From Ottowia flava (GTDB taxonomy: Bacteria; Pseudomonadota; Gammaproteobacteria; Burkholderiales; Burkholderiaceae_C), in assembly GCF_008017535.1 (NCBI RefSeq), contig NZ_VRUA01000002.1:310001-374000 (forward strand): a stretch of 64,000 nucleotides of DNA, given 5' to 3'. The notes beneath the pieces are model-generated. The model saw only the letters and a program-made list of their open reading frames with translations, was not told the origin of the DNA and ran no database searches. This document shows, piece by piece, positions 1-64,000 of the stretch; position 1 is the stretch's first letter; every line of letters begins with the position of its first letter. Made by a program: the position numbers and the translations under genes.

Positions 1-868
1 GCGGGTGGCAGTCTTCGCCGGTGTGGTCGTGCCCCGGCAGGCCATAGCGCGCACGCTGCTGGCTGAAGGCCATGCCGAGGTAGCCGCGCGAGCCGACCCA
101 CGACAGGCCGACGCTGCCGGTGTCGGTGCGATTGAAGCTGCCCTCCACCCGCTTGCCACCTGCCCAGCCGCGACCCACGCCGTAGTCGCCATCGTCCCGG
201 CCAGCGCCCTCGACGTGCAGCACCAGCGGGCCTTTGCCCGCCGTGACCTGCGCCGCGCCCGACGCCCCGCGCGCACCCGAATTGGCGCGCAGCTCGGCGC
301 TGCCTTCCACGCCCTTTTCCGGTGCGGCGGTGGGCACGCGCCCGTCCAGCACGTTCACCGCGCCGCCGACGGCGCCGCCGCTGTACAGCAGTGCCGAGGG
401 GCCGCGCAGCACCTCGACCTGGCGCGCCAGCATGGGCTCGGCCGTGACGGCGTGGTCGGGGCTGACGGATGAGGCGTCGTGCACTTCGGCGCCGTCGCTG
501 AGGATCTGCACGCGCGGGCCGTCCATGCCGCGGATGACCGGGCGGCTGGCACCTGCACCGAAATGGCTGGCGGCGATGCCGGGCTCGCCGTCCAGCGTTT
601 CGCCCAGTGTCGCGCCGCGGCGCTGCACCAGATCGTCGCCTTCCAGCACCGACACGGGCGTGGCCGTGTCGGCAGCGGTCCGATCGAGGCCGCTGGCGCG
701 CACGGTGACTTCCTTCAGTGAGGGCGCGTCATCGCCTGGGGGCGCCGGCGTGTCGGGCGCGCTCCACGCCGGGGTGGACAGAAATGCGGCGAGCAAGGCC
801 GAGCTGAGGGGCCGCACGCGCGCGCGGGGCGCAGCAACGCGGAGATGAGGCAATACACGTGGTGACAT
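1..868 (-). CDS. TonB-dependent outer-membrane receptor, zinc (ZnuD) type, partial
   Basis: Outer-membrane gated channel that takes up a metal or metal complex using TonB/ExbBD energy. The gene runs off the left edge, so only about 289 N-terminal residues are visible and the barrel is missing. The start is the ATG at 868. Residues ~1-37 look like a signal peptide ending in AWSA; a TonB-box-like LKEVTV follows near residue 52, then a complete plug domain ending in the typical LRGPSALLYSGGAVGG stretch. Close to the edge a loop reads GHDHTGEDCHP, rich in His, Asp, Glu and Cys, as in zinc receptors of the ZnuD type. The neighbouring gene at 1141-1557 also encodes a His-rich product, which supports a zinc role. 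I see no clear Zur operator in 869-1140. The receptor assignment is firm; the zinc substrate is inferred. Confidence 0.85.
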   Translation of the reverse strand, partial: MSPRVLPHLRVAAPRARVRPLSSALLAAFLSTPAWSAPDTPAPPGDDAPSLKEVTVRASGLDRTAADTATPVSVLEGDDLVQRRGATLGETLDGEPGIAASHFGAGASRPVIRGMDGPRVQILSDGAEVHDASSVSPDHAVTAEPMLARQVEVLRGPSALLYSGGAVGGAVNVLDGRVPTAAPEKGVEGSAELRANSGARGASGAAQVTAGKGPLVLHVEGAGRDDGDYGVGRGWAGGKRVEGSFNRTDTGSVGLSWVGSRGYLGMAFSQQRARYGLPGHDHTGEDCHP

Positions 869-1140
869 GAAGCATCCAGAGGCCCGGGCGGCACGCGCAT
901 GGCGGCAAGCCCCCCGGGCAAAAAAGGGCAGAAAACGGCCAACACCGACCTGTAGGGACAGCGCCGCCGATCTAAAAAGACAAGAAAAATCCAAGGCGCC
1001 ACACCGCGGGTCAAGGCACGGCGGGCGATAACGGCCCGCGCTGGGCGCGCGAAGCCCACGCGCTGACGGCCCGGCGCACGACGCGCGAGGGCCGGGGTAT
1101 CAGAAGCGTGGGGAAGTGGCGCGAGCGCCAGGCAGGCCGC

Positions 1141-1557
1141 TCAGGCCGCTGCAGGCGGGGCGCGGGCGCTGTAGGGTGCGCCGCTGGGCGCTCTGTGTAC
1201 CGGCGCGCGCCACAAGGGCAGCGGCGTGGCCGCGGTCTGCACCACGGGCACCGCCGGCGGCGCAAAGCCCGGCGCGTCGGCGTGGGCCAGTTGGTCCAGC
1301 AGGCGGCAGTCCAGCGCGCCGTGGCCCGCGAAAAGCCGACCCAGCCAGTCGTCAGCGCCGTGGGCGTGGCCCGCGGGTGCGGCGCTGTGATCGTGCCCAA
1401 CCGCAGCGCCTCCCGCCGGGACGGCAGGACCGTGCAGTGCAGCCGCGTGAAAGCCCTGGTGCCACTGCCCCAGCGTCTGGCCCAACACCAGCACGAGCGC
1501 GAACACCGCCCACCAGCGGGCGGGCAGCGATCGGCGAAGTGGGGGTTGCGGGGCCAT
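1141..1557 (-). CDS. His-rich small membrane-anchored protein, unknown function
   Basis: A 138-residue protein lying 32 bp downstream of purC and upstream of the TonB receptor on the same strand. I chose the ATG at 1557; a longer reading frame exists but runs back into purC. Residues ~12-30 form one hydrophobic segment (WWAVFALVLVLGQTLGQ), followed by a His-rich stretch with GHDHSAAPAGHAHGADD and a single conserved-looking Cys in LDCRLLDQLAHAD. The C-terminus is Ala/Pro-rich and ends in ARAPPAAA. Small proteins of this shape are found next to zinc-type TonB receptors in related bacteria, so periplasmic metal handling is plausible. That role is inferred from His content and position; no enzymatic motif is visible. 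Confidence 0.6.
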   Translation of the reverse strand: MAPQPPLRRSLPARWWAVFALVLVLGQTLGQWHQGFHAAALHGPAVPAGGAAVGHDHSAAPAGHAHGADDWLGRLFAGHGALDCRLLDQLAHADAPGFAPPAVPVVQTAATPLPLWRAPVHRAPSGAPYSARAPPAAA

Positions 1558-1589
1558 CGGATCGGATGCGGTGTCGGCCAGTGTCGGCG

Positions 1590-2492
1590 TCAGCCCAGCA
1601 GGCGTTGCATCGCCTCGCGGTACTTGGCCGCGGTGTTGGCGACGACGTCGTCGGGCAGGCGCGGCGGCGGCGGGGCCTTGGCCCACGGCGCACCGTCAAC
1701 GGTGACCTGCTCCAGCCAGTCGCGCAGGTACTGCTTGTCGAAGCTGGGCGGGTTGACGCCTTCGCGGTACTGGTCGGCTGGCCAGTAGCGGGACGAATCG
1801 GGTGTAAGCACCTCGTCCATCAGCACCAGTTCGCCCGCGGGGTTCAGACCAAATTCGAACTTGGTGTCGGCAATGATGATGCCCTTTTTCAGCGCGATCT
1901 CGGCCGCGCGCGTGTACAGCGCAATGGCGGTATCGCGGATCTGCGCGGCCAGCTTGTCGCCGACCATCTCCACGGTCCGCTCGTAGGTGATGTTCTCGTC
2001 GTGCTCGCCCACCTCGGCCTTGGCGGCGGGAGTGTAGATCGGCTGGGGCAATGGGCTCGCGTTGTTCAAGCCTGCAGGCAGCGGCACGCCACACACGGCG
2101 GCCTGGCCGTCCTGGTATTCCTTCCAGCCGCTGCCGGCCAAGTAGCCGCGCACCACGGCCTCGATGGGCACGGGTTTCAGGCGCTGCACGAGCATGCTGC
2201 GGCCCTTGACCTGGGCCACCTCGTCCGCCGCGACCACGCTTTCCGGCGCGTCGCCGGTCAGGTGGTTGGGAACGATGTCCTTCAACTGTTCAAACCACCA
2301 CAGCGCCATCTGCGTCAGCAGCTCGCCCTTGCCGGGGATCGGGTCGTCCATGATCACGTCGAAGGCGCTGATGCGGTCGCTGGCCACCATCAGGATGCGG
2401 TCGTTGCCCACCGCGTAGTTGTCGCGCACCTTGCCGCGCGCGAGCAGGGGCAGGCTGGTGAGTTGGCTGGTGTGCAGGGCGTCGGTGGACAT
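1590..2492 (-). CDS. purC: Phosphoribosylaminoimidazole-succinocarboxamide synthase (SAICAR synthase)
   Basis: Cytosolic enzyme of de novo purine synthesis; joins CAIR and aspartate using ATP to give SAICAR. At 300 residues it is the long form usual in beta-proteobacteria. Visible family motifs are the nucleotide-binding start [21 protein letters not shown] near residue 40, [13 protein letters not shown] near 115, and the C-terminal IADTKFEFG and [12 protein letters not shown]. The product follows CAIR made by PurE and PurK. In many Burkholderiales purC sits directly before purE-purK, but here those two lie about 15 kb away on the opposite strand, so the cluster has been split. The 47 bp to the next upstream gene hold no obvious promoter. 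Confidence 0.96.
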
Positions 2493-2541
2493 GGTGGAAC
2501 TGAAAGGGAAAAGCTGCAGATTGTCGCGCCGTCACGCCAGC

Positions 2542-3870
2542 TCAGATGGACGGCTCGGCGTGCTGCGCGCGCACCGCCTGGCGCTCGTGCTCGTGCTGCA
2601 AGGTGGCAGTGGCGTAGTCGCGGGCCTGTTCAGCCTGCGCACGGGCGGCGCGCGACACCGCGCCGCTGCGCGAGGCCATGGCCAGCATGGCCAGCAGCTT
2701 CTGCATGCGGATGCCCACCTCCACATGGCCGGCGCCGTCGCGCGCGATGGGCTGAAACGCGTCCGTCACCAGCGCCGCCTCGTCCAGCGGCACCAGCGAG
2801 AGCCGTTCGTAGCGCACCTCGGCTGTCGGCGATGCTTTCTCGTCGTCGTCGGCACGCTGGCTGTCGATCAGCACCCGCACCAGCCGGTTCATGACGTCGA
2901 TGGCGGTGCCGGGGTCATTGACCGCGGGTGACAGCGCGCGCTGGCCGGATTCGCTCAGCACGATGAGGCCGAAACGCGGGTCCTGATCGAAGCTGCGGGT
3001 GGCACCGATCACCATGCCGTCCCGCACCCGGCGGCTTAGCTCGTCGAGGCCCACGTCCGCGCCATCGGCCCCGTCCGCATCCTCTGTGTCGCGCGACGAC
3101 CGCGGCCCGACCCGCGCCACCACGGCACCCGGCCACACCATCGCGCCGGGGCGCACGCGCACATGCACGTCGCGCCCGGCGGCCACGGCGCAGGCTTGCA
3201 GCTCGGCCATGTCCAGTGCCTTCAGGTAGCCGGTGTCGCTGGCGTAGATCGGTTCGCCGAGCGGGTCGCCTTCGTGCTCCGGCAGGCCGGGCCGGGCGCC
3301 CAGCCAGGGGTCGCGCCAGTGCGCCTCCAGTGCGTCGCGGGCAACGTCCTCGACTTTCTGCAGCGTGTTGTCCATCGACCCGAGCGACGACAGCGTGCGC
3401 ACCCAGCGCACCAGCGTGATCAGCAGCCAGGCCAGCACCGCCAGCGTGCCCAGAAACAGGATGAAGCGGCCGTTGGTGCCGTAGTAGCCGATGCCCAGCG
3501 CGATCTTGGCCACCACCGCGTAGATGAACGCCGACAGGAACGCAGCGATGGCGGTGCGCGTGCCGTCGTCGGCCATCAGCAGCGGGCGCGCGCGCGGCGT
3601 GACGCTGCTGGCGGCGGCACCGAAGGCACCGACCATGGTGGACAGCGAAAAGGTGGTGACGGCCAGCATGCTGGAGGCGATCACCGTCAGCAGGCCGTCG
3701 AGCGTTTCGCGCTCGAGGTCGGGGAAGGTGCCTTCAGGAACGAAGTACGCGCCCCACGAACCCGCCAGCGCCAGCAGCACCGCGGCGATGCTGGCCACCA
3801 CCTGCGTGACCCACAGGCGGTTCTCCCGCGCGAACAGTTCGCGCCACCAGCGTTTGAGCCTGATCAGCAC
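2542..3870 (-). CDS. DUF2254 family membrane protein
   Basis: A 442-residue predicted inner-membrane protein of the DUF2254 family, whose function is not established. Four hydrophobic segments occupy residues ~18-42, 60-85, 108-130 and 133-157. The remaining two thirds is soluble and probably cytoplasmic, with the family-typical stretch DQDPRFGLIVLSE and SPAVNDPGTAID near residues 295-320. The ATG at 3870 is 19 bp beyond the stop of fba on the same strand, so the two are probably cotranscribed, though no functional link is obvious. Family membership is recognised from the N-terminal membrane pattern and the SPAVNDPGTA motif. Confidence 0.85.
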   Translation of the reverse strand: MLIRLKRWWRELFARENRLWVTQVVASIAAVLLALAGSWGAYFVPEGTFPDLERETLDGLLTVIASSMLAVTTFSLSTMVGAFGAAASSVTPRARPLLMADDGTRTAIAAFLSAFIYAVVAKIALGIGYYGTNGRFILFLGTLAVLAWLLITLVRWVRTLSSLGSMDNTLQKVEDVARDALEAHWRDPWLGARPGLPEHEGDPLGEPIYASDTGYLKALDMAELQACAVAAGRDVHVRVRPGAMVWPGAVVARVGPRSSRDTEDADGADGADVGLDELSRRVRDGMVIGATRSFDQDPRFGLIVLSESGQRALSPAVNDPGTAIDVMNRLVRVLIDSQRADDDEKASPTAEVRYERLSLVPLDEAALVTDAFQPIARDGAGHVEVGIRMQKLLAMLAMASRSGAVSRAARAQAEQARDYATATLQHEHERQAVRAQHAEPSI

Positions 3871-3889
3871 CGCCAGGCTCGCTGCGGGT

Positions 3890-4954
3890 TTACTGCACCA
3901 CCTGGGCGAGTTCGCCCTGGGCGTACTTCTCGGCCATGACGGACAGCGGCTTGCCCTTGATCTTGGCGCCCTGGCCTTCGCAGCCGAATTCGAGGTAACG
4001 CTGCTTGCAGATGGCCTGCGCGGCGGCGCGCGCGGGCTTCATCCATTCGCGCATGTCGAACTTGTCCGGGTTCTCGGCCAGGAACTTGCGCACCGCACCG
4101 GTCATGGCCAGACGGATGTCGGTGTCGATGTTGATCTTGCGCACGCCGTACTTGATGGCTTCCTGGATCTCGGAAACCGGCACGCCGTAGGTTTCCTTCA
4201 TCTTGCCGCCGTACTGGTTGATCAGCGCCAGCAGCTCCTGCGGCACGCTGGACGAACCATGCATGACCAGGTGCGTGTTGGGAATGCGCGCGTGGATTTC
4301 CTTGACGCGGCTGATCGCCAGGATGTCGCCCGTGGGCGGGCGGCTGAACTTGTAGGCGCCATGGCTGGTGCCGATGGCGATGGCCAGCGCGTCGAGCTGG
4401 GTGGCCTTGACGAACTGGGCGGCCTCTTCCGGGTCGGTCAGCAGCTGGTCGTGGCTGAGCTTGCCTTCGGCGCCGACGCCGTCTTCTTCGCCGGCTTCAC
4501 CGGTTTCAAGGTTGCCCAGGCAACCCAGCTCGCCCTCGACGGTGGCGCCGATCTTGTGCGCCATGTCCACCACTTCGCGCGTCACGCGCACGTTGTAGTC
4601 GAAGTCGGCGGGCGTCTTGCCATCTTCGCGCAGGCTGCCGTCCATCATGACGGAGCCGAAGCCGAGCTTGAGCGCCCCTTCGCAAATCGCGGGGCTGGTG
4701 CCGTGGTCCTGGTGCATGACCAACGGAATGTGCGGATAGGCTTCGCTGGCGGCGGCGATCAGGTGCTTGATGAAGTGCTCGCCCGCGTACTTGCGCGCAC
4801 CGGCGCTCGCCTGCAGGATGACGGGCGCGCCCACTTCGTCGGCGGCCGACATCACGGCCTGCACCTGCTCGAGGTTGTTCACGTTGAAGGCGGGGATGCC
4901 GTAATGGTTGGCCGCTGCGTGGTCAAGCAGCTCGCGCATGGAAACGAGAGGCAT
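3890..4954 (-). CDS. fba: Fructose-bisphosphate aldolase, class II
   Basis: Zn-dependent aldolase cleaving fructose 1,6-bisphosphate to dihydroxyacetone phosphate and glyceraldehyde 3-phosphate, or the reverse in gluconeogenesis and the Calvin cycle. The 354-residue length and sequence fit the class II subtype common in Burkholderiales (CbbA/Fba). Visible motifs: [10 protein letters not shown] near residue 21, MHQDHG (zinc ligand and catalytic region) near 80, [10 protein letters not shown] near 98, GTSHGAYKF near 198 and NIDTDIRLA near 275. It belongs with pyk (8115-9548) and pgk (11409-12602), also on the minus strand, in a glycolytic neighbourhood. The upstream 118 bp to corA contain no clear signal. 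Confidence 0.97.
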
Positions 4955-5072
4955 GGCAACTCCGATGGAAAGTCAGGTCAAGCCGCGGCGCCGATCCTGG
5001 CAGGCGGCGGCGCGTCGGGGGGTATCAGCTCTCTATTTTAGTCGGCCTTGCCTCTGGCCACGGGCGATCGCC

Positions 5073-6011
5073 CTAGAGCCAGCCGGCGCGGCGGAAACTG
5101 CGGTGCAGCACCCAGCAGATCAGCGCGATCACGCCCAGCACCACGAAATAGCTGTAGCGGTAGTGCAGCTCGGGCATATGGTCGAAGTTCATGCCGTAGA
5201 TGCCGGCGATCGCCGTCGGCACCGCGATGATCGCGCCCCAGGCCGCCAACTGGCGGGTGATGGCGTTCTGGCGCTGCTGCTCAAGCAGGTTGCTGACCTC
5301 GAACACCGACGTCACGACTTCCCACAGGCCGTTGACAGAGTCCTTGACCCGCTCCAGGTGGTCAGCCACGTCCCGGAAGTACGGCCGGACCTCCGCGGGA
5401 ACAAACGGCGCGCCGGTGTCCAAAAGCCGCTGGGCCAAGTGGCAGGAGGGCGTGACGACCCGCAGGAACAGGATCAGTTCCCTGCGCAGCTTGAACAGGA
5501 CCGCGACCTGTTCGCGGCTGAGCCCGGAGTCCAGCACCGAGCCCTCGATGGCGAGCACCGCGTCTTCCACCTTTTCGACCAGATGCACGTAAGCGTCGAC
5601 GGTGGTGTCCATCAGGGTATGCAGCACGGTGCTGGCGGCCTGCGGCATGAATTCGGGCGGCAGCGCGTCCCACCGACGGCGCGCCTCCTGGAACACCTCG
5701 TCGGCGCCGCGGCGCACCGTGATCACCTGCCCTGACCGCGCAAACACCGCGATCTGGCCATAGACGATCTCCTCGCCCACCAGCCGCGCGGTGCGCAGCA
5801 CCAGAAAGAGGTAGGCGCCAAAGGCCTCGACCTTGGGCGCCTGTTCGTCCGTCAGGGCATCCTCGACCGACAGGCTGTGCAGTCCCTGCACCTGTGCCAG
5901 CGCTTCCAACTCCGCCAACGTCGGGTTGGCGACGTCCAGCCATTCAACCCCTCCGCCTGACGCCGGGGCACACCAATCGTCTTTCAAAGGCTGAACGGGG
6001 GTCAAGGTCAT
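5073..6011 (-). CDS. corA: CorA-type magnesium/cobalt transporter
   Basis: Inner-membrane pentameric channel for Mg2+ (and Co2+, Ni2+). It has 312 residues, near the family norm. A large cytoplasmic N-terminal domain is followed by two C-terminal membrane helices (~250-270 and ~285-304), and the signature YGMNF lies at the end of the first helix. I chose the ATG at 6011, giving MTLTPVQPL; the open frame extends much further upstream but that part reads as non-coding. It is transcribed divergently from the PAP2 genes starting at 6154, leaving a 142 bp shared regulatory gap. Confidence 0.93.
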   Translation of the reverse strand: MTLTPVQPLKDDWCAPASGGGVEWLDVANPTLAELEALAQVQGLHSLSVEDALTDEQAPKVEAFGAYLFLVLRTARLVGEEIVYGQIAVFARSGQVITVRRGADEVFQEARRRWDALPPEFMPQAASTVLHTLMDTTVDAYVHLVEKVEDAVLAIEGSVLDSGLSREQVAVLFKLRRELILFLRVVTPSCHLAQRLLDTGAPFVPAEVRPYFRDVADHLERVKDSVNGLWEVVTSVFEVSNLLEQQRQNAITRQLAAWGAIIAVPTAIAGIYGMNFDHMPELHYRYSYFVVLGVIALICWVLHRSFRRAGWL

Positions 6012-6153
6012 GGTCGATCGCTCGGTTGCCAACGGTGAACGCGGGCCGAACCAGTTTAGCGCGGGGCTGTGGTTGCCCCGACCTGGACCGCACCGCCCGT
6101 CTGGGGGGCGCGGCTTAAGCCGCTGATCAGATGCGTTCGCCAGGATAGCCACC

Positions 6154-6891
6154 ATGCCCTTGACGACTCTGGCCACCGGCTCGCCGGCCCTGCGCCCCCC
6201 TGCCGCCAGTGCGCCGCGCACCACCACCGCGCTCTGGTTGACCGTGGTCGGGCTCGGCTTGGCCCTTCTGCTGGCGTGGGACGCGACCGGCTGGGACTTG
6301 CCACTGGCGCGCCTCTTCGGCGACGCGCACGGCTTCGCCCGCCGCAACGACTGGTGGCTGACCCGGGTCCTGCACGACGGTGCGCGCAACGCGTCGTGGG
6401 TGCTGACCGCGCTGTTGGCCGTGATGGTCGTGCGACCTCTGGGGGTGATGCGTCGGCTGTCGCGGCGCGAGCGGTTTGGCCTGGTGCTGGGCGTAGTTGC
6501 CTCGGTGATCGTCATGTCGCTGATGAAGCACGCCAGCGGCACCAGTTGCCCCTGGGACCTGCAGGAATTCGGCGGCAGCGCGCGCTACGTCTCGCATTGG
6601 CGTTGGGGAGTGTTTGACGGGGGGGGTGGCCATTGCTTTCCGGCGGGGCACGCATCGGCCGGCTTCGCCTACCTGGGCGGCTGGTTCTGGCTACGCCGCG
6701 CAGCCCCCCGGGCGGCAGTGGTCTGGCTGGCCAGCGCCGTCGTCCTGGGACTGGTCCTGGGCGGGGTGCAGCAGTTGCGCGGCGCGCACTACATGAGCCA
6801 CACCCTTTGGACCGCCTGGCTGTGCTGGACCGTGTCCGGCGCGGTCTGGTGGCTGTGGCAGGGCCGCCGCGAGCGCACTGCCACCGTCTGA
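6154..6891 (+). CDS. PAP2-family membrane phosphatase (copy 1)
   Basis: Integral-membrane phosphatase of the PAP2 superfamily, acting on lipid phosphates or diphosphates at the periplasmic face. It has 245 residues and about six hydrophobic segments. The catalytic motifs are recognisable: the Lys/Arg region KHASGTSCPW, the phosphatase core FPAGHAS (here PAGH instead of the common PSGH) and the distal LRGAHYMSHTLWT. The insertion CPWDLQEFGG is typical of a subgroup related to lipid-A or Kdo phosphatases. It is the first of three tandem PAP2 genes but is clearly diverged from the other two. Substrate unknown. Confidence 0.85.
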   Translation: MPLTTLATGSPALRPPAASAPRTTTALWLTVVGLGLALLLAWDATGWDLPLARLFGDAHGFARRNDWWLTRVLHDGARNASWVLTALLAVMVVRPLGVMRRLSRRERFGLVLGVVASVIVMSLMKHASGTSCPWDLQEFGGSARYVSHWRWGVFDGGGGHCFPAGHASAGFAYLGGWFWLRRAAPRAAVVWLASAVVLGLVLGGVQQLRGAHYMSHTLWTAWLCWTVSGAVWWLWQGRRERTATV

Positions 6892-6950
6892 GCGGCCGCG
6901 CCGACTTGGTCGTTCATGGTGACGTCATGATCGTGCTGCAAGCTGCCGGG

Positions 6951-7526
6951 ATGCCCGGATGGGACCGAACCCTCTTTCTATGGATCAACCTTGACGCCCA
7001 GTCTTCGGGCGCATGGGTCGCCCTCGCCTTGTTCGCCACGTAGTGGCTGCCGTTTGTGGCCTTGGCGGTCCTGCTGCCCGTGGCGCTCAGAACAGCGCCA
7101 GGGCGACGGTCGTTGCTCGCCCTGGCGTGCGCTGTCGGCCTGGCCTGGTGGGCCGCCAGCCTGCTCAAGCACGGCGTGACCGCGCCGCGCCCCTTCATGC
7201 TCGGCCTGGGAACCGACTGGCTGAAGCACGCCCACGGCAATGGGTTTCCCAGCTCCCACGCCAGTGTGGCCGCGGCTTTCGCCGTGACCGCGCTGCTGAG
7301 CCCTTGGCCACGACCGCTGCGCTGGGCATTGGCGCTGGCAGGTGCCCTCGTCTGCTGGAGTCGAATCGCGCTCGGCGTGCACTTTCCGTCGGATGTTGCC
7401 GCGGCGGTGTTGCTGGGCAGCCTGTGCGCCCTGCTGTCGCAAATTGCCACACGCCAACTGGCCGTGGCGTGGCACCATCGCACCCTCGCCCGTTCGCTCG
7501 CCGCGCCGGTCGGCCCGCCCTCCTGA
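6951..7526 (+). pseudogene. PAP2-family phosphatase (copy 2), interrupted by an in-frame TAG
   Basis: Close paralogue of the gene at 7569-8105. From the ATG at 6951 the frame reads MPGWDRTLFLWINLD and continues to 7040; an in-frame TAG at 7041-7043 then stops it, and the same frame continues unbroken to 7526. In the intact paralogue the aligned segment is FASEWLPD; here it is FAT-stop-WLPF, so one GAG-to-TAG change explains the break. All three PAP2 motifs (KHGVTAPRP, PSSHAS, SRIALGVHFPSD) are intact downstream. A GTG at 7056 could restart translation, giving 156 residues without the first helix. Either a recent pseudogene, a sequencing error, or an amber codon that is read through. Confidence 0.75.
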
Positions 7527-7568
7527 TCGCATCTGATCCAACAAAAAGAAGTCATCTTCCGCACCTGT

Positions 7569-8105
7569 ATGCAAGTTTGGGACCGCTCGCTCTTTCTCTG
7601 GCTGAACCTTGATCCGGGCGACCCCCACCTCTTCGTCGCCATGGCGATGTTCGCCAGCGAGTGGTTGCCCGATCTGGTCCTGGGCGGCTTGGTCGTCGCC
7701 CTGCTGTTGGGCGGCGCCGGCACCCGGCGCGCTCTGCTGCCCGTGGTGGGGGCCATGCTGCTGGCGTGGGCTGGGTCGCAAGCCATCAAGGACATGGTCG
7801 TTTCGCCACGCCCCTACCTCATGGGCCTGGGCACCGACTGGCTGGGGCGCGCCGGGGCCAGTGGCTTCCCCAGTACTCACGCCAGCATCGCGCTGGCGTT
7901 GGCGGCGGCATCCTGGCTCAACCCGTGGCCGCTGGCGCTGCGCCTGGGCCTGCTGGTGTTGGCCGTTCTGATCGCGTGGAGCCGCGTGGCCCTGGGCGCG
8001 CACTTCCCGTCCGATGTTGCAGGTGCGGCCGTGCTGGCCGCAGCCAGCGCCGTGATCGCCCACCAGGCCGTCGCACGGATCGCGCGCCGACGCGTGCGCG
8101 CGTGA
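7569..8105 (+). CDS. PAP2-family membrane phosphatase (copy 3), undecaprenyl-diphosphatase-like
   Basis: A 178-residue membrane phosphatase with complete PAP2 motifs: KDMVVSPRP (motif 1), PSTHAS (motif 2) and SRVALGAHFPSD (motif 3, with catalytic His and Asp). Small PAP2 proteins of this layout (BcrC/YbjG type) dephosphorylate undecaprenyl diphosphate to recycle the cell-wall carrier lipid; that substrate is inferred only. It starts at the ATG at 7569, 43 bp after the broken paralogue, and its stop lies 9 bp before the convergent stop of pyk, with no terminator visible between them. Confidence 0.87.
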   Translation: MQVWDRSLFLWLNLDPGDPHLFVAMAMFASEWLPDLVLGGLVVALLLGGAGTRRALLPVVGAMLLAWAGSQAIKDMVVSPRPYLMGLGTDWLGRAGASGFPSTHASIALALAAASWLNPWPLALRLGLLVLAVLIAWSRVALGAHFPSDVAGAAVLAAASAVIAHQAVARIARRRVRA

Positions 8106-8114
8106 GCGCGCCGA

Positions 8115-9548
8115 TCAGCCCACCCGACCCATCTTGAGCATGTTGGTGCCACCCGGCGCACCCATGGGTTCGCCGCAGGTGATGGCGTAGACGTCGCCCG
8201 GCTCGACCACGCCCTGGCGCTTGAGGTGCGCTTCGGCCTGCGCCAGCGCCTCGTCGCGGTGGGCGCTGGTGTCCATCAGCATCGGGCGCACGTTGCGGTA
8301 CAGCGCCATTTTGCGCTGGGTGCTGACCTTGGGCGTGAGCGCATAGATCGGGATGCGCACGCGGTGGCGGCTCATCCACAGCGCAGTCGAGCCCGAATCG
8401 GTCAGTGCCACGATGGCCTTGGCGCCCAGGTGGTACGCCGTGAACAGCGCGCCCATGGCGATCGACTGGTCGATGCGGCGGAAGGTCTTGCCGGTGAAGT
8501 CGGCGTCCAGCTCGACCGGGTCGTGCTCTTCGGCGGCGACGCAGATGGCGGCCATCTCGCGCACCGTTTCCAGCGGGTAGCGGCCGGCGGCAGTTTCGGC
8601 GCTCAGCATCACGGCGTCGGTGCCATCCAGCACGGCGTTGGCCACGTCGCTGACCTCGGCGCGGGTGGGCACCGGGTTGGTGATCATGCTTTCCATCATC
8701 TGGGTGGCGGTGATGACCAGCTTGTCTTTCTCACGCGCCATGGCGATCATCTTCTTTTGCAGTGCCGGCACGGCGGCATTGCCCACTTCCACCGCCAGGT
8801 CCCCGCGCGCCACCATGATGCCGTCGCTTGCGGCCAGGATCTCGCCCAGCCTGGGGATCGCCTCGGCGCGCTCGATCTTGGCGATCAGGTACGGTTTGTG
8901 GCCCCATTCCGAGCCCGCCACGTTCGCCAGCTGGCGCGCCATTTCCATGTCGGTCGCGCTTTTGGGGAAGCTCACCGCGAGGTAGTCGGCCTTCAGCCCC
9001 ATGGCGGTCTTGATGTCCTCCATGTCCTTGCCGGTCAGCGCGGGGGCCGTGAGGCCGCCACCCTGCTTGTTGATGCCCTTGTTGTTGGACAGCTCGCCGC
9101 CCAGCTTGACGGTGGTGTGCACGGCGTCGCCGCGCACCTCGGTCACCGTCAGCACGATCAGCCCGTCGTTCAGCAGCAGCGTGTCGCCGGGCTTCACGTC
9201 GCGCGGCAGCTCCTTGTAGTCCAGGCCGACGCCGCCCAGGTCGCCCGGCTCCTTGCGCGCAGCGTCCAGCACGAACGCAGCGCCCGGCACCAGCATGACC
9301 TTGCCTTCGGCGAACTTGCCGACGCGGATCTTCGGGCCCTGCAGGTCGGCCATGATCGCCACCTCGCGGCCCGCGCGCTCACTGACTTCGCGCACCATGG
9401 CGGCCCGTTCGATGTGGTCCTGCGCGGTGCCGTGGCTGAAGTTCAGGCGCACCACGTTCACCCCCGCGCGGATCATCTCCTCCAGCAAGGCCGGGTCGCT
9501 GGAGGCGGGGCCGAGGGTGGCGACGATTTTGGTGGCGCGGTAGTTCAT
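8115..9548 (-). CDS. pyk: Pyruvate kinase
   Basis: Cytosolic glycolytic enzyme transferring phosphate from phosphoenolpyruvate to ADP. It has 477 residues, the usual length. Visible motifs: KIVATLGPAS at the N-terminus, RLNFSHG near residue 35, DLQGPKIRVG near 69, the active-site block YLIAKIERAEAIP and MVARGDLAVEVG near 220-255, and GTDAVMLSAETA near 300. It lies between pgk and fba on the same strand. The 213 bp upstream to the phospholipase D gene contain a degenerate partial copy of the local repeat (9727-9768) and no obvious promoter. Confidence 0.97.
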   Translation of the reverse strand: MNYRATKIVATLGPASSDPALLEEMIRAGVNVVRLNFSHGTAQDHIERAAMVREVSERAGREVAIMADLQGPKIRVGKFAEGKVMLVPGAAFVLDAARKEPGDLGGVGLDYKELPRDVKPGDTLLLNDGLIVLTVTEVRGDAVHTTVKLGGELSNNKGINKQGGGLTAPALTGKDMEDIKTAMGLKADYLAVSFPKSATDMEMARQLANVAGSEWGHKPYLIAKIERAEAIPRLGEILAASDGIMVARGDLAVEVGNAAVPALQKKMIAMAREKDKLVITATQMMESMITNPVPTRAEVSDVANAVLDGTDAVMLSAETAAGRYPLETVREMAAICVAAEEHDPVELDADFTGKTFRRIDQSIAMGALFTAYHLGAKAIVALTDSGSTALWMSRHRVRIPIYALTPKVSTQRKMALYRNVRPMLMDTSAHRDEALAQAEAHLKRQGVVEPGDVYAITCGEPMGAPGGTNMLKMGRVG

Positions 9549-9761
9549 GGCGGGGCGAATCCTTGGCTGACTGGTCTGAAGCGGGCGGTGCCGGCGCAGC
9601 GGCGCGAATCGGCCATTCTGGCATGCCCGCGCGGCAACGCCTTGACAGCGGACCCGGCCGCAGCACCGGTACTGCGACGCACAACTCCATCGGCCTCCAG
9701 CGCTACACCCACCTGCGCAGGCAGCTTCTCTTTCAATAGCAAAAAGCGCGCCGCAGCACCC

Positions 9762-11342
9762 CTACAGCTGCGACTCCAGCGGCAGCCAGCTCATCAACCA
9801 GACCAGCAAGCGCAGGCCCGGGCCGCTTTCCGGCTCGTGACGCCAAGCCCGCCCGCCCTCGCCTTCCGTCCAGCGCAGGCCGCCGTCCTGCGGGTCCAGC
9901 TCGATCTTCCAGGCCGACGCGGGGCGGGCACCCTGCTCGAACATCTGCTGCACCTCGGCGGCCAGCGCCGGGTGGTCGAAGACAACGCCCATCTCCGTGT
10001 TCAGCTGGGCCGAACGCGGATCGAAATTGAATGAGCCAACAAACCCACGCTGTCCGTCCACCACGAAAGCCTTGGTGTGCAGGCTGGCCCCGCTGGAGCC
10101 GAGCAGTTCGCGGTTGGTCTTGGCCTGGCCGGGGCGCAATTCGTACAGCCCGACGCCGTTGCGCAGCAGCGTTTCGCGGTAATTGCGGTAGCCGGCGTGC
10201 ACCAGCGGCACGTCGTTGGCCATCAGCGAATTGGTGAGCACGCGCACCTGCATGCCGCGCTGCGCCTGGCTGCTCAACATCATGGCGCCGCCGTCACCGG
10301 GCACGAAGTAGGGCGAGATGATCCAGCTGCCCCGCTGGGCCGAAAACAGCAGCGCCATCACGTCGTACAGCAGCCAGGACGCGGTTTCGCGCCGGCTGGC
10401 CACGGCCGAGGCCTTCTCGGGCGGGTCGGACAGCACGCGGATGCTGGGCGACCAGTGGAGCGCGAGCTGCCCGCCGGTCAGTTTTTGCTGCAGGTCATCG
10501 CGCTCGGCCAGCGCCTTCACCCACGGCGTGGACGCGGCTTCGGTCAGCCATTGCGCGCGCTGCTGGGCGAATTGCTCGGGCGTCCAGCGCGGCGGCGCGC
10601 TGTGCAGCGCCGCCAGCGGCACCACGGCGGCCGAATTCCAGAAGCGGTCGAAGATCTCGCTGGTCTGGGCCACCGCCGGGCCCAGCAGCAGCAGGTCGGC
10701 GTCCTGAAAGTTCTTGTCGTCGGCCGCGTCAAAGTACTCGTCGCCCACGTTGCGCCCGCCCACCACGGCCAGGCGGTTGTCGGCGATCCAGGCCTTGTTG
10801 TGCATGCGGCGGTTGAAGCCGACAAAGCGCAGGCCCATTTCGACCGCGCGCAGGATGCCGCCATCGCGGTTGCGCCCGGGGTTGAACAGCCGCACCTCCA
10901 GGTTCGGGTGCGCGTCCATCGCACGCAACGCGTCGTCCATGCCGTCGACGTTCATGTCGTCGATCAGCAGGCGCACGCGCACGCCCCGTTCGGCGGCGGC
11001 CATCAGCTCGTGTTCCAGGAGCTTGCCGGTGAGGTCGTGCCGCCAGATGTAGTACTGCACATCCAGGCTGCGTTCGGCCATGCGCGCGGAATGGCCGCGC
11101 GCCGCAAACGCCTGCACCGCGTCGTGCAGCAAGGCCGCGCCGCTGGCGCCAGCCGGGTGCTGGTCCAGCACCGACTGCGCCAGCCGATCCAGCAGGGTCG
11201 CTGCGGGCGCCGCCGGCAGCGCCGACGATGGCGCACCGCGCGCGCTGGCGGCAAAGCGGCCCCAGGACCACATCGCCAGCACCGACAGCAGCGCCAGCAC
11301 CACCACCGCAAGAAGCACCCAGCGCCACATCGGTTTTCTCAT
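9762..11342 (-). CDS. Phospholipase D-family protein (cardiolipin synthase-like)
   Basis: A 526-residue protein with an N-terminal membrane anchor (~residues 5-27) and two HKD active-site motifs: HNKAWIADNRLAVVGG in the first half and HTKAFVVDGQRGFVGSFNFD in the second. Both motifs contain the required His, Lys and Asp. Proteins of this form make cardiolipin or cleave phospholipids at the inner membrane; which reaction applies cannot be read from sequence. It separates pyk from pgk on the same strand. Its start at 11342 lies within a minus-strand copy of the ~65 bp repeat that fills the gap to pgk. Confidence 0.88.
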   Translation of the reverse strand: MRKPMWRWVLLAVVVLALLSVLAMWSWGRFAASARGAPSSALPAAPAATLLDRLAQSVLDQHPAGASGAALLHDAVQAFAARGHSARMAERSLDVQYYIWRHDLTGKLLEHELMAAAERGVRVRLLIDDMNVDGMDDALRAMDAHPNLEVRLFNPGRNRDGGILRAVEMGLRFVGFNRRMHNKAWIADNRLAVVGGRNVGDEYFDAADDKNFQDADLLLLGPAVAQTSEIFDRFWNSAAVVPLAALHSAPPRWTPEQFAQQRAQWLTEAASTPWVKALAERDDLQQKLTGGQLALHWSPSIRVLSDPPEKASAVASRRETASWLLYDVMALLFSAQRGSWIISPYFVPGDGGAMMLSSQAQRGMQVRVLTNSLMANDVPLVHAGYRNYRETLLRNGVGLYELRPGQAKTNRELLGSSGASLHTKAFVVDGQRGFVGSFNFDPRSAQLNTEMGVVFDHPALAAEVQQMFEQGARPASAWKIELDPQDGGLRWTEGEGGRAWRHEPESGPGLRLLVWLMSWLPLESQL

Positions 11343-11400
11343 CCCAATCAGCTTATCGCCCTACAACCACCAGCGCAAGCAGCTACCCTATTTGTAGCGT
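11342..11400 (-). repeat. Dispersed ~65 bp repeat copy between pgk and the PLD gene
   Basis: Read on the minus strand it starts with GCTACAAATAGGGTAGCTG, then TTGCGCTGGTGGTTGTAGGGC. The second half closely matches the copy at 23791-23847, which shares GCGCTGGTGGTTGTAGGGCT. It fills almost the whole 66 bp gap between the pgk stop and the PLD start. Confidence 0.75.
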
Positions 11401-11408
11401 TTTCGCAC

Positions 11409-12602
11409 TCATCCTGCGGCGCGTCTGGCGAGGATCTCGAAGGCCGGCAGGGTCTTGCCCTCCAGCACTTCCAGGAAGGCGCCGCCGCCGGTCGAGATGT
11501 AGCCCACGTCTTTCTCGATACCGTACTTCGCAATGGCCGCCAGCGTGTCGCCGCCGCCGGCGATGCTGAAGGCGGGCGACGCGGCAATGGCTTCGGCGAT
11601 CGCCTTCGTGCCACCGGCAAATTGGTCGAATTCGAACACGCCGACCGGGCCATTCCAGACGATGGTGCCCGCCTTCATCAGCTGCGCGGCCAGGCGCGCG
11701 GCGGTGTCGGGGCCGATGTCCAGGATCATGTCGTCGGGCCCAACGTCGGCCGCGGCCTTCACCGTGGCCTTGGCGTCGGCCTTGAATTCGGTGGCGACCA
11801 CCACGTCGGTCGGGATCGGCACATCGGCGCCGCGCGCCTTCATGGCAGCCATCACGGCCTCGGCCTGGTCGACCAGATCCGGCTCGGCCAGGCTTTTGCC
11901 GATCGGCAAACCCGCCGCCAGCATGAAGGTGTTGGCGATGCCGCCGCCCACGATGAGCTGATCGACCTTGTCGGCCAGCGACTGCAGGATGGTCAGCTTG
12001 GTGCTCACCTTGCTGCCGGCCACGATGGCGACCAGCGGGCGCTTCGGGTTGGCCAGGGCCTTGGTGATGGCGTCGATCTCGGCCGCCAGCAGCGGGCCGG
12101 CGCTGGCCACGGGGGCAAACTGGGCGATGCCGTAGGTCGTGCCCTCAGCGCGGTGGGCGGTGCCGAAGGCGTCGTTCACGTAGATGTCGCACAGCGCGGC
12201 CATCTTGCGCGCCAGCTGCTCGTCGTTCTTCTTCTCGCCCTTGTTCAGGCGGCAGTTTTCCAGCAGCACCACCTGACCGGGCGCGACCTGCACGCCGTCG
12301 ACCCAGTTCTGCACCAGCGGCACTTCGCGGCCCAGCAGCTCGCCCAGGCGCTGGGCGACGGGGGCCAGCGAATCCTCGGGCTTGAACTCGCCTTCGGTCG
12401 GGCGGCCCAGGTGGCTGGTCACCATGACGGCGGCCCCGGCCTGAAGCGCCATCTGGATGGCCGGCACGCTGGCGCGGATGCGCGTGTCTTCGGTGATGCG
12501 GCCGGCGTCGTCCTGCGGCACGTTCAGATCGGCGCGGATGAACACGCGCTTGCCCTTGACGGCACCCTGTGCGCACAGGTCGGCGAATCGGATCACTTGC
12601 AT
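11409..12602 (-). CDS. pgk: Phosphoglycerate kinase
   Basis: Cytosolic glycolytic enzyme interconverting 1,3-bisphosphoglycerate plus ADP and 3-phosphoglycerate plus ATP. It has 397 residues, the standard length. Visible motifs: [13 protein letters not shown] near residue 20, the substrate-binding SHLGRP near 63, KVSTKLTIL near 200, GGGIANTF near 220, and the nucleotide-binding [12 protein letters not shown] near 350. The upstream 184 bp include a degenerate repeat copy (12689-12743) and an AT-rich patch, GATTATAAAA (12665-12674), which could contribute to the promoter. Confidence 0.97.
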
Positions 12603-12688
12603 GGGAGGATTTTTCCTGGAGTCGTTGAAAGACGGCGGGCCGCGCGGTGCGGCCCTGAACGGGATGATTATAAAAACCGCGCCGTCTC

Positions 12689-12743
12689 GCTATAAATAGC
12701 AGAGCTTGCCGCGCACCATCCACCTGGCTTTCAGGCTCTTTTC
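12689..12743 (+). repeat. Degenerate copy of the ~65 bp repeat
   Basis: Contains GCTATAAATAGCAGAGCTTG followed by CCGCGCACCATC and a CTGGCTTTCAGGCTCTTTT tail, which resembles the middle and end of better copies. It sits upstream of pgk. Weak match. Confidence 0.4.
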
Positions 12744-12786
12744 ATGCCTCATCTTGACAGCCAGGCGCCGAGCCTGACGCGGCAGC

Positions 12787-13782
12787 TCAGTTGTCGGCCG
12801 AGAAGCCGATGCGCTGGATGATCGGCGCCCAGCGCGTGCTGGCCTGCTGCAGCGCGGCGTTCAGCTCGTCGGGGCTGCTGGGCGCGGCCACCATGCCGAA
12901 CATGGTCAACGTCTCTTTCAGCTCTGGCTGCACCAGCACCTGGCGCAGCGCCGTGTTCAGCGCCTTGACCGTGGCGGGCGGTGCCTTGGCGGGCAGGTAA
13001 AAGCCGTACCACTCGGTCAGCAACACGTCCTTGTAGCCCTGTTCGGCAAACGTGGGCACGGTGGGCGTGAATTCGTTGCGCGTCAGGCCGGAGGTGCCCA
13101 GGATGCGCACTTTTCCTTCGGGCAGGTAGCGCAGGAACTCGCCCACCGGGCTGATCATGGCCGGCAGTTGCCCGGCGATCAACTCGGGCATGGCGGCGGT
13201 GGTGCCGCGGTAGCCGACGTGCGTCAGCGGCACGCCAGACGCGCGGCTGAGCTCCGCACTCAGGAAGTGCAACGTCGACCCCGTGGCTGGCGAGCCGACG
13301 TTGGCCTTGCCAGGGTTGGCCTTGGCCCAGGCCAGGAACTGCGGCACGGTCTTGACCTCGGCCGGAACGCCGGCACCCACGGCCAGTGCGGCATCAAACG
13401 TCACGCCCATCGACACCGGCACGATGTCGGTGCTGATGTTGTACGGCAGGTTCTTGTAGGTGTGCGGGTAGATGCCCAGCATCGACATGGGCGTCAGCAA
13501 GATGGTCTTGCCGTCGGCCGCGGCGCCCTTGAGCGCCGCCACCGCGAGCTGACCGCCCGCGCCGGTGCGGTTTTCGACAATGACCGACTTGGCGTACAGC
13601 GGCGCCAAACGCTCGGCCACGCGGCGCGCCAGCACGTCGGGCGTGCTGCCCGCCGGAAAGCCGACCACGATCTTGGCGTTGTCCACGGCAGCGGTTTGTG
13701 CCTGCACGGCGGTCCAGGGCGTCAGGGCGAGCGCGCACAGCGCGGCAGCACCCAGCCACCCGCGTCGGGGGATGCGGTCCAT
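12787..13782 (-). CDS. Bug-family (tripartite tricarboxylate transporter) periplasmic binding protein
   Basis: Periplasmic solute receptor of the Bug/TctC family, abundant in Burkholderiales and binding carboxylates or other small acids. The ATG at 13782 is preceded by an AGGAG ribosome site and gives 331 residues. Residues 1-30 form a signal peptide (RRGWLGAAALCALALTPWTAVQA). Family motifs include KIVVGFPAGSTPDVLAR near residue 38, VIVENRTGAGGQLAVAALK near 60, and the C-terminal LTEWYGFYLPAKAPP. No TctA/TctB membrane subunits are nearby, as is common for orphan Bug proteins. It lies just downstream of the acyl-CoA ligase on the same strand, so the ligand may be an acid activated by that ligase (inference). 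Confidence 0.9.
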   Translation of the reverse strand: MDRIPRRGWLGAAALCALALTPWTAVQAQTAAVDNAKIVVGFPAGSTPDVLARRVAERLAPLYAKSVIVENRTGAGGQLAVAALKGAAADGKTILLTPMSMLGIYPHTYKNLPYNISTDIVPVSMGVTFDAALAVGAGVPAEVKTVPQFLAWAKANPGKANVGSPATGSTLHFLSAELSRASGVPLTHVGYRGTTAAMPELIAGQLPAMISPVGEFLRYLPEGKVRILGTSGLTRNEFTPTVPTFAEQGYKDVLLTEWYGFYLPAKAPPATVKALNTALRQVLVQPELKETLTMFGMVAAPSSPDELNAALQQASTRWAPIIQRIGFSADN

Positions 13783-13842
13783 GAGAAAGTCTCCTAGGGT
13801 TGTCGAAAGAGGTGACCCGAAGGCCGTCAACCGGCGTTCAGG

Positions 13843-15468
13843 TCAGTCGGCGCCGCCGGCAAACTGCTTGCGCAGCTCATTTTTCTGCACCTTGCCGGTG
13901 CCGCCCACCGGCAGGCTGTCGAGGAACATCACGTCGTCGGGCACCCACCACTTGGCGACCCGCTCGACCAAGAAGTCCAGGATGTCCTGCTTTTCCACGC
14001 TCTGGCCCGGTTTGCGCACGATGAACAGCAGCGGGCGTTCGTCCCACTTCGGATGCTTGACGCCAATCACCGCCGCCATGGCAACGGCGGGGTGGCCAGC
14101 GGCGGCGTTTTCCAGATCGATCGAGCTGATCCATTCGCCGCCGCTCTTGATCACGTCCTTGGTGCGGTCGCGAATGGTCAGCACGCCGTCGGCGCTGATG
14201 GTGGCGATGTCACCCGTGGGGAACCAGCCATTGATGAGCGCGGTTTTGTCGGATTTGAAGTAGCGCTCCATGATCCAGTGGCCGCGCACCATCAGCTCGC
14301 CCTGCGCGATGTCGTCGCGTGGCAGCGTCTGCCCGTTTTCATCGACCACCTTGATCTCGATGCCCGATACCGGTTTGCCTTGACGGGCGACGATGGCTTG
14401 GCGCTCGTCGGCTGGACGCGCCAGGTCGCGTCGGCTCAAGACGCTGAGCGTGGCCACCGAGGTGGTTTCCGTCATGCCCCACCCGTGGCGCACTTCCACG
14501 CCATAGGTGTCGACGAATTTGCCGATCAGTGCCTTGGGCATGGCCGAGCCGCCCACCAGCGTGCGCTTGAGGTAATTGAAGCGTGCGCCTTGCTGGTCGA
14601 CATGCTGCAGCAAACCCATCCAGATAGTCGGCACGCCAGCGGCCAGCGTGACCTGTTCGGCCTCCATCAGCTCGTACAGGCTGGCGCCGTCCAGCTTGGG
14701 CCCGGGCAGCACCAGCTTGGCGCCACCAACGAGCGCCGAGTAGGGGATGCACCAGGCGTTGATGTGGAACATCGGCACCACGGGCAGCACCGCCTCCTGC
14801 GCCGACAGGTTGAGTACGCCGCCCATACAGGAAGTGGTGGCGTTCAGGAAGATGCCACGGTGCGAATACAGCACGCCCTTGGGGTTGCCAGTGGTGCCCG
14901 AGGTGTAGCAGAGCGCCGCGCCCGAGGTCTCATCCAGATCGGGCCAGTCGAACGCTGTCGACTCCGGGGCGATCAGTGCGTCGTAGCACAGGACTTCAGG
15001 GCCGCCCTCGATCACCGGCGTGTGCTCGGCGTCGCTCAGGCACACCCAGGCCTTCACCTTCGGGCAATGCGGCGCGATGGCCTTGACCAGCGGCGCGAAG
15101 GTGCTGTCGAACAGCACCACCTCGTCCTCAGCATGGTTGATCACGTAGGCCAGTTGGTCTGGGTGTAGGCGGGGGTTGCAGGTATGGATCACCATGCCAC
15201 TGCCCGAGACGGCGTAGTAGGCCTCGACGTGGCGGTGGTTGTTCCAGGCGATCGAGCCGACCATGCCGCCCGGAGTCACGCCCAGGCGCTGCAGCGCGTG
15301 CGCCAGCTGCGCGGCGCGCGCACCCATCTCGGCGAAGGTGTAACAGAACAGCGGACCATGGGTTTCGCGCGAGACGATTTCCTGGTCGCCGAAATGCGTC
15401 ATGCCGTGCTTCAGGATGCTGGAGATCAGCATCGGGCGGAACATCATCAAACTGGGGGCGGCAGACAT
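13843..15468 (-). CDS. Acyl-CoA ligase (AMP-forming), medium/long-chain type
   Basis: Adenylate-forming enzyme that activates a carboxylic acid to its CoA thioester using ATP. It has 541 residues. The P-loop-like signature reads YTSGTTGNPKGVLYSHRG near residue 180; GWGMTETT near 335, the hinge-region GWFPTGDIATISADG near 415 and the C-terminal Lys in GGTGKVQKNELR are all present, so it should be active. The sequence resembles AlkK/DmdB-like ligases for medium-chain or methylthio acids. It is followed by a Bug binding protein and faces a MarR regulator, with two matching palindromes in the shared promoter region. Substrate not determinable from sequence. Confidence 0.9.
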   Translation of the reverse strand: MSAAPSLMMFRPMLISSILKHGMTHFGDQEIVSRETHGPLFCYTFAEMGARAAQLAHALQRLGVTPGGMVGSIAWNNHRHVEAYYAVSGSGMVIHTCNPRLHPDQLAYVINHAEDEVVLFDSTFAPLVKAIAPHCPKVKAWVCLSDAEHTPVIEGGPEVLCYDALIAPESTAFDWPDLDETSGAALCYTSGTTGNPKGVLYSHRGIFLNATTSCMGGVLNLSAQEAVLPVVPMFHINAWCIPYSALVGGAKLVLPGPKLDGASLYELMEAEQVTLAAGVPTIWMGLLQHVDQQGARFNYLKRTLVGGSAMPKALIGKFVDTYGVEVRHGWGMTETTSVATLSVLSRRDLARPADERQAIVARQGKPVSGIEIKVVDENGQTLPRDDIAQGELMVRGHWIMERYFKSDKTALINGWFPTGDIATISADGVLTIRDRTKDVIKSGGEWISSIDLENAAAGHPAVAMAAVIGVKHPKWDERPLLFIVRKPGQSVEKQDILDFLVERVAKWWVPDDVMFLDSLPVGGTGKVQKNELRKQFAGGAD

Positions 15469-15581
15469 GGGCAGCAGGCTCCTTGAAATTGGTCGTTCGT
15501 CGGCGGGCGCTGAGCGCGTCGCAATTCCAGACGGCGGGGTTGGCTGAAGAACCAGGCGCCGACGCGCGAGCGCAGGTTAAC

Positions 15582-15597
15582 GTCAACCTCACTTGAC
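15582..15597. promoter_or_regulatory. Palindromic operator candidate 1 (GTCAA-N6-TTGAC)
   Basis: Inverted repeat GTCAA CCTCAC TTGAC in the gap between the divergent acyl-CoA ligase and MarR genes. A second copy with the same half-sites and the same 6 bp spacer lies 46 bp further right. Two identical dyads in one divergent promoter are typical of binding sites for a dimeric regulator such as the adjacent MarR protein. Confidence 0.55.
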
Positions 15598-15627
15598 ACA
15601 CCGCATTCTGTCGCGGGTCGACTTCTT

Positions 15628-15643
15628 GTCAACACCAATTGAC
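15628..15643. promoter_or_regulatory. Palindromic operator candidate 2 (GTCAA-N6-TTGAC)
   Basis: Second copy of the dyad, GTCAA CACCAA TTGAC, 46 bp centre to centre from the first. The spacer sequence differs while the half-sites are identical, which argues for selection on the half-sites. It lies about 80 bp before the MarR start. Confidence 0.55.
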
Positions 15644-15721
15644 GTTCTGCGGCCGGGGATTTACCCTGAAAGGCGCCACGTTGGCTGTGGCTTGCACCGT
15701 TCACTCGCTCGATTCGCCCTG

Positions 15722-16159
15722 ATGCCTCATCCACCCGCTCTTCTCCGCAACCTGCTGTTCCAGCGCTCCGCCTGGTTCGAGACACGCGTGGTCGAACGCG
15801 CGCGCATCAACGGCTACGAACACATCACCCCGGCGATGGCCCGCATGTTCGGACATATGTCGCACCGCCCGATCGGCCTGTCCGAACTGGCCCGGCGCCT
15901 GGGCATCAGCCGCCAAGCCGTGCACAAGTGCGCGTCCGACGCCGCTCGCCACGGGCTGGTGGAGTTTCTGCCCGACCCTGCCAATGGCCGCGTCGTGCGC
16001 GTGCAGTACACCGCAACCGGCCGCGACATGGAGGCGCTGGCGCTCAGCGATTTCGGAGGCATCGAGCGAGAGCTCGCTGAGCGCATTGGCAGCGAAGCGG
16101 TCGACGAACTCAAGCGCTTGCTGGCGCTGGATTGGGAAGACGGCACCGCTGGCCGGTGA
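15722..16159 (+). CDS. MarR-family transcriptional regulator
   Basis: A 145-residue DNA-binding regulator. A winged helix-turn-helix is visible at ~45-95 (MSHRPIGLSELARRLGISRQAVHKCASDAARHGL followed by a wing ending in RVVRVQYTATG). I chose the ATG at 15722; the frame is open about 130 bp further upstream, but that stretch contains the operator palindromes and reads as non-coding. It is divergent from an acyl-CoA ligase, and the shared gap holds two GTCAA-N6-TTGAC dyads. The likely role is control of the ligase and itself in response to an acid or acyl-CoA (inference). Confidence 0.85.
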   Translation: MPHPPALLRNLLFQRSAWFETRVVERARINGYEHITPAMARMFGHMSHRPIGLSELARRLGISRQAVHKCASDAARHGLVEFLPDPANGRVVRVQYTATGRDMEALALSDFGGIERELAERIGSEAVDELKRLLALDWEDGTAGR

Positions 16160-16240
16160 ATGGTCAGGCGGACCGGAACCCGTTGGCGTGGTGGATTCGC
16201 TTGATCGCCGTGCACCGCATCGCGCACCGCGGCCCTCATG

Positions 16241-16266
16241 AAAAAGCCCCGCTTCTGCGGGGCTTT
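16241..16266 (-). terminator. Rho-independent terminator for cnoX
   Basis: A 10 bp perfect stem (AAAGCCCCGC / GCGGGGCTTT) with a TTCT loop. Read on the minus strand it ends in five Ts, 21 bp after the cnoX stop. It also separates cnoX from the convergent MarR gene. Confidence 0.85.
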
Positions 16267-16286
16267 GCGCAGGCGCGGACGCCGAA

Positions 16287-17255
16287 TCAGTTCAGCGCCA
16301 TGCTCAGCTTGCGCCGGTAGCTCGACAACAGCTCGGCCTGCGGGTCTTCCTGCTTGGCGGCTTTGCCGGTGAGCTCGATCCCGCCGGCGGTCTTGCCGTC
16401 GGCGCCCGCGCCGGCCTTGGCGGGCGGCGGAGTCAACAGTTCCAGAATGGCCACATAGGCCTTGCGCGCGGCCTCGTCGTTCCACTTTCGGTCGCGCATG
16501 ATGATTTCCAGCAGCTCGTCCATGCTGGCCGTCCATTGGCCTTCGGCCATCAGCGCCTGGGCCTTGGCGAAGCGGGTGTCGAAGTCGCGCTTGTTTTCGG
16601 CAATCTTGGCGTCGAACTGCTCCACCGTCCAATTGCCGCGGTCGTCCTTTTCGACGAACTCGCGCGCGTCGAGCCAGCGGCGCAGTGCGTCAAAGCGCAG
16701 CGGACGCGGTTCGCGCCTGAGCGGCTCTTCCAGCACGGCGGCGGCCTCTTCGTACGCGCCGGTCGAAATCAGCAGGCGCACGTAGTCGGCGCGGGCGTCG
16801 TCGTTGCCCGGGTCTTGCGCGACGGCGTCGGCCAGCTTGGCGAGCGCCGCGTCGGTGTCGCCGGACTGCAGCAGGGCCTCGGCCTCATCGACCTCGGCCT
16901 CGGCCGTCAGCGCGCCTTCGCTCGGTACGTGCTTGTTGAGGAATTCGCGCACCTGCGCGGCCGGCAGCGCGCCGACGAAGCCGTCGACCGGCTGACCGCC
17001 CTTGAACAGCACGCAGAACGGGATGCTGCGCACCCCGAACATCTGCGACAGCTGGCCGGCCAATTCCTTGACCTTGTCGGCGTCGAGCTTGGCCAGCACG
17101 AAGCGCCCGGCGTACTCGACCTCCAGCTGCTCCAGCACCGGGCCAAGCTGCTTGCACGGGCCGCACCACTCGGCCCAGATGTCGACCAGCACCGGCACCT
17201 GGGTGGAGGCCAGCATGACCTCGGTTTCGAAGTTTTCTAGGGTGACGTCAATCAT
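16287..17255 (-). CDS. cnoX: Thioredoxin-TPR co-chaperone (CnoX/YbbN type)
   Basis: A 322-residue cytosolic protein with an N-terminal thioredoxin domain (~1-110) and a C-terminal TPR-like region (~120-290). The redox motif AEWCGPCKQ is complete, so unlike E. coli CnoX (SXXC) both Cys are present. FGVRSIPFCVLFKGGQPVDGF is the thioredoxin cis-Pro region. Family members protect substrates from oxidation and hand them to GroEL or DnaK. The ATG at 17255 gives MIDVTLENFE, the conserved family start; the longer upstream frame is not credible. A terminator follows the stop. Confidence 0.9.
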   Translation of the reverse strand: MIDVTLENFETEVMLASTQVPVLVDIWAEWCGPCKQLGPVLEQLEVEYAGRFVLAKLDADKVKELAGQLSQMFGVRSIPFCVLFKGGQPVDGFVGALPAAQVREFLNKHVPSEGALTAEAEVDEAEALLQSGDTDAALAKLADAVAQDPGNDDARADYVRLLISTGAYEEAAAVLEEPLRREPRPLRFDALRRWLDAREFVEKDDRGNWTVEQFDAKIAENKRDFDTRFAKAQALMAEGQWTASMDELLEIIMRDRKWNDEAARKAYVAILELLTPPPAKAGAGADGKTAGGIELTGKAAKQEDPQAELLSSYRRKLSMALN

Positions 17256-17444
17256 CGGGCGTATCTGAGGGCAAAATCTAAAGGTTCCAGCCCCCTGTGG
17301 CGCTGCGCGCCTTCCTCTGGGGACAACGCCGTTGGCCGGCGCGTGTCCGCCCAAGGCATTCGCTGGGGACGCTGGGGTTGAACATCCCGAGAATACCTAA
17401 TTAAAGTGGCGCCGCCGCCTGCGGCGCTGCACGGACGCAAAGCG

Positions 17445-17939
<495 letters not shown>

Positions 17940-17955
17940 TTGGCACCTGAATTAC

Positions 17956-18018
17956 TCCGTTTTTTATAGCTGCTCGCGCAGACTCCCGTAGCGCCAGAGC
18001 CCGATTTGACTTAAAAAA
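17956..18018 (+). repeat. Dispersed ~65 bp repeat copy between purE and purK
   Basis: Reads TTTTTTATAGCTGCTCGCGC, then AGACTCCCGTAGCGCCAGAG and a CCGATTTGACTTAAAAAA tail. One of the best-preserved copies. It occupies the purE-purK gap and ends six bases before the GTG start of purK. Confidence 0.8.
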
Positions 18019-18024
18019 ACCACC

Positions 18025-19248
18025 GTGTCCCAGACTCCCACCCAAACCACCTTGCCCCTGCTGCCCGGCCCCTTGAGCGATGGCAGCATGGCCACCCTGG
18101 GCGTTCTGGGCGGGGGCCAACTGGGGCGCATGTTCGTGCACGCGGCGCAGGCGCTGGGCTATGAAACCGTGGTGCTCGACCCGGACGCCGGCAGCCCCGC
18201 CGGCCACGTCAGCCAGCATTTCATCCACGCCGACTACCGCGACGCGCAGGCCCTGCGCGACCTGGCCACGCTGGCCGGCGCCGTCACCACCGAGTTTGAG
18301 AACGTGCCCGCCGAATCGCTGGCCGCGCTGGCCGCCGACCGGCCGGTCTCGCCGATGGCCGATTGCGTGGCCATCGCCCAGGACCGCATCCGCGAAAAAG
18401 CGCACTTCACCCGCTGCGCGGCGGCGGGCGGCGTGGCGCCTGCGCCCTACGCGGTGATCGAATCCGAGGCCGACCTGGCCGACGTGCCCGACGCGCTGCT
18501 GCCCGGCGTGCTGAAGACCGCGCGCCTGGGCTACGACGGCAAGGGCCAAGCCCGTGTCGCCACGCGCGACGAACTGGCCGCCGCCTGGCAGCAGATGGGC
18601 CGTGTGGCCTGCGTGCTGGAACAACTGCTGCCGCTGGCCGCCGAATGCTCGGTGATCGTCGCGCGCGGTCGTGACGGCCAGGTCGTCAGCCTGCCGGTGC
18701 AGCGCAACCTGCACCGCGACGGCATTCTGGCCGTGACCGAGGTTTTTGAAGACAATGTGCCGCCTGCCCTAGCCCAACAAGCGCGGGCAGCTACCGAACA
18801 GATAGCAACCGAGCTGGGTTATGTGGGCGTGCTGTGCGTCGAATACTTCGTGCTGCAGGACGGCCGCCTGGTCGTCAACGAAATGGCGCCGCGCCCGCAC
18901 AACAGCGGCCACTACACGGTGGACGCGTGCGACGTGTCGCAGTTCGAGCTGCAGGTGCGCACCCTGGCCGGCCTGCCGCTCACGGCGCCGCGCCAGCACA
19001 GCGCGGCCGTCATGCTGAACCTGCTGGGCGACTTGTGGTTTGACGTGGTCGATGGCGAAGACGTGCCGCGCACGCCGCCCTGGCCGGCGCTGCTGGCCCT
19101 GCCCGGCGCGCACCTGCACCTGTACGGCAAGGCCGAGGCGCGGCGCGGCCGCAAGATGGGCCACCTCACGTTCACCGCCGCCGACGCGGCCAGCGTGCGC
19201 GCCACCGCGCAGCAGGCCTGCGCGCTGCTCGGGCTGGAGGCGTTTTGA
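18025..19248 (+). CDS. purK: N5-carboxyaminoimidazole ribonucleotide synthase
   Basis: ATP-grasp enzyme making N5-CAIR from AIR, bicarbonate and ATP, feeding PurE. It has 407 residues, somewhat long because of a 25-residue N-terminal extension before the Rossmann-like LGVLGGGQLGRM. Other visible motifs: TTEFENVPAE near residue 88, KTARLGYDGKGQ near 168 and MAPRPHNSGHYT near 290. The start is a GTG at 18025; a later ATG at 18088 would give MATLGVLGGGQLGR. The stretch LAQQARAATEQIAT (~247-260) is encoded by a minus-strand copy of the local repeat. Its stop overlaps the TTG start of sua5. Confidence 0.95.
   Translation: MSQTPTQTTLPLLPGPLSDGSMATLGVLGGGQLGRMFVHAAQALGYETVVLDPDAGSPAGHVSQHFIHADYRDAQALRDLATLAGAVTTEFENVPAESLAALAADRPVSPMADCVAIAQDRIREKAHFTRCAAAGGVAPAPYAVIESEADLADVPDALLPGVLKTARLGYDGKGQARVATRDELAAAWQQMGRVACVLEQLLPLAAECSVIVARGRDGQVVSLPVQRNLHRDGILAVTEVFEDNVPPALAQQARAATEQIATELGYVGVLCVEYFVLQDGRLVVNEMAPRPHNSGHYTVDACDVSQFELQVRTLAGLPLTAPRQHSAAVMLNLLGDLWFDVVDGEDVPRTPPWPALLALPGAHLHLYGKAEARRGRKMGHLTFTAADAASVRATAQQACALLGLEAF
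18763..18810 (-). repeat. ~65 bp repeat remnant inside purK
   Basis: Read on the minus strand it gives GGTTGCTATCTGTTCGGTAG, then CTGCCCGCGCTTGTTGGGCT, matching the first 40 bp of the family. It is in frame within purK and encodes a surface-like Ala/Gln-rich stretch. Confidence 0.5.
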
Positions 19249-20237
19249 TCCTGCCGGGCGACGCCCCCGCCAGCATCGCCGCCGCGGTCGACGCGCTGAC
19301 CGCTGGCCAGTTGGTCGGCCTGCCCACCGAAACCGTCTATGGCCTGGCCGCCGACGCCGGTAACGACACCGCCGTGCACGGCATCTACGCCGCGAAGGGC
19401 CGCCCGGCCGACCACCCGCTGATCGTGCACGTGGCCGACGCGCAGGGCGTGGCCGCCTTTGCCGCCGACGTGCCGGCGTTCGCTCAAAGGCTGATCGACG
19501 CCTTCTGGCCCGGCCCGCTGACCCTGATCCTGCCGCGCCGACCCGGTGTGGCCAACGGCGCCGCGGGCGGGCACGCCACCATCGGCCTGCGCTGCCCGGC
19601 GCACCCGGTGGCGCACGCGCTGCTGGCGGCGGGCGCCGCGCGCGGCATTGCTGGCCTGGCCGCGCCCAGCGCCAACCGCTTTGGCCGCATCAGCCCGACC
19701 ACCGCCGCGCACGTGGCGCAGGAATTCGGTGACGATTTGCTGGTGCTGGACGGCGGTGCCTGCCAGGTCGGCATCGAATCGACCATCATCGACTGCACCC
19801 GCGGCGCGCCGGTGCTGCTGCGCCCTGGGCAGATCGACCGCACCCGCATCGAGCAGGTGGCGCGCGCCCGCTTGCTATCTAAAGAAGAGCTGTCAGAGCC
19901 CGACCCACAAGCGCCTGGCACGCTTCTGGCCCACTATGCGCCGCGCGCCAAGCTGCGCCTGATGAACGCGCGCGAGCTGCGCACCGGCCTGGAACTGCTG
20001 GGCGCCGACGCGAAAAACATCGCCGTGTGGGCGCGCGCACCGCTGAAGTCCGCCTCCAGCCAGCTCATCCTGCGCCGCATGCCGGACGACGCCGACACCG
20101 CCGCGCAGCAGCTGTTTGCCGTGCTGCGCGGCTTTGACGATGCTCAGGTCAAGCTGATCTGGGTCGAAACCCCACCGGGCGACGCGGCTTGGGACGGCGT
20201 GCGCGACCGCTTGGCGCGCGCCGCCGCGTCGGCCTGA
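19245..20237 (+). CDS. sua5: L-threonylcarbamoyladenylate synthase (Sua5 type)
   Basis: Makes threonylcarbamoyl-AMP from Thr, bicarbonate and ATP, the first step of the t6A37 tRNA modification. It has 330 residues: an N-terminal YrdC domain (~1-200, with GLPTETVYGLAADA near 24 and SAPSANRFGRISPT-like LAAPSANRFGRISPT near 142) and a C-terminal Sua5 domain. The start is a TTG at 19245 overlapping the purK stop (TTGA), so translation is probably coupled. The inter-domain linker at residues ~210-227 (LLSKEELSEPDPQAPG) coincides with a repeat copy. tsaB, which acts later in the same pathway, lies at 28085. Confidence 0.93.
   Translation: MILPGDAPASIAAAVDALTAGQLVGLPTETVYGLAADAGNDTAVHGIYAAKGRPADHPLIVHVADAQGVAAFAADVPAFAQRLIDAFWPGPLTLILPRRPGVANGAAGGHATIGLRCPAHPVAHALLAAGAARGIAGLAAPSANRFGRISPTTAAHVAQEFGDDLLVLDGGACQVGIESTIIDCTRGAPVLLRPGQIDRTRIEQVARARLLSKEELSEPDPQAPGTLLAHYAPRAKLRLMNARELRTGLELLGADAKNIAVWARAPLKSASSQLILRRMPDDADTAAQQLFAVLRGFDDAQVKLIWVETPPGDAAWDGVRDRLARAAASA
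19871..19926 (+). repeat. ~65 bp repeat remnant in the sua5 linker
   Basis: Begins CTTGCTATCTAAAGAAGAGC, then TGTCAGAGCCCGACCCACAA. It resembles the opening half of the family and encodes the hinge between the two Sua5 domains. The match is weaker than for intergenic copies. Confidence 0.4.
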
Positions 20238-20304
20238 AACCCGCGCCCAACCGCGGTCTGGCGCCCTCGTTAAACTACGTGCCCAGCAATTGGAGATGTC
20301 TGAC

Positions 20305-21219
20305 ATGAAAGCTTCCTGGACTCGACGCGCCACGCTGGCGCTGGCCACCGCCGGTGCCGCCACCCTGCTGGCCGCCTGCGGCGATGGCTCGGTCGTCTCG
20401 GACCTCAAGCCCACGCGCTTTATCACGGTGGGCGACAGCTTTGCCGACGTGGGCCAGACGGGCAGCAAGTTCACCGTGAACGATGGCACCAACAACTGGG
20501 TGCAAGAACTGGCGGCCCACTACAACCAGACCGTAGCCCCCGCATCGGCCGGTGGCTGGGGCTATGCGCAGGGGTACGCGCGCGTGGAAGCGCCCGACAC
20601 CTCCAGCGGCACCAACACCCCGAGCGTCAGCCAGCAGATCGACACCCTGCTGGCGCGCACCCCCATGCAGGACGGTGACGTGATGATGCTCAACGGCGGC
20701 ATGCACGACATCGTGGCCGCGGTCGAAGCCAACGGCATCTCCGACGCCACCACCCAAGCCGTGCAGGCCGCCGGCAAGGCCATGGCCGCCCAGGTGCGCC
20801 GCGTGGTGAATGCCGGCGCCACGCACGTGGTCGTGACCGGCGTGCAGAACATGGGCCTCACGCCCTGGGCGCTGCGCCGCGGCGAGAAAGACGCGATCGA
20901 GCGCCTGTCGTACGCCTTCAACGACCAGTTGCTGATCAACATCGCCGACATGGGCGCCACCGTGCTGTACTTCGACGCGGCGCTGTTCTTCAACCTGATC
21001 AACAACAAGCCGGACGGTTACTCCATCGACAACGAGAAGGACCCGGCCTGCACCACCCCGGACGCCAGCACCTGCACGCCGAGCACCATCGTGCCGAACG
21101 CGGACTACAACCGCTACATGTACGCGGACCTGCTGAACTTCTCGCCCAAGGTTCAGCGCAACTTCGTCAGCCGCGACTACAGCGAGAACGTGTACGACAA
21201 GTTCAAGAACCGCTGGTAA
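20305..21219 (+). CDS. SGNH-hydrolase-like lipoprotein with altered catalytic residues
   Basis: A 304-residue exported protein. The start at 20305 is preceded by GGAG; residues 1-25 form a lipoprotein signal ending in LLAAC, so the mature protein is membrane-anchored by Cys25. Block I is present (FITVGDSFAD, Ser45). Block III reads NGGMHD where active enzymes have GGND, and the C-terminal Asp-x-x-His block reads ADLLN (274-278) where the neighbouring paralogue has ADSFH. The fold is recognisable but the Asn and His are replaced, so catalysis is doubtful. It converges with its paralogue at 21315-22517 across a shared terminator. Function unknown. Confidence 0.8.
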   Translation: MKASWTRRATLALATAGAATLLAACGDGSVVSDLKPTRFITVGDSFADVGQTGSKFTVNDGTNNWVQELAAHYNQTVAPASAGGWGYAQGYARVEAPDTSSGTNTPSVSQQIDTLLARTPMQDGDVMMLNGGMHDIVAAVEANGISDATTQAVQAAGKAMAAQVRRVVNAGATHVVVTGVQNMGLTPWALRRGEKDAIERLSYAFNDQLLINIADMGATVLYFDAALFFNLINNKPDGYSIDNEKDPACTTPDASTCTPSTIVPNADYNRYMYADLLNFSPKVQRNFVSRDYSENVYDKFKNRW

Positions 21220-21270
21220 GCCCTGCCAGGCGAGGGGTTGTCTGCGACCGCCAACCGACCCTTCCGAACA

Positions 21271-21298
21271 AAAAAGCCGGCGCATGCGCCGGCTTTTT
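21271..21298. terminator. Bidirectional Rho-independent terminator
   Basis: A perfect 14 bp inverted repeat, AAAAAGCCGGCGCA / TGCGCCGGCTTTTT, lies between the two convergent SGNH genes. It has a T-run in both directions, so it can end both transcripts. Confidence 0.92.
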
Positions 21299-21314
21299 CA
21301 TGCGTCTGGCCGGT

Positions 21315-22517
21315 TTACAGCCAGTCGGCGCCGTCCAGCGCCTCGATCACCTGGTCGGCCATCAGCGCGTGCCCATAGGGCGTGGGGTGGAAGCTGTCGG
21401 CAAACATGAAGCGTTCCCACCAGCTGCGGCCCGCCGGCGCGCCGGGCGGCGGCGTCGTGCCGGACAACGCATCGGCCGTGCAGTCGACGAATTCGCGCTT
21501 GGGCAGCACCGTCACGCCGTCGGCGCCACACACCGGGAGCGTCACGTTGGTCAGGCCATAGGCCGAAGGTCGGACCATGAAGTCGGTGAAGCGACCGGCC
21601 ACGTCAATGACTTTCACGCGGGCGTCGCCGGCCAGGTTGGCCGACAGGCGCTGGTTGAAGGCGTCGACCCAGCCCTTGAACAGGCCTTCGGCTTGGGCCC
21701 GCGCTGCGGCGCCGGGGCCTCCGCCGCCCGCGGCCTGCGCGATCATGTCGAGCACGCCCTGGAAGCGCGGCGTGTAGGTGATGGTGGGCATGTTGGCCAC
21801 AACCACATGCTGCGCGCCCTTGTCCAGCGCGCTGCTGCGGATCTCGGCGGCAAAACCGTCGGCCAGCGCCTGCATGTACATGCCGCCCGCGGTTTCCATG
21901 CCGTTGGGCTGCGCCAGCACCTGGGCCAGCGCCTGTTCGGAAACCTGGGTGCGCAGCAGCGCCAGGTACTTGACGCCCTTGTCGGCCGCCGCGCCCAGGT
22001 AGGCGCCGACCACATCGGCCGCGTCGTTGCCGCCACCATCGATCAGCAGCAGGTCGCCCTTGGCCCAGCCGCGCGCTGCACCGTCCTGCAACTGCTTCTT
22101 GATCGACAGCGGTGCCAGCGCACCACCGCTGTCCAGCGGGTTGTTGATGCGTCCGCCGCCGATGGCGTAGTTGGTGCAGCCGGCCTTGGGGTTGGCACCG
22201 AAGCTGGTGCCGTTGAACTTGTAGACCGGGCATTGCGCGCCCAGGCCATAGGCCGCGGTGACGTGTTCCACCCACAGCACCGTGGGCTCGTTGCGCGTGG
22301 CCTGCACAGTGAAGGTGCGGCTCATGCCCGGCAGGCCTGCAAAGGTGCCGCTGTCACTCAGCGAGTCGCCAAACACCTTCACAGCGGTGATGCCCAAGGG
22401 GTTGGTGTCGTTGTCGTCACTGCCGCCGCAGGCGGCCAGGGCGAGCGAGGCCGCCACGACGAGCGCAAGGGGTTGCCAGCGGCGCACGGTTGTGCGGGGC
22501 AGGGTATGCAAATCCAT
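21315..22517 (-). CDS. SGNH/GDSL hydrolase lipoprotein
   Basis: A 400-residue exported esterase or lipase-like protein. I chose the ATG at 22517, which has GGAGA 8 bp upstream; residues 1-30 are a lipoprotein signal ending in LALAAC. Catalytic blocks are complete: FGDSLSDSG (Ser52), GGGND and the C-terminal ADSFHPTPYGH (Asp374, His377). Substrate is unknown; family members act on short esters, lipids or acylated sugars in the periplasm or outside. It faces the degenerate paralogue at 20305-21219 across a shared terminator. Confidence 0.88.
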   Translation of the reverse strand: MDLHTLPRTTVRRWQPLALVVAASLALAACGGSDDNDTNPLGITAVKVFGDSLSDSGTFAGLPGMSRTFTVQATRNEPTVLWVEHVTAAYGLGAQCPVYKFNGTSFGANPKAGCTNYAIGGGRINNPLDSGGALAPLSIKKQLQDGAARGWAKGDLLLIDGGGNDAADVVGAYLGAAADKGVKYLALLRTQVSEQALAQVLAQPNGMETAGGMYMQALADGFAAEIRSSALDKGAQHVVVANMPTITYTPRFQGVLDMIAQAAGGGGPGAAARAQAEGLFKGWVDAFNQRLSANLAGDARVKVIDVAGRFTDFMVRPSAYGLTNVTLPVCGADGVTVLPKREFVDCTADALSGTTPPPGAPAGRSWWERFMFADSFHPTPYGHALMADQVIEALDGADWL

Positions 22518-22689
22518 GAAAAAGTCTCCGGCGAAGTGAGGGGAGGGGCTTGTGACCAAGTGTCGGCAGTCTAGCGTTCGCCCTTGTGCATAGGCAACGC
22601 GTGCATACCCGTGGCCGCGCGAAATGGCGTGCCGGGTGCGATGAGCGCCAGCCGTTAAGCTCGGCCTGTTCGATCAGGAGATTTCGCCC

Positions 22690-23766
22690 ATGCCCGCCCC
22701 CGCCCCCCGCCCCCACCGCATCGCCGTCATCCCGGGCGATGGCATCGGCAAGGAAGTCATGCCCGAGGCGCTGCGTGCGCTGGATGCGGTGCAGCGCAAG
22801 TTCGGCGTGCCACTTGAGCTGGTGCCGATCGATTGGGCGAGCTGCGACCACTACGCCAAGACGGGCGAGATGATGCCGCCCGACTGGAAGAACCAGCTGT
22901 CGGGCATGGACGCGATCCTGTTCGGCGCCGTGGGCTGGCCGGCCACCGTGCCGGACCATGTGTCGCTGTGGGGCAGCCTGCTGAAGTTCCGGCGCGAGTT
23001 CGACCAGTACATCAACCTGCGCCCGGTGCGCCTGTTCGACGGCGTGCCCTGCCCGCTGGCCGGGCGCAAGCCGGGTGACATCGACTTTCTGGTGGTGCGC
23101 GAGAACACCGAGGGCGAATACACCAACCTGGGCGGCGTGATGTACGCTGGCACCGAGCGCGAAATCGTGCTGCAGGAAACGGTGATGAGCCGCCACGGCA
23201 CCGACCGCGTGCTGAAGTTCGCCTTCGAGCAGGCCGCCGCGCGCCCGCGCCAGAAGCTGGACGTGGCCACCAAGAGCAACGGCATCGCCATCAGCATGCC
23301 CTGGTGGGACGGCCGCGCCGACGCCATGCACGCCAACTACCCGCAGATCGCGGTGGAGAAGCACCACATCGACATCCTGTGCGCGCGCTTCGTGCTGCAG
23401 CCGCAGCGCTTTGACGTGGTGGTGGCCAGCAACCTGTTTGGCGACATCCTGTCCGACCTGGGCCCCGCCTGCACCGGCACCATCGGCCTGGCGCCGTCCG
23501 CCAACCTGAACCCCGAGCGCGCCTTCCCCAGCCTGTTCGAGCCGGTGCACGGCTCCGCGCCCGACATCTACGGCCAGGGCATCGCCAACCCGGTCGCCAT
23601 GGTGTGGTCGGCCGCGCTGATGCTGCAGTTTTTGGGCGAACAGGCCGCGCACGACGCCATGCTGGCCGCCATCGAACAGGTGCTGGCGCAGGGCCCGCGC
23701 ACGCGCGACCTGGGCGGGCAGGCCAGCACAGCGGAGATGGGCGCGGCCATTGCCGAGCGCATCTGA
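22690..23766 (+). CDS. dmlA: D-malate / tartrate dehydrogenase (decarboxylating)
   Basis: NAD-dependent beta-decarboxylating dehydrogenase of the isopropylmalate/isocitrate family, oxidising D-malate to pyruvate and CO2 and often also tartrate. It has 358 residues, as in E. coli DmlA. Motifs: AVIPGDGIGKEV at the N-terminus, FGAVGWPATVPDHVSLWG near residue 80, RENTEGEYTNLGG near 137, and the metal-binding block SNLFGDILSDLGP near 245. The signature separating it from LeuB is the HVSLWGSLLKFRREFDQY region. It is isolated, with no LysR regulator adjacent. A GGAG ribosome site lies 10 bp upstream of the ATG at 22690. Confidence 0.92.
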   Translation: MPAPAPRPHRIAVIPGDGIGKEVMPEALRALDAVQRKFGVPLELVPIDWASCDHYAKTGEMMPPDWKNQLSGMDAILFGAVGWPATVPDHVSLWGSLLKFRREFDQYINLRPVRLFDGVPCPLAGRKPGDIDFLVVRENTEGEYTNLGGVMYAGTEREIVLQETVMSRHGTDRVLKFAFEQAAARPRQKLDVATKSNGIAISMPWWDGRADAMHANYPQIAVEKHHIDILCARFVLQPQRFDVVVASNLFGDILSDLGPACTGTIGLAPSANLNPERAFPSLFEPVHGSAPDIYGQGIANPVAMVWSAALMLQFLGEQAAHDAMLAAIEQVLAQGPRTRDLGGQASTAEMGAAIAERI

Positions 23767-23790
23767 GCCCCATCTCCGCTGCTACCTGAT

Positions 23791-23847
23791 GTTACATTTT
23801 TGATAGCTGCCTGCGCTGGTGGTTGTAGGGCTAGCGCCATATTTCCA
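23791..23847 (+). repeat. Dispersed ~65 bp repeat copy after dmlA
   Basis: Reads GTTACATTTTTGATAGCTGC, then CTGCGCTGGTGGTTGTAGGG and CTAGCGCCATATTT. It lies in the 233 bp gap after dmlA and is a strong match to the minus-strand copy at 11342-11400. Confidence 0.8.
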
Positions 23848-23999
23848 TGGTATTTTGAGCACCACCGCGGGCGCCCGGAGCGCTGCGCGGACTGACCCTC
23901 ACCGCCGTGGCGGCGGGCGACCCGGGCGACACAAGCCTTTTGGCCCGTCACCGCTCATCCCACACCCAGCACCGCTTCTAGACGAAAGGCTCGCTGCCC

Positions 24000-24371
24000 A
24001 TGCTGTACCGCACCACCTCCGCCGTCACATTGATGCTCGCCCTGGCCGCCGCCAACAGCGCGTCGGCCCAGACGCCCTCTCCCGCTGCAAGGAGCGCCGA
24101 GTTCGATCGCACCTTCGCTGTGATGATGCTGCCCGTGCGTCAGGCGACGCTGAACGCCTGCCTGAAGCACTTCCCGCAAAGCTCGCCGGGCATCCAGGCC
24201 GAGTGGAACGCCCAGATGGCCAACCCGGAGCTGAAGGCGCAGACGCAGACGCCGGCGTTCCAGCAGGAAGTGGCCAGCTTCGACCCGAAGATCGCCGAGC
24301 AGATGTCGACGCCCACCGGCCGCAAGGAGATGGAAAACGCCTGCCGCGGAGGGATTGGCCAGGGCAAGTGA
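24000..24371 (+). CDS. Small exported protein, unknown function
   Basis: A 123-residue protein with a clear signal peptide (residues 1-23, MLYRTTSAVTLMLALAAANSASA then cleavage). The mature part is helical and Gln/Lys-rich with two Cys (about 48 and 117) that could form a periplasmic disulfide. No catalytic motif is recognised. The ATG at 24000 is preceded by a weak purine-rich site (GAAAGG). About 40 bp downstream begins an open stretch without a start codon that encodes a similar Lys/Glu/Gln-rich tail, possibly the remains of a related gene. Confidence 0.6.
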   Translation: MLYRTTSAVTLMLALAAANSASAQTPSPAARSAEFDRTFAVMMLPVRQATLNACLKHFPQSSPGIQAEWNAQMANPELKAQTQTPAFQQEVASFDPKIAEQMSTPTGRKEMENACRGGIGQGK

Positions 24372-24411
24372 CCCTTCGCACGGCGCGGTGACCGCGCCCT
24401 TCACACGCTGA

Positions 24412-24576
24412 CCACCGCTCACCCTCCCAACCGCGTCACCGCACATCATTGCCTACACCCAGACCGCTGAGTTCGCGGTCAAGCGCAAGCAGTACCACGA
24501 GGAGCAGCGCGCCGAGGCCGCCAAGCCGGGGCAGGCCCAGAAGCTGGAGGAGCAGTGCGGCCGTCTGCTGAAGTAA
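24412..24576 (+). pseudogene. C-terminal fragment of a lost coding sequence
   Basis: An open frame from after the TGA at 24409 to the TAA at 24574-24576, with no ATG, GTG or TTG start in frame. Its end reads AYTQTAEFAVKRKQYHEEQR, then AEAAKPGQAQKLEEQCGRLLK, which looks like genuine protein (amphipathic, Glu/Lys/Gln-rich, one Cys). It is in a different frame from the small exported protein just upstream. Probably the tail of a gene whose 5' part was lost, perhaps when the adjacent palindrome arose. Weak evidence. Confidence 0.35.
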
Positions 24577-24589
24577 GGCTGGCGGCTGG

Positions 24590-25443
24590 TTTTTAGGGAT
24601 CGAAAGCCGAACTGGCCCTACGGGGATATGCGCGGGCAGCTATTGAATTTGTAGTCGCTCGTTCGTTGCGCGCTTGTTGGACGTTGGTGTGTGAACGACG
24701 TTGGGAGGCCGGGTCTCGGCCCGGCGGCCGAGGCACTTTTCTTTGCTTCGCCAAAGAAAAGTCCCCAAAAGAAAGGCGACCCCACGTCTGCGACCGCGCT
24801 GCTGCGCAGCGGGGCAAACCTGCGTCGCGCTTCTGACGGGGTGGGCCGCAGAACTCACTGCGCGCTCTGCGAGCGCTCCGTTCAGACAACCGCGGCCAAT
24901 CAGTTCACGAAGCGGCTGCATCCTGCGGTGCAGCCGCCACCCCGCCAGAACCACGCCGCAGGCGCAGCCTCAAGGGGTGATGAACAGCCACTCGGGCCAT
25001 CGCTGCGCTCGGCCGCGAATCCAGGGCCGAGCGCAGCGATGGCCCGGATGGGCTTGCCACCCCTCTGGACGTGCCGAGAAGCGCAGAGCGGGCGGTGGGC
25101 GCGGGCACCGAAGGATGCCCGCGCTGCGTGCTCTGACTCGCTGCAGTTGTCTGAGCGAAGCGCCAATGGCGCGAAGCGAGTTCTGCAGCGCCACCGCTCG
25201 ATCGAGCATCGCAGGTTGCCCCGCAGCGAAGCGCAGGGGACACGGCCAGTGGGGTCGCCTTCTTTTGCCTTCTTTTCTTGGCGAGTCAAGAAAAGAAGGT
25301 GCGCCGCCGGGCGCATGTCCCGGCCTCCCAACTTCGGTCAAGCGACAACGCCCAACGAGCGCGCAACGAACAAACCACTACAAATTCAATAGCTGTCCGC
25401 GCAGACCACCCTAGGGCCAACGCCTCAAAAGGCACAAAAACCT
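24590..25443. repeat. ~850 bp imperfect palindrome bounded by inverted copies of the ~65 bp repeat
   Basis: The region folds back on itself about an axis at 25019-25020. At the centre, 24994-25012 and 25027-25045 are perfect 19 bp complements around a 14 bp spacer. Similarity between the arms extends outward with small indels to the ends: both carry AAGAAAAG-rich hairpin-like patches (24736-24772 and 25265-25302), a GGCGACCCCAC-type block (24777-24785 and 25251-25259), a TTGGGAGGCCGGG-type block, and at the outer edges complete ~65 bp repeats (24590-24654 minus, 25378-25443 plus). No transposase-like ORF is present. Long frames on both strands mirror one another and are consequences of the symmetry, so I call no genes here. 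The element ends 1 bp before the dacB stop. Confidence 0.85.
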
Positions 25444-25444
25444 C

Positions 25445-26989
25445 TTAAGGCGCATCCCGCACCGCCCACTCCACCAACCGGTCCAACGCCGGCCGCGCTG
25501 CCGGCGCGTTGGGGTGGTTGATCAGCCCGACCACCGCGTACTTCGCGCCCGAGCGGCCGTACGCGTAGCCCGCGATCGCCGTCACGTCACGCAGGGTTCC
25601 GGTCTTCAGGGTGGCGTTGCCGATGGCGTCGGAATTCGGGTTGCGCGCGCGCAGGCGGCGGGCGGTGCCGTCGATGCCGGCGATCGACAGCGACTGCTCG
25701 TACACCGCCGCGTTCGGGCTGCCCGCGGCCTGTTGCAGCAGCGCGGTCAGCGACGCGGCCGTCACGCGCTCGCTGCGCGACAGGCCGGAACCGTTTTCCA
25801 CCACCGGCGTGGCGCGCACGCCAAAGCGCTGGCGCCACCAGCGCGCCAGGGTGTTGCGCGACTCGGCGAAGCTGCCGTGGCGGTCGCCCGCGGCCGACAG
25901 GGTCAGGAACAGCTGCTGCGCCATCACGTTGTTCGAGAACTTGTTGATGTCGGCAATGATCTCGGTCAGCGGCAGTGAAAAGCCGGTGATCAGCGGCTGG
26001 CCGGTCACGGCGCGGTCGGCCCATTTGACCTGGCCGGACAGGCCACCGCCGGCGCCGCGCCACATGGCCTCGAACACGCGCGGGGCGTAGCTGGCCGGGT
26101 CGACGTAAGCGACGCCCCAGGTTTGTTCGCCGCAGCTGAGCGGGAAGCGCCCACTGAACGTGACCTGGGTGGGCTGGGTGAAGTCGGCCGCCAGGCGCGA
26201 CTTCCAGTTGCCACAGGCGCCGTTGGCGGCCGGCACCTCGGCCGGGATGGCCACGCCGGCCATGGGCGGCTCGGTTTCGACGCGCACGCGGCGCGTGGCG
26301 ACGTCGGGGTAGAACTTGAGGATCAGCGCCTTGAAGTTGACCAGCAACCCGTCCGGCCCGACGTTGTAGGGGCGCAGTGGGTCGTCGTCAAAAGCGGCCG
26401 CGTCGTGCGGCGGCAGGCGGAACACGCTGTTGTCCAGCAGGATGTCGCCGCGGATCTCGCGCACGCCCTTGTCGCGGATGGCGGCGATCAGCTCCTGCAG
26501 GCGCTCGACCACCAATTTCGGGTCGCCGCTGCCCTGGATCAGCAAGTTGCCGTTCAGCACGCCGTTGCTGATGTAGCCCTGGGTGTAGACGCGCGTCTTC
26601 CAGAAATAGGTGGGGCCCAGCAAGTCCAGCCCGGCGTAGGTGGTGACCAGCTTCATGACCGACGCGGGGTTCATCGGCACGTCGGGCTGCCAGGCCAGGC
26701 GCGGCATCGGCAGCGCAGGGGGCGCGGCGCTGGCGCTGCGCTCGCCAGCCGGAGCGGCGCCGGCCGCTGCGTGACCGACCGCGCCGGGCGGCGGCGGCAG
26801 CGGCGCGACAACCATGGCGACGGCACTTTCGGGCACGTTGGCGCGGGTCAGGGCCTGCACCACCTCGGGCGGCAGGACGCCCTGCGCGGCGGCGTGCTGC
26901 GCCAGGGCTGCCGGCAGTGCGCCCGCCAGCAGCCAGACCGCCGCGCGCGCTGCACGGCCGCGCGCGAGGGAAACATTCGGTGACTTCAT
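25445..26989 (-). CDS. dacB: D-alanyl-D-alanine carboxypeptidase/endopeptidase (PBP4, peptidase S13)
   Basis: Periplasmic penicillin-binding protein trimming or cleaving peptidoglycan crosslinks. It has 514 residues. Residues 1-35 form a signal peptide. The three PBP motifs are present: SVMK (Ser110, Lys113), SNN in NKFSNNVMAQQ near residue 345, and KTG in LKTGTLRDVTAIAGY near 468. A Pro/Ala-rich insert (~62-95) precedes the catalytic domain and is unusual for the family. The gene stops 1 bp from the large palindrome, so its 3' end may be affected by that structure. It is divergent from the DMT permease with a 98 bp gap. Confidence 0.94.
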   Translation of the reverse strand: MKSPNVSLARGRAARAAVWLLAGALPAALAQHAAAQGVLPPEVVQALTRANVPESAVAMVVAPLPPPPGAVGHAAAGAAPAGERSASAAPPALPMPRLAWQPDVPMNPASVMKLVTTYAGLDLLGPTYFWKTRVYTQGYISNGVLNGNLLIQGSGDPKLVVERLQELIAAIRDKGVREIRGDILLDNSVFRLPPHDAAAFDDDPLRPYNVGPDGLLVNFKALILKFYPDVATRRVRVETEPPMAGVAIPAEVPAANGACGNWKSRLAADFTQPTQVTFSGRFPLSCGEQTWGVAYVDPASYAPRVFEAMWRGAGGGLSGQVKWADRAVTGQPLITGFSLPLTEIIADINKFSNNVMAQQLFLTLSAAGDRHGSFAESRNTLARWWRQRFGVRATPVVENGSGLSRSERVTAASLTALLQQAAGSPNAAVYEQSLSIAGIDGTARRLRARNPNSDAIGNATLKTGTLRDVTAIAGYAYGRSGAKYAVVGLINHPNAPAARPALDRLVEWAVRDAP

Positions 26990-27087
26990 GCGCCCGCAGT
27001 CTAATCGCGCGCGGTGTCCGCGCGGCCCGCGCCGGGGGCAAGCCCTACGTCAGCGCTGGGTCGGGCGCCGGCCCGATAATCCCCGCC

Positions 27088-28083
27088 ATGCCCCCCTCTT
27101 CGCGCACGCGCGGCATCGCCGCCGCCGTGATCACGGTCTGCATCTGGACCGGCTTCATCGTCATCGGCCGCGCCTCCGCGGGCCACACCCTGCTGCCCTT
27201 CGACATCGGCCTGCTGCGCATCCTGGGCGCCAGCGTGGTGCTGCTGCCCTGGGGCCTGTGGCTGACGCGCGCGCGCCGGGGCGACGCGGGCACCTCGCTG
27301 GGCGGGCTGTCACCGCTGCCGCTGCGCGTGACGGCGCTGTGCGGCGTCTTCGGCGGGCTGGTGTACGCCATCCTTTGCTACGCCGGGTTTTTCTACGCGC
27401 CGGCGGCGCACGCGTCGGTGCTGATGCCCGGCAGCCTGCCGCTGTGGACGGCGCTCCTGGCCGCCGTGCTGCTGCGCGACCACATCACGCCGGCGCGCGC
27501 GCTGGGCCTGCTGTGCATCGTCGCGGGCGATTTGCTGGTGGGTGGCGGCAGCCTGCTGGCGGCGCTGGGCGGCGGCGACGTGTGGAAGGGCGACGTGATC
27601 TTCATGAGCGCGGCCTTCTGCTGGTCGGTCTACAGCGTGCTGGCGCGCAAGTTCCACCTGGACCCGGTGCAGGCCACCATCGCCATCACCGCGTTCGCCT
27701 TCGTCACCTATTTGCCGCTGTTCCTGCTGCTGACGCAGACCGGCGTGCTGCCCACGCGGCTGGGGAGCGCGCCGTGGGGCGAAATCGCCTTCCAGGCGCT
27801 GTTCCAGGGCATCGGCTCGGTGGTGATTTCGGGCATTACCTTCGTGCAGATGGTGCGCGCCTTCGGGCCGGTGCGCTCGACCATGATCACCGCGCTGGTG
27901 CCCGGCCTGTCGGCGCTGGGCGCGGTGCTGCTGCTGGGTGAGCCGCTGGGCTGGAACCTGCTGGCCGGGTTGGCACTGGTCACGGCGGGCATCCTGTTTG
28001 GCGTGCGCGCGGCGCGCCCGGCGCCGTCTGGCGCTACAAATTTGGCAGCTGCCTGCGCAGACCCCTCCAGGGCTGGAGGCTGA
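27088..28083 (+). CDS. EamA-family (DMT) membrane transporter
   Basis: A 331-residue inner-membrane permease of the drug/metabolite transporter superfamily with about ten hydrophobic segments in two EamA halves. The ATG at 27088 gives MPPSSRTRGIAAAVITVCIW; upstream frame extension enters the dacB promoter region. Typical features are CIWTGFIVIGRAS in helix 1 and MITALVPGLSALGAVLLLGEPLG in the last EamA block. Substrate not predictable. The final ~17 residues (SGATNLAAACADPSRAGG) are encoded by a repeat copy and probably replaced the original C-terminus. Its stop lies 1 bp before the TTG start of tsaB. Confidence 0.88.
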   Translation: MPPSSRTRGIAAAVITVCIWTGFIVIGRASAGHTLLPFDIGLLRILGASVVLLPWGLWLTRARRGDAGTSLGGLSPLPLRVTALCGVFGGLVYAILCYAGFFYAPAAHASVLMPGSLPLWTALLAAVLLRDHITPARALGLLCIVAGDLLVGGGSLLAALGGGDVWKGDVIFMSAAFCWSVYSVLARKFHLDPVQATIAITAFAFVTYLPLFLLLTQTGVLPTRLGSAPWGEIAFQALFQGIGSVVISGITFVQMVRAFGPVRSTMITALVPGLSALGAVLLLGEPLGWNLLAGLALVTAGILFGVRAARPAPSGATNLAAACADPSRAGG

Positions 28084-28095
28084 TTTGACCTCAAA
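28033..28095 (+). repeat. ~65 bp repeat spanning the DMT permease end and tsaB start
   Basis: Reads GCTACAAATTTGGCAGCTGC, then CTGCGCAGACCCCTCCAGGG and CTGGAGGCTGATTTGACCTCAAA. It supplies the last residues and stop of the permease and the TTG start codon of tsaB. Confidence 0.8.
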
Positions 28096-28822
28096 GCCCA
28101 CCACCCCGCTTCGCCTGCTGGCCTTCGACACCAGCACCGACCGCCTGAGCGTCGCCGTGCAGCACGGCGACCAGCGCTTCACGCAGGACGGCGAAGGCGG
28201 CGCGCAGTCGTCGGCCACGCTGATCCCGATGGTGCGCGCGTTGCTGGCGCAGGCCGACCTGTCGCTCAAAAGCCTGGGCGCCATCGTCTTCGGGCGCGGC
28301 CCGGGTTCTTTCACGGGCCTGCGCACCGCCTGCGCGGTGGCGCAGGGCTTTGCCTACGGCGCGGGCGTGCCGGTGTTGCCCGTCGACACGCTGCTGGCCG
28401 TGGCGCAGGACGCGCGCACGCGCCACGGCGCCACGCAGGTGCTGGCGCTGCTGGACGCGCGCATGAACGAGCTGTACAGCGCCGCGTACCAGGCGGACAA
28501 CGCCACCGGCGCCTGGCAAACCCTGGGCGACATGCGCGTCGCCCCGCCTGAAGCCCTGCAGCCGCCCGCCGGCGCCACGGCCGCCAGCGGCTGGGTGCTG
28601 GCCGGCAACGCTTTTGCCGCCTACGGCGACCGCCTGCCCGCCGCGCTGGCCGACTGGCCGCGGCTGGACGCGCGGCCGACCGCCAGCGCGCTGCTGGACC
28701 TGGCGCCGCCGCTGCTGGCTGCCGGCGGCGCGGTGGACGCCGCGCAGGCCCTGCCGCTGTACATCCGCGATAAAGTGGCACAGACCACGGCCGAACGGCT
28801 GGCCAACGGCGGCGTGCGCTGA
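28085..28822 (+). CDS. tsaB: tRNA t6A37 threonylcarbamoyl-transfer complex subunit TsaB
   Basis: Scaffold subunit that pairs with TsaD and TsaE to transfer the threonylcarbamoyl group to A37 of ANN-decoding tRNAs. It has 245 residues. Typical features: LLAFDTSTDRLSVAVQ at the N-terminus and the TsaB signature GRGPGSFTGLRTACAVAQG near residue 78. The start is the TTG at 28085, inside the tail of a repeat copy; no in-frame ATG exists before the conserved N-terminus. It is followed by rimI, the usual arrangement, while the earlier t6A enzyme Sua5 is at 19245. Confidence 0.93.
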   Translation: MTSKPTTPLRLLAFDTSTDRLSVAVQHGDQRFTQDGEGGAQSSATLIPMVRALLAQADLSLKSLGAIVFGRGPGSFTGLRTACAVAQGFAYGAGVPVLPVDTLLAVAQDARTRHGATQVLALLDARMNELYSAAYQADNATGAWQTLGDMRVAPPEALQPPAGATAASGWVLAGNAFAAYGDRLPAALADWPRLDARPTASALLDLAPPLLAAGGAVDAAQALPLYIRDKVAQTTAERLANGGVR

Positions 28823-28873
28823 ACGCGCCGCGCCCCATCCGCCCCGCTCGCCGCTGCCGCCCACCGATCTGCC

Positions 28874-29374
28874 ATGAGTGCCCTGCCCGCCACCGCCGTA
28901 TTGCCCAGCCTCGCCGCGCTGGAAGCGCGCTTCGAGCCGATGGCGGCCGCGCAGCTGGACGCGGTCGTCGCCATCGAGCAGCGCGCCTACAGCCACCCCT
29001 GGTCGCGCGGCAACTTTCTGGACACGCTGTCGGCCGGCCACCAGGCGCAGTGCCTGTGGGCGGGCGACACGCTGATCGGCTACTTCGTCGCCATGCCGGG
29101 CTATCAGGAGGTGCACCTGCTCAACATCACCGTGTCGCCCGAATTCCAGCGCCAGGGCTGGGCGCTGGTCATGCTGGACGCGCTGGCGCTGTGGGCGCGC
29201 GGCCACCAGGCCGAATGGGTGTGGCTGGAAGTGCGCCTCAGCAACACGCGCGCCCAGCAGGTCTACCTGCGGCGCGGCTTTGTGCGCGTCGGTCAGCGCA
29301 AGCGCTACTACCCGGCCGCGCACGGCGAGCGCGAAGACGCCGTGGTCATGAGCCTGCGGGTGGCGGCGCCATGA
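28874..29374 (+). CDS. rimI: Ribosomal protein S18 alanine N-acetyltransferase
   Basis: GNAT-fold acetyltransferase modifying the N-terminal Ala of S18. It has 166 residues. The acetyl-CoA binding motif reads VSPEFQRQGWALVMLDAL near residues 90-107, close to the Q/R-x-x-G-x-G/A consensus; HPWSRGNFLDTL near 37 and the C-terminal RGFVRVGQRKRYYP are typical of RimI. It lies between tsaB and the uracil-DNA glycosylase gene, an order common in proteobacteria. The stop is followed immediately by a 60 bp tandem duplication. Confidence 0.93.
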   Translation: MSALPATAVLPSLAALEARFEPMAAAQLDAVVAIEQRAYSHPWSRGNFLDTLSAGHQAQCLWAGDTLIGYFVAMPGYQEVHLLNITVSPEFQRQGWALVMLDALALWARGHQAEWVWLEVRLSNTRAQQVYLRRGFVRVGQRKRYYPAAHGEREDAVVMSLRVAAP

Positions 29375-29376
29375 TC

Positions 29377-29489
29377 GCGCCGGGCCGCCCCCAAGCGATC
29401 TGCCCGCAGTCCGCAGGACGGAGGGCTTCCGTGCACGCGCCGGGCCGCTCCCCAGCGATTTGCCCGCAGTCCGCAGGGCGGAGGGCTGT
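29377..29489. repeat. Two tandem direct repeats of 60 bp
   Basis: Copies begin at 29377 and 29437. Shared blocks are GCGCCGGGCCGC, AGCGAT, TGCCCGCAGTCCGCAGG and CGGAGGGCT; differences are a few point changes. They fill the gap between the rimI stop and the UDG start, so any ribosome site for UDG lies in the second copy (GGAGGGCTGTCAA then ATG). Confidence 0.85.
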
Positions 29490-29492
29490 CAA

Positions 29493-30521
29493 ATGAGCTT
29501 GCAACTGGATGCGCGCCAGCGCGCGATGCTGGCCGAAATGGGCGTCAAACTGTGGGCACGCCCGGGGGTGCCTGCGAGCGCGAACGCTATCGAATCGGAA
29601 GCTGCTCGTGCTGATCAGCGCAGCGCTGGCAGCACAAAAGATGCTGAACCGGCGAGTTCGACGGCAGCGCCCAGCGCCCGCGCTGGGGGGCCTGGGGCAG
29701 CATCGGCGCCACCGCCAACCCACGTCCCCGTAACGCAGACCGCGGACGTTGCGGCACCCGCACCCATCGTCGCCGAGCGCCCGCGCCCCCACCGCGCGCC
29801 GGCGCCAGCGCCAGCGCAGAACGCGGCCCGCGAAACGCCCATCGCCCTGGTCCCGCCGCCGCCTGGCGTCGACCAGCTGGACTGGCCCACGCTGCAGGCC
29901 ACCGTCGCCGCCTGCCACGCCTGCGCGCTGTGCGGCACGCGCACGCAAACCGTGTTCGGCGTCGGTGCCACGCGCGCACGCTGGATGGTGGTGGGCGAAG
30001 CGCCGGGTGAGCAGGAAGACCGGCGCGGTGAGCCCTTCGTCGGTCAGGCCGGCCAGTTGCTGGACCAGATGCTGGCCGCGCTGGGCCTGACCCGCACATC
30101 GGAAGACGGCGCTATCGAATCAGAAGCTGACCGCGCAGGTAGCTCTAGGGCTACAGCCCAAAAACACTTGAAGAACGACGTTTACATCGCCAACGTCCTC
30201 AAGTGCCGTCCACCCGGCAACCGCAACCCGCAGCCCGACGAAATCGCGCAGTGCGAGCCCTACTTGCGCCGCCAGGTCGCGCTGGTGCAGCCGCACGTCA
30301 TTCTGGCCATGGGCCGCTTCGCCGTGCAGTCGCTGCTGCAGACGACCGAGCCGATCGGCCGCCTGCGCGGGCGCGTGCACCACTACCAGGGTGTGCCCGT
30401 CATCGTCACCTACCACCCCGCCTACCTGCTGCGCGCCCTGCCCGAAAAGGCCAAGGCCTGGCAGGACCTGTGCCTGGCGCTGGAGGTGATGGGCGCCAGC
30501 GGTGAAGCCGGCGCTGCCTGA
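29493..30521 (+). CDS. Uracil-DNA glycosylase, family 4 (Fe-S), with inserted repeat-derived segments
   Basis: Base-excision repair enzyme removing uracil from DNA. It has 342 residues. The catalytic domain starts near residue 128; Cys144, Cys147, Cys238 and Cys254 match the four [4Fe-4S] ligands (CALC, LKCRPPGNRNP, AQCEPYL). GEAPGEQEDRRGEPFVGQAG and the C-terminal TYHPAYLL are the active-site blocks. The start is the ATG at 29493, six bases after GGAGGG. Two segments, residues 31-52 and 206-227, share the pattern AIESEA-x-RA and are encoded by in-frame copies of the ~65 bp repeat; the second lies within the catalytic domain between Cys147 and Cys238, lengthening that interval by about 20 residues. 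Confidence 0.92.
   Translation: MSLQLDARQRAMLAEMGVKLWARPGVPASANAIESEAARADQRSAGSTKDAEPASSTAAPSARAGGPGAASAPPPTHVPVTQTADVAAPAPIVAERPRPHRAPAPAPAQNAARETPIALVPPPPGVDQLDWPTLQATVAACHACALCGTRTQTVFGVGATRARWMVVGEAPGEQEDRRGEPFVGQAGQLLDQMLAALGLTRTSEDGAIESEADRAGSSRATAQKHLKNDVYIANVLKCRPPGNRNPQPDEIAQCEPYLRRQVALVQPHVILAMGRFAVQSLLQTTEPIGRLRGRVHHYQGVPVIVTYHPAYLLRALPEKAKAWQDLCLALEVMGASGEAGAA
29583..29648 (+). repeat. ~65 bp repeat copy in the UDG N-terminal region
   Basis: Starts AACGCTATCGAATCGGAAGC, then TGCTCGTGCTGATCAGCGCA. In frame with UDG residues 31-52. It shares its first 20 bases almost exactly with the second copy in the same gene. Confidence 0.65.
30108..30172 (+). repeat. ~65 bp repeat copy in the UDG catalytic domain
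   Basis: Starts GGCGCTATCGAATCAGAAGC, then TGACCGCGCAGGTAGCTCTA, GGGCTACAGCCCAAAAACAC. A near-complete copy encoding residues 206-227 in frame without a stop. Confidence 0.8.
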
Positions 30522-30590
30522 CGGGATCAAGCCGCCGCGTTTGCGCTGGCGCAGCACCCGCGCTGCGCAGCGGCCGCGCCTGCCCACCGC

Positions 30591-30604
30591 TTGACCCAGG
30601 TCAT
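30591..30604. promoter_or_regulatory. Candidate FNR/ANR-type operator upstream of ubiU
   Basis: TTGAC CCAG GTCAT, a 5-4-5 dyad one base from a perfect TTGAC-N4-GTCAA and close to the FNR/ANR consensus TTGAT-N4-ATCAA. If it acts at -41.5, the start of transcription would be near 30639 and the -10 hexamer near 30627-30632 (TAAGGT, a poor match). It is the only such dyad I see in the 166 bp gap before an operon for anaerobic ubiquinone synthesis. Confidence 0.45.
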
Positions 30605-30687
30605 TCAGACGCGCCTGTCGCCGCCGTAAGGTGCCGCCGGTGCGTGCGCTGCCACCGCAGCGTGCGCCGACCGAAGGAGTGCGCCCC

Positions 30688-31779
30688 ATGGTGGAAGACC
30701 TTGCCCGAGCCCTGAGCGCCGCGGCCCAACCGCGCGCGATCGCCGATGCGCCGGACGCCGAGCCGCTGCCGCAGCGCGCGCCCGATCTGGTCTGCCCCGC
30801 CGGCAGTCTGCCGGCGCTGAAAGCGGCCGTGGACGAAGGCGCCGACTGCGTCTACCTCGGCCTGCGCGACGCGACCAACGCGCGCAACTTCGCCGGTCTG
30901 AACTTTGACGAAACAGCCATCCGCACCGGCATCGACTACGCCCACCGGCGCGGCCGCCAGATCTTGCTGGCCTTGAACACCTACCCGCAGGCGCGCGCGC
31001 CCGAAGCCTGGTTCGCCGCGTTGGACCAGGCCGCCGCCTGGGGCGTGGACGCGGTGATCCTGGCCGATCCGGGCCTGATGCAGTACGCGCAGAGCCGCCA
31101 TCCTGGGCTGCGGCTGCATCTGTCGGTGCAGGGCTCGGCTACGCACCACGACGCCATCAACTTCTACCAGGCGCAGTTCGGCATCCAGCGTGCGGTGCTG
31201 CCGCGCGTGCTGTCGCTCACGCAGGTGCGGCAGGTGATCGAGCGCACCTCGGTCGAGATCGAGGTGTTCGGCTTCGGCAGCCTGTGCGTGATGGTCGAGG
31301 GGCGCTGCGCGCTGTCGTCGTACGTCACCGGCGAATCGCCCAACACGCACGGCGTGTGCTCGCCCGCCAAGGCGGTGCGCTGGCAGCAGACGCCCAAGGG
31401 GCTGGAGTCGCGCCTGAACGGCGTGCTGATCGACCGCTACGCCGACGGCGAGCACGCGGGCTACCCGACGCTGTGCAAGGGGCGCTTCGACGTGGCCGAC
31501 GAGCACGACTACTACGCGCTGGAAGAGCCCACCAGCCTGAACACGCTGGAGCTGCTGCCCGAGTTGGTGAAGATCGGCGTGCGCGCCATCAAGATCGAAG
31601 GCCGCCAGCGCAGCCCGGCCTACGTGGCGCAGGTCACGCGCGTGTGGCGCGAGGCCATCGACCACTGCATGGCGCAGCCGCACCGCTATTCGCCGCGCAC
31701 GCACTGGATGGCGGCGCTGAACGAGGTCGCCGAAGGCCAGCAGCACACGCTGGGCGCCTACCACCGGCCGTGGAAATGA
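30688..31779 (+). CDS. ubiU: O2-independent ubiquinone biosynthesis protein UbiU (U32 family)
   Basis: Partner of UbiV in the oxygen-independent hydroxylation of the ubiquinone ring; a [4Fe-4S] protein of the peptidase U32 family. From the ATG at 30688 (GAAGGAG 8 bp upstream) it has 363 residues, about 30 more than E. coli UbiU because of an N-terminal extension. Cys200, Cys207, Cys224 and Cys263 have the spacing 7-17-39, identical to the cluster ligands of E. coli Ubi[22 protein letters not shown] and [16 protein letters not shown] are U32 family blocks. First gene of the ubiquinone operon; a candidate FNR site lies about 90 bp upstream. Confidence 0.95.
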
Positions 31780-31823
31780 GTGCCGCGCCCGAACCCGCCG
31801 CCCATCGAACAGAGATCCGCGCC

Positions 31824-32705
31824 ATGCAACTCGCCCTCGGTCCCCTGCTGTACTACTGGCCGCGCGACACCGTGTTCGCGTTCTACGACGCCATGGCCAC
31901 CACGGCGGTGGACGTGGTCTATCTGGGCGAAACCGTCTGCTCGCGCCGACACGAGCTGCGCCAGGCCGACTGGCTCGCGCTGGCGCACATGCTCAGGGAT
32001 GCAGGCAAGCAACCCATTCTGTCCACGCAGGTCCTGCTGGAATCCACCGCCGAAGTCGCGCAGATGAACCGCATCGTGGGGCAGCGCGAGTTCATGGTCG
32101 AGGCCAACGACATGGGCGCGGTGCAGCACCTCGCGGGTCAGTGCGCTTTTGTCGCCGGGCCGCAGCTCAACCTGTTCAACGCGGCGTCGCTGGCGTGGAT
32201 GGCGTCGCTGGGCGCCGCGCGCTGGGTCATGCCGCTGGAAATGCAGCGCGACGACCTGCGCGCCCTGCAGGCCACGCGGCCCGCAGGCTTGCAGACCGAG
32301 GTGTTCGCGCATGGGCGCCTGCCGCTGGCGTTCTCGGCGCGCTGCTTCAGTGCGCGCCACGCCAACCGCCCCAAGGACGACTGCGGCTTTCGCTGCCTGG
32401 ACGACCCGGACGGCCTGCGCCTGCACACGCGCGAGGGCGCGCCGTTTCTGGTGCTCAACGGCACGCAGACCCAGTCGGCGCGCGTGCACCACCTGCTGGC
32501 CGAGGTGCCCGAGCTGCGCGCGCTAGGCGTCGACGTGCTGCGGCTCAGCCCGCAGTCGCAAGGCATGGCGCAGGTGATCGCCGCGTTCGACGCTGCGCGC
32601 CGTGACCTGCCCATGGCCGCGCCGCCCATGCCGGACGCGCCCTGCAACGGTTACTGGCACGGCCAGCCGGGCATGGCGCAGTGGCCGCAAGCCTCGCCCG
32701 CCTGA
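31824..32705 (+). CDS. ubiV: O2-independent ubiquinone biosynthesis protein UbiV (U32 family)
   Basis: Forms a heterodimer with UbiU for O2-independent ring hydroxylation. Starting at the ATG at 31824 it has 293 residues and begins [15 protein letters not shown], collinear with E. coli UbiV; Cys39, Cys174, Cys187 and Cys191 then match the [4Fe-4S] ligands in position and spacing (13 and 4 between the last three). An upstream in-frame ATG at 31776 overlaps the ubiU stop (ATGA) and would add 16 residues, so translational coupling with that start cannot be excluded. [22 protein letters not shown] is the family signature. Confidence 0.95.
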
Positions 32706-32747
32706 GCGCTGCCCTTCTTGCATTGCTTGTTGTTCCAACGGATTGCC

Positions 32748-33254
32748 ATGTCGCCCGATTCCGCTGCTCCTTCCCACGCCCGCGGCGCAGAGTTCGCCGT
32801 GCCCGCACCGGTCGCCGCCCTGCTTGCGCGCCTGCCGGCGCTGCCCGGCTCCTTGCTGCTCGTGACGGCGCTCAATGCGGTGCTCATCCGCCACCTGCCT
32901 GGCGACGTGCGCCAGCGGCTGGCGCACAGGCGCCTGTCGATCCGCGTGCGCGACGCACGCGTGGCGTTCGACTTCGTGTGGATGGGATCGCACTTCGAGC
33001 CGCGCCCGCCGCAGGCCGAGCCAGACCTGATCGTGAGCGCCAGCGCGCACGACTTTCTGCGGCTGGCGCAGCGCAAGGTGGATGCCGACACGCTGTTCTT
33101 CAGCCGGCGCCTGGTGATGGAGGGCGATACCGAACTCGGTCTGGTCGTGAAGAACGCCATGGACGCCATCGAGCTGCCCGTGCTCGACCCGCGCCACTGG
33201 AGCCCGCGTGCGGTGCTGGCGCGCCGCACCCAAGCCGCGCGAGGCCGGGCATGA
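32748..33254 (+). CDS. ubiT: Ubiquinone biosynthesis accessory factor UbiT (SCP2 domain)
   Basis: Small lipid-binding protein with an SCP2 sterol-carrier fold that supports anaerobic ubiquinone synthesis, probably by presenting the isoprenoid intermediates to UbiU/UbiV. It has 168 residues. The SCP2 core is visible from ~40 to 135 (VLIRHLPGDVRQRLAHRRLS, DLIVSASAHDFLRLAQRKVD, DADTLFFSRRLVMEGDTELGL). Its stop overlaps the start of the next gene (ATGA at 33251-33254), so the two are translationally coupled. Confidence 0.93.
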   Translation: MSPDSAAPSHARGAEFAVPAPVAALLARLPALPGSLLLVTALNAVLIRHLPGDVRQRLAHRRLSIRVRDARVAFDFVWMGSHFEPRPPQAEPDLIVSASAHDFLRLAQRKVDADTLFFSRRLVMEGDTELGLVVKNAMDAIELPVLDPRHWSPRAVLARRTQAARGRA

Positions 33255-33661
33255 CCCCCGCGCGCGACGCCGAACAGCCGCTGGTCTACGCCTGCTCGGG
33301 CTGCTCCAGCGCGGCGCAGCTGGCGAACCACGTTGCCCTGCAGCTCGACCGGCGCGGCGTGGCCGAGATGTCCTGCATTGCGGGCGTGGGCGGCGACGTT
33401 CCGCACCTGCTGAAGACCGCGCAATCGGGGCGACCGGTGGTCGTGCTGGACGGCTGCCCGCTGGAGTGCGCCCGCAGTTGCCTCGCGCGCCATGGCATCG
33501 CGCCAGACCGGCACTACCTGATGCACGAGATGGGCGTGAAAAAGCGCAACCACGAGGACTTCGATGCGCAGGAAGCCGCACGCGTGCTGACCGCGGTCGA
33601 AGCGGATCTGAAAGAACGGCCTGTGATCGCTTCCCGCGACACGGCGCCCGCGCATGGCTGA
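33251..33661 (+). CDS. Cys-rich DGC-domain protein, putative zinc-binding, unknown function
   Basis: A 136-residue protein of the DGC family, named for its Asp-Gly-Cys motif, here VLDGCPLECARSCL. Six Cys are visible at 15, 18, 42, 69, 73 and 77 (CSGC, MSCIAGVGGD, DGCPLECARSC), a pattern suited to binding zinc or an iron-sulfur cluster. No function is established for the family. It overlaps ubiT by 4 bp and ubiX by 8 bp, so it is locked into a ubiquinone operon. Possible roles are maturation or repair of the UbiU/UbiV clusters, metal supply, or redox sensing; all are inference. Confidence 0.85.
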   Translation: MTPARDAEQPLVYACSGCSSAAQLANHVALQLDRRGVAEMSCIAGVGGDVPHLLKTAQSGRPVVVLDGCPLECARSCLARHGIAPDRHYLMHEMGVKKRNHEDFDAQEAARVLTAVEADLKERPVIASRDTAPAHG

Positions 33662-34253
33662 GGCCCGGCGCCGCCTCATCGTCGGCATCTCGGGCGCCAG
33701 CGGCGCGGTGTATGGCGTGCGCTTGCTGCAGGCGCTGCGCGCCGTACCGGGCGTCAGCACCCACGCCGTCGTGTCGCGCGCGGGCTGGCTCACGCTGCGC
33801 CACGAACTCGACATGGGTCAGGGCGAGGTGGCCGCACTGGCCCATACGCTGCATGCCCACGACGACGTCGGTGCCTCGATCGCCAGCGGCTCGTTCGGCG
33901 CGCAGGCCATGGTGGTCGCGCCCTGCTCCATGCGCACGCTCAGCGCCGTGGCCCATGGCCTGGGCGACAACCTGCTCACGCGCGCCGCGGACGTGATGCT
34001 GAAAGAGCGCCGCCGCCTGGTGCTGATGGTGCGCGAATCGCCGCTGCATCTGGTGCACCTGCGCAACATGGTCACGGTGACCGAGATGGGCGCGATCGTC
34101 TGCCCGCCCGTGCCCGCGTTCTACCAACGCCCGAGCAGCCTGGACGAGGTGGTCAGTCACACCGTGGCGCGCACGCTCGACCTGCTGGAGGTGCCGCATG
34201 CGCCGGTGCCGCGCTGGAGCGGTCTGCCTGAAGCCAACAACGCTACCGAATGA
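33654..34253 (+). CDS. ubiX: Flavin prenyltransferase UbiX
   Basis: Makes prenylated FMN, the cofactor of the decarboxylase UbiD. It has 199 residues. GISGASGAVYGVRLLQAL is the FMN-binding N-terminal motif; VVAPCSMRTLSAVAHGLGDNLL near residue 85 and LMVRESPLHLVHLRNM near 122 are typical UbiX blocks. The ATG at 33654 lies inside the end of the DGC gene (8 bp overlap). The last residues NNATE and the TGA stop fall in a copy of the ~65 bp repeat that separates ubiX from ubiD. Confidence 0.95.
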   Translation: MAEARRRLIVGISGASGAVYGVRLLQALRAVPGVSTHAVVSRAGWLTLRHELDMGQGEVAALAHTLHAHDDVGASIASGSFGAQAMVVAPCSMRTLSAVAHGLGDNLLTRAADVMLKERRRLVLMVRESPLHLVHLRNMVTVTEMGAIVCPPVPAFYQRPSSLDEVVSHTVARTLDLLEVPHAPVPRWSGLPEANNATE

Positions 34254-34303
34254 GTAGCTGGCTGCGCTTGAATCTATTGCCTTTCAGGGCATTTCCATCT
34301 TGA
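34242..34303 (+). repeat. ~65 bp repeat copy between ubiX and ubiD
   Basis: Begins GCTACCGAATGAGTAGCTGG, then CTGCGCTTGAATCTATTGCC and TTTCAGGGCATTTCCATCTT. It provides the ubiX stop codon and ends at the TTG start of ubiD. Confidence 0.65.
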
Positions 34304-35790
34304 ACTCACCCGACTGCGATCTGCGCGATTTCATCGCCCGGCTGGAGGCCAACGGCGAGCTGCGCCGCATCGCCCACCCCGTTTCGCCGCACCTGGAAAT
34401 GACGGCGCTCTCCGCCCACGTTCTCCACAAGGGCGGCCCCGCGCTGTTGTTTGAACATCCGGTGGGGCACGGCATGCCCGTGCTCACCAACCTGTTTGGC
34501 ACACCCGGGCGCGTGGTCAGTGCCCTGGGCCTGCAGGCCATGAGCGAGCTGCGCGCCACCGGCGAGCTGCTGGCCGAGTTGCGAGAACCCGCACCCCCGC
34601 AGGGCATGCGCGATCTGTGGGCGCGTCGCGGTCTGTTGCAGAAGCTGCGCCACATGGCGCCGATCACGGTGCGCAAGCCGCCCTGTCAGGCCATGGTGCG
34701 CGAAGGCGCCGAGGTCGACCTGGGCGCACTGCCCGTGCAGCACTGCTGGCCGGGTGACGCAGCGCCGCTCATCACCTGGGGCCTGACCATCACGCGCGGG
34801 CCGCGCAAGCCACGGCAGAACCTGGGCATCTACCGGCAGCAGGTGCTGTCGCGCAATGAACTCATCCTGCGTTGGCTGCCGCACCGCGGCGGCGCGCTCG
34901 ACTTCGCCGAACACGCTACCGCGTTTCCGGGCACGCCCTACCCCGTGGCGGTCGCCATCGGCGCCGATCCGGCGACCTTGCTCGCCGCCGTGACGCCCGT
35001 TCCCGACAGCCTGTCCGAATACCAGTTTGCCGGCTTGCTGCGCGGCGCGCGCACCGAGGTGGCGCCCGCGATCGGTGTGCCGCTCGACGTGCCCGCGCGA
35101 GCGGAGATCGTGCTGGAAGGCCACATTCGCCCCGACCCCGGTCATCCGAGCGGCTGGCAGCATGCGATGGAAGGCCCGTACGGCGACCATACCGGCTACT
35201 ACAACGAGCGCGCCGCATTCCCCGTGCTCACCGTCGAGCGCATCACCCAGCGCGCCGGTGCGATCTACCACAGCACCTACACCGGTCGGCCGCCCGATGA
35301 GCCCGCGATGCTCGGGCTGGCGCTCAACGAGATGTTCGTGCCGCTCATGCAGCGCGCCTTTCCTGAAATCGCCGACTTCTACCTGCCGCCCGAAGCGTGC
35401 AGCTACCGCATGGCCGTCGTCAGCATCCGCAAGGCCTACCCCGGCCACGCGCGCCGCGTGATGATGGGGGTATGGGGCCACCTGCGCCAGTTCCTGTACA
35501 CCAAGTTCGTCGTGGTGGTGGACGCGGACGTTGATGTGCGGCACTGGCCCGACGTGGTCTGGGCGATGAGCACACGCATGGACCCGGCGCGCGATACGCT
35601 GATGGTGGAGCACACGCCCATCGACTACCTTGACTTCGCCTCGCCGGAGCCTGGCCTGGGCAGCAAGATGGGCCTGGACGCCACGCACAAATGGCCAGGG
35701 GAAACACGCCGCGAATGGGGCCGCCCCATGACCATGGATGCGCAGGTCGGCGCACGGATGCGGGCGCTGGCGGATGCGTTGGGCCTTTAG
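34300..35790 (+). CDS. ubiD: 4-hydroxy-3-polyprenylbenzoate decarboxylase UbiD
   Basis: prFMN-dependent decarboxylase of the third step of ubiquinone synthesis, partner of UbiX. It has 496 residues, standard for UbiD. Motifs: [18 protein letters not shown] at the N-terminus, [19 protein letters not shown] near residue 177, [12 protein letters not shown] near 290 (catalytic Glu region), and [12 protein letters not shown] near 400. The start is the TTG at 34300 directly after a repeat copy; no in-frame ATG precedes the conserved DLRDFI. Last gene of the ubiU-to-ubiD operon. Confidence 0.95.
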
Positions 35791-36173
35791 GCCGCGCCGG
35801 GCGGCGAGCCGTTGCAAGGGGCTCGCGAAGGTGACCCCATGAATGGCGAGCGATGCAGCCCACGCCGCGGACAGTGTCTGAGGTGGCGTGCTGCGAAGTC
35901 GTGTTCTGGACAGTTTTCACACGTACAGACGGCCATCTGGACACGTCAGGCCGTCCCCATCGCGCGCTGGCGCGATATACCCCTCCCTGTCACCTTTCTT
36001 CGTTCGTGATTACCCCGATGACCAGATGCGTTCCTTGATCTAGATTATTAGATATCGAAGCAAATAACGCGCCGCAGCGTACGGCGCACCGAGCGCAGGT
36101 TGCTCAGTTCGGCGCAACCGCCGGCGGCGACCTGTCTGCCGACATCAGCATATTCATCGGAGCCAACAACCAC
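35791..36173. other. 383 bp intergenic region after ubiD
   Basis: No credible gene. It contains a 7 bp stem GACGGCC / GGCCGTC (35930-35958) without a T-run, which might aid termination after ubiD, and an AT-rich stretch TAGATTATTAGATATC (36040-36055) that could house the promoter of the Bug gene at 36174. A short open frame at 35853-36038 reads as chance. Confidence 0.5.
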
Positions 36174-37127
36174 ATGGACAAACGAACCTTCCTCGGGTTG
36201 CTCGCCGCGACGGCTGCTCTGCCCAGCCTGGCGCAGGATGCGGCCTGGCCGAGCCGCCCCATTCGCATCATCACCCCCGCGGGCGCCGGCGGCGCGGGCG
36301 ATATCCTGGCGCGCGAATTCGCCACGCGCTTGTCGACCCGGCTGGGCCAACCCGTCATCGTGGACAACCGCCCAGGCGCGAATGGCACTATCGCCACCGT
36401 GGCCGCCGCCCGGGCGCCTGCCGACGGACACACCTTGCTGCTGACCCTGACGCAGCACGTTCAGGCGCCAGTTCAGTACAAGGACGTGGGGTATGACCCC
36501 TTCAACTTCACACCGCTGACGCGCATCGGCGCCGTGGTCACGCTGCTGGTGATTCGGCCGGAACTGGGCGTGCGCAATGCCGCCGACCTGCTGCGCCTGG
36601 CGCCGGGCAAGAACTGGAGCTTCGGCGCCACGGCCACGGGCACGCAGGTAGTCATGGAGGCCTTCAACAAGCACCGAAATCTGGGACTGCTGTCGGTGCC
36701 GTACAAGGGCGAGCCCGCTGCGCTGACCGACCTGCTGGGCGGCCAGATCGACATGGCCCTGGCCACGATGGCTGGCGCCAAGCCCTACTTGCAGACGGGC
36801 AAGCTGGTGCCCGTCGGCATCAGCGCCCCGCAGCGCGCCAAATCCATGCCGAACATCCCCACCTTTGCCGAGCAAGGCGTGGACGATTTCGGCTGGGTCG
36901 GCTGGTACGGCTTCCTGGCGCCTCCGGGCCTGCCGCCCGCCATCGCCACCCGTCTGATGGCCGAGTTCAAGGCGATCCTTGAAGAGCCCGGCATGCGCAC
37001 GCGGCTGGAGGCGCTCGACATGATGAACAACTTTGCCGAAGGCCCTGCGTTCATGGCCGACATGAAACGCGACACCGCCAACTGGACAGCGCTGGTCAAG
37101 CGCTCGGGCCTGAGCTTCGACCGTTGA
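36174..37127 (+). CDS. Bug-family periplasmic binding protein (second copy in window)
   Basis: A 317-residue solute receptor of the Bug/TctC family. Residues 1-20 form a short signal peptide (KRTFLGLLAATAALPSLAQ). Family blocks: PIRIITPAGAGGAGDILAREF near residue 30, VIVDNRPGANGTIATVAAA near 60, LLGGQIDMALATMAG near 185 and FGWVGWYGFLAPPGLPP near 238. A GGAG site lies 12 bp before the ATG. It is followed 37 bp later by an alpha/beta hydrolase, so binding protein and hydrolase may act on the same compound (inference). No TctAB subunits nearby. Confidence 0.9.
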   Translation: MDKRTFLGLLAATAALPSLAQDAAWPSRPIRIITPAGAGGAGDILAREFATRLSTRLGQPVIVDNRPGANGTIATVAAARAPADGHTLLLTLTQHVQAPVQYKDVGYDPFNFTPLTRIGAVVTLLVIRPELGVRNAADLLRLAPGKNWSFGATATGTQVVMEAFNKHRNLGLLSVPYKGEPAALTDLLGGQIDMALATMAGAKPYLQTGKLVPVGISAPQRAKSMPNIPTFAEQGVDDFGWVGWYGFLAPPGLPPAIATRLMAEFKAILEEPGMRTRLEALDMMNNFAEGPAFMADMKRDTANWTALVKRSGLSFDR

Positions 37128-37164
37128 CGCCCCCACGCGCCGCCTCCCACACCAAGATGCCGAC

Positions 37165-38457
37165 ATGAGTTCCCGCACCCTCGACAGCAAGTACTGGCGC
37201 GCCAGCTGGATCCGTTTTCGCGAACCGGTGGAACAATTCGCGCAGGCCGAATCGCTCGTGCTGCACGCGCACGATGGCGTGCAGGTGCGCGGCCTCGCCT
37301 GGGTGCCCAAGCACCATCCGAAGCCACGCGTGGCAGTGATCGCCGCGCACCAGCGGGTGGACTTCTCGCGCCACTACGCATTCCCCGCGCTGCTGCGCGC
37401 TGGCTACCTCTGCGTGGGTGCCAATTTGCGCTCGCTGCACAACGACACCAACTGTGTACACGAGCAGTTGCTGCTGGACGTGGCAGCCTACGTCAACTGG
37501 CTGAAAAACGAGCGTGGCATCGAAAAGGTGGTTTGGCTGGGCAATTCGGGCGGCGGGTCGCTGGGGACGTTCTACCAACAGCAGGCCAAAGCGGCGCCTG
37601 CCGATAGGCTGAAGCTGACCCCCGGTGGCCGCCCCATCCCACTTGCAGATGCGTCGATGCCGGCCTTTGACGGCATGATCATTAGCGCCGCCCACACCGG
37701 GCAGGGCAACATCATCAACGGCACCATCGATCCCTCCGTGGTGGATGAACACGAGCCGTTCCTGACCGACGCCTCGCTCGACATGTACGACCCTGCGAAC
37801 GGATTTCAGCCCGCGCCGGAATGGAGCCGCTACAGCGCCGAGTTCGTGGCGTGCTACCAGCAGGCGCAACGGGCACGCGTGAAGCGCATCGACGACATCG
37901 CCCGCGCGATGATCGCCGAGCGCCAGTCCAACGAACAGTTATGTCGGTCTGACTGGTTCGATCGCCTTTCCTACGCTCAGCAGCGAAGCGCCTTGCAGCG
38001 CGCCAACTTCACGCCGGTGATGGTCACACACCGCACGATGGCCAACCTCCACTACGTCGACAACAGCATCGACCCGAGCGATCGCGCGTACGGCTGCCTG
38101 CTGAGCAACCGCCCGGACATCATGAACTACCAGTTGCTGGGGTTTGCCCGCCTGCAAACGCCCGATGCCTGGCTTTCCACTTGGTCCGGAATCAGCAGCA
38201 ACGCCGACCTGCTCAAGACCGCGCCCGCCGTGACCGAACCCGTCATCGTTATCCACGCCGGTCGCGATCTGGATGTCTACCCTTCGCACACACAGGCCAT
38301 CCTGGACGCTCTGGGCAGCACCGACAAGACCCGGCACGACTTTCCGAATCGGCTGCACTACTTTGAGCCTGGAGACGAGGCCGAAGACCCCAATGCCCCG
38401 GTGCTCGAGCAAATGGCGGCCGTCCTCCCCTGGATGGCACAGCGTTTTGCGCCCTGA
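37165..38457 (+). CDS. Alpha/beta hydrolase, large, unknown substrate
   Basis: A 430-residue protein with an alpha/beta hydrolase core. The nucleophile elbow reads GNSGGGSLGTFY near residue 130 (Ser in G-x-S-x-G), and a C-terminal His lies in RLHYFEPGDEA. No signal peptide is seen, so it is probably cytosolic. It is longer than simple esterases because of an insert between the elbow and the C-terminal part (~150-330). It is co-oriented with the Bug gene 37 bp upstream. The substrate is likely an ester or amide but cannot be named. Confidence 0.75.
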   Translation: MSSRTLDSKYWRASWIRFREPVEQFAQAESLVLHAHDGVQVRGLAWVPKHHPKPRVAVIAAHQRVDFSRHYAFPALLRAGYLCVGANLRSLHNDTNCVHEQLLLDVAAYVNWLKNERGIEKVVWLGNSGGGSLGTFYQQQAKAAPADRLKLTPGGRPIPLADASMPAFDGMIISAAHTGQGNIINGTIDPSVVDEHEPFLTDASLDMYDPANGFQPAPEWSRYSAEFVACYQQAQRARVKRIDDIARAMIAERQSNEQLCRSDWFDRLSYAQQRSALQRANFTPVMVTHRTMANLHYVDNSIDPSDRAYGCLLSNRPDIMNYQLLGFARLQTPDAWLSTWSGISSNADLLKTAPAVTEPVIVIHAGRDLDVYPSHTQAILDALGSTDKTRHDFPNRLHYFEPGDEAEDPNAPVLEQMAAVLPWMAQRFAP

Positions 38458-38549
38458 CGCTGAAGGCTGCCAAGTTACCGCAGCCATATGCGCAGTGACC
38501 TCGGACAGCAGCCGCACCTGCCCACGGCGCTGACTCGAAAGCGGAAAAC

Positions 38550-38614
38550 GCTTCTAATTCGATAGCTTCCAGCGCACGTTGGGCGCGCCTTAGCGCACAA
38601 AAACATTCAAAAAC
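38550..38614 (+). repeat. ~65 bp repeat copy between the hydrolase and gyrB
   Basis: Begins GCTTCTAATTCGATAGCTTC, then CAGCGCACGTTGGGCGCGCC and TTAGCGCACAAAAACATTCAA. Lies in the 190 bp gap between the convergent alpha/beta hydrolase and gyrB genes. Confidence 0.75.
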
Positions 38615-38647
38615 CCAGGGCGCCTGAATGCCCGGATGACAGCACGC

Positions 38648-41248
<2,601 letters not shown>

Positions 41249-41258
41249 TTAAGGTCAA

Positions 41259-41280
41259 AACCCGCCGGAGCCGGCGGGTT
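41259..41280 (-). terminator. Hairpin between dnaN and gyrB
   Basis: A 10 bp perfect stem, AACCCGCCGG / CCGGCGGGTT, with a 2 bp AG spacer on the plus strand. Read on the minus strand it is followed by TTTTGACC, so it can act as a weak terminator or attenuator after dnaN. It lies 28 bp before the gyrB start. Confidence 0.7.
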
Positions 41281-41282
41281 CA

Positions 41283-41316
41283 GAGCGCAAGCAGCTCTCA
41301 ATTCAATAGCGATTTC
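41283..41316 (-). repeat. Truncated ~65 bp repeat copy after dnaN
   Basis: Read on the minus strand: TCGCTATTGAATTGAGAGCT, then GCTTGCGCTCTG. Only the first half of the family is present; the hairpin at 41259-41280 replaces the second half. Confidence 0.55.
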
Positions 41317-42442
41317 AAATGCGCATCGGCATCACGACGTACTTGAATTGCGCGTTGTCGGGAATGGTTACCAGCGCCGAGCTGTTGGAATCCTGCAGCT
41401 CGATCTTGACCATGTCCTGGCCCATGTTGGCCAGCGCATCGATCAGGTAGGTGACGTTGAAGCCGATCTCGATGGCGTCGCCACCGTAGTCGATGTCGAG
41501 CTCGTCGACGGCCTCTTCCTGCTCGGCGTTGTTCGAGGCAATGCGCAGCAGGCCCGGCTCGACGTTCAGGCGCACGCCCTTGAACTTCTCGCTGGTCAGG
41601 ATCGCGGTGCGCTGCAGGCTGGCCAGCAGCGGCGCACGCCCCAGGGTGACGGTGTTCTTGTGGCTCTTGGGAATCACGCGGTTGTAGTCAGGGAACTTGC
41701 CCTCGACCAGCTTGGTCACGAATTCCATGTGGCCGAAGCTGAACTTGGCCTGGTTGCCGGCAAACTGCATTTCGATCATCGGCGCCTCTTGCCCTTCGGG
41801 CACGCTGGCGTCGGACAGCAGGCGCTGCAGCTCGATCACGGTTTTGCGCGGCAGGATGACTTCCTGCTTGGGCACTTCGACATCCAGCGTGGCGCCCGTG
41901 TAAGCCAGGCGGTGGCCATCGGTGGCAACCAGGCTCAGCTGGCGACCTTCGGCCACGAACAGAATGCCATTCAGGTAGTAGCGGATGTCGTGCACCGCCA
42001 TGGCGAAAGCCACCTGATCGAGCAGCTGCTTGAGCGTCTTTTGCGGCACCTGAAACGCGGGGCCGAAGTTGGGCGCTTCCTGCACCAGCGGGAAGTCTTC
42101 GGCCGGCAGCGTTTGCAGCGTGAAACGGCTCTTGCCGCCTTTCAGAACCAGCTTGGCCTGCTGCGATTCCAGGCTGACGGTCTGATCGGCCGGCATGGTG
42201 CGCAGAATGTCGATCAGCTTGCGCGCGCCGACGGTGGTGGCGAAGTTGCCCGCATCGCCACCCAGGTTGGCATTGGTGCGAATCTGGATTTCGAGGTCGC
42301 TGGTGGTCAGTTGGATCGTCTCGCCCGTCTTGCGCAACAGCACGTTGGCCAGCACCGGCAAGGTGTGGCGCCGCTCGACGATGCCCGACACGGACTGAAG
42401 CGCAGCCAGCAATTGGTTTTGGGTGGTCTTCAGAACAATCAT
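41315..42442 (-). CDS. dnaN: DNA polymerase III beta sliding clamp
   Basis: Ring-shaped processivity clamp of the replicative polymerase. It has 375 residues, the usual length for this three-domain protein. The ATG at 42442 gives MIVLKTTQNQLLAALQSVSG, matching the family start. Typical segments: SLVATDGHRLAYTG near residue 170 and the C-terminal VVMPMRI. It follows dnaA with a 131 bp gap carrying a good sigma70-like promoter. Confidence 0.98.
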   Translation of the reverse strand: MIVLKTTQNQLLAALQSVSGIVERRHTLPVLANVLLRKTGETIQLTTSDLEIQIRTNANLGGDAGNFATTVGARKLIDILRTMPADQTVSLESQQAKLVLKGGKSRFTLQTLPAEDFPLVQEAPNFGPAFQVPQKTLKQLLDQVAFAMAVHDIRYYLNGILFVAEGRQLSLVATDGHRLAYTGATLDVEVPKQEVILPRKTVIELQRLLSDASVPEGQEAPMIEMQFAGNQAKFSFGHMEFVTKLVEGKFPDYNRVIPKSHKNTVTLGRAPLLASLQRTAILTSEKFKGVRLNVEPGLLRIASNNAEQEEAVDELDIDYGGDAIEIGFNVTYLIDALANMGQDMVKIELQDSNSSALVTIPDNAQFKYVVMPMRI

Positions 42443-42510
42443 GTCTTCCTCGTCAGGGCTCGTCTTGGCGGGCGGCGCAGGGGCCACCACAGGTCGATGG
42501 AAATGTTTTG

Positions 42511-42539
42511 TTTAACGCGCGCGCGTGCGCGAATGTCAA
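42511..42539 (-). promoter_or_regulatory. Predicted dnaN promoter with alternating CG spacer
   Basis: On the minus strand a perfect -35 TTGACA (42534-42539) and a moderate -10 GTTAAA (42511-42516) are separated by 17 bp. The spacer consists largely of a 17 bp alternating purine-pyrimidine run (42515-42531), which could adopt Z-DNA. It lies about 70 bp before the dnaN start. Confidence 0.6.
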
Positions 42540-42573
42540 CCCCGTATTGTCGCCGCTTTTGTGTCAGCTCTTT

Positions 42574-44004
42574 TCAGCCTTTCAGCGTCTGTTCCAGCAC
42601 GTGGAGCTGCTGGTTCAGCTCGGTCAGCTGCTGGCGTTCGGCCGCGATCTTGCGCACGGCGTGCAGCACGGTCGTATGGTCGCGCCCGCCGAACAACTCG
42701 CCTATCTCGGGCAGGCTTTTCTGAGTCAGCTCTTTGGCCAGGTACATCGCGATCTGGCGCGGCCGCACGATCGAGGCTGGACGCTTCTTGCTGTACATGT
42801 CTGACACCTTGATCTTGTAGTAGTCGGCCACGGTTTTCTGGATGTTTTCAACGCTGATCTGGCGGTTCTGGATAGACAGCAGGTCTCGCAACGCTTCACG
42901 CGCCAACGGAATGGAGATTTCCTTCTGGTTGAAGCGTGAATACGCAAGAATCTTGCGCAGCGCCCCTTCGAGCTCACGCACGTTGGAGCGCACGTTCTTG
43001 GCGACGAAGAACGCCACCTCCTCCGGCATGTCGGCACCTTCGCTGGCGGCCTTGTTGATTAGGATCGCCACACGCATTTCCAGCTCGGGCGGCTCCAGCG
43101 CCACGGTCAAACCAGAATCGAAGCGCGACACCAAGCGCTCATGGATGTCTGCCAGGCCCTTGGGATAGGTGTCGCTGGTCATGACGATGTGGCTCTTTTT
43201 GGCCAACAGCGCCTCGAAGGCGTTGAAGAATTCCTCTTGCGTCCGGTCCTTGTTGGCGAAGAACTGCACGTCGTCGATCAGCAGCAAGTCCAGCGAGTGG
43301 TAGCGGTTCTTGAATTCGTCGAAGGCTTTGCGCTGGTAGGCCTTGACCACATCGGACACAAACTGCTCCGCATGGATGTAGAGAACTTTCGCATCCGGGC
43401 GACCGGCCAACAGATGGTTACCCACAGCGTGCATGAGGTGCGTCTTGCCCAAACCGACACCGCCATAGATGAACAGCGGGTTGTAGAGGCGTCCAGGCGC
43501 GCCAGCAACGTGAAGCGCTGCAGCCCGCGCCATCCGGTTGGCCGACCCTTCAACCAGGGTATCGAAGGTCAGGGCGCTGTTGAGCCGGTGTCGTTGCGTT
43601 TGGGCTTGTTGCGCCTCGACGACTTCATTGGAGGGAGGTCGGCTCGAAATATCCGCATCGACTATTGCAGCCCCCTGAGGCGACGCAGGTGCCGAAGAAA
43701 CGCTATGTTTTGTTGGCAACACCCGCGGAGCAAGCGCCAACTCCACCTTCACTGGCTGTTCATACAGACGCTCCAGGACGTCAGCGATCCGACCTGCGTA
43801 CTGAGCACGCACCCAATCCAGCTTGAACCGGTTCGCAATGAAAAGCGTGAGACGCGCATCGGCGGGCGCAAATTGCGCTGCCAAGGGCTTAATCCAAGTA
43901 TTGAACTGCTGCTCAGGCAGCTCCTGAGCAAGAACATCTTGGCAAGCTGACCAAAGGGACGAGGCTGGGTCTCCGGGGCCCGCCGCAGGCGGAACATCTA
44001 GCAT
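42574..44004 (-). CDS. dnaA: Chromosomal replication initiator protein DnaA
   Basis: AAA+ ATPase that binds DnaA boxes and opens the origin. It has 476 residues. Domain I (~1-85) is followed by a variable linker; the AAA+ core has Walker [17 protein letters not shown] and Walker [11 protein letters not shown]; domain IV ends with the signature [15 protein letters not shown]. The ATG at 44004 gives [16 protein letters not shown]. It is transcribed away from rpmH, with the predicted origin in between. Confidence 0.98.
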
Positions 44005-44142
44005 TGAATGCACCCCGAGACTGTGGATAAACCTAAATTTTGCAACCTTCAATTATCTCATAGAAGAGGGTTTTCCACATGACTGGGGGGCCCGCTCGGA
44101 AGCATACGGCACTCCGCTGCTGGCAATTGAGTAGAGATACGC
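44005..44142. other. Predicted replication origin (oriC), dnaA-rpmH gap
   Basis: Gene direction switches here: dnaA, dnaN and gyrB leave on the minus strand and rpmH-rnpA-yidD-yidC on the plus strand. The gap holds a perfect DnaA box on the minus strand at 44022-44030 (TGTGGATAA, i.e. TTATCCACA) and a near-consensus one on the plus strand at 44071-44079 (TTTTCCACA), with AT-rich DNA between them (AACCTAAATTTTGCAA, CAATTATCTCATAG). Only two clear boxes are visible, fewer than usual, so further weak boxes or a second cluster elsewhere may contribute. Confidence 0.65.
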
Positions 44143-44171
44143 TTGGCTCACGGCAGTTTGTCTGCGATAAT
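44143..44171 (+). promoter_or_regulatory. Predicted rpmH promoter
   Basis: -35 TTGGCT (44143-44148), a 17 bp spacer and -10 GATAAT (44166-44171). It would start transcription near 44178, giving a leader of about 150 nt before rpmH. Confidence 0.65.
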
Positions 44172-44326
44172 GCGGGGTTCCCCTGTGTGCGTTCACGGTG
44201 GCGCCGTCGGTTCGGTCCGATGTCGCGCGCGCTAGGCAGCGTTTTCGCTCGCCACGCCAAGGGATGCCGGGCGCGCAAGTCGGCCGCCCAAACATTCAAG
44301 CCCATCGAATTCAAGGACGACTTGTC

Positions 44327-44461
44327 ATGAAACGCACTTACCAACCTTCCAAGACTCGCCGCGCTCGCACGCACGGTTTTCTGGTCCGCATGAAGACCCG
44401 CGGTGGCCGCGCCGTCATCAACGCACGCCGCGCCAAGGGCCGCAAGCGCCTGGCCGTCTGA
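44327..44461 (+). CDS. rpmH: 50S ribosomal protein L34
   Basis: A 44-residue basic ribosomal protein beginning [19 protein letters not shown], the near-invariant L34 sequence. The ATG at 44327 is preceded by AAGGACGA about 9 bp upstream. First gene of the classic rpmH-rnpA-yidD-yidC cluster to the right of the origin. Confidence 0.98.
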
Positions 44462-44530
44462 TAGTCGAAGCTTTCGCGTTCCGCCCCCCTCGGCGCGCCA
44501 CGGTTCGGATAGCCAGGCCGGAGCTGGTTC

Positions 44531-44944
44531 ATGCGGCGTTTGCGTACCCGCGCCCAGTTTCAGGCCCTGCTGCGCACGCCGCCTGTGGCCAAAACCGCTC
44601 ATTTCGCGCTGCACCGGTTGAAGGCGACCTCGCCCGATGTCGCTGAAGGCGGCCCCGTGTCCGCGCCCGCCTTTCTGCCTGCTGGTTCCGCATGGCTGGG
44701 TGCCATGACGCCCAAGCGCTGTGCGCGTCGCGCGGTCACGCGCAACGCCATTCGCCGTCAGATCTACGCTATGGGCGAGCAGCTGAATCTGCCCTTGAGC
44801 GATCAGGCCTATCTGATCCGTTTGCGGGCGGCGTATTCACCAACCCGGTTCCCGAGCGCGCGCTCTGAAGCACTGCTCCACGCGGTTCGCGCCGAATTGC
44901 TCCAGTTGTTTCAGCGGATTCAGCCGTCATGCGCGCCGTGTTGA
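44531..44944 (+). CDS. rnpA: Ribonuclease P protein component
   Basis: Basic protein subunit of RNase P, assisting 5' maturation of tRNA. It has 137 residues; the RNR-like motif reads RRAVTRNAIRRQIY near residues 66-80. The N-terminus MRRLRTRAQFQALL fits the family. A Ser/Pro-rich insert (~33-55) makes it slightly longer than average. It overlaps yidD by 16 bp. Confidence 0.95.
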   Translation: MRRLRTRAQFQALLRTPPVAKTAHFALHRLKATSPDVAEGGPVSAPAFLPAGSAWLGAMTPKRCARRAVTRNAIRRQIYAMGEQLNLPLSDQAYLIRLRAAYSPTRFPSARSEALLHAVRAELLQLFQRIQPSCAPC

Positions 44945-45213
44945 TCGCCCTCGTCAAAGGCTACCGGCTGATGCTGTCGCCGTGGCTGGGCGCTTCGTGC
45001 CGGTTTGAACCCACCTGCTCGGTGTACGCGATCAGCGCCCTCGAGCGCCACGGCAGCCTGGCCGGCAGCTACCTGACCCTGCGGCGACTGGCGCGCTGCC
45101 AGCCCTGGTGCCAGGGCGGCTGCGACCCGGTGCCCGACACACCTCCCAAGCTTTTCACCGGGCTGTTGGCCAGCCGGGAAGCGAAGCCGTCTTCTCCTCG
45201 TCAGTCCTCATGA
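44929..45213 (+). CDS. yidD: Membrane protein insertion efficiency factor YidD
   Basis: A 94-residue small protein that assists YidC-dependent membrane insertion. The family hallmark is CRFEPTCSVYAISALERHG near residue 25, with the C-terminal CQPWCQGGCDPVPD. It overlaps rnpA (16 bp) and yidC (ATGA, 4 bp), so the three are translationally linked. Confidence 0.97.
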   Translation: MRAVLIALVKGYRLMLSPWLGASCRFEPTCSVYAISALERHGSLAGSYLTLRRLARCQPWCQGGCDPVPDTPPKLFTGLLASREAKPSSPRQSS

Positions 45214-46913
45214 ACGACATTCGCCGCACGATCCTTTGGGTCATCTTTGCCTTTTCCCTGGTCATGCTGTGGGATCAGTGGCAGGTTCACAACGGCAAAA
45301 AGCCCACCTTCTTCCCCGGTAGCGCCACCACGGCCGCCAGTGGGGCCAGCGCCCCGGCGTCGGCCGCACAAGCCCCAGGCTCGGCACCGTCGGCGGTGCC
45401 CAGCGCACAGACCTCGGCAACAGGCGCGACGCCGCCGACCGGTGCCCCCGCCACAGCGGCCGCCGCCACGCCGCGGGAGCGCGTGGAAATCACCTCCGAC
45501 GTGCTCAAACTCACCTTCGATACCGAAGGTGGCACGCTCATCAAGAGCGAATTCCTCAAATTCCCAGAGCAAGACCAGCAGGGCGCTCCCTTCGTGCTGC
45601 TCGACACCAGCGCCAACCGGGTTTACCAGGCGCAAACAGGCCTGATCGGCGGCAATTTCCCGACCCACAAGACGCCGATGACCTTCACCGGCGACCGCGC
45701 GCTGAAGGACGGCGCCAACGATCTGGTGCTGCGCTTTGCCTCCGCCGATGTGGGTGGCGTGCGCCTGACCAAGACCTACACGCTCAAGCGCGGCTCCTAC
45801 GTGATCGATGTCCGCCACGAAGTGGTCAACGACAGCGGCCAGCCCGTCAACCCTCAGCTGTACCTGCAACTGGTGCGCGACGGTAACAAGGCGCCGGGCG
45901 AATCGTCGTTCTATTCCACCTTCACTGGCCCGGCGTTCTACACCGACGCCAAGAAGTTCCAGAAGGTGGCCTTTACCGATATCGAAAAAGGCAAGGCGGA
46001 CTTCGTCACCCAATCGCCGGACGGCTGGGTCGCGATGGTTCAGCACTACTTTGCCAGCGCGTGGCTGCCGGCGCCGGGCAAGAACCATGAAAACTTCGCC
46101 CGCAAAGTGGGTGACAACCTCTACGCGGCCGGCCTCATCACGCCATTTGGCGCCGTCGCGCCGGGCCAGACCGGCACGACCCATAGCCGCCTGTTTGTCG
46201 GCCCCCAGGAAGAAAAGATGCTGGAGGGCATCGCCCCCGGCCTGGAGTTGGTCAAGGACTACGGTTTCTTCACAATCCTGTCCAAGCCGCTGTACTGGCT
46301 GCTCGACAAGCTGCACGGCTTCATCGGCAACTGGGGCTGGTCGATCGTGGCGCTGGTGGTGCTGCTGAAGATCGCCTTTTACTGGTTCAACGCCAAGGCC
46401 TACGCGTCGATGGCCAAGATGAAAGCCATCAACCCCAAGGTGATGGAGCTGCGTGAGCGCTACAAGGACAACCCGCAGCAGATGCAGATGGAGATGATGC
46501 GCATCTACCGCGAGGAAAAGGTCAACCCGATGGGCGGCTGCCTGCCGATCATCATCCAGATTCCCGTGTTCATTGCGCTGTACTGGGTGCTGCTGTCGTC
46601 GGTCGAAATGCGCGGCGCGCCCTGGATCCTGTGGATCAAGGATTTGTCGGTGCGGGACCCGTACTTCATCCTGCCGATCATCATGACGCTGACCACGCTG
46701 CTGCAGACGGCGCTGAACCCGGCGCCGCCCGATCCGATGCAGGCCAAGCTGATGTGGTTCATGCCGCTCATCTTCAGCGTGATGTTCTTCTTCTTCCCGG
46801 CCGGCCTGGTGGTGTACTGGATCACGAACAACGTTCTGACCATCGCGCAGCAGTGGATTATCAACACCCGCATGGGGGTGCCACCCCAGTTCAATCTGCC
46901 GAAATTCAAGTAG
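45210..46913 (+). CDS. yidC: Membrane protein insertase YidC
   Basis: Inner-membrane insertase acting alone or with SecYEG. It has 567 residues: an N-terminal membrane anchor (MNDIRRTILWVIFAFSLVML), an Ala/Pro/Ser-rich linker (~28-85), a periplasmic domain (~90-345) and the conserved insertase core with five helices (WSIVALVVLLKIAFYWF onward to VVYWITNNVLTIAQQWI). The ATG at 45210 overlaps the yidD stop. A strong terminator follows 24 bp after the stop. Confidence 0.98.
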   Translation: MNDIRRTILWVIFAFSLVMLWDQWQVHNGKKPTFFPGSATTAASGASAPASAAQAPGSAPSAVPSAQTSATGATPPTGAPATAAAATPRERVEITSDVLKLTFDTEGGTLIKSEFLKFPEQDQQGAPFVLLDTSANRVYQAQTGLIGGNFPTHKTPMTFTGDRALKDGANDLVLRFASADVGGVRLTKTYTLKRGSYVIDVRHEVVNDSGQPVNPQLYLQLVRDGNKAPGESSFYSTFTGPAFYTDAKKFQKVAFTDIEKGKADFVTQSPDGWVAMVQHYFASAWLPAPGKNHENFARKVGDNLYAAGLITPFGAVAPGQTGTTHSRLFVGPQEEKMLEGIAPGLELVKDYGFFTILSKPLYWLLDKLHGFIGNWGWSIVALVVLLKIAFYWFNAKAYASMAKMKAINPKVMELRERYKDNPQQMQMEMMRIYREEKVNPMGGCLPIIIQIPVFIALYWVLLSSVEMRGAPWILWIKDLSVRDPYFILPIIMTLTTLLQTALNPAPPDPMQAKLMWFMPLIFSVMFFFFPAGLVVYWITNNVLTIAQQWIINTRMGVPPQFNLPKFK

Positions 46914-46936
46914 AAGCGTCCCTCTGCTTCCGTCTG

Positions 46937-46969
46937 AGCCGCGCCCTGCATGGGTCGCGGCTTTTTTTT
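46937..46969 (+). terminator. Rho-independent terminator after yidC
   Basis: Stem AGCCGCG-CCC / GGG-T-CGCGGCT with a short loop and eight Ts after it (46961-46969). Ends the rpmH-to-yidC operon. Confidence 0.88.
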
Positions 46970-47061
46970 GCGCTGTCAGCCGGGTAGAAACACTGGTCGG
47001 TATTTGCCGGTTTTTTTGTAGCATTGCCGGTTTCAACATTCCGTCCGGAAAGGCTTCCCCT

Positions 47062-48648
47062 ATGGCACGTTCCCTGTTTGCTCGCGGCGCGGTTGCGCTG
47101 GCCGTCCTGGCCGCCACCGGGCTGGCCCACTCGGCCACCTTGCGCATCGCAGGCGCCAACGACATCCTGACGTTCGACCCGGCCGGTCAGAACCACCAGA
47201 CCACGCTGGCCTACCAGCAGATGGTGTACGAGAGCCTGATCCGCTACGACGAGAAGTTCCAGATCCAGCCCGCGCTGGCCACCAAGTGGACGTTCGTCAC
47301 GCCCACCCAGCTGCGCTTCGAGCTGCGCAAGGGCGTCAAATTCCACGACGGCGCCCCGTTCACCGCCGACGATGTGGTGTTCTCCATCACGCGCGTGATG
47401 ACCCCGCCGTCCAACCTGACTTCCGCCGCCCAGAGCGTCAAGGAAGTCAAGAAGGTGGACGACTTCACCGTCGACGTGATCCTCAAGGGCCCCAGCCCCG
47501 TGGTGCTGCGCGAGCTGGTGGAGGCGCGCATCATGAACAAGGCCTGGGCCGAGAAGAACAACGCCACCAAAGCGCAGGACTACAAGGCCAAGGAAGAGAA
47601 TTTCGCGTCCCGCAATGCCAACGGCACGGGACCGTTCCAACTGGTCGGCTGGCAGCCGGACACCAAGACCACGCTGAAGAAAAACCCGAACTGGTGGGAC
47701 AAGCCCAAGGGCAACATTGACGAGGTGATCTTCACCCCGATAAAGTCCGCCGCCACGCGCTCGGCCGCGCTGATCTCCGGCCAAGTCGACATGGTGGTCG
47801 ACCCACCGGTGCAAGACCTGGAGCGCACCAAGCGCGACCCCAACATCCGCGTCATCGAAGGCGCCGAGAACCGCACCATCTTCCTGGGCTTCGATCAGTT
47901 CCGCGAAGAACTGATGGGCTCCAACGTCAAGGGCAAGAACCCGCTGAAGGACAAGCGCGTGCGCCAGGCGCTCTACCAGGCGGTGGACATGGGCGCGATC
48001 GAAAAGAACGTCATGCGCGGCCTGGGCAAGCCCACCGGCACGATGATCGCCCCGATGGTCCATGGCTGGACCAAGGAACTGGGTGCGCGCGCGTCCAAGT
48101 ACGACGTGAACGCCGCCAAGAAGCTGCTGGCCGATGCGGGTTACCCCAACGGCTTTGAGCTGACGCTGGACTGCCCGAACGACCGCTACGTCAACGACGA
48201 GGCGATCTGCCAGGCGATCACCGCGATGTGGACCCGCGTCGGCGTCAAGACGAAGCTGCAGACCAACCCCATGGCCATCCACAGCGCCAAGATCCAGAAG
48301 TTCGACGTCAGCGCCTACATGCTGGGCTGGGGCGTGGCCACGTTCGACGCGCTGTATTCGCTCGATTCGCTGATCAGCACCGTCGATCCGAAGGGCGGCG
48401 CGGCCGGCAACTTCAACTGCGGCCGCATGAGCAACCCGAAGGTTGATCTGCTGATTAACAACATCAAGACGGAGATGGACGCCAAGAAGCGCGACGACAT
48501 GATCCACGAGGCGCTGCAGATCGTGAAGGACGACTACAACTACCTGCCGCTGCACGACCAGATCCGCCCCTGGGCCATGCGCAAGAACGTGACCACCGTG
48601 CACCGTGCGGACGATCGCCCGATGCCGACCTGGACAACTATCAAATAA
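47062..48648 (+). CDS. ABC transporter periplasmic binding protein, family 5 (peptide/nickel type)
   Basis: A 528-residue solute receptor of the DppA/OppA group. Residues 1-27 are a signal peptide (MARSLFARGAVALAVLAATGLAHSA). The family blocks GVKFHDGAPFTADDVVFSITRV near 95-115, FQLVGWQPDTKTTLKKNPNWW and LKDKRVRQALYQAVD near 295 are clear. No permease or ATPase genes are adjacent, so it is an orphan receptor. Ligands in the family are short peptides, nickel or opines; the ligand here is unknown. The gene stops within a repeat copy and has its own terminator. Confidence 0.92.
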   Translation: MARSLFARGAVALAVLAATGLAHSATLRIAGANDILTFDPAGQNHQTTLAYQQMVYESLIRYDEKFQIQPALATKWTFVTPTQLRFELRKGVKFHDGAPFTADDVVFSITRVMTPPSNLTSAAQSVKEVKKVDDFTVDVILKGPSPVVLRELVEARIMNKAWAEKNNATKAQDYKAKEENFASRNANGTGPFQLVGWQPDTKTTLKKNPNWWDKPKGNIDEVIFTPIKSAATRSAALISGQVDMVVDPPVQDLERTKRDPNIRVIEGAENRTIFLGFDQFREELMGSNVKGKNPLKDKRVRQALYQAVDMGAIEKNVMRGLGKPTGTMIAPMVHGWTKELGARASKYDVNAAKKLLADAGYPNGFELTLDCPNDRYVNDEAICQAITAMWTRVGVKTKLQTNPMAIHSAKIQKFDVSAYMLGWGVATFDALYSLDSLISTVDPKGGAAGNFNCGRMSNPKVDLLINNIKTEMDAKKRDDMIHEALQIVKDDYNYLPLHDQIRPWAMRKNVTTVHRADDRPMPTWTTIK

Positions 48649-48700
48649 ATAGCTACTCGCGCAGATGGTTGTAGGGCTACCGCCCTATTCGATCTAAAAC
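48637..48700 (+). repeat. ~65 bp repeat copy at the end of the ABC receptor gene
   Basis: Begins ACTATCAAATAAATAGCTAC, then TCGCGCAGATGGTTGTAGGG and CTACCGCCCTATTCGATCTAAAA. It contains the TAA stop of the receptor gene and runs into the following terminator. Confidence 0.8.
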
Positions 48701-48726
48701 CCCGGCCAATGCGCCGGGGTTTTTCT
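48696..48726 (+). terminator. Rho-independent terminator after the ABC receptor gene
   Basis: Stem ACCCCGGC / GCCGGGGT with loop CAATGC, followed by TTTTTCTTT. Read on the minus strand it also has a short T-run, so it may also serve the convergent amidohydrolase gene. Confidence 0.88.
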
Positions 48727-48730
48727 TTGT

Positions 48731-49978
48731 TCAGGCTGCGAGCCGGTTGACCCGCAGCTGCCCGCCTTGCATCACCAGCGGAATGCGTTCGCCCTGCCCG
48801 GCCAGGCAGTGCAGATCGTCCAGCGGGTTGCCGTCCACCAGCAGCAGGTCGGCGCGCGCGCCGGGCACGATTTCGCCCAGTCGGCCAGCCTCGCCCAGGA
48901 TTTCCGCGCCGATCAGCGTCGCGCTTTGCAGCACTTCCAGTGGCGTCTGCACCTGCGCACGGATCAGGAATTCTTCGCTCTGGAGCCCGTGCGACGCTCC
49001 CAGCAGATCGGTGCCAAAACCCAGCTTCACACCCGCTTCCCGAAAGATCTGCAGCGATTGCAGCCCGGCTTCGCGCACCTGCGCGATCTTGGCGACGCTG
49101 TCGGCGCCCAGCCCCAGCCGCTGCCCGTCGCGCGCCAGCGCTTCGTACGTAATGAGCGTGGGCACGGCATACGCGCCGCGCGCGGCCATCAGCGCAGCGG
49201 TGGGCGCATCGATCAGGTTGCCGTGCTCGATGGTGCGCACGCCGCATTCCACCGCGCGGCGGATCGCCTCGGGCGTGTAGGCGTGCGCCAGCACATAGGT
49301 GTGGCGCGCGGCGGCTTCGTCGACGATGGCGCGCGTTTCCTCCAGCGAGTACCCCAGCGCGTTGACCGGGTCGGTGGGCGAGGCCACGCCGCCCGACGAC
49401 ATGATCTTGATCTGGTCGGCGCCCATCTGCAGCAGCTCGCGCACGGCGCGCCGCGCCGCGTCCACGCCATCCACCACGCGCGTGCTAGCCAGCCGCTGGC
49501 AACCACAGCCCAGCGGCTGCAAGCGGTCGCTTCGTGGCCGGAAATCACCGTGTCCGCCCGTCGGGCTGAGCGCCGGGCCGCTGACGAATAGACGCGGGCC
49601 GGTCACTGTGCCGTCCATGCCGTCGTCGATGGCGGCCTTCAGCGCGTGGTCGGCACCGCCCGCATCGCGCACGGTGGTGAAGCCGCGCTGCAGCATCCCG
49701 CGCAGGATGGGCAGCGCGCGCAAGGCCAGCGTGGTGTTGGCGGTGTCGGCCAGCAGGCCCAGGTTGGTCTGCGAGAAGGTGACGTGCACGTGGCAATCGA
49801 TCAGCCCCGGCATCAAGGTGCGGCCGCCGCCGTCGATGCTGCGGGCGCTGGCCGCCGCGATGGGCCGGTCGGACACCTCGCGCACGGCGTCGTCTTCGAC
49901 CAGCACGCTGTGATCGGGCCGCAGCTCGCCCGATCGCACGTCGAGCAGGTGGACGTTGTGCAGCAGGATCAGGCTCAT
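48731..49978 (-). CDS. Metal-dependent amidohydrolase (imidazolonepropionase-like)
   Basis: A 415-residue TIM-barrel hydrolase of the amidohydrolase superfamily. The metal-binding H-x-H is in [11 protein letters not shown] near residue 60; further ligands are in [14 protein letters not shown] and [10 protein letters not shown] (~225-255) and the catalytic Asp in [13 protein letters not shown] near 320. The ATG at 49978 gives [18 protein letters not shown]; the open frame continues upstream antisense to mnmE and is ignored. Related proteins act on peptides with C-terminal proline, organophosphates or cyclic amides. The convergent family-5 receptor could supply a peptide substrate (inference). 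Confidence 0.88.
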
Positions 49979-50023
49979 GGCGAACGGCGCGGGGCGTGCA
50001 GCGGGGTATCGGACAATCATGCC

Positions 50024-51436
50024 ATGCAGCCGCCACGCCCCGACCCCATCGTTGCCATTGCCACAGCCCCCGGGCGCGGCGCCGTGGGCATCGTGCGCGT
50101 CTCCGGCCACGCGCTCGGGCCGCTGGCCGATGCGCTGCTCGGCCGCCTGCCAGCGCCCCGTGTGGCGGCCTACGGGCCGTTTCGCGACGCCGATGGTTCC
50201 GGCATCGACCACGGCCTGGCCCTGCACTTTCCGGCCCCGCATTCGTACACGGGCGAAGACGTGCTGGAGCTGCAGGCGCACGGCGGCCCCGTGGTGCTTC
50301 AGCTGCTGCTGGCCCGCTGCCTGACAGCGGCGGCCGAGGTCGACGCCGGCACGGGCGCGGCACGCCTGCCCCGCCTGCGGTTGGCACGGCCGGGCGAGTT
50401 CACCGAGCGCGCCTTCCTGAACGACAAGCTCGATCTGGCGCAAGCCGAGGCGGTGATGGACCTGATCGACGCCAGCACCGAGGCGGCAGCGCGCTCGGCA
50501 AGCCGATCGCTCGCGGGCGAGTTCTCGGGCGCCATCCACACGCTGCGCGACGGGCTGATCCACCTGCGCATGCTGATCGAGGCGACGCTGGACTTTCCTG
50601 AGGAAGAAATCGACGTTCTGAGCACGCACGACGTGCGCGGACAGCTATCAAACTTGAAGCAAACGTTGGCCGATGTGCAGGCGCGTGCGCGCCAGGGTGC
50701 GCTGCTGCGCGAAGGCATCAAGGTCGTGATCGCCGGACAGCCGAACGCGGGCAAGAGCTCGCTGCTGAACGCGTTGGCGGGGGCCGAGCTGGCCATCGTC
50801 ACGCCCATCGCCGGCACCACGCGCGACGTGGTGCAGCAGACCATCCAGATCGAGGGCGTGCCGCTGCACGTGCTGGACACCGCGGGGCTGCGCCAGAGCG
50901 AGGACGAGGTTGAGCGCATCGGCATCGAGCGTGCCTGGGCACACATCGCCTCGGCCGATGCGGTGTTGCTGCTGCACGATCTGACGCGGCTGCAAGACCC
51001 GACCTACCAGGTCGAGGACCGCCACATCGCCGCCGAGATGGCGGCGCAGCTGCCGCGCAGCGTGCCGGTGCTGCACGTCTGGAACAAGCACGATGCGGTG
51101 CCTGGCGCGCTGCCCGCAGGGGACGGGATCGGCCTGTCGGCCAAGACGGGCGACGGCTTGGAGGCGCTGCGCCAGCGGCTGCTGGCGCTGGCCGGCTGGC
51201 AGGCGGGCGCGGAAGGTGGTGTGTTCATCGCCCGCCAGCGGCACCTGCAGGCGCTGGCGCGCGCGAACGACCATCTGGCGGCCGCCGAAGCCCACCTCGG
51301 GCCGCCGGCAGCCGCGCTGGACCTGCTGGCGGAAGAGCTGCGGCTGGCGCAAGTGGCGCTGGGCGAGATCACGGGCGAGTTCTCGGCCGACGACCTGCTG
51401 GGCGTGATCTTCTCGCGCTTTTGCATCGGCAAGTAG
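50024..51436 (+). CDS. mnmE: tRNA modification GTPase MnmE
   Basis: With MnmG makes the cmnm5U34 modification of tRNA wobble uridines. It has 470 residues: N-terminal tetrahydrofolate-binding domain, helical domain and inserted G domain with [14 protein letters not shown] (G1), TTRD (G2), DTAGLRQ (G3) and NKHD (G4); the C-terminus is the conserved FCIGK with its catalytic Cys. The ATG at 50024 gives [22 protein letters not shown]. It usually follows yidC directly; here a receptor gene and an amidohydrolase intervene. A repeat remnant encodes part of the linker near residue 205. Confidence 0.97.
50620..50662 (-). repeat. ~65 bp repeat remnant inside mnmE
   Basis: On the minus strand it reads GCTTCAAGTTTGATAGCTGT, then CCGCGCACGTCGTGCG. 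It encodes [11 protein letters not shown] just before the G domain. Short and partial. Confidence 0.4.
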
Positions 51437-51469
51437 CGCGCATGGCCGGAAGCCACGCGTCTGAAGAGT

Positions 51470-51531
51470 GTCAGATGAAAATGGCCTGTAAGGCAGACAG
51501 GGCCTGCGCGGCCAGCTATCGAATCAGAAGT
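51470..51531 (-). repeat. ~65 bp repeat copy between mnmE and apt
   Basis: On the minus strand: CTTCTGATTCGATAGCTGGC, then CGCGCAGGCCCTGTCTGCCT and TACAGGCCATTTTCATCTGA. It occupies nearly half of the 138 bp gap between the convergent mnmE and apt genes. Confidence 0.75.
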
Positions 51532-51574
51532 TAGTCTACTGTGGCAGGGGTGCGGTCGGCTGCCCGCGCTGGAC

Positions 51575-52132
51575 TCAGTGCCCTTCGAAATCGACCAGCG
51601 TGAACAGCGACAGCCCGGATTCCTTCAGCCGGGCCGAGCCGCCCAGCTCCGGCAAGTCAACGATGGCAGCGCCTTCGGTGACGACGGCGCCCTGCTTTTC
51701 GAGCAGTCGGCGGCCCGCCATCATGGTGCCGCCCGTGGCGATCAAGTCGTCGATCAGCAGCACACGCTGGCCGGGCTGCACGGCGTCGGTGTGCAGCTCG
51801 ACAGTGGCGCTGCCGTACTCCAGCTCATAGGTCTCTTCGACCGTGGTGAACGGCAGCTTGCCCTTCTTGCGGATCGGCACGAAACCGACGTTCAACTCGT
51901 ACGCCACGACCGAGCCGACGATGAAGCCGCGCGCATCGAGCCCTGCAACCACGTCGGGACGCAGGGCCGGGTCCATGTAGCGGTGAACGAAAGCGTCGAT
52001 CAGCACGCGGAACACGCGCGGGTTCTGCAGCAGCGGCGTGATGTCGCGAAACTGCACGCCCGGCGCGGGCCAGTCGGGCACGGTGCGGATGTGCTGGCGC
52101 AGGTAATCGCTGACGGACAAGGGTGTAGTCAT
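51575..52132 (-). CDS. apt: Adenine phosphoribosyltransferase
   Basis: Purine salvage enzyme making AMP from adenine and PRPP. It has 185 residues. The PRPP-binding motif [14 protein letters not shown] is near residue 125, and [26 protein letters not shown] near 70-95 is typical of Apt. The ATG at 52132 gives [22 protein letters not shown]. It is 32 bp from the antiporter gene on the same strand. Confidence 0.96.
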
Positions 52133-52164
52133 GGGCCGATTGTGCCGCGCGGCCGCGGGAGAGC

Positions 52165-54150
52165 TCAAGCGGCCAGCGCCAGCTCGGCGCGGGCCAGTGC
52201 GTCCGCCCTGCCAGACAGCACGACGGTGTCGCCGCCATTCACCTGCGGATCGTCGTCTGTGGGTGCGGGGCGGCCGTTGCGGCGGCGCAGGCTGATGGCG
52301 CGCAGCTCGCCTCCGCTCTCGCTCAGCACCTGCGCGAGGTGGCGCCCGGCGAACCGTTCGGGGATCGTGAAGGTGGCCAGACGCTCTTGCGCCATCTCGT
52401 CGTCGCTCACATCGTCAGCGCCGTGGAAGAAGCCGCGCAATAGGCCGTAGCGGGCCTCGCGCTGCTCCTGCACGATGCGGATCACGCGGCGCATGGGCAC
52501 GCCCATGAGCGCGAGGGCGTGGCTGGCCAGCATGAGCGAGCCTTCCAGCGATTCGGGTACCACCTCGGTGGCGCCAGCTGTGCGCAGGATTTCAAGGTCG
52601 CGGTCGGTCTGGGTGCGAACGATCACGGGAACCTGCGGCGCGTGGTGGCGCACCGTGTCCAGAACCTTCATCACGCTGTGCTGGTCCAGGTAGGTGATGG
52701 CCACCGCACTGGCGCGCCCCAGCCCCGCTGCAATCAGCGCCTGCGCCTTGGCGGCATCGCCAAACGCCACCGCATGGCCCGCCGCGCGCGCCTGGCGCAC
52801 ACGGTCGGGGTCCAGGTCCAGCGCGACATAGGGAATGCCTTCGCGCTCCAGAAGGCGCGCCATCGCCTGACCACTGCGCCCATAGCCGCAGATCAGCACG
52901 TGGGCACGGGTATTGATCGATTCTTGAGCGATCGAAGTCATCTGCAGCGACTGCTGCATCCATTCGCTGGCCACCAGCCGCATCACGATGCGGTTGCTGG
53001 CCATGATGATGAAGGGCGTGGCCAGCATCGACAGCACCATGGCGGCAAGTACGGGCGTAAACAGTTCCGGCGGCACCAGCCCACCGCGCCGCCCGATAGA
53101 CAGCAGCACAAAACCGAATTCACCGGCCTGGGCAAGGTAGAGACCGGTGCGCAGGGCCACACCGCCGCTGGCACCCAACCAGCGCGCCAGCGCGGTCACG
53201 AGCACCAGCTTGAAGGTCACGGGGATGAGCAGCAGCACCAGAACCAGGTACCACTGCATGACCACCTGACGCCAGTCGAGCAGCATACCGATGGTGATGA
53301 AGAACAGACCGAGCAGCACGTCGTGGAAAGGGCGGATCTCGGACTCGACCTGCACCTTGAACTCCGTCTCCGATATCAGCACGCCGCAGATGAAGGCCCC
53401 CAGCGCCAGGCTCAGCCCGGCCTGCTCTGTCAACCAGGCCAGACCGAGCGTCATCAGCAGCAAGTTGAGTACAAACAGCTCTTCGCTCTTGACCCGCGCC
53501 ACCAGCGTCAGCCACCACCGCATCACGCGCTGGCCGCCCCACAACAGCAACGTGATCAGCAGGGCCGCCTTGAAACCCGCCGCCAGCAGCGCGCCGGCCA
53601 GCGCCTCTGGCGCGGCGCCCAATGCCGGCACGAGCACCAGCAGCCAGACCACGGCCAAGTCCTGGAACAGCAGCACGCCCATGACGCGCTGGCCGTAGGG
53701 CGAATCCAGTTCAAGGCGATCAGCCATCATCTTGACGACGATAGCGGTGCTGCTCATGGCCAACGCCCCCGACAGGGTTAGCGAGGTCTGCCAGCCCAGC
53801 GGCCACACCTGCGGGAGCCAAGCCTGCAGCGCCACGCCAGCCAGCGTGACGACCAGCATCGTCAGGCCCACTTGCGCAAGGCCCAGGCCAAACACATGGC
53901 GCCGCATGGCACGCAGCTTGGGCAGGTTGAATTCGAGCCCGATCACGAACATCAGAAACACGACGCCATACTCGGCCAGGTGCCGTATGCTTTCAGCGTC
54001 CTGCCCGTAGGCAAGTCCAAGCGTGTGGGGCTCCATCATGACCCCCGCCACCAGGTAGCCCAGGATGGCGGGGAGCTTGAGCCAGCGACAGGCTGTCACT
54101 GCCAGCACGGCGGCCAGCAAGTACAGCAGCGTGAGCTCAAGCGCATTCAT
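52165..54150 (-). CDS. CPA2-family cation:proton antiporter with TrkA domains (KefB/YbaL type)
   Basis: A 661-residue inner-membrane antiporter. The first ~385 residues hold about 12 helices with the antiporter core [18 protein letters not shown] and [18 protein letters not shown] TrkA-N (RCK) NAD-binding domain follows ([20 protein letters not shown] near 417), then a TrkA-C domain at the C-terminus (~575-655). The layout fits Kef-type K+ efflux systems; whether glutathione controls it cannot be told from sequence. It is divergent from kdsD with only 40 bp between start codons. Confidence 0.92.
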
Positions 54151-54175
54151 CCACGAATGCTACTGGAACGCACTC

Positions 54176-54183
54176 TATAAAAT
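54176..54183 (+). promoter_or_regulatory. -10-like TATAAAAT directly before kdsD
   Basis: TATAAAAT ends 7 bp before the kdsD ATG. If it is a -10 element, transcription would begin at or just before the start codon, giving a leaderless or nearly leaderless mRNA. The -35 region 17 bp upstream (ACGAAT) is poor, so this is tentative. Confidence 0.3.
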
Positions 54184-54190
54184 CCCAAGG

Positions 54191-55168
54191 ATGAGTTTCG
54201 ACCCTGCCCAGGCACTGCGCTTGGCCCATGAGACGCTGGCCATCGAGGCTGCCGCCGTGCTCGGCCTGCAACGCAGGCTGAACAGCGACTTTTCGCGCGC
54301 CGTAGCCATGGTGCTGGGTGTGACCGGTCGCGTGGTCGTCATGGGCATGGGCAAGAGCGGCCACATCGGCCGCAAGATCGCCGCCACTCTGGCCTCCACC
54401 GGCACGCCCGCGATGTTCGTTCACCCTGCCGAAGCGAGCCACGGCGACCTAGGCATGGTGATGCCGGTCGATGTGGTGCTGGCGATCTCCAACAGCGGTG
54501 AAGCCGACGAACTCACCACGCTGCTCCCGCTGATCCGCCGCATGGGCGCACCTCTGGTCGCGATGACGGGCAACCCGCAATCGACACTCGGCCGCAACGC
54601 CGACCTGGTGCTGGACAGCAGCGTCGAGCGGGAGGCCTGTCCCCTAAACCTTGCCCCGACGGCGAGCACCACCGCCCAAATGGCCTTGGGCGATGCGCTT
54701 GCCATGGCGCTGCTGGATGCGCGCGGTTTCAAGACCGAGGACTTTGCGCGTTCGCACCCCGGTGGCGCCTTGGGGCGCCGCCTGCTGACCCGCGTAATGG
54801 ACATCATGCGCAGTGGCGAGGCCGTGCCACGCGTGGGGCCGGAGGCGGACTTCAGTGTGCTGATGCGGGAGATGACGCGCAAGGGCCTGGGCGCGTCGGC
54901 CGTCGTCGACGACGATGGCCGAGCCCTGGGCATCTTCACCGACGGCGATCTGCGTCGCTTGGTGGAAACCGGGCGCGATCTGCGTGCTCTGACGGCCCGT
55001 GAAGTCATGCACGGCACCCCACGGCATGTCCGTTCCGACGCTCTGGCCGCGGAGGCAGCCAAGCTGATGGAGCAGCACCGCGTCACCGTGCTGCTGGTCC
55101 ACGATGCCGACGGCAGGTTGGTCGGGGCCATCAACAGCAACGACCTCATGCGTGCGAAAGTGATCTGA
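54191..55168 (+). CDS. kdsD: Arabinose 5-phosphate isomerase
   Basis: Converts ribulose 5-phosphate to arabinose 5-phosphate, first step of Kdo synthesis for LPS. It has 325 residues: SIS domain (~35-175, VVVMGMGKSGHIGRKIAATLASTG and EASHGDLGMV) and two CBS domains (~205-325). The ATG at 54191 gives MSFDPAQALRLAHETLAIEA. It overlaps kdsC by one base (TGATG), so the two are coupled. Confidence 0.95.
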   Translation: MSFDPAQALRLAHETLAIEAAAVLGLQRRLNSDFSRAVAMVLGVTGRVVVMGMGKSGHIGRKIAATLASTGTPAMFVHPAEASHGDLGMVMPVDVVLAISNSGEADELTTLLPLIRRMGAPLVAMTGNPQSTLGRNADLVLDSSVEREACPLNLAPTASTTAQMALGDALAMALLDARGFKTEDFARSHPGGALGRRLLTRVMDIMRSGEAVPRVGPEADFSVLMREMTRKGLGASAVVDDDGRALGIFTDGDLRRLVETGRDLRALTAREVMHGTPRHVRSDALAAEAAKLMEQHRVTVLLVHDADGRLVGAINSNDLMRAKVI

Positions 55169-55743
55169 TGAGGCCAAGCATGCATTGGCCACCCGATACG
55201 CTGCTGGCGGCGCAAGGCATTCGCGTCGTCTTCTTTGACGTCGATGGCGTATTGACCGACGGGGGTCTGTATTTTTCCGCTGAGGGTGAAACGCTGAAGC
55301 GTTTTCATACCCTTGACGGCCATGGGATCAAATTGCTGGCACAGGCTGGCATTGTGCCGGCAGTCATCTCCGGCCGTGACTCCGCCGCGCTGCGCAAACG
55401 GCTTGGCGCGCTGGGGGTATCCCATGCCCGACTGGGCACTGAGGACAAGTTGCCGGCTGCCGAAGCGCTGCTGGCCGAATTGGGCCTCACGTGGCAGGAG
55501 GCGGCAGCGATGGGCGATGACTGGCCAGATTTGCCCGTGATGGCGCGTGCTGCCTTTTCCTGCGCGCCGCCGGGTGCTCACGCCGAGGCATTGGCGGTAG
55601 CGACCTACGTAACCCGGGCCCGTGCCGGCGAGGGGGCTGCGCGCGAGCTGTGCGACCTGTTGCTGGTGGCGAGTGGACAGTACGACCGCCTGCTGAACAC
55701 CCATCTTCAGATCGGCCTGGCTGACACGGAAAGCTCGACATGA
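55168..55743 (+). CDS. kdsC: 3-deoxy-D-manno-octulosonate 8-phosphate phosphatase
   Basis: HAD-family phosphatase releasing Kdo. It has 191 residues. Motif I FFDVDGVLTDGGLYF near residue 22, VISGRDSAALRKR near 66 and GDDWPDLPVM near 118 are the KdsC pattern with both catalytic Asp. Overlaps kdsD by 1 bp and lptC by 4 bp. Confidence 0.96.
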   Translation: MRPSMHWPPDTLLAAQGIRVVFFDVDGVLTDGGLYFSAEGETLKRFHTLDGHGIKLLAQAGIVPAVISGRDSAALRKRLGALGVSHARLGTEDKLPAAEALLAELGLTWQEAAAMGDDWPDLPVMARAAFSCAPPGAHAEALAVATYVTRARAGEGAARELCDLLLVASGQYDRLLNTHLQIGLADTESST

Positions 55744-56369
55744 CCGAATCGCGCCTGATGCGCATTGGCCGCGACCAGCTTTCGACTTGGTTGCCTGCCC
55801 TGTTGATGATGCTGTTCGCCCTTGGGACTTGGTGGCTCGTGCGCAGCGCGCCCAAGTTCGCAACCGATGCGCAGCCTCGCGCCGTGTCCAAGGAGCCGGA
55901 TTACTTTATGCAGCAGTTCCGGGTGCGCAGCTTCGACGCCAACGGTCGCATGACGTCCGATCTCACGGGCGTGGAGGGTCACCATTTCCCTGTCACCGAT
56001 ACGCTGGAGGTCAAGGATCCGCATATGCGCTCGATCGACGCACGGGGGCGCGTCACGGTCGGCACCGCATTGCGCGGCGTTTCGAACAGCGATGGTTCGG
56101 AAATTCAGCTCTACGGCAACGCGGTGGTGGTGCGCGAGCCGATCACCCGCCCGGATGGCACCGTCGTGCCGCGCTTGGAGTTCCGCGGCGACTATCTGCA
56201 TGCGTTTGTCGACGAAGACAGGGTGAGCTCCGACAAACCCGTCGAATTGCTGCGCGGCACCGACCGCTTCGTGGGCGACCAGTTCGAGTACAACGACAAG
56301 ACCGGCGTTGCCCAGCTGAAGGGGCGGGTACGCGGCGTGCTGCAGCCCAAGCCTTCGGCCAAACCCTAG
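55740..56369 (+). CDS. lptC: LPS export ABC transporter periplasmic protein LptC
   Basis: Single-span inner-membrane protein passing LPS from LptBFG to LptA. It has 209 residues with one N-terminal helix (~18-36) and a periplasmic beta-jellyroll (YFMQQFRVRSFDANGRMTSD near 52). Overlaps kdsC (ATGA). LptA and LptB, commonly next in this cluster, are not found downstream here; an SDR gene takes their place. Confidence 0.9.
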   Translation: MTESRLMRIGRDQLSTWLPALLMMLFALGTWWLVRSAPKFATDAQPRAVSKEPDYFMQQFRVRSFDANGRMTSDLTGVEGHHFPVTDTLEVKDPHMRSIDARGRVTVGTALRGVSNSDGSEIQLYGNAVVVREPITRPDGTVVPRLEFRGDYLHAFVDEDRVSSDKPVELLRGTDRFVGDQFEYNDKTGVAQLKGRVRGVLQPKPSAKP

Positions 56370-56374
56370 CCTGA

Positions 56375-57169
56375 ATGCGCTCGGGCCAGCCCCCACCCCC
56401 GTTGGCGTTCATCACCGGCGCATCGAGCGGCATCGGACAGGCATTGGCGCTGCGCTACCGACAGGCGGGCTGGCGCGTCGCCCTGATTGCGCGCCGCAAA
56501 GAGGCCATGCAGGCCTGGACGCTGGCCCAGGGTTGGTCACCTGACTGCTTCAGGATCTATGCTGCAGACGTGTCGGCGCCGGATGAGGTCATCGCCGCTG
56601 CGCAGGCGTGTCTGGCCGAGCAAGGGTTGCCCGACGTTGTAATCGCCAACGCGGGCATCAGCATTGGCATGGACACCGCCGAACACAGCGACCTTGACGT
56701 CATGTCACGCACGCTGGCGACCAACAACATCGGCATGGCAGCGACATTCCACCCATTCGTGGCGCCCATGCGTCAGCGTGGCAGTGGACGACTTGTAGGC
56801 ATCGCCAGCGTCGCAGCCGTTCGTGGCCTACCCGGTCACGGGGCGTACTGCGCCAGCAAAGCCGGCGTCGTCAGCTACTGCGAGAGCCTGCGCGGCGAAC
56901 TGCGCGGTTCGGGTGTCAAGGTGTTGACGATCGCCCCTGGCTTCATAGACACGCCGCTCACTCGGGGCAACCGCTATCCGATGCCTTTCCTGATGTCTGC
57001 ACCTGCATTTGCCAACCAGGCCTTTCGCGCCATCCAGGCTGGCCGGAGCTACTGCGTCATTCCCTGGCAGATGGGCGTGGTCGCCAAGTTGATGCGCGCA
57101 CTGCCCAATGCCATGTTCGATCGGCTGATGCACGGTCGAGGGCGCAAAGCGCGCGAGGGCGAGGTTTGA
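56375..57169 (+). CDS. Short-chain dehydrogenase/reductase
   Basis: A 264-residue NAD(P)-dependent oxidoreductase of the SDR superfamily. The cofactor motif FITGASSGIGQALA (TGxxxGxG) is near residue 13, NAG in VIANAGIS near 87, the catalytic Ser in GIASVAAVRG and YxxxK in YCASKAGV near 155. It begins 5 bp after lptC, so it is cotranscribed with the LPS genes. Arg-rich N-terminal binding (LIARRKEAM) suggests NADP. Substrate unknown. Confidence 0.9.
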   Translation: MRSGQPPPPLAFITGASSGIGQALALRYRQAGWRVALIARRKEAMQAWTLAQGWSPDCFRIYAADVSAPDEVIAAAQACLAEQGLPDVVIANAGISIGMDTAEHSDLDVMSRTLATNNIGMAATFHPFVAPMRQRGSGRLVGIASVAAVRGLPGHGAYCASKAGVVSYCESLRGELRGSGVKVLTIAPGFIDTPLTRGNRYPMPFLMSAPAFANQAFRAIQAGRSYCVIPWQMGVVAKLMRALPNAMFDRLMHGRGRKAREGEV

Positions 57170-57232
57170 CTTCCATGCGCAAGCATGCAGCGCACTGGAC
57201 ACACCCTTTGGACGGATTAAGCGTCACCCACG

Positions 57233-57255
57233 AAAAAGGCCCCTAAGGGGCCTTT
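57233..57255 (-). terminator. Rho-independent terminator after the RRM gene
   Basis: A 9 bp perfect stem AAAGGCCCC / GGGGCCTTT with a TAA loop. Read on the minus strand it ends in five Ts, about 38 bp after the RRM gene stop. Confidence 0.88.
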
Positions 57256-57292
57256 CAGTGCGCGTATCGCAGACGTGAGATTCGACGAACGA

Positions 57293-57877
57293 TCAATAGT
57301 CGTCGCCACCGTCGCGGCCGCCACCGTCGTAACGGTCGTCGCGGCGACCGCCGCCACCACCGTAACCGCCTTCGCGACGACCACCGCCAGCGCCACCGCC
57401 ACGCGGACCTGCGCCATAGGGGCTGCGGAAGCTGCCATCGCCGCCACCGCCATCACGGCTGCCACCGTAGCCACCGCCGCCTTCGCGACGACCGCCACCG
57501 TAACCGCCGCCGCCGCCTTCGCGACGACCACCGCCGTAGCCGCCACCGCCACCGCCACCGTAACCACCACCGCCACCACCGTAGCCGCCACCGCCACCGC
57601 CGTACCCACCGGAGCGGGGAGGACGTGCTTCCATCGGGCGTGCTTCGTTCACGACCACGTTGCGGCCGCCCAGCGACTGACCGTTCATGCCGTTGATGGC
57701 GGCTTGCGCCTCATCATCGCTGCCCATTTCGACGAAACCAAAGCCCTTGGAGCGACCGGTATCGCGCTCCATCATCACCTTGGCGCTCGTGACCGAGCCA
57801 AACTCGGCAAAGGCTTGCTCCAGATCGGCGTCGCGCACCGAATACGGCAAGTTGCCGACGTACAGTTTGTTGCCCAT
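57293..57877 (-). CDS. RNA-binding protein, RRM with Gly-rich tail (cold-shock type)
   Basis: A 194-residue RNA-binding protein. One RRM covers residues 1-82, with RNP2 KLYVGNLPY and RNP1 SKGFGFVEM. The tail (~90-194) is an RGG/YGG low-complexity region made of GGGGYGG-type repeats with Arg/Asp-rich breaks, similar to cyanobacterial and plant cold-induced RNA-binding proteins. The ATG at 57877 is preceded by GAGGAG. A good promoter lies about 140 bp upstream, leaving a long leader, and a terminator follows. The DNA of the tail is highly repetitive and may vary in length between strains. Confidence 0.92.
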   Translation of the reverse strand: MGNKLYVGNLPYSVRDADLEQAFAEFGSVTSAKVMMERDTGRSKGFGFVEMGSDDEAQAAINGMNGQSLGGRNVVVNEARPMEARPPRSGGYGGGGGGYGGGGGGYGGGGGGGYGGGRREGGGGGYGGGRREGGGGYGGSRDGGGGDGSFRSPYGAGPRGGGAGGGRREGGYGGGGGRRDDRYDGGGRDGGDDY

Positions 57878-58012
57878 TAAACAGGGACTCCTCAAAGACA
57901 AAAGAAAAGCGATGGAGTCCGCAAACCGCCTTCGACGAAGCTGCGCTGGGCCGGCAAGGAAGGGAGACTGACTGAGTTCACCGCAAAGACCACAAGATGT
58001 GCCAAGTGCACA
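57878..58012 (-). promoter_or_regulatory. Long 5' leader of the RRM gene
   Basis: From the predicted transcription start near 58012 to the ATG is ~135 nt, unusually long. It contains a short hairpin ATGTGC / GCACAT at 57996-58012 and a GAGGAG ribosome site at the end. Long leaders are typical of cold-shock mRNAs; whether this one senses temperature is inference. Together with 58048-58238 it makes up a 361 bp gene-free gap; I see no gene or Mn (yybP-ykoY) riboswitch in the right half. Confidence 0.45.
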
Positions 58013-58018
58013 TGGCCA

Positions 58019-58047
58019 GAATTATGCGGCAGAACGCCCAAAGTCAA
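58019..58047 (-). promoter_or_regulatory. Predicted sigma70 promoter of the RRM gene
   Basis: On the minus strand -35 TTGACT (58042-58047), a 17 bp spacer and -10 TAATTC (58019-58024). Strong match and ideal spacing. Confidence 0.7.
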
Positions 58048-58238
58048 GCATCCGGATAATCCCCGACCAAAATAAATGGCTATTCGGCGCTGGGGCCTGT
58101 TGTACGCGCGACACGCCAGGCGCCTAGAATGCGCCTCCCGCGCCCGCCTTGCCCGGCCCCGAACTGCCAAAAAAGCGTTTCTGCCCCTGGCTCCGCCGCC
58201 CGCTTCGACTCACCCTCTTCCCAGAAATCAAGCACCGG

Positions 58239-58808
58239 ATGGAAGCCTTTCTGATATCCACAGGCATCGTCGCCCTCGCCGAAATGGGCGACAAGACCCA
58301 GTTGCTGTCCCTGATCCTCGCCGCACGCTTTCGCAAGCCTTGGCCGATCGTCCTCGGCATCCTGGTCGCCACGCTGGTCAACCACGCGCTGGCTGGGGCG
58401 GTGGGCAGTTGGGTAACCACCTTTCTTGGGCCCGACGTGCTGCGCTGGGTGTTGGGGTTGTCGTTCATCGCCATGGCGATCTGGATGTTGATTCCCGACA
58501 AGTTGGACGACAGCGACACCCCCTCCAGCACCGGCAGCCTGGGCGTCTTTGGGACCACGGTGGTCGCGTTCTTCCTTGCCGAGATGGGCGACAAGACCCA
58601 GATCGCCACCGTGGCCCTCGCCGCGCAGTACAAGGCCTGGTTCGCCGTGGTGGCGGGCACCACCCTGGGCATGATGCTGGCCAATGCGCCCGTCGTCTGG
58701 TTTGGCGACAAACTGGTCAAGAAGGTGCCCATCCGCGTGGTGCACACGGTGTCGGCGGCCATTTTTGCAGCACTGGGTGTAGTAGCACTGATCGGCTGGG
58801 GGCAGTAA
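58239..58808 (+). CDS. GDT1/TMEM165 (UPF0016) family manganese exporter
   Basis: A 189-residue inner-membrane protein with six predicted helices in two homologous halves. Each half has the family signature EMGDKTQ (ALAEMGDKTQLLSLILAA near 14 and FLAEMGDKTQIATVALAA near 117). Bacterial members export Mn2+ (MneA type). The ATG at 58239 gives MEAFLISTGIVALAEMGDK. The stop is about 31 bp before the SAM-II aptamer of metX. Confidence 0.9.
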   Translation: MEAFLISTGIVALAEMGDKTQLLSLILAARFRKPWPIVLGILVATLVNHALAGAVGSWVTTFLGPDVLRWVLGLSFIAMAIWMLIPDKLDDSDTPSSTGSLGVFGTTVVAFFLAEMGDKTQIATVALAAQYKAWFAVVAGTTLGMMLANAPVVWFGDKLVKKVPIRVVHTVSAAIFAALGVVALIGWGQ

Positions 58809-58838
58809 GGCGCCGCCTGGCGCGCTATACTGACCCTT

Positions 58839-58893
58839 CAGCGCCGATTTGCCTCAGCTTGCGGGCGCTCAATAAATTCCGCTAAAACCGAGC
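58839..58893 (+). ncRNA. SAM-II riboswitch aptamer upstream of metX
   Basis: Matches SAM-II in order and spacing: P1 stem AGCGCC (58840-58845) with GGCGCT (58864-58869), GATTT directly after the 5' strand, TTGC (58859-58862) before the 3' strand, then CAATAAATTCC and GCTAAAA (58881-58887). These are the blocks conserved in known SAM-II RNAs. A -10-like TATACT (58826-58831) would start transcription right at the aptamer. It is followed by a terminator and metX, the most common SAM-II target. Confidence 0.8.
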
Positions 58894-58902
58894 GCATGAA
58901 AG

Positions 58903-58934
58903 ACCCGGCGCCGTTTTGGCGAACCGGGTTTTTT
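58903..58934 (+). terminator. Rho-independent terminator of the SAM-II riboswitch
   Basis: Hairpin ACCCGG-CGCC-GTTTT-GGCG-AA-CCGGGT followed by six Ts, lying 9 bp after the aptamer and 10 bp before the metX ATG. SAM binding would presumably favour this hairpin and stop metX transcription. Confidence 0.85.
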
Positions 58935-58943
58935 GTTGCCACC

Positions 58944-60137
58944 ATGTCGTTCATCGTTTCGCCGCAAACCCTGCAGTTCGACGCACCGCTGCCCTTGCAG
59001 AGTGGCGCGTCGATCCGCGGCTATTCGCTCACCTACGAAACCTACGGGCAGCTCAACGCCGCGCGCGACAACGCGGTGCTGGTCTGCCACGCGCTCAATG
59101 CGTCGCACCACGTCGCCGGCACGCACGAGGGCCAGCCGCGCAGCGAAGGCTGGTGGGACAACATGATCGGCCCGGGCAAGCCGGTCGATACCAACCGCTT
59201 CTTCGTCATCGGCGTCAACAACCTGGGCTCATGCTTCGGCAGCACCGGGCCGATGCACACGAACCCCGACACCGGCCGCGTCTACGGCGCCGACTTTCCG
59301 GTGGTCACGGTCGAGGACTGGGTCAACGCGCAAGCCCGCCTGCTCGATGCGCTCGGCATCCAGCAGTTGGCGGCCGTCATGGGCGGCAGCCTCGGCGGCA
59401 TGCAGGCGCTGTCGTGGGCGCTTCAGTACCCCGACCGCATGCGCCACGCTGTGGTGGTGGCCAGCGCGCCCAATCTGTCGGCCGAAAACATCGCGTTCAA
59501 CGAGGTGGCGCGCCGCGCCATCGTCACTGACCCCGATTTCCACGGCGGCAACTTCTACGACCACGGCGTCGTGCCCAAGCGCGGACTGCGCATTGCGCGC
59601 ATGGTCGGGCACATCACCTACCTCTCGGACGATGTGATGAACGAGAAATTCGGCCGCCAGCTGCGCGACGCGGTGGCCGAGAACGTCAACGGCTACCGCT
59701 TCAGCACGCAGGACGTCGAGTTCCAGATCGAAAGCTACCTGCGCCACCAGGGCGACAAGTTCAGCGACTATTTCGACGCCAATACCTACCTGCTGATCAC
59801 GCGCGCACTCGACTATTTCGACCCGGCGCGCGCCTTTGGCGGGGACCTCACGCAGGCGCTGGCGCGTGCAACGGCCAAGTTCCTGCTGGTCAGCTTCACC
59901 ACCGACTGGCGCTTTTCGCCAGCGCGCAGCCGCGAGATCGTCAAGGCGCTGCTGGAGAACGACCGCGACGTCAGTTACGCCGAGATCGACGCGCCCCACG
60001 GGCACGACGCCTTCCTGCTGGAGGATTCGCGTTATCTGAACCTTGTCAGATCCTATTTTGATAGCATGCTGCGCGCACCTGATAAGGGCCAGACGCCAAA
60101 AACGCATGAAACTCAGGCAACGGGAGTGCACTCATGA
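58944..60137 (+). CDS. metX: Homoserine O-acyltransferase MetX
   Basis: Acylates homoserine for methionine synthesis (acetyl or succinyl donor; the donor cannot be told by eye). It has 397 residues with an alpha/beta hydrolase fold: the nucleophile Ser in [12 protein letters not shown] near 147, Asp in FTTDWRFSP near 319 and His in APHGHDAFL near 352. I chose the ATG at 58944, at the usual family start; an in-frame ATG at 58896 would add 16 residues encoded across the terminator. There is no clear ribosome site. The last ~24 residues ([18 protein letters not shown]) are repeat-derived. Overlaps metW (ATGA). Confidence 0.95.
60051..60112 (+). repeat. ~65 bp repeat copy at the metX 3' end
   Basis: Begins TCCTATTTTGATAGCATGCT, then GCGCGCACCTGATAAGGGCC and AGACGCCAAAAACGCATGAA. 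In frame with the end of metX, encoding its extra C-terminal tail. Confidence 0.7.
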
Positions 60138-60718
60138 GCGACACCGCTGTGCTCCGCTCGATCGCCCGGCTGGTGCCTGAAGGCTCGCGCGTGCTCGACC
60201 TGGGCTGTGGCGACGGCGCCCTGCTCGACCTGCTCACGCGGGAAAAGGGCTGCACTGGCTACGGCATCGAGATCGACGACGACAACGTACTCGCCTGCGT
60301 GCAGCGCGGCATCAACGTGCTGCAGCTCAACCTGCACCAGGGGCTGAAAGCGTTCCAGGACCAGAGCTTTGACGTCGTCCTGCAGATCGACACCTTGCAG
60401 CACCTGCGCAACGCCGAAGTCATGCTGCGCGAAACCGCCCGCGTCGGCCGCATGGGCATCGTCGCCTTCCCCAACTTCGCCCACTGGCCCAATCGCCTGT
60501 CGGTGTTGCGCGGGCGCATGCCGGTCACGCGTCGCCTGCCCTACCAGTGGTACGACACGCCGAACATCCGCGTCGGTACCTATCGCGACTTTGACGCGCT
60601 GGCGCGCAAGAACGGCTTGCGCGTGCTCGACAGCTTTGGCCTGCAGGACGGCCACGAGGTGCGCACACTTCCCAACCTGCGTGCGGCCACGGCGGTGTTC
60701 AAGCTCAGCGGAAGTTGA
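60134..60718 (+). CDS. metW: Methionine biosynthesis protein MetW
   Basis: Methyltransferase-fold protein that forms an operon with metX and supports or regulates MetX. It has 194 residues. The SAM-binding motif I reads [16 protein letters not shown] near 20-35; [16 protein letters not shown] near 92 and the C-terminal [20 protein letters not shown] are MetW hallmarks. Overlaps metX by 4 bp, so it shares the SAM-II control. Confidence 0.95.
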
Positions 60719-60777
60719 ATGCCATCTGGCTGAAGCGCTTGTGCAGCGAGCGCAAGCAGCTACTGTTTCCATAGTGA
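60719..60777 (-). repeat. ~65 bp repeat copy between metW and the amidase
   Basis: On the minus strand: GTCACTATGGAAACAGTAGC, then TGCTTGCGCTCGCTGCACAA and GCGCTTCAGCCAGATGGC. It fills the metW-amidase gap. Confidence 0.65.
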
Positions 60778-60782
60778 CGACG

Positions 60783-62132
60783 ATGCGACTCCCCACCCTT
60801 CAATCGCTCAGCGCGGATCTGTCCGCCGGCCGCACCACCGCCCAGCAGTTGACCGCCGCCGCCCTCGCGCGCGCGCAAGACCCTGCCGGCGAAGGCGCCC
60901 GCGTGTTCACGCGGCTGGACGCGGAGCGCGCCCGTGCGGCCGCGCAGGCGTCCGACACGCTGCGCGCGGCAGGCATCGTGCGTTCGCCGCTGGAAGGCGT
61001 TCCGGTGTCCATCAAGGATCTGTTCGACGTAACGGGTCAAGTCACGACCGCGGGCTCCGTCGTGCTGAAAGGCGCGGCGCCCGCCACGCGCAACGCACCG
61101 GTCATCGACCGCCTGATCGCCGCCGGCGCCGTCATCGTCGGCCGCACCAACATGACCGAGTTCGCGTTCTCCGGCCTCGGCCTCAACCCGCACTACGGCA
61201 CGCCCAAGAACCCCTGGGACCGCGCCACCGGGCGCATCCCGGGCGGCTCGTCGTCCGGCGCGGCGGTGTCGGTGACCGACGGCATGGCCGCGGTCGGCAT
61301 TGGCAGCGACACCGGCGGCTCGGTGCGCATTCCGTCGGCGCTGTGCGGGCTGACCGGCTTCAAGCCGACGCAGCGCCGCGTACCCATCGCAGGCACCGTG
61401 CCGCTGTCGACATCGCTCGATTCGATCGGTCCGCTGGCCGCCAGCGTGCGCGACTGCGCCATCGTCGACGCGATTCTGGCGGGCGAACCGGTGCCGTCTG
61501 AGGCCGCACTGCCGCTGCGCGGCGCTCGCCTGGCCATACCGCAAACGCTGGCGCTGGACGGCATGGACGCGCAGGTCGCCACGGCCTTTAAGCGCGCCTG
61601 TGCCCGCCTGGCTGAAGCCGGTGCGCTGCTGGCGCCGCTGGCCATCCCCGAGTTCGCCGAGCTGGGCGCCCTGCACGCGCGCGGCACCCTGGCCGCCGCT
61701 GAAGCCTGGGCTTGGCACCGAGGCCTGCTGGCTAAGCACGAAACCGACTACGACCGGCGCGTGGCCAGCCGCATCCGCGGCGCGCAGGCCATGGGCGCGG
61801 CCGACTACATCGACCTGCAGCAGGCGCGCCGCCGCTGGATCGCCCAGGTCGAAGCGCGCATCGCGTCGTACGACGCCTTGCTCATGCCCACGGTGCCGGT
61901 GGTCGCGCCAGCGATTGCCGACCTGCAAGCCAGCGACGACGCCTACACCGCCGCCAACGGCCTGATCCTGCGCAACAGCACCTTCATCAACTTCCTGGAC
62001 GGCTGCGCGCTGTCGTTGCCCTGCCATCGCGCGGGCGAAGCGCCGGTCGGCCTCACGCTGGCCGGTCCGGCCATGGCCGACGCGCGCATCCTGGCGCTGG
62101 GCGCCGCCGTGGAGGCGCTGCTGGCCGCCTAA
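60783..62132 (+). CDS. Amidase (amidase signature family)
   Basis: A 449-residue hydrolase. The Ser-Ser-Lys triad is visible: Lys in VSIKDLFDV near 80, and the signature GGSSSGAAVSV with GIGSDTGGSVRIPSALCG (~155-190). Activity would release ammonia from an amide. GatA is less likely because no gatB or gatC is adjacent. The start is the ATG at 60783 (a GTG at 60774 is possible); the frame is open far upstream but overlaps metW. It ends overlapping the convergent thioesterase stop by 4 bp. Confidence 0.9.
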   Translation: MRLPTLQSLSADLSAGRTTAQQLTAAALARAQDPAGEGARVFTRLDAERARAAAQASDTLRAAGIVRSPLEGVPVSIKDLFDVTGQVTTAGSVVLKGAAPATRNAPVIDRLIAAGAVIVGRTNMTEFAFSGLGLNPHYGTPKNPWDRATGRIPGGSSSGAAVSVTDGMAAVGIGSDTGGSVRIPSALCGLTGFKPTQRRVPIAGTVPLSTSLDSIGPLAASVRDCAIVDAILAGEPVPSEAALPLRGARLAIPQTLALDGMDAQVATAFKRACARLAEAGALLAPLAIPEFAELGALHARGTLAAAEAWAWHRGLLAKHETDYDRRVASRIRGAQAMGAADYIDLQQARRRWIAQVEARIASYDALLMPTVPVVAPAIADLQASDDAYTAANGLILRNSTFINFLDGCALSLPCHRAGEAPVGLTLAGPAMADARILALGAAVEALLAA

Positions 62133-62539
62133 AGCAGCGCGTAGGTGGTGCTAGCGCGGCAAACGCTCTTGCCGTCGTCCGCGCCGCGCAAGTCGATCTC
62201 ACCGAACGCCATGGTCTTGCCAGCGCGCAGCACGCGCGCTTCAATCAGCGCGTCCTGGTTCGACAGCGGCTTCAGGAAGCTGGTGCTGAGCTGTACCGTG
62301 GTGCATGGCCGAAATTCGCCAAAGTGCCGGATCAGCGCCAGCACCATCGCGGTGTCGGCCGCCGCCATCATGGCCTGCCCGCACAGCATGCCGCCGCTGC
62401 GCGCCAATTGCTCGCTGTGCGGCAAGCGCAGCAACACGGCGCCTTCAGGCTGCGTCGGCTCCACACGCAGGCCCAGCGCTTGAACCCAGGGCGCGAAGTA
62501 ATCGGTCAGGGCGGCTTGAAGGGTGGTGATGTCGGTCAT
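62129..62539 (-). CDS. PaaI-family hotdog thioesterase
   Basis: A 136-residue hotdog-fold protein. The active-site region GGMLCGQAMMAAADTAM near residues 50-65 fits PaaI/YbgC-like acyl-CoA thioesterases, and TTVQLSTSFLKPLS follows. The ATG at 62539 gives MTDITTLQAALTDYFAPWVQ. Substrate unknown; aromatic acyl-CoAs are common in this group. Confidence 0.88.
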   Translation of the reverse strand: MTDITTLQAALTDYFAPWVQALGLRVEPTQPEGAVLLRLPHSEQLARSGGMLCGQAMMAAADTAMVLALIRHFGEFRPCTTVQLSTSFLKPLSNQDALIEARVLRAGKTMAFGEIDLRGADDGKSVCRASTTYALL

Positions 62540-62625
62540 GCGGCGATCGTAGCGGCCAGCGCGTTGGGGGCGAGGTGAACACGGGTGGCTCATCCGCCTC
62601 GGTGTTGTGCGCATATTTCACACAG

Positions 62626-62691
62626 TCGTATCAAAAAATGTAGCTGCCTGCGCTTGCTCCACGCCTGCCAAAGCCTTTTTTGTCGAGATAT
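62626..62691 (+). repeat. ~65 bp repeat copy upstream of the delta-60 repeat gene
   Basis: Begins TCGTATCAAAAAATGTAGCT, then GCCTGCGCTTGCTCCACGCC and TGCCAAAGCCTTTTTTGTCG. It lies in the 268 bp gap after the thioesterase; the remainder of the gap shows no gene. Confidence 0.75.
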
Positions 62692-62807
62692 TGAGTCCAC
62701 CGCAGCTCTTGCTCGGGCGACCGCCACACTCCTTCAGATGACGGATGTTTTTAGCGCGGCCGATTTCCACAATCGCCGGCATCGCATCGCCCGCCAAGGA
62801 AATCGCC

Positions 62808-64000
62808 GTGTCCGCTCAACTTCCTCAACGTCTCCTGCGCCGCTGGCGCGCCCTCTTCGCGCTGGTTGCCCTGGCGCTCGGTGCCGTCGCCCCCGTTTCC
62901 GCCGCCTGGGTCACCACGCCGTGGGCGCCCGAGGCGGGTGAGGTGTTCGATATCGTGCCGCACGCTAACGCCCCGACGCAGGGCATCTTGGTAGGCGGCG
63001 CCGAGTTTTTCGGCAGTGGCACCCTTGGCAAAGGCATCGTGCGGCTGAACGCGGCTACCTTGGCGCAGGACACCGGCTTCACGGCCAGCGTGACCCAGGG
63101 TGCCAACGCGGGCGAGGTGCACGCCATCGCCGTGCAGTCGGACGGAAAGATCGTCATCGGCGGACGGTTTGACGCAGTCAACGGCGTGGCGCGCAGCAAC
63201 ATCGCCCGCCTGAACGTCGACGGCACGCTGGATGCCACCTACACCGCCAGCGTCACTGCCGGGAGCGAAGGAATCCTGACCATGGTGATGCAGCCCGACA
63301 ACAGCGTGCTCATCGGCGGCGGCTTCACGCAGGTCAACAGCACGGCACGCGACTACCTCGCCCGCCTGACCCCTGCGGGCGCGCTGGACGCAGGTTTCAG
63401 CAACCCCGCCCTGGACAACCAGGTGCGCACCCTGGCGCTGCAGCCCGACGGCGCCGTGCTGGCGGGCGGCTTCTTCAACGTGGCGCATGGGCAACCGCGT
63501 GACGCGCTGGTCCGGCTGACTGCCAACGGCTCGCTAGACACCACGTTCGCCAACCCCGCCATCACAGGTTGGGTGAACGCGCTATACCTTCAGCCCAACG
63601 GGCAGTTGCTCGTGGGCGGTTCACTGGGCACGATTGTCGGCGCGGCGCGCGAGGGGCTGGCTCGGCTGAACGCCAATGGCACGCTGGACGCCGGCTTCAC
63701 GGTCGACGCGGACGGATCGGTGCATGACATCGTCAGCGCCGACGCCAGCCGGGTCGTCATTGTCGGGGGCTTTGAAAACGTCGCGGGCACGCCGCTGCGG
63801 CGCGTGGCGCGCATCAACTACAGCACCGGCGCGCTCGACCCCACGCTGACCGACGTCGGCGTGCTGAACGCCGGCTTCATCACGTACACCGCCTTCTCGC
63901 GCAGCCCGACCGATGTGTTGATCGGCGGCTGGTTCGCCCTGGTGGACGGGCAGTCGCGCAGCAACCTCGCGCAGATCGTTGAGCAGGCCGGCGCGCCGCT
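62808..64000 (+). CDS. Exported delta-60 repeat beta-propeller-like protein, partial
   Basis: The gene runs off the right edge; ~397 residues are visible. The start is the GTG at 62808, with AAGGA 7 bp upstream. Residues 1-32 are a signal peptide (RRWRALFALVALALGAVAPVSA). From ~55 onward at least five units of ~50-60 residues follow the pattern (A/V)(L/V)QPDG-x-(V/I)L(V/I)GG-x-F-x-x-V-NG-x-x-R-x-x-(I/L)ARL-x-x-(N/D)G-x-LD, the delta-60 repeat. Such proteins are exported and usually large, often with surface or adhesive roles. The function cannot be set from this part. Confidence 0.88.
   Translation, partial: MSAQLPQRLLRRWRALFALVALALGAVAPVSAAWVTTPWAPEAGEVFDIVPHANAPTQGILVGGAEFFGSGTLGKGIVRLNAATLAQDTGFTASVTQGANAGEVHAIAVQSDGKIVIGGRFDAVNGVARSNIARLNVDGTLDATYTASVTAGSEGILTMVMQPDNSVLIGGGFTQVNSTARDYLARLTPAGALDAGFSNPALDNQVRTLALQPDGAVLAGGFFNVAHGQPRDALVRLTANGSLDTTFANPAITGWVNALYLQPNGQLLVGGSLGTIVGAAREGLARLNANGTLDAGFTVDADGSVHDIVSADASRVVIVGGFENVAGTPLRRVARINYSTGALDPTLTDVGVLNAGFITYTAFSRSPTDVLIGGWFALVDGQSRSNLAQIVEQAGAP

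Follow-up and report, generated by a model that had tools for sequence, protein, structure and literature searches.

The window, a 64,000-nt stretch of the Ottowia flava genome, contains an Iso_dh-type gene at 22690-23763, followed by a small ORF at 24000..24371 (plus strand, no Pfam match) and, convergent with the latter, the dacB gene (25445..26989, minus strand; Peptidase_S13). A near-palindrome lies between these two reading frames at 24590..25443, its outer limits being approximate and set from the alignment of the arms and from ten genome copies. The dacB ORF ends at 25445, directly to the right of the element, as the initial annotation had it. A fragment of a lost gene had also been noticed on the left, and an open C-terminal frame of 41 residues plus stop is present there (24451-24577, ending in ...QKLEEQCGRLLK*). 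From the in-frame stop at 24409 onwards, this frame contains no ATG, GTG or TTG, and we regard it as a putative remnant. No sigma-70-type promoter was found in 24350-25600.

The complementarity claimed for the two arms was borne out by a local arm-to-arm score of 385, compared with 99 ± 9 (maximum 131) in 200 dinucleotide shuffles, and by 73% identity over 820 columns when one arm was aligned with the other by blastn, which is above background. The perfect core, previously put at 19 bp, proved to be slightly longer: the axis, as read from the sequence (24993..25046), is a perfect 22-bp stem formed by 24993-25014 and 25025-25046 around a 10-nt loop (25015-25024). Folded as RNA, the stretch 24590-25443 gave z = -27.5 (20 shuffles). 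The near-palindrome is a confirmed, real feature. A chimeric assembly is an unlikely source of it, because the arms differ by ~27% and other species, with genomes assembled into a single contig, have similar tail-to-tail pairs.

The genome (4.12 Mb, 53 contigs) contains ten copies of the palindrome, this one included. The nine others are 84-96% identical to it over the aligned part and 86-97% over the core, and all ten are palindromic, since all match the query on the opposite strand as well. The conserved part runs, by eye, from ~24703 to 25332, outside of which the copies diverge into an AT-richer short repeat. Using a one-arm profile (nhmmer), the element was resolved into two units of ~305 nt with their heads outside and their tails at the axis, subtype A in the left arm (head to tail at 24708..25013, plus strand) and subtype B in the right arm (head to tail at 25026..25324, minus strand). 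Only pairs, and no solo units, were found in this genome. Its A units are 87% identical to each other and its B units 90%, with A-B identities of 66.9% within an element and 68.2% between elements. Two diverged units placed tail to tail thus make the palindrome. A local inverted duplication, one of the origins first suggested, is not supported, because the arms are two diverged subtypes common to the ten copies. An ancient A-B dimer was sought in a heterodimer tree; the best edge split 35 of 60 dimers (support 0.66, 37 arms on one side), the random-pairing control gave a mean of 31.4 and a maximum of 42 over 15 edges, and, as the split is not significant by this control, the evidence for such a dimer is weak.

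The edges of the element had been described as complete inverted copies of a dispersed repeat. They (~50-65 nt) do consist of an inverted short dispersed repeat, located at 24606..24655 (plus strand) on the left flank and at 25367..25419 (minus strand) on the right one (limits approximate, from the arm alignment and a genome search), but this repeat does not define the end of the element. At three copies of the genome (L006, L009 and L010) the flanking repeats are, by eye, in direct orientation, and a fuzzy motif search in the loci of named genomes described below located the repeat near 13 of 97 unit heads, versus 1 in shuffled flanks; for both reasons we consider it a frequent neighbour. At least 40 matches to it (E up to 1) are present in the genome, ten in palindrome copies and at least 30 elsewhere. 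The repeat reads about GCCTCTGGCCCTAC....ATCTGCGCGGGCAGCTAT (24613-24655) and is thus present away from palindromes too.

Distribution, arrangement and mobility

Matches to the repeat (E up to 0.001) were obtained in 19 of the 29 genomes of the genus, our own included, and, at the same threshold, in 109 of 200 genomes and 87 of 141 genera of the family; other Comamonadaceae carry the unit singly or in pairs. Many of the family-level matches are short sub-blocks, and matches of at least 250 bp were found in at least 13 genera. An exact 20-base pattern retrieved 105 stretches from named genomes, and the 80 of them that were listed (L189-L268) were analysed. They come from Acidovorax, Hylemonella, Ottowia, Curvibacter, Simplicispira, Comamonas and Giesbergeria and from records with a name at a higher rank only. 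A Nocardioides match (L196) was taken as a chance 20-mer and discarded, the profile search having given no unit there. Units up to 900 bp apart were joined and 22 clusters at locus ends were dropped, which left 65 clusters, all distinct in sequence and some with partial units. Every cluster with two orientations (49/49) was tail to tail, the plus unit preceding the minus unit; the remaining 16 showed one orientation (15 single units and one double).

Two of the larger clusters, L228 and L247, belong to Acidovorax Leaf78, whose palindrome (L228, perhaps L247) holds duplicated stretches joined by N, which the hairpin probably caused during assembly; N runs are also present in the Root219 locus L238. 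Long repeats so rich in hairpins can disrupt short-read assembly.

Among the matches listed, solo units are more numerous than pairs in three genomes of Ottowia (at least 14 solos and at least 1 pair in G001, at least 10 and 2 in G025, at least 8 and 2 in G027), and G003 has at least four pairs and at least four solos. A more sensitive scan of 36 solo regions detected no second unit, only a split unit in L328. Downstream of many Ottowia solo-unit tails (L295-L306 and others) come a further dispersed repeat (CCCTCTCCC...GGGAGAGGGTTGGGGTGAGGG) and short TAGCTGC-type repeats, which together form composite repeat clusters. The unit is present in all Ottowia genomes of at least 3.0 Mb and absent from nearly all of those up to 2.9 Mb (the exception is G012, 2.7 Mb), several of the small ones being incomplete assemblies. 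Seven plasmid records matched, one of which, from Comamonas odontotermitis, covers at least 80% of the query; no annotation lies under the listed plasmid matches, and phage sequences gave no match. No description of the repeat was found in the best-ranked open-access papers on such repeats, which does not imply that it is unpublished.

Empty sites were observed at two loci. None of the 21 congeners examined carries the unit at dacB, and in six of them, by our own reading, the Iso_dh-type neighbour is kept near this gene. At a second site, between genes that we take from the flanking proteins to be rsmD and coaD, the pair is absent from all 16 congeners showing both flanks (17 were examined, and G011 shows one flank only): the gap measures 125-297 bp in 15 of them, while that of G010 is filled by 956 bp of other sequence, with no unit. 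The 297-bp gap of G003, which is among the closest genomes, seems by eye to hold an inverted remnant of the short repeat. Seven solo sites are common to two or three Ottowia species, in the same orientation and with 82-92% unit identity; these orthologous units are no closer than paralogous ones (means of 86-90% in three genomes and 78%, from three pairs, in G003). One occupied site is common to four Acidovorax genomes. Target duplications were sought at 35 solos and 30 pairs with word lengths of 4, 6, 8 and 9, and direct matches between flanks exceeded those of re-paired flanks by ~1.3 sd at most, exact ends being uncertain and old duplications being subject to decay.

A rival reading is that the family is purely selfish REPIN-like DNA, the inverted pair being the replicative form, the positions reflecting tolerated insertion near 3' ends, and the hairpins being recognised in single-stranded form by a transposase (Y1/RAYT, for instance) that acts in trans. 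The units showed no association with Y1 transposase genes. Y1_Tnp matches are present in 21 of the 29 genomes of the genus, with one in our own, and they occur in 15 of 19 genomes with units versus 6 of 10 without them (Fisher p = 0.39); the unit-bearing genomes G005, G006, G007 and G011 have none at threshold. Within 30 loci around Y1 genes no unit was found, the only signal being one weak short-repeat match (E 0.048) by the Y1 gene of our own genome. This gene lies beside what is presumably a glutamate-synthase-like gene in our genome and in 9 of 10 congener loci (Y1/glutamate-synthase-like loci: L112, L114, L115, L117, L118, L120, L124, L110, L113 and L125), so that it looks vertically inherited and RAYT-like. 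With neither a genome association nor a unit beside the Y1 loci, the RAYT was rejected as mobiliser. The purely selfish reading is also opposed by the missing target duplication signal (with the uncertainty of the ends just mentioned) and by the excess of solos over pairs in the three Ottowia genomes. In its favour are the tail-to-tail order as the sole two-orientation arrangement, the multiplication of whole pairs indicated by the A-A, B-B and A-B identities, the empty sites at dacB and rsmD-coaD, and changes that are Watson-Crick rather than wobble (see below); REPINs are described in PMC3116915 as doublets of inverted REPs that show compensatory changes and are linked to RAYTs. We consider this reading possible but rather doubtful.

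G027 has 20 Y1_Tnp matches, several with equal scores and some split into two frames, which are probably an IS200-type element with decaying copies.

Conserved fold of the unit

The fold was analysed on an alignment of 77 of the 80 nonredundant units (L046:1387-1737, L075:1501-1751 and L083:1503-1736 were left out). RNAalifold gave 46 pairs, 28 of them changed on both sides, and ribosum scoring gave a consensus of 95 pairs. Standard pairs occupy 91.7% of the cells, compared with 81.5% when columns were shuffled and 40-46% when partners were slid, and compensated cells number 802, compared with 268 ± 20 in shuffles and up to 165 with slid partners, although the structure was derived from the scored alignment itself and is thereby favoured over the slid controls. 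In the 95-pair consensus, 54 pairs are changed on both sides versus 36.2 ± 2.1 in shuffles, and further pair types, a weaker measure, number 118 versus 111.8 ± 3.6 (24 of 500 shuffles were as high), it being understood that related sequences can beat such column shuffles even without structure. Helix 4 (columns 80-93 with 281-294) closes a multi-branched domain with its strands ~190 nt apart, and 9 of its 13 pairs covary. Helix 2, which also covaries in the family, corresponds to the second hairpin of the dacB-side element (ACTTTTCTTTG / CAAAGAAAAGT; 24735..24762, plus strand), the arm itself being outside the 77-unit alignment. The comparative data show that the unit keeps a predicted multi-branched secondary structure.

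A permutation test in three genomes (p = 0.96, 0.92 and 0.15) led us to reject coevolution of the two arms within an element, and a second test on four genomes agreed. Two other genomes resemble our own in that the arms are no more alike within an element than between elements. This indicates that it is the fold of the unit that is conserved, not the long palindrome, which appears as the outcome of placing two homologous units face to face and is not maintained base by base. The structured stretch of several hundred nucleotides suggested at first is therefore to be placed in each ~305-nt unit and not in the whole 850-nt palindrome. In Rfam 15, no family reached the gathering score in 24300-25700; the eight matches (E up to 1) were all below it.

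The covariation might also be mutational, template switching and conversion between arms or copies rewriting hairpins in blocks without selection on structure. Compensated changes are reported to arise by template switching (PMC8794818). The changes between Acidovorax Leaf191 and Leaf78 at an orthologous site lie, by eye, mostly in hairpins, and a right-arm hairpin of Leaf78 is the reverse complement of the left-arm one, so that conversion may occur at times, although this locus contains the N-joined duplicates and may be misassembled. The orthologous units being no closer than paralogous ones points in the same direction. However, local correction of hairpins does not explain the covariation of the closing helix, whose strands are so far apart, the two arms within an element resemble each other no more than arms from different elements do, and a symmetric DNA mechanism would not be expected to leave the asymmetry between strands described next. 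A purely mutational origin is thus unlikely in our opinion. The 77-unit alignment offers a clear case in which covariation as proof of selection on RNA can be set against template switching.

Either strand folds better than its shuffles do (mean z of -4.0 and -4.2, 13 units each), and the folding energy is lower on the head-to-tail strand in only 11 of 76 units. Among the 70 well-kept pairs in both folds, 29 columns have more A-C than G-U and 8 have more G-U than A-C (p = 7.5e-4, a guide only, because alignment columns share ancestry); per unit, 47 lean to an A-C excess, 5 to the opposite and 25 to neither. This excess suggests that wobble is tolerated on the tail-to-head strand, which is what a single folding strand, either RNA or single-stranded DNA, would show. 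G-U and A-C cells together make up only ~2.5% of the cells, and much of the compensation may accordingly be block conversion or template switching.

Asymmetry of this kind, together with the lower folding energy, would also favour transcription of the tail-to-head strand into a large structured RNA, for instance within the 3' UTR of the gene on the tail side, that would serve stability or regulation and not termination. At 21 of 27 merged solo sites the gene on the tail side points into the unit (p = 0.012), but the head-side gene also does so above expectation (18/27, p = 0.03). Moreover, the lack of a sigma-70-type promoter in 24350-25600 and of any Rfam match above gathering, as well as the absence of a fixed gene neighbour among the copies, speak against such an RNA, and we think this explanation very unlikely.

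Terminator-like heads and gene context

In 71 of the 77 units the head opens with a perfect GC-rich stem, 5 bp or longer and mostly 6-7 bp, after which eight positions include five or more T, and the remaining six have no perfect head stem; the head being shared by descent, these 71 units are not 71 independent observations. Three main compensating types of stem were found (TGCGCC/GGCGCA, TCGCCC/GGGCGA and TCGGCC/GGCCGA). The same test was positive in 0 of 77 units at the tail start of the complement and in 0 to 4 of 77 at 11 inner offsets on both strands, which shows that the predicted terminator-like structure is confined to the unit head. In the dacB-side copy an independent terminator scan was positive at both ends, each facing inward transcription: the left hairpin and T-rich tract (24713..24744, plus strand) face transcription from the left, and the right ones (25290..25315, minus strand) face transcription from dacB. 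In total, this generic scan gave 3 sites in the locus versus 1.7 ± 1.4 in shuffles, within one sd. The T tracts are interrupted by C, and for this reason the predicted terminators may be weak. The terminator-like head is on the head-to-tail strand, the one with the lower folding energy in only 11 of 76 units, and the fold and the terminator may therefore have separate purposes.

The copies are intergenic and are found in excess between convergent genes. By our own reading of the gene calls, 5 of the 10 copies of our genome lie between convergent genes, 4 between tandem genes and 1 between divergent ones. In the named-genome loci, pairs with genes called on both sides are in convergent context in 14 of 41 cases (25 tandem, 2 divergent; p = 2.7e-4), the background, taken from the same loci with a simple in-house gene caller, being 274 gene pairs, of which 34 (12%) are convergent, 202 tandem and 38 divergent. 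Twelve further clusters have no gene call on one side, and no cluster of these loci lies inside a called gene. Solo units are convergent in 19 of 36 cases (14 tandem, 3 divergent), and in 14 of 27 once orthologous sites were merged by hand (p = 8e-7; one site with mixed calls). An excess of this type may also be expected if insertions into promoters are purged.

The above data demonstrate a multi-copy family with tail-to-tail pairing, covariation at the level of the unit and absence from the same sites in congeners. The explanation that we tentatively prefer, as a plausible one, is that the element beside dacB is a copy of a dispersed, non-autonomous, structured intergenic repeat family of the Comamonadaceae, whose pair would end or shield transcripts on both sides. 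The unit would act on transcripts. Transcription arriving from either gene would first meet a GC-rich hairpin and then a T-rich tract, which is why the pair might work in both directions and keep convergent genes apart. Judging from the sequence features, the pairs are possibly bidirectional terminators; if true, this would show a mobile repeat reshaping transcript ends genome-wide. Copying would probably involve whole pairs in our genome and solo units in some other Ottowia species, the agent being perhaps an enzyme in trans or recombination. A wider proposal, which we regard as possible though somewhat improbable, is that the repeat represents a new class of large (~305-nt) structured nucleic acids across the Comamonadaceae, the A-B heterodimer, its form in many genomes, being a mobile two-way boundary for transcription with a conserved multi-branched fold and a role beyond termination; transcription from either side would then yield one correctly oriented copy and meet a terminator-like head.

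Relation to known repeat classes

With REP, BIME and REPIN sequences (PMC3116915) the repeat shares its dispersed, extragenic, inverted hairpin pairs, the compensatory changes and the lack of a gene of its own; all 49 tail-to-tail clusters are inverted doublets and none was called inside a gene. It differs from them in the ~305-nt unit, which is not a short REP (the short repeat being near only 13 of 97 heads), in the multi-branched fold, in the terminator-like head and in the lack of a RAYT-type association, both across genomes and in the 30 Y1 loci. Bacterial MITEs such as QMITE2 (PMC10969869) are likewise non-autonomous and intergenic, with symmetric ends and structured transcripts. The terminal inverted repeats are here whole arms, unlike MITEs with short terminal repeats, and the pair behaves as non-autonomous and mobile, being absent from 21 of 21 and 16 of 16 congeners at the two sites. 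MITEs are typically AT-rich, whereas the GC content of the present element is 0.677 (24708-25324), against 0.674 for the window, with 0.54-0.55 in the outer flanks. No parent IS was found at the loci examined.

The repeat thus seems, from sequence comparison, to behave like REP/REPIN and MITE-type repeats. We file it under neither name because the tests for a RAYT link and for short REPs were negative and a target duplication signal was lacking (the ends being uncertain). In the initial annotation, a MITE-like element, a structured RNA and an inverted duplication had been offered as readings. What stands is a dispersed, non-autonomous, structured element, on account of the ten copies, the presence/absence differences at two sites and the strong covariation; a classical MITE is not well supported, given the GC content (0.68 versus 0.67 in the window), the missing target duplication signal (with uncertain ends) and the lack of a parent IS at the loci examined.

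Large structured RNAs of bacteria in Rfam include HEARO, GOLLD, ROOL and others. The repeat resembles them in having several hundred nucleotides with covariation, and is distinguished from them by the Rfam result for 24300-25700. The layout of an intrinsic terminator, a GC-rich stem plus a T-rich tract, is seen in the 71 of 77 heads and in both arms here. SPRITEs differ in size and layout from pairs of ~305-nt units. They come from another phylum. In PMC10969869 they are named as a repeat family with a Rho-independent-terminator-like sequence.

A presumed IS30-type ORF lies close to units at a Curvibacter site. Four Hylemonella/Curvibacter genomes have, at one site, DNA with a GC content of 0.55-0.57 beside or between units (L255:3597-4923, L221:5904-7292, L213:535-2456 and L208:2847-4700). 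Three of these stretches hold, according to Pfam, a Peptidase_M74, a DUF4826 protein or the presumed IS30-type transposase, and that of L208 has a long ORF and one unit found. Palindrome centres may be insertion hotspots.
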